A stretch of DNA of 9,412 nt, taken from NCBI GenBank assembly GCA_001803565.1, contig MHDQ01000140.1, positions 1 to 9,412 of the forward strand. The letters run 5' to 3'. This document shows, piece by piece, positions 1 through 9,412 of this stretch. The position numbers and the translations under genes were made by a program. The notes below the pieces were generated by a model. It had not been told where the DNA came from, made no database searches, and worked only from the letters and a program-made list of their open reading frames with translations. This DNA comes from Nitrospinae bacterium RIFCSPLOWO2_12_FULL_45_22. GTDB lineage: Bacteria; 2-12-FULL-45-22. Within the stretch, counting starts at the first letter, position 1. Each line of letters begins with the position of its first letter.

Positions 1-319
1 TAAATACTCCCATGCTTATCAGCCCGCGACTTATCCAGGAGGATTGCGGACAGGTCACCATGCGCCAGAACCGTAGGGGATGGCCCAGGAAGGCCAGGTG
101 GGCACCACCGGAGGCTATAGCTACTACCAGGATACTAATGACTAGCCCCGGGATATAATCGTTAAGCCAGGAAATAAACCAGGTACCTGCCCCTATGCCG
201 GAAAAGAAATGGCCCAGTACCAGGAGAAGTCCTCGCTTCTCTATCCATTCCCTCTGGGGCCGCAGGGGGTTCCATAGGTCTTCATGTATCTTATCAAAAG
301 GGTCAGCCAATATCTTCAT
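1..319 (-). CDS. NrfD/PsrC-type membrane anchor subunit, partial (3' end outside window)
   Basis: Only the first 106 residues lie inside the window; the gene continues past the left edge. The start is the ATG at 319, preceded by AGAGGAG. The protein begins MKILADPFDKIHEDLWNPLR and then shows two hydrophobic stretches (roughly residues 30-45 and 57-75). These are followed by GHPLRFWRMV and SWISRG, a pattern typical of the first helices of NrfD/PsrC polysulfide-reductase-like quinone-interacting subunits. In that family the subunit has eight to ten membrane helices and passes electrons between the quinone pool and an iron-sulfur partner. It is the last visible gene of the minus-strand operon, 118 bases after the ferredoxin subunit. 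The family call is fairly safe; the direction of electron flow is unknown. Confidence 0.82.
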   Translation of the reverse strand, partial: MKILADPFDKIHEDLWNPLRPQREWIEKRGLLLVLGHFFSGIGAGTWFISWLNDYIPGLVISILVVAIASGGAHLAFLGHPLRFWRMVTCPQSSWISRGLISMGVF

Positions 320-362
320 ATCCTAGCTCCTCTGAGACAAACTATGTTTATTCTCTTATTCA

Positions 363-433
363 GGTCATTGCGTTATTAGGTTATTACGACCCTCAATAAC
401 TCAGTAACCCAATGACCCAATAACCTAATTACC
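363..433. repeat. Imperfect inverted repeat in an operon gap
   Basis: The 118-base gap between the ferredoxin subunit and the membrane anchor holds two arms, 363-387 and about 409-433, that are imperfect reverse complements built on GGTCATT, GTTATTAGGTTATT and their complements. In RNA this would form a long AT-rich hairpin between two operon genes. It has no terminal U run on the minus strand, so it does not look like a classical terminator. It may be a processing or stabilising hairpin, or an intergenic repeat family. Function is unknown. Confidence 0.5.
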
Positions 434-437
434 TAAA

Positions 438-1043
438 CTAAGGTGATAAATAGAAGACTGAAGGGTCGGTCCCTAGCTCTGCCCTAAGCTGCATACCCCG
501 CCGGTCCCTTACTATCCTTGAGACTTCACTCTCAGGGTCGTCTAAGTCGCCAAAAGTCATGGCCTTAGTGGGGCAATTTGCTACACAGGCGGGCTCCAGC
601 CCCTTCTCTACCCGGTGTACGCAAAAGGTACATTTCTCGGTCACGCCGGTGGGATGAAGCTTATACATCAGCTCTTCATAAACAGTCAATCCCTGACCGG
701 GGTAATATTCTCGTATCTTTGCATGGTAGAACCTTACACCGTATGGGCAGGCCATTATACAATAGCGACAGCCGACACATTTCTCATCATCTACCAATAC
801 AATTCCATCGGCACGCTGAGTAGTAGCCCCGGTTGGGCAGACAGCTTTGCAGGCCGGGTCCTGGCAGTGCATACATTGGATAGGATACGGTACCCGCCTT
901 ACCCGCGGAAAAGTACCGGCCTCTTCCTTCATCACCCGGCGCAAGAATATCCCAGGTGGTGTCCCGTTTTCTGCCTTACAAGCAGCTACACAGGCATAGC
1001 AGCCTGCGCATCGCTTCAGATCTATGGCCATTCCTAATCGCAT
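438..1043 (-). CDS. Four-cluster 4Fe-4S ferredoxin-type oxidoreductase subunit (DmsB/PsrB/NrfC-like)
   Basis: This 201-residue protein starts at the ATG at 1043, preceded by GAGGAGG seven bases upstream. It contains sixteen cysteines in the four-group pattern of DmsB/PsrB/NrfC electron-transfer subunits: C12, C15, C18, C22; C57, C60, C65, C69; C89, C92, C95, C99; and C138, C141, C153, C157. Four [4Fe-4S] clusters are therefore expected. They would connect the Mo/W-pterin subunit encoded upstream (103-base gap) with the NrfD-type anchor downstream. No signal peptide or Tat motif is visible, as usual for this subunit, which is normally carried by its catalytic partner. The family call is strong; the exact enzyme is unresolved. 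Confidence 0.93.
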   Translation of the reverse strand: MRLGMAIDLKRCAGCYACVAACKAENGTPPGIFLRRVMKEEAGTFPRVRRVPYPIQCMHCQDPACKAVCPTGATTQRADGIVLVDDEKCVGCRYCIMACPYGVRFYHAKIREYYPGQGLTVYEELMYKLHPTGVTEKCTFCVHRVEKGLEPACVANCPTKAMTFGDLDDPESEVSRIVRDRRGMQLRAELGTDPSVFYLSP

Positions 1044-1063
1044 ATCATCCTCCTCTGGTATTA

Positions 1064-1144
1064 AGCTTTCAGCTTTCAGCTTTCAGCCCTTAATTTATAC
1101 ATGATTTTTTGACTGATGGCTGATAGCTGATGACTGAAGGCTGG
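1064..1144. repeat. Tandem AGCTTTC repeats facing CTGAT-type repeats
   Basis: The 103-base gap between the oxidoreductase and ferredoxin genes contains three head-to-tail AGCTTTC units (1064-1087). After an AT-rich spacer comes a run of CTGATGGCTGATAGCTGATG-like repeats (1111-1144), partly complementary to the first group. Short CTGA/TCAG repeats of this kind are often scattered in intergenic spaces. The arms could pair into a weak hairpin. No promoter was identified here, so the gap probably lies within a single transcript. Confidence 0.5.
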
Positions 1145-1146
1145 TT

Positions 1147-3744
1147 TTATGCTTTATCTACCTTTACCTTTACACAAAGGTCCCAATTTTGTACCGTCCA
1201 GTCCACGCATTTCGGGTCGAGCTTCATAAGCCATTCAAAGCATGACCCCTTCTCTGGTTGGCTGGCAATCGGGAGGTATTTTGACCAATGCCCGCCACAG
1301 TTGGCTATGGCTAAACATTCCGGATGGACACCCTGGGTGAGATGGAGCTTACCCTTAGTCCTCCCACCATACATTGACTCAATCCATACCCAGTCCCCTT
1401 CCTTCAAACCCTTCTTCTTACCATAGTCCTCATTCATTACCAGGTTATAGACAGTAGGGTCTATCTGGCCCAGATCATCCAACCAGGCATTATTATAGGT
1501 AGAGGAGAAGGTATGGGTAGGGACCCGGTAATAGAAGGCATATAGGTCAAAGCCCGGTCTTTTCTCCTCATGGGAGGCGCAAGGGCCCCAATCGGGCAGG
1601 GGCTGTAGATCGGAAAAATCCAGCTCTTCGCCATAAGTTAGCTGTCGCAGGACTTCTTCGGTCCGTTCTCGCAGATCAACGAACCATTCAAAGTAGATCG
1701 GTACCCTTAATTTCATAAAATGTTTCCAATAAGACTCTTCTGGCTTTTTCTTCCATTTTATAACCCCATTTTTCTTAAACCATTCCAGGTTGTGATCTTC
1801 GCCAAAATGGGACTTAAGGGTAAGGTCTAGGATTTCGGTCCAGGTATAACGTTTATTGGGATCAAGGAGATATGGCTCCCGGAGCTGGGCAACCATATTA
1901 TATGTAGCAGCAAAATCCTGCCACAAATCTAGCTTATCTAACAGATGGAATATTATTTCATGCCGTGGCTTTCTTTCATAAAGGGGCTCTACAATGGGTT
2001 GCCGCAAAGAGGTTAGCCATTCCTTCAAAATAGCTGAGTTGTGGTATCCAGCCAGGGTAGGTGGTTGGGGCAAGTCGTACCTCTCCAGATAAGAGGCCTC
2101 TGGCAGGATAAGGTCAGCAAATTCAGTCACCTCATCCAGGTGCAAGCTTAATGAAGCTACAAAAGGAAATCTCTTGATGGCTTCTGCTACCTTGGGGATC
2201 TCGGTATGGGTCATAATCACATTACATCCCGTCATGAGGAGAACTTCTGGAGTATATTTGAGCCCATACTTTGCCGGGTCTAGCAGAGTAAAGGGCTGCC
2301 CAGTACCCAGCACAGACAAGGGGGATATTTCCTGCAGAGATATATTTTCTGGCACCTTTACCTCACTGAGCGCGGAAGGTGGTGGGCCGATCCAGCTACC
2401 AGCAATAAGGAGGCCATCAGGGCCCTCGATAGGTTCCCAGCGCGGTAGCCCGGTCTCAGGGTAGCCCAGACACCTGGGATTACTACCCAGGAGGCTGCCG
2501 GGTGTATCGGCCGCTCCAACTATCTCTGGGAGGAGGGAAAGGGCCATAGCCGTCCACAGGGTATGCTTATGGGCCTGAGCACCCTTAAAATAGAGCACCC
2601 CCACGGGCCGATGGGGTAGTTTATGCCCTTCAATTTCAATAGAGCTGCCAATCCGAGCCGCTTCACCAAATTCCTTTGTAATCCTCCTGATAGTACCGGC
2701 TGGGACACCACTAATTGATGCCGCCCCTTCGGGGGTATATTTTTTAACATGATCTTTAAGCGCCTGGAAGCCAGGGCAACAGGTCTCTCCATCAACCCCA
2801 TAAGTACCGGTAAGGGCGAAATCCTTTATTGTAGGATCATCATAGGTCTTGGCTTTCCCTTCCCCAGCATCCCAGACCAGGGGTTTTGAGGTCTCCCGGT
2901 CTCGCATATATTTACCGTTTTTCTTAATGAGATAGGGGGCATTGGTATGCGTCTTAAGGTGTTCGGCATCATATAGGTTATACTCGTTAACCAGGAGGTT
3001 AATCATACTTAGGGCTACATAACCATCCGTCCCGGGCTTTATGGGTATCCATTCATCGGCCCTCTCGGCTGGTGTGGAGAGCAAAGGGTCTAACACCACT
3101 ACCTTCATACCCCTTACCTTGGCATCGGCTATCCACCTCATCGAGGCCGTAGCATTATAATACATCCCAGCACCGGCCCCACAGCCAAACATCAAGAGAT
3201 AATTACAATGATCATAGTCTACCTGAGTATGGATAGCCCCATGGAGTATGGCCGCCATAGCATGCTCGCCATTGCCACAATGGGGTCCGGCGCCACTCAC
3301 CCACCAGTTACTGAAATAATTGAGGGCCATCCACCAGGCGGCCGTGAAGCCAAAAGATAAGGTATCTACTGCACTAAAGGTGAGGGTAATAGAGCGAGGG
3401 TCTTTTTGCCGGGCCTCTTTTAATTTGGCAGCCAGGGTATCGAGGGCCTCATCCCAGCTTATCCGCTGCCAGCCGGGGTCAATACCTATTCCCTTTTCTG
3501 GATTGGTACGTTTTAAGGGATAATTAACCCGGTTAGGGTCATAAAGGAGCATGATCCCTGATTGCCCCTTGGCGCATATCCTCCCCCCACCACCGGCATT
3601 AGCTGCTTCTGGGTGCCCTTCGATCTTTACCAGGACACCATCTACTCTCCGGGCCCTTATGGTGCAGTTGGAGTAACAGATGTTGCAAACCGAGGGTATC
3701 CAGACATCCTCTTTTTCTGCCTTAAGCTCTTTTACTAAAGCCAT
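1147..3744 (-). CDS. Molybdopterin (Mo/W) oxidoreductase catalytic subunit, CISM/DMSO reductase superfamily
   Basis: The chosen start is the ATG at 3744, giving 865 residues. It has GGAGG upstream and lies one base after the stop of the MoaD-like gene; a longer reading to 3798 would overlap that gene. An N-terminal [4Fe-4S] motif C20-x2-C23-x3-C27-x29-C57 is followed by K59, the conserved lysine of this superfamily. The pterin-binding core follows, with ISWDEALDTLA and GAGPHCGNGEH. C156 in the latter motif is the likely Mo or W ligand. The C-terminal dinucleotide-binding domain (LKEGDWVWIES, NCGGHWSKYLP) closes the protein. There is no RR Tat motif, so the subunit may stay cytoplasmic. The partners are the ferredoxin subunit and NrfD-type anchor downstream. 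The substrate is not identifiable; polysulfide/thiosulfate reductases and acetylene hydratase are distant superfamily members. Confidence 0.92.
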   Translation of the reverse strand: MALVKELKAEKEDVWIPSVCNICYSNCTIRARRVDGVLVKIEGHPEAANAGGGGRICAKGQSGIMLLYDPNRVNYPLKRTNPEKGIGIDPGWQRISWDEALDTLAAKLKEARQKDPRSITLTFSAVDTLSFGFTAAWWMALNYFSNWWVSGAGPHCGNGEHAMAAILHGAIHTQVDYDHCNYLLMFGCGAGAGMYYNATASMRWIADAKVRGMKVVVLDPLLSTPAERADEWIPIKPGTDGYVALSMINLLVNEYNLYDAEHLKTHTNAPYLIKKNGKYMRDRETSKPLVWDAGEGKAKTYDDPTIKDFALTGTYGVDGETCCPGFQALKDHVKKYTPEGAASISGVPAGTIRRITKEFGEAARIGSSIEIEGHKLPHRPVGVLYFKGAQAHKHTLWTAMALSLLPEIVGAADTPGSLLGSNPRCLGYPETGLPRWEPIEGPDGLLIAGSWIGPPPSALSEVKVPENISLQEISPLSVLGTGQPFTLLDPAKYGLKYTPEVLLMTGCNVIMTHTEIPKVAEAIKRFPFVASLSLHLDEVTEFADLILPEASYLERYDLPQPPTLAGYHNSAILKEWLTSLRQPIVEPLYERKPRHEIIFHLLDKLDLWQDFAATYNMVAQLREPYLLDPNKRYTWTEILDLTLKSHFGEDHNLEWFKKNGVIKWKKKPEESYWKHFMKLRVPIYFEWFVDLRERTEEVLRQLTYGEELDFSDLQPLPDWGPCASHEEKRPGFDLYAFYYRVPTHTFSSTYNNAWLDDLGQIDPTVYNLVMNEDYGKKKGLKEGDWVWIESMYGGRTKGKLHLTQGVHPECLAIANCGGHWSKYLPIASQPEKGSCFEWLMKLDPKCVDWTVQNWDLCVKVKVDKA

Positions 3745-3745
3745 A

Positions 3746-4060
3746 CTATTTTCCTCCCTGCAAAGGTGGTATAAAGAATACCTCAATCTCTCTATCATTT
3801 TCCCCTAGGACTTCATTCAGGGCCACCAGATCAGAGGTAAAATCCCAGCTCTTCCCTTTGACGGCAATATGAACTTCGGGCTTAAGACGCGGCTTCCCGG
3901 TATCTTCCCTTATGAGCATCCGCTTCATCTTATCACCGTATTGCTGGCAGAGATGGTTTATTAAGTCGAGGAGGGTGGCCGGTGGATCAATATGGAGGGT
4001 AATTTTGCCCGACTCTACCAGGAGCCGGAACTGTCCGTAAAACCTTACCTTAACTTCCAC
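3746..4060 (-). CDS. MoaD/ThiS-family beta-grasp protein
   Basis: This reading gives 104 residues from a GTG at 4060 (AGGGA lies eight bases upstream) and starts just before VEVKVRFYGQFRLL, which is where family homology should begin. A longer reading to 4165 would run into the attC-like hairpin and adds a non-family N-terminus. The pattern of an early beta strand, a helix around TLLDLINHLCQQYG, a central VHIAVKGKSW strand and a terminal EVFFIPPLQGG fits the MoaD/ThiS ubiquitin-like fold. That fold carries sulfur as a C-terminal thiocarboxylate during molybdopterin synthesis. Here the protein ends GGK rather than GG, so a lysine would need removal or the protein does not form a thiocarboxylate. 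It sits one base before the oxidoreductase gene, implying translational coupling and dedicated cofactor supply. Confidence 0.78.
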   Translation of the reverse strand: MEVKVRFYGQFRLLVESGKITLHIDPPATLLDLINHLCQQYGDKMKRMLIREDTGKPRLKPEVHIAVKGKSWDFTSDLVALNEVLGENDREIEVFFIPPLQGGK

Positions 4061-4149
4061 CGTAAATCCCTGTCTTTTTATTATTAAGAGAGAAGCGCAT
4101 ATTGCCATCCCTTTCGAGGCCCTGTTCGTGCTGGGCCTATGAGCCATAC

Positions 4150-4220
4150 CACTAACGGCAGGCATACCCGGCTGGTAAAAGCCGCCAGGCTTTTACCAGC
4201 CGGGTATCCCATAGTTAGGC
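4150..4220 (-). other. attC-like recombination site at the far end of the cassette array
   Basis: Read on the minus strand, an R'' box GCCTAAC (4220-4214, a perfect RYYYAAC) is followed by a six-base spacer, a perfect 20-bp stem with a four-base loop (4207-4164), a seven-base spacer and an R'-like GTTAGTG (4156-4150). The CTAAC/GTTAG ends pair with each other. This box-spacer-stem-spacer-box layout is that of an integron attC. It differs from the other attC sites here because the main stem has no extrahelical base and R' departs from GTTRRRY. It follows the small antitoxin gene and abuts the redox operon. A hairpin with a terminator role is the alternative, although no U run follows on either strand. 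Confidence 0.55.
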
Positions 4221-4259
4221 AAGGAATCTCTATGGCATTGGAGGAAACTCGGCTATATT

Positions 4260-4430
4260 TCAGGCACCTTTCTTGCCAATCCTTTGCCCCGTTTGATGAA
4301 CCACTCGGTCCATATGTTCCTTTTCCTTTTTCTTTAGACGAGCTATAATCTGCTTCAGGTCATAGTTACATTCCAGGGCAATTTTTTCTCGGATGGTGTG
4401 AATTTCCTCAACAATAGGATCTTTCCACAT
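4260..4430 (-). CDS. Small antitoxin-like protein partnered with a PIN toxin
   Basis: This gene is short, encoding 56 residues beginning MWKDPIVEEIHTIREKIA. Charged helices follow, through DLKQIIARLKKKEKEHMDR, and then a basic tail. Small proteins beginning W-K-D-P-I-V-E-E are common next to VapC-type PIN genes, where they are taken as antitoxins. The ATG at 4430 lies one base after the PIN stop codon, and its ribosome site GGAGG is inside the last PIN codons. The pair is therefore translationally coupled, in the order toxin then antitoxin. Because the PIN gene upstream is broken, this antitoxin is probably an orphan. DNA binding is not shown by any clear domain. Confidence 0.75.
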   Translation of the reverse strand: MWKDPIVEEIHTIREKIALECNYDLKQIIARLKKKEKEHMDRVVHQTGQRIGKKGA

Positions 4431-4431
4431 G

Positions 4432-4738
4432 TTATCCTCCTTCCGGAGATATTAAAAGTTCCTCCGGTGTTACAATAATAGGGGTTTCACGGCCAAGCAT
4501 TGTGTTGACTGCCTGAAGGCGTCTAATTACCTCATCATTTGCAAGATGAGCACAATTCCATGTCAGAAGGTAGTCCAGTCTATATGCAACCGCACAGGCT
4601 AAATGCACCACGTCCAACCGGGCTCCTCGTGGCAAGCCAAGCTTGCCTTGATACTCTCGGGCCAATGTCTCCACCTCCTCCGTCAGCGTAATAATGGGTA
4701 ATCCTTCAGTCGGTGATCTCTTCCAAAACCGCTTCGGA
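4432..4738 (-). pseudogene. VapC-like PIN-domain toxin, 5'-truncated and frameshifted
   Basis: The 3' half of a PIN RNase toxin is recognisable: EGLPIITLTEEVETLA, then LDVVHLACAVAYRLDYLLTW, CAHLAN and a terminal PIIVTPEELL. These are the usual C-terminal landmarks of a VapC subfamily of about 140-160 residues. The first half, including the early acidic catalytic residue, is absent. A short piece, SEAVLEEI, expected just before the conserved part, is present in another frame at about 4738-4715, so a frameshift or small deletion lies near 4706-4714. Upstream of about 4740 the sequence belongs to a Cap15-like gene instead. A GTG at 4674 preceded by GAGGAG could still start an 80-residue remnant. 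Toxin activity is very unlikely. Confidence 0.72.
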
Positions 4739-4740
4739 AT

Positions 4741-5100
4741 TGTCGTTTCACCTTCCAGGACAAGAGCGATCTTGTGCCAAGTCTAGGAGACACGAAGCGT
4801 CACTTCTTGAACGACCTTCGGCTCTGGGTCGGAGGTAAAAGAAGGCATTGTGAGAGTGCCTTTCCATACCCCAGAGATATCCGGGATGCCAGCCAGGATT
4901 TGCAAACCGGGCCACCTCCACAAATAGTTATTGAAAAGCCAGAGCAGCGACCCAAAAATAAAGAACACCGAAGGGGCTGCAAATCTATAGTGGGCGAGCG
5001 CCGGGATCAGAGCAAGAAGATAGGCTCCTGCTAAACTGGCCGCACCGAGCAAAAGGTGGACACGCGGCCTAGGATCGGTATCAACAGAATAATTAATCAT
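4741..5100 (-). pseudogene. Cap15-like (2TM plus beta-barrel) CBASS effector, interrupted and 3'-truncated
   Basis: From the ATG at 5100 the protein reads MINYSVDTDPRPRVHLLL. It has two membrane helices (about residues 15-36 and 43-62), then YLWRWPGLQILAGIPDISG and VWKGTL, landmarks of the Cap15 family, whose beta-barrel domain binds cyclic nucleotides and drives membrane damage in CBASS defence. After VTLRVS comes TAG (4785-4783). The same frame continues TWHKIALVLEGETT, which fits the family's QTWxKI-like strand, so one C-to-T change of CAG to TAG would explain the stop. The family match ends near 4741 and PIN sequence follows, so the rest of the barrel is missing. No CD-NTase gene is in the window. 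The attribution rests on remembered family landmarks. Confidence 0.62.
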
Positions 5101-5151
5101 TTGCTGCAGAATCCTCGATGAATTCTCGTGTTTGAGGTTTGATGGATAGAA

Positions 5152-5239
5152 GCCTAACGACCTAATCAGCCGCCGGGCCGATGACTGAAATGTAAACCAC
5201 ATCCGGCTATTCCCGGTCGGCTGGATTAAATGGTTCGCC
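5152..5239 (-). other. attC recombination site (secreted-protein cassette)
   Basis: On the minus strand the site runs from R'' GGCGAAC (5239-5233) to a perfect R' GTTAGGC (5158-5152). The arms CAGCCG-A-CCGGG and CCCGGCGGCTG form an 11-bp stem with one extrahelical A on the left arm, the asymmetry that orients real attC sites. About 34 bases lie between the arms. The site follows directly after the secreted-protein gene and opens the Cap15-containing cassette. R'' departs from RYYYAAC and is not complementary to the core at the start of its own cassette, so that cassette may be a hybrid. Confidence 0.85.
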
Positions 5240-5259
5240 GCCACTGTTCCTTCGTCAGC

Positions 5260-5784
5260 CTACTCCGGGGGGCGGGGTGGGTCGCGTTCCGCAGCACCGC
5301 AGGACACCGTAACCGTGTAGGCATCATCGGTGTGGCCTTCTCCGTCCTCGCCGTGCCAGTGGTTCCATCGGCCTTCCACGATACATAGCGCCCCGGGCTT
5401 GTGAAAAGCATAGACCGTACCGTCTGGCCCGTCGGCATCGTGAGACAGTGTCGGGGACCACCCCTTCCTCTCGAAGTACTCACCAAGCCATTCGTCTGCA
5501 GAGCCCTGTTGGCCCAGGGCACTGAACCGACCAGACAGCGTCACCACGCACCCATCTCGTACGCATCCGAACCTGGGATCGAGAAAGGACGTTGTGGCTA
5601 CTCGAACACTGCCACCCGGCACTTTGGCCAGACTGAGATGTAAGTCGCGGCACATGCCATGTATGAGCGCCTTGGTACCCGGAGTACTTACAGCAGGGCA
5701 TGACTCCTCTGCAAAGACGACACGGCTACCGCAGCCCATGAAGACAGCTAATATCCAGACGCTCATCCAGGCACTCCATCTCAT
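5260..5784 (-). CDS. Cysteine-containing secreted cassette protein of unknown function
   Basis: The ATG at 5784 has GAGG six bases upstream and is preferred over the ATG at 5799. The 174-residue product starts MRWSAWMSVWILAVFMGCGS followed by RVVFAEE, an N-terminal hydrophobic export signal. Cleavage after VFA is likely; FMGC is a poor lipobox, so a lipoprotein is possible but less likely. The mature part carries cysteines in SCPAV, GMCRDL, FGCVRDGCVV, LCIVEG and VSCGA, suggesting disulfide bonds in the cell envelope, and a His/Trp-rich RWNHWHGEDGEGH stretch. I do not recognise a named family. The gene is clearly richer in GC than the cassettes either side and is bounded by attC sites, so it was acquired as a cassette. 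Confidence 0.72.
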   Translation of the reverse strand: MRWSAWMSVWILAVFMGCGSRVVFAEESCPAVSTPGTKALIHGMCRDLHLSLAKVPGGSVRVATTSFLDPRFGCVRDGCVVTLSGRFSALGQQGSADEWLGEYFERKGWSPTLSHDADGPDGTVYAFHKPGALCIVEGRWNHWHGEDGEGHTDDAYTVTVSCGAAERDPPRPPE

Positions 5785-5828
5785 GACCACCTCACCCATC
5801 GCAAGCCAGCGAATGCAGTCCGCAGCGC

Positions 5829-5859
5829 GTTGTTCCGGGCGCGAAGCATCCGGAACAAC
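5829..5859. repeat. Palindromic cassette core (GTTGTTC/GAACAAC hairpin)
   Basis: GTTGTTCCGG at 5829-5838 and CCGGAACAAC at 5850-5859 form a perfect 10-bp stem with an 11-base loop. The right arm contains the R' core of the neighbouring attC. On the minus strand the second heptamer, GAACAAC, is followed by GCGCTGCGGACTG, which resembles an attC left half. A cassette starting G-TTGTTC would carry exactly this R'' box. This could be the remnant of a tiny gene-less cassette. Confidence 0.5.
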
Positions 5860-5913
5860 GACAAGGGTAACTTGCGGCGGTTTTTAGCCGTCAAGTTGAC
5901 CCGCTGGTTAGAA
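5853..5913 (-). other. attC recombination site (first cassette, integron copy 1)
   Basis: On the minus strand R'' TTCTAAC (5913-5907) is followed by GGGT-C-AACTTG-A-CGGC, an eight-base loop and GCCG-CAAGTT-ACCC, ending at R' GTTGTTC (5859-5853). The 14-bp stem has two extrahelical bases, C and A, both on the left arm, as in functional attC sites. R'' TTCTAAC is exactly complementary to GTTAGAA, the core at the start of the same cassette next to attI (6475-6469). At 61 bp it is near the lower limit for attC sites. The stop codon of the preceding reading frame lies inside R''. Confidence 0.85.
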
Positions 5914-6377
5914 CCATATTTTTACGTTTGATATCTTTAATAATTCGGTAATTATACAATGAATTCTTTTTTTTCTATCAATTTCCCATTTGGTTGCATC
6001 ATTAGCAGCCGCATGTGCCAATGCTTCCTGACTTGGGGCAATAGCGGCTGCTATGCCAAAAATTCCAAGTTCGTTTACTTGATTATATCCTTTTCATATT
6101 CTGCCCATTTCTGATTAAACCTATCGAGACATCTGCCGCTCAGGTTTTTGGCGAAGATTTCCTTCATAGCTCTGTGGTTCTTGAACTCGGTAAGGAGGCT
6201 GTAATTCAGGCTGACTCCTTTGTCTTGTAGGGTGTTGAGAAAGTGAAGCAGTGGATCGGCAAACTTCGCGTACTCCTTGTCGAAATTTTCTCGTTTCTGG
6301 CAAACCTCTTTATACCTAATATGGATCAACCAGCCGATCAAAACACAAAGGATTGGAATCAATATGATGTTCTGCAT
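5908..6377 (-). pseudogene. Membrane-anchored cassette protein, split by a frameshift
   Basis: An ATG at 6377 with AAGG eight bases upstream opens a 100-residue frame ending at 6075. It holds one N-terminal membrane helix (IILIPILCVLIGWLI), then a soluble helical part through DRFNQKWAEYEKD. A second protein-like frame overlaps its end and runs to the TAA at 5908: VNELGIFGIAAAIAPS through ATKWEIDRKKRIHCIITELL. It has no start codon of its own near its beginning. The two frames together make about 155 residues, with the shift near GAAAAGG at about 6090. Helical cassette proteins with an FxxAWxxY-like segment followed by a C-terminal IxxLL helix are familiar, which supports one ancestral gene. 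A TTG at 6404 is an alternative start without a ribosome site. Function is unknown. Confidence 0.5.
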
Positions 6378-6467
6378 ATAAGCCTTGGGGTTCTGATAAC
6401 CCAATTTTGGATGTGGTGGTGGATTCTGAATGATAAAAACAAAGATGATTAAATTGTTGTTTGGATT

Positions 6468-6587
6468 CTAACAAGTTATTCTATAGTTTCTTAATAACTC
6501 CGCACCTCAAGGGGTTCCTTCAGGGCTCTATGCATTAATAAGTTATGTTGTCTATCCAGCCCATGATCCCCTGACCTCTCAGATACC
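6468..6587 (-). repeat. Putative attI region, copy 1
   Basis: This 120-base segment is repeated at 9293-9412 with one difference (A at 6522, G at 9347). It lies between the start of an IntI-type integrase gene and the first cassette of an array running the other way, which is where attI belongs. On the minus strand it ends in ACTTGTTAG, and the two copies diverge inside the GTTRRRY core: GTTAGAA here, GTTAGGC in the other. Related motifs GAGTTATTAA (6500-6491) and AACTTATTAAT (6545-6535, approximate) could be extra integrase-binding repeats. A weak minus-strand promoter, TTGAGG and TATAGA with a long 19-base spacer, might be a cassette promoter. Confidence 0.72.
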
Positions 6588-6703
6588 CCTTAAATCATTA
6601 TAAAATAACAATAATCTCCTGATAGATTTTTTGCAACAATATATTTGAATCTTTCTGTATAACATGTCATTTTTAAGATTATATAGAGATAGGAGAATTC
6701 TAG
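6588..6703 (+). promoter_or_regulatory. AT-rich leader of the integrase gene
   Basis: This very AT-rich stretch lies between attI and the integrase start codon. It ends with GATAGGAGAATTCTAG before the ATG at 6704, so AGGAG is a good ribosome-binding site. Several TATA-like hexamers are present, but no -35/-10 pair stands out. CTGTATAACATGTCAT resembles only the left half of an enterobacterial LexA box, so SOS control is not supported. Confidence 0.45.
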
Positions 6704-6946
6704 ATGTTGGCTATCCCTTCCGCATTACAGGCACAATTTGAAGAATATTTACGAAATAAGGAAATTCCAAGCAGCTTGCAAGGGACGTATAAAAAGTGGC
6801 TGCGCTATTACCTGGACTTTTGTCAGAAGTATCACTTCCCTCCTATACCTAAAGAGAGTCTGCCCCACTTTATCCACAAATTGCAGGAAAAGAAGCAAAC
6901 GAAGGAGCGACAAGAGCAGGCCGTAATGGCGATAACGGTGTATTAG
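6704..6946 (+). pseudogene. intI: Integron-type tyrosine integrase, N-terminal fragment
   Basis: The 80-residue frame MLAIPSALQAQFEEYLRNKE through LRYYLDFCQKYHFPP and LQEKKQTKERQEQAVMAI matches the N-terminal SAM-like core-binding domain of IntI-type tyrosine recombinases. It ends in TAG at TVY, just where YYEL would be expected. Full IntI proteins are about 320-340 residues with a C-terminal catalytic domain (R-H-R-Y); all of that is missing, so this copy cannot recombine. Downstream sequence is a group II intron fragment on the other strand, so the loss is a deletion or rearrangement rather than a point mutation. The gene points away from the minus-strand cassettes, the canonical integron layout. 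Confidence 0.82.
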
Positions 6947-7122
6947 ATGGAGGACTTCGCTGTCACATGCCAACTCGTCCCGGATGTACCACACCTCATA
7001 TCCGGTTTCTGTTCCCCGGATCAAGTCCGGGGCAGGCTCTTGCCCTTCTCCTAGCCTTCGGCTCCGCTTACACCTGGCGCAAGGACTCTCACCTCGCTAG
7101 CTCTGTGCCATGCCCGGCACAC
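6947..7122 (-). ncRNA. Group IIC-type intron, 5' fragment inside an attC core
   Basis: On the minus strand the sequence begins GTGTGCCGGGCATGG, matching the GUGYG 5' end of group II introns and the GTGTGCC-GGCATG opening typical of class C bacterial introns. GAGGTGAGAGTCC, GGAGCCGAAGGC and GACAGCGAAGTCC follow, as expected of domain I. Internal stems such as CCCCGGA/TCCGGGG (7014-7032) are visible. It directly follows the attC hairpin of the DUF2442 cassette; class C introns insert after hairpins, and a subgroup uses attC. Only about 175 bases remain, with no reverse transcriptase and no domain V, before the truncated integrase is reached. The 5' end could be 7122 or 7124 because of GT repeats. 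The assignment rests on recalled consensus. Confidence 0.65.
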
Positions 7123-7175
7123 ACGCCGAAATCAGCGGCGGCGTTTACGCCGTCCGCTGGATTGATTTGTTCGCT
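7122..7175 (-). other. attC recombination site, R' interrupted by intron
   Basis: On the minus strand R'' AGCGAAC (7175-7169) is followed by AAATCAATC, the stem CAGCGG-A-CGGCG / CGCCGCCGCTG with loop TAAA (11 bp, one extrahelical A on the left arm), then ATTTCGGCGT. Where the R' core GTTRRRY should finish, the intron-like sequence begins. R'' is exactly complementary to GTTCGCT at the start of the same cassette (7777-7771). The end of the DUF2442 reading frame runs into this site, giving its terminal SIQRTA. Confidence 0.82.
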
Positions 7176-7456
7176 GATGGTTTTCGTTGCTTTTCCATCC
7201 AACTGGGAAGTGCTGCTCCAGTGGCTTCGGAGTAAAGCGTCTCAGGAGCAATGTCTATCTCATCCTGCCAAGTGATGACGCCAAGCTCTTCATTTATCTT
7301 AAAGTTCTTGAAAAAGGTAATGTCTTTGAAACGATCAAAAACGCCACCCTTTTCAAGATAGCTTGAGAAATCTACGATTCCCCCTTTCCCATCATCAAAC
7401 CTGACTTCAATCTTGTATTCAGCCTTGTAACGGGCGAAAACCAGATCGTGTATCAT
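7145..7456 (-). CDS. DUF2442 domain protein
   Basis: The start is the ATG at 7456, with GGAGG eight bases upstream; a longer frame to 7603 would overlap the DUF4160 gene. The 103-residue product MIHDLVFARYKAEYKIEVRF, then GGIVDFSSYL, FKDITFFKNFKINEELGVIT and WQDEIDIAPETLY, matches the DUF2442 pattern. DUF2442 genes often pair with DUF4160 genes in a toxin-antitoxin-like arrangement with unproven roles; here the DUF4160 gene ends 13 bases upstream. The C-terminus PSANKSIQRTA is encoded by the attC itself and is probably not functional sequence. The pair would act as a self-maintaining cassette if it is a true toxin-antitoxin system, which is inference. Confidence 0.83.
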   Translation of the reverse strand: MIHDLVFARYKAEYKIEVRFDDGKGGIVDFSSYLEKGGVFDRFKDITFFKNFKINEELGVITWQDEIDIAPETLYSEATGAALPSWMEKQRKPSANKSIQRTA

Positions 7457-7469
7457 TATCGACCTCCTT

Positions 7470-7730
7470 TTATACCAACGGTGGGATCTTCTTTGGTGGC
7501 ACATTTTGCTTTGCCAGTTCCCAATCGCTGAGCAGTTCTTCCCGGTGCTGAGAGGCCCATTCCATAACAAGCCCCAACGCCCGATGAGGAATATGTCCCT
7601 CAAGGATTCGTAACGAGTCTATCCCAATCGCCACATTGTCCTTGCCGTACCGCGCATGAAAATGGGGCGGATTGTAATCATCAAAAAACATGGCGATTAT
7701 GATTCCAAAAAATCGGCTGATCTCAGGCAT
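7470..7730 (-). CDS. DUF4160 domain protein
   Basis: The 86-residue product MPEISRFFGIIIAMFFDDYN followed by PPHFHARYG and ALGLVMEWASQHREELL matches DUF4160; the FFDDYNPPHFHARYG motif is its hallmark. The ATG at 7730 has only a weak ribosome site (TAGG), and initiation close to a cassette boundary is common. The protein is acidic and helical towards its C-terminus, with a terminal PPKKIPPLV. It is the first gene of a two-gene cassette with DUF2442, whose left and right core heptamers match each other. The two families frequently co-occur and are suspected of forming a toxin-antitoxin module; no biochemical role can be read from the sequence. Confidence 0.85.
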   Translation of the reverse strand: MPEISRFFGIIIAMFFDDYNPPHFHARYGKDNVAIGIDSLRILEGHIPHRALGLVMEWASQHREELLSDWELAKQNVPPKKIPPLV

Positions 7731-7770
7731 CCTGAACCTATTCTACCTTACATAGAATATTATTTCAAAC

Positions 7771-7860
7771 AGCGAACGACCGAAATCAGGCGCGCGGGCC
7801 AAAGACATTGCCCGTTAGGCCCCGCAGACCCTTCCCGTCGCCTGAATTGATTGGTTATGC
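7771..7860 (-). other. attC recombination site
   Basis: On the minus strand R'' GCATAAC (7860-7854) leads to AATCAATTCAGGCG-A-CGGG. After a loop come CCCG-CG-CGCCTGATTT and R' GTTCGCT (7777-7771). The stem has 6 plus 4 bp separated by a small internal bulge. The TGATTTCGG before R' is the same as in the attC at 7122-7175. R' opens the DUF4160 cassette and matches that cassette's own R''. A second core-like GTTAGGC lies in the loop on the plus strand (7814-7820). Confidence 0.68.
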
Positions 7861-7864
7861 CGCC

Positions 7865-8092
7865 ATGTGCGACCGTTTTGAACAGACTCTTCTATTAACC
7901 GGCATACAAGGTCCTTGCTTGATTTACCTGACTTTACCCCAAATTATGTACACTACAGGTCGTGAATATGAAATGCATAATGTGATCAAGGCAATTTATC
8001 AAAAGGAATCTAACATAGATTTCTTGGTAGTGTATGAAATGTACACCACCTCCCCTGTTGTCCGAACAGAAAAGCTGGAGTTTACCCAATGA
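7865..8092 (+). CDS. Small hypothetical protein, opposite to the cassette direction
   Basis: An open frame of 75 residues from the ATG at 7865 reads MCDRFEQTLLLTGIQGPCLI and continues through EYEMHNVIKAIYQKESNIDF and VVYEMYTTSPVVRTEKLEFTQ. The mixed hydrophobic and charged composition looks protein-like, but no ribosome site precedes the ATG, which lies only four bases from an attC boundary. I recognise no family. It fills most of the space between two attC-like sites where no minus-strand frame of similar length exists. It could be a reversed cassette gene, a fragment of a longer gene, or chance. Confidence 0.3.
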   Translation: MCDRFEQTLLLTGIQGPCLIYLTLPQIMYTTGREYEMHNVIKAIYQKESNIDFLVVYEMYTTSPVVRTEKLEFTQ

Positions 8093-8128
8093 TAATGGGT
8101 AGTGTATAAAACTTATGGAAAAGTCAGG

Positions 8129-8157
8129 CGATTTAAGGTCACCGGACAGCGTTGGGC
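8129..8157 (-). other. Partial attC (left half) after the 35-residue gene
   Basis: Two bases after the stop codon of the small lysine-rich gene, the minus strand reads GCCCAAC (8157-8151), a perfect RYYYAAC box, then GCTGTCCGGTGACC, which looks like an attC L'' arm. No matching right arm with a GTTRRRY box follows. The site therefore seems truncated, or joined to foreign sequence near 8125. Confidence 0.5.
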
Positions 8158-8159
8158 AT

Positions 8160-8267
8160 CTATTTATTCTTCTTTTCTTTTTTCAATTTGCGCTTTTCCT
8201 TTGGAGTAAGCTGAGCCTTTTTTTGCTGTTCTTTTTTGCCTTTATCTTTACTTCCCTTATCACCCAT
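8160..8267 (-). CDS. 35-residue lysine-rich cassette protein
   Basis: This very short gene encodes MGDKGSKDKGKKEQQKKAQL followed by TPKEKRKLKKEKKNK. The ATG at 8267 has an excellent ribosome site, AGGAGA, eight bases upstream, and the gene is followed within two bases by an attC R'' box, both arguing that it is real. About half the residues are basic, so it is strongly cationic and probably binds nucleic acid or an acidic surface. I recall similar tiny MG(D/N)KGSKDKGKK proteins recurring in unrelated bacteria, without assigned function. No domain can be named. Confidence 0.68.
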   Translation of the reverse strand: MGDKGSKDKGKKEQQKKAQLTPKEKRKLKKEKKNK

Positions 8268-8289
8268 TTCTGTTTCTCCTTGCTGTAAA

Positions 8290-8660
8290 ATGGTTTGCGC
8301 CGGACTGTGGCGCCGAAAACCCTTCTTCTGTCGTAGAAGTTAGCAGATGGGATCGCTTGGCGTCACCGCCAAATGCATCCAATATGCCAGGAACTTCATC
8401 GGAAAACCCTCAGCGGCTTCATCATCTGGATTCGAAACCGACGGGCACAGCTTGTTGGCGGTATCCAGCCTGATGGCGTCACGCTCGTCGATTTCTCACC
8501 CGTCCCCTATCACTACCCGGCCTGGGGCGTGCGGCATAATCGGGATAGGGAGGAGCCTCACGACTCCCCTCCTCCCTTTTTATCTAAAAACAGGAGGAGC
8601 ATTTTACCCTTAAAGGGGGGTCAGTTCTATATGAGGATAAGGGGTCAATTGTATTTTACG
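8290..8660. other. Unassigned GC-rich stretch, probable mobile-element debris
   Basis: No convincing gene was found. Overlapping plus-strand frames of 88 and 106 residues lack ribosome sites and family resemblance. The stretch holds several short hairpins (TTGGCG/CGCCAA at about 8357-8372; CTTCT/AGAAG near 8330), one terminator-like structure, and at 8617-8656 two related minus-strand motifs, GAACTGACCCC and CAATTGACCCC, of a type often seen near insertion-sequence ends. It separates a truncated attC from the next cassette gene. Confidence 0.4.
8548..8581 (+). terminator. Terminator-like hairpin with T run
   Basis: GGGAGGAG (8548-8555) and CTCCTCCC (8569-8576) form a perfect 8-bp GC-rich stem with a 13-base loop, followed by TTTTT (8577-8581) on the plus strand. 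This fits a Rho-independent terminator for plus-strand transcription. No clear plus-strand gene precedes it, so it may belong to a decayed element. Confidence 0.55.
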
Positions 8661-8667
8661 ATATACA

Positions 8668-8695
8668 TCCGGTCAACTCCAATGACTTGTTAGGC
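8668..8695 (-). other. Partial attC (left half) after the YgiT-type gene
   Basis: On the minus strand a perfect R'' GCCTAAC (8695-8689) is followed by AAGTCATTGGAGTTGACCGG, an attC-like L'' arm. The complementary right arm and R' are absent; the sequence changes to AT-rich, element-like DNA. ATGGCCTAAC, including R'', is complementary over ten bases to GTTAGGCCAT at the start of the same cassette (9297-9288), which ties the site to the DUF4258/YgiT cassette. Confidence 0.62.
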
Positions 8696-8718
8696 CATGT
8701 GTTCCTTTTACTGTGATT

Positions 8719-8964
8719 CTACGATACGACTTGAAAGGATTTTCCAATCGGCTGAAACTCATCTGTCTGTTGACGTTCAAGTTGAGTTACAATGTGTTCA
8801 AATCGCCTGATCGTCTCGGGAGTATACAATCTCTCTCCGCAATGGAGACACATCCCAGCCTTGACAGTGAGAAAGGCGGTATTGGTTCCTCCAGAGAGAA
8901 CCTCTTTTACTTCCTTTTCAATAACTTGACCGCCGCAATGGGGACATTTTTCTACGTACTTCAT
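8719..8964 (-). CDS. YgiT-type zinc finger antitoxin-like protein
   Basis: This 81-residue protein begins MKYVEKCPHCGGQVIEKEVK, with a second metal-binding pair in GMCLHCGERLYTPE. The two CxxC pairs form the zinc site of YgiT/MqsA-type proteins. A C-terminal helix (TIRRFEHIVTQLERQQ) follows, but no helix-turn-helix DNA-binding domain, so it is the short form. Its ATG overlaps the stop of the DUF4258 gene by four bases (ATGA), implying translational coupling. In this arrangement the zinc-finger protein is usually taken as the antitoxin of a RelE/MqsR-like DUF4258 partner. The cassette's attC box lies 23 bases downstream. Confidence 0.85.
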   Translation of the reverse strand: MKYVEKCPHCGGQVIEKEVKEVLSGGTNTAFLTVKAGMCLHCGERLYTPETIRRFEHIVTQLERQQTDEFQPIGKSFQVVS

Positions 8965-9275
8965 CTATTTCTCCTTTCTTTCCAATTGATCCACCGACTT
9001 GGATCGGGACGATACACCGTAATCAAAACAGCTATTTTGCTTCCAGCATCGTAAGCCCACACGCTATGAACTGGATCACCCAGGAACGTGGTACCATATA
9101 TTAAGCAGCTTGGGTAGGGTGTATCGTCTGGATACTCTTCAATGATTTCACCTGTCTGGGTAGAATGGAAAATGTCGTCTAAAACCAACAAATCATTTTC
9201 GGCTTCCTTTCTGGCGTGAAGCGTAATGTTGACTCGGGTTGCATGGATCGCTTCTATAATCTCGTCAATCTTCAT
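8961..9275 (-). CDS. DUF4258 protein, putative toxin of the YgiT-type pair
   Basis: The 104-residue product MKIDEIIEAIHATRVNITLH continues ARKEAENDLLVLDDIFHST, then GEIIEEYPDD, PSCLIYG and DPVHSVWAYD, ending in VLITVYRPDPSRWINW. The early HARKEAEND, the IIEEYPDDxPYPSCL segment and the ITVYxPDPxRW end are hallmarks of DUF4258, a small family with an expected RelE/MqsR-like fold. Its usual partner, a YgiT-type zinc finger, follows with a four-base overlap. The ATG at 9275 lies 22 bases from the attI/cassette junction and has only a weak ribosome site. As the first cassette after attI it would be the best expressed of the second array. RNase activity is inference. Confidence 0.84.
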   Translation of the reverse strand: MKIDEIIEAIHATRVNITLHARKEAENDLLVLDDIFHSTQTGEIIEEYPDDTPYPSCLIYGTTFLGDPVHSVWAYDAGSKIAVLITVYRPDPSRWINWKERRNR

Positions 9276-9292
9276 TTATTGATCCAAATGGC

Positions 9293-9412
9293 CTAACAAG
9301 TTATTCTATAGTTTCTTAATAACTCCGCACCTCAAGGGGTTCCTTCGGGGCTCTATGCATTAATAAGTTATGTTGTCTATCCAGCCCATGATCCCCTGAC
9401 CTCTCAGATACC
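9293..9412 (-). repeat. Putative attI region, copy 2 (runs to window edge)
   Basis: This copy matches 6468-6587 at 119 of 120 positions, 2825 bases away, and reaches the end of the window, so the repeat may be longer. On the minus strand it ends ACTTGTTAGGC, a perfect GTTRRRY core, followed directly by the DUF4258/YgiT cassette. By analogy with copy 1, a second integrase gene on the plus strand is expected to start near 9529, beyond the window. Confidence 0.75.

Follow-up and report, generated by a model that had tools for sequence, protein, structure and literature searches.

Two near-identical attI sites on a Nitrospinae contig point to a decayed head-to-tail pair of chromosomal integrons

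The window analyzed here is the whole of a 9,412-bp contig (G000:C140, MHDQ01000140.1) of Nitrospinae bacterium RIFCSPLOWO2_12_FULL_45_22, and its right edge is the contig end. The source genome is a 3.67-Mb assembly of 321 contigs that is 85% complete, and only one other genome of the same phylum (G001) was present in the searched set. Left of position ~4200, the genes, named from their translations alone, look like those of ordinary metabolism and include molybdopterin oxidoreductase and ferredoxin-like proteins. Between these chromosomal genes and an array of gene cassettes lies an inverted repeat (4161-4210) whose 23-bp arms match almost perfectly around a 4-nt loop; it may be a terminator-like or REP-like element.

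A repeat search of the window found a 120-nt segment at 6468-6587 and again at 9293-9412, with a spacing of 2,825 and 119/120 identical positions (99%). The blastn E-value of 1.4e-55 is far beyond chance. The initial annotation had reported this repeat with its single mismatch, one copy by a truncated integrase and the other at the right edge, and all of this was borne out: an 80-aa open reading frame at 6704-6946 accompanies the first copy, and the second reaches the last base of the window, where the contig also ends. It had also claimed that the copies agree on the minus strand as far as an integron core and then diverge. The flank alignment agrees, with 117/118 identical positions up to and including the core GTT and 19/69 beyond it; AG, the two bases past GTT, is also common to both window copies. 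On the minus strand, copy 1 takes in the beginning of the region upstream of intI and has its core G at 6472 (GTTAGAA), and copy 2, cut by the contig end, has its core G at 9297 (GTTAGGC).

Two further copies of the segment are present in the same genome, at C28:344-474 and C304:6480-6611. The window copies are 99% identical to each other, and 94-95% and 93% identical to the C28 and C304 copies, respectively. After a common ...TTGTT, the four copies continue as AGAATCC, AGGCCAT, GGGACGA and ATGCACC, giving the cores GTTAGAA, GTTAGGC, GTTGGGA and GTTATGC, with divergence at the same core in 4/4. The three copies whose sequence can be read further (C140 copy 1, C28 and C304), none of them at a contig end, stay ~92% identical across the AT-rich DNA upstream of intI and on into its 5' end, where they have the integrase start MLAIPSxLQAQFEEYL in common. 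The repeat is therefore part of an attI-intI head and extends beyond attI alone. Since divergence sets in directly behind the core GTT in all four copies, and three of them can be followed on the other side to the same intI 5' end, we read the segment as attI plus the promoter side of intI, and the break as the junction between attI and the first cassette. As expected of an attI, the segment lies beside intI and carries a GTTRRRY-like recombination core, at which the four copies diverge. The initial annotation had asked whether the repeat occurs elsewhere without cassette context. It does occur elsewhere, always beside an intI head, and the attC model search detected no attC directly adjoining the C28 and C304 attI copies.

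The truncated integrase gene (6704-6946, plus strand) encodes an 80-aa stub that holds only an N-terminal extension domain (PF13495, E=2.9e-7). Aligned to IntI proteins of ~450 aa, the stub falls on their N-terminal extension; it is 88% identical to the C28 copy and 57% identical to a homologue in the other genome of the phylum (G001:C19). The assignment to integron integrases, ahead of Xer recombinases, comes from that homologue, whose best model is TIGR02249 (6e-44, versus 1e-14 for XerD, and well above XerD/XerC), and from the C304 stub (TIGR02249, 2.4e-10); on the window stub alone the TIGR02249 match is weak (0.0023). The G001 homologue had no relative among the viral contigs searched. 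Every assembled copy of the window family is broken: C140 retains the stub, C28 combines an insertion sequence, a TAG stop and a frameshift, and C304 has a large internal deletion. The G001 copy is likewise truncated. The region of the IntI-specific additional domain (patch) and the catalytic residues are absent from all copies of the family. No functional intI gene of this family, such as a complete integron carries, was found in the window, on C28 or on C304, and the assembly, at its 85% completeness, contains no intact copy. The earlier suggestion that an intact integrase serves these sites is thus not supported by the assembled copies of the family. In C28 (L016), the insertion sequence occupies 489-1806 between attI and intI, encodes a DDE transposase (DUF4372 + DDE_Tnp_1) and has the ends ACTACTGTCCGG and CCGGACAGTAGT.

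Cassette boundaries were located with an attC covariance model, R1, for which sites on other contigs and in other genomes served as training material and the window was left out. R1 returned two significant attC sites, one per array and both on the minus strand (5856-5910, E=6e-5; 7123-7170, E=1.4e-4), which bound cassettes, and weaker or partial sites at 5152, 7778 and 8671; all attC hits in the window fall on the minus strand, which is also the cassette strand. A strict attC pattern scan of the window returned no site because the attC cores there have diverged.

Array 1 lies left of the first attI copy (attI-1), with all its elements on the minus strand. Its first cassette (6075-6404) encodes a small membrane-type protein of no family and is followed by the attC at 5856-5910 (24.5 bits). 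The second cassette reading frame (5260-5799) also belongs to no family. The next attC (5152-5236) scores weakly with R1 (9.2 bits, E=0.65) and has an intact 3' core, GTTAGGC, and complementary L boxes recognized by eye (AATCCAGCCGACCGGG / CCCGGCGGCTGATT); a similar sequence occurs in C136 (82% over 72 nt). The third reading frame (4783-5244) is Cap15-TM-like, with a match below cut-off (PF23471, 7.8e-4).

Array 2, also on the minus strand, lies between the second attI copy (attI-2) and the intI stub. Its first cassette (8719-9275) encodes a DUF4258 protein (8961-9275; PF14076, 2e-20) and an MqsA-like zinc-ribbon protein (8719-8964; PF15731, 1.8e-6, just under cut-off), which from their family matches might form a toxin-antitoxin-like pair. 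Beyond it lie a truncated attC 5' half at 8671-8695 (GCCTAACAAGTCATTGG; weak R1 match, E=1.7), which is an inverted match to the attI-2/cassette junction, and a degenerate attC at 7778-7855 (8.8 bits, E=0.81) with visible complementary L boxes. Cassette genes for DUF4160 (7470-7730) and DUF2442 (7145-7603) proteins follow within 7145-7730 (Pfam 2e-20 and 2.2e-16). The attC of the last surviving cassette spans 7123-7190, of which 7123-7170 is the R1 match and the stretch to 7190 was recognized by eye, and its 3' core is interrupted by an intron. From the positions of the two arrays relative to attI-1, attI-2 and the stub, the arrangement is therefore head-to-tail.

The interrupting sequence (6947-7122, minus strand) is a 5' fragment of a group II intron, placed in the attC core and fused to the intI stub. 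Rfam at its gathering threshold gave no match in the window, and a relaxed search placed RF02001 on 7014-6921 at 31.4 bits, where the gathering score is 32. The fragment aligns to introns in C17 and C87 at 122-125 bits. In 3/3 genomic copies the intron begins inside the attC 3' core, with GTGTGCC directly after CGT. Group IIC-attC introns are known to insert at a GT/T site in the attC core, typically in the orientation opposite to the cassettes (PMC7923331). The insertion point agrees with this at all three loci. Unlike the typical case, the intron here runs with the cassettes: intron and cassette are both on the minus strand, as is the attC hit. The introns were on the cassette top strand in 3/3 cases, namely the window (7122-6947, minus), L019 (~7520-7040, minus) and L136 (~3450-3894, plus). 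None of the three copies is full-length: each is either a fragment or cut off by a contig end. Past 6946 the DNA is no longer intI, and a deletion must have joined the interior of the intron to the interior of intI; the order of events we infer.

Integron heads are abundant in this genome. It contains 34 TIGR02249-like stretches, many of which are fragments and some of which are other tyrosine recombinases; two are intact and above the curated TIGR02249 cut-off (C243 and C304:4451-5815), and either could possibly act in trans on the window attI copies. On C304 (L017, 4451-7088) three intI heads stand in tandem, first the intact 454-aa IntI, next a fragment at ~6032-6208, and last the attI copy followed by the broken intI that belongs to it. 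A second attI-intI head family also has several copies, at C248 (L018, 1-270), C17 (L019, 11055-11634) and C206 (L020, 37-403). A third intI family is represented by C136 (L117, 3130-3725) and C317 (L119, 3561-4156), which are 83% identical in DNA and have the same internal deletion (profile positions ~125-268). This suggests that an already defective intI was duplicated or that an unusual short form was retained twice. Five contigs (C17, C248, C206, C7 and C304) stop at intI or close to it. Of 80 IntI loci taken from other genomes, 5 contained a second intI-like cluster, on the same strand only in L060 and L076. Tandem heads are thus uncommon but not unique. The paper library searched yielded nothing on tandem integrons or tandem intI1 copies.

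With attC sites, all on the minus strand, on both sides of the two attI copies, the locus resolves into two head-to-tail integrons of one attI family. We consider it very probable that the window holds a degenerate chromosomal integron pair that is now a CALIN-like remnant, which is one of the arrangements (tandem integrons or a duplicated intI-attI unit with attI-like repeats) first proposed for it. Along the minus strand, the order is attI-2 at the contig edge, the array 2 cassettes, the attC with the group II intron fragment, the intI-1 stub on the opposite strand, attI-1, the array 1 cassettes and the chromosomal genes. As in any integron, IntI would have joined a cassette attC to attI at G^TT. 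Such joining would give each attI its own first cassette, which would explain why the sequences match as far as GTT and differ from there on. For the two heads, the most likely origin is duplication of one intI-attI head, with integrase-driven cassette change following or accompanying it. The window copies are closer to each other (99%) than to those on C28 and C304, so a local duplication or local exchange is likely, and near-identical attI sites with different first cassettes suggest integrase activity after or during the duplication. A later deletion would have brought the intron fragment up against intI-1 and inactivated that gene. Counting against a tandem pair, the DNA right of attI-2 is unassembled, the second intI, which would lie beside attI-2, is unseen, several attC sites of array 2 are weak or partial, the C28 and C304 attI copies showed no directly adjoining attC, and the intI family lacks the patch region in every copy. 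Both integrons are decayed.

That the repeat is an assembly artefact, through a wrong join at the contig end or a collapsed repeat, is scarcely credible. In its favour, the last base of the contig is also that of the repeat, and further contigs with an intI stop there or close by. Against this, the copies differ by 1 base, their flanks differ, and the divergence coincides with the biological core in four independent contexts. A common segment that stops at the same core triplet in four contexts argues against an assembly join, and the flanks are no assembly duplicate because the C28 and C304 copies have other flanks and 4/4 diverge at the same core. With the divergence aligned to the core, we rejected the artefact. 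An origin by homologous recombination, with separate integron loci that had this attI-intI head in common as partners, is somewhat unlikely: at least four copies at 92-99% identity offer substrates, but the window copies are far nearer each other than either is to C28 or C304.

Site-specific recombination, in which attI x attI or attI x attC exchange inserted a circle or replicon with its own cassettes, intI and attI, and the head moved as an oversized cassette, is an unlikely route for the second head. It would fit the unit between the cores (9297 to 6472), which has core sites as its bounds, and the occurrence of one attI family at four places, with C304 holding three tandem intI heads. Plain duplication with cassette exchange reaches the same end point, however, the assembled intI copies of the window family are pseudogenes, and attI x attI exchange is inefficient in the integrons studied. 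A broader idea, that in this lineage the head (attI + intI) is itself mobile, spreading and stacking in tandem by attI-targeted recombination and leaving dead heads behind, we regard as very tentative. It is also quite unlikely that an intact intI of the window family stands just past 9412, serves attI-2 and keeps array 2 live. The genome is incomplete, and on C7 (L147, 4168-4474, minus strand) the contig end falls inside an intI, a different IntI, with an intact C-terminal end, so that C7 is a candidate partner for the right edge of the window, in compatible orientation. On the other side, the remaining copies of the family are all broken, the array 2 attC sites are degraded, and no link was found between 9412 and C7. 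The initial annotation had proposed extending the assembly past 9412; no continuing contig turned up, and a 17-mer taken at the end of the contig has matches only in C140 (twice) and C304.

The decayed integron pair can be set beside known systems. A 2008 survey of chromosomal integrons recorded several intI per genome, many of them pseudogenes and some derived by intragenomic duplication, and a group of IntI ~120 aa longer than usual (PMC2426708). Multiple and pseudogene intI are found here as well, and the long IntI resembles the N-terminally extended IntI of this genome. In contrast to the surveyed integrons, this locus has two tandem heads of one attI at a distance of 2.8 kb, and C304 has three in a row. 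CALINs are attC clusters without an integrase, and among the origins proposed for them is that mutation, insertion or deletion left no recognizable intI (PMC8618304). With at least two attC sites and no functional intI, the contig as assembled to 9412 qualifies as a CALIN, having attC-bounded cassettes and intI loss by deletion and insertion; unlike a CALIN, it keeps a recognizable attI, in duplicate, and an intI stub. The geometry is uncommon, yet known integron biology accounts for it: multiple intI, pseudogenes, introns that target attC, and the formation of CALINs.

The new element is a mild one, namely near-identical attI heads stacked in tandem in a sparsely sampled phylum, since multiple intI and pseudogenes are already documented. 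A search of the plasmid collection with the attI-intI segment gave no match, and the four natural attI-cassette junctions map the recombination point of an attI that is unmatched there. Overall, in one genome, from a phylum represented by two genomes in the searched set, integron heads have repeatedly been duplicated, stacked in tandem and lost to decay, and the significance of this would be greater if the heads prove to move by site-specific recombination.
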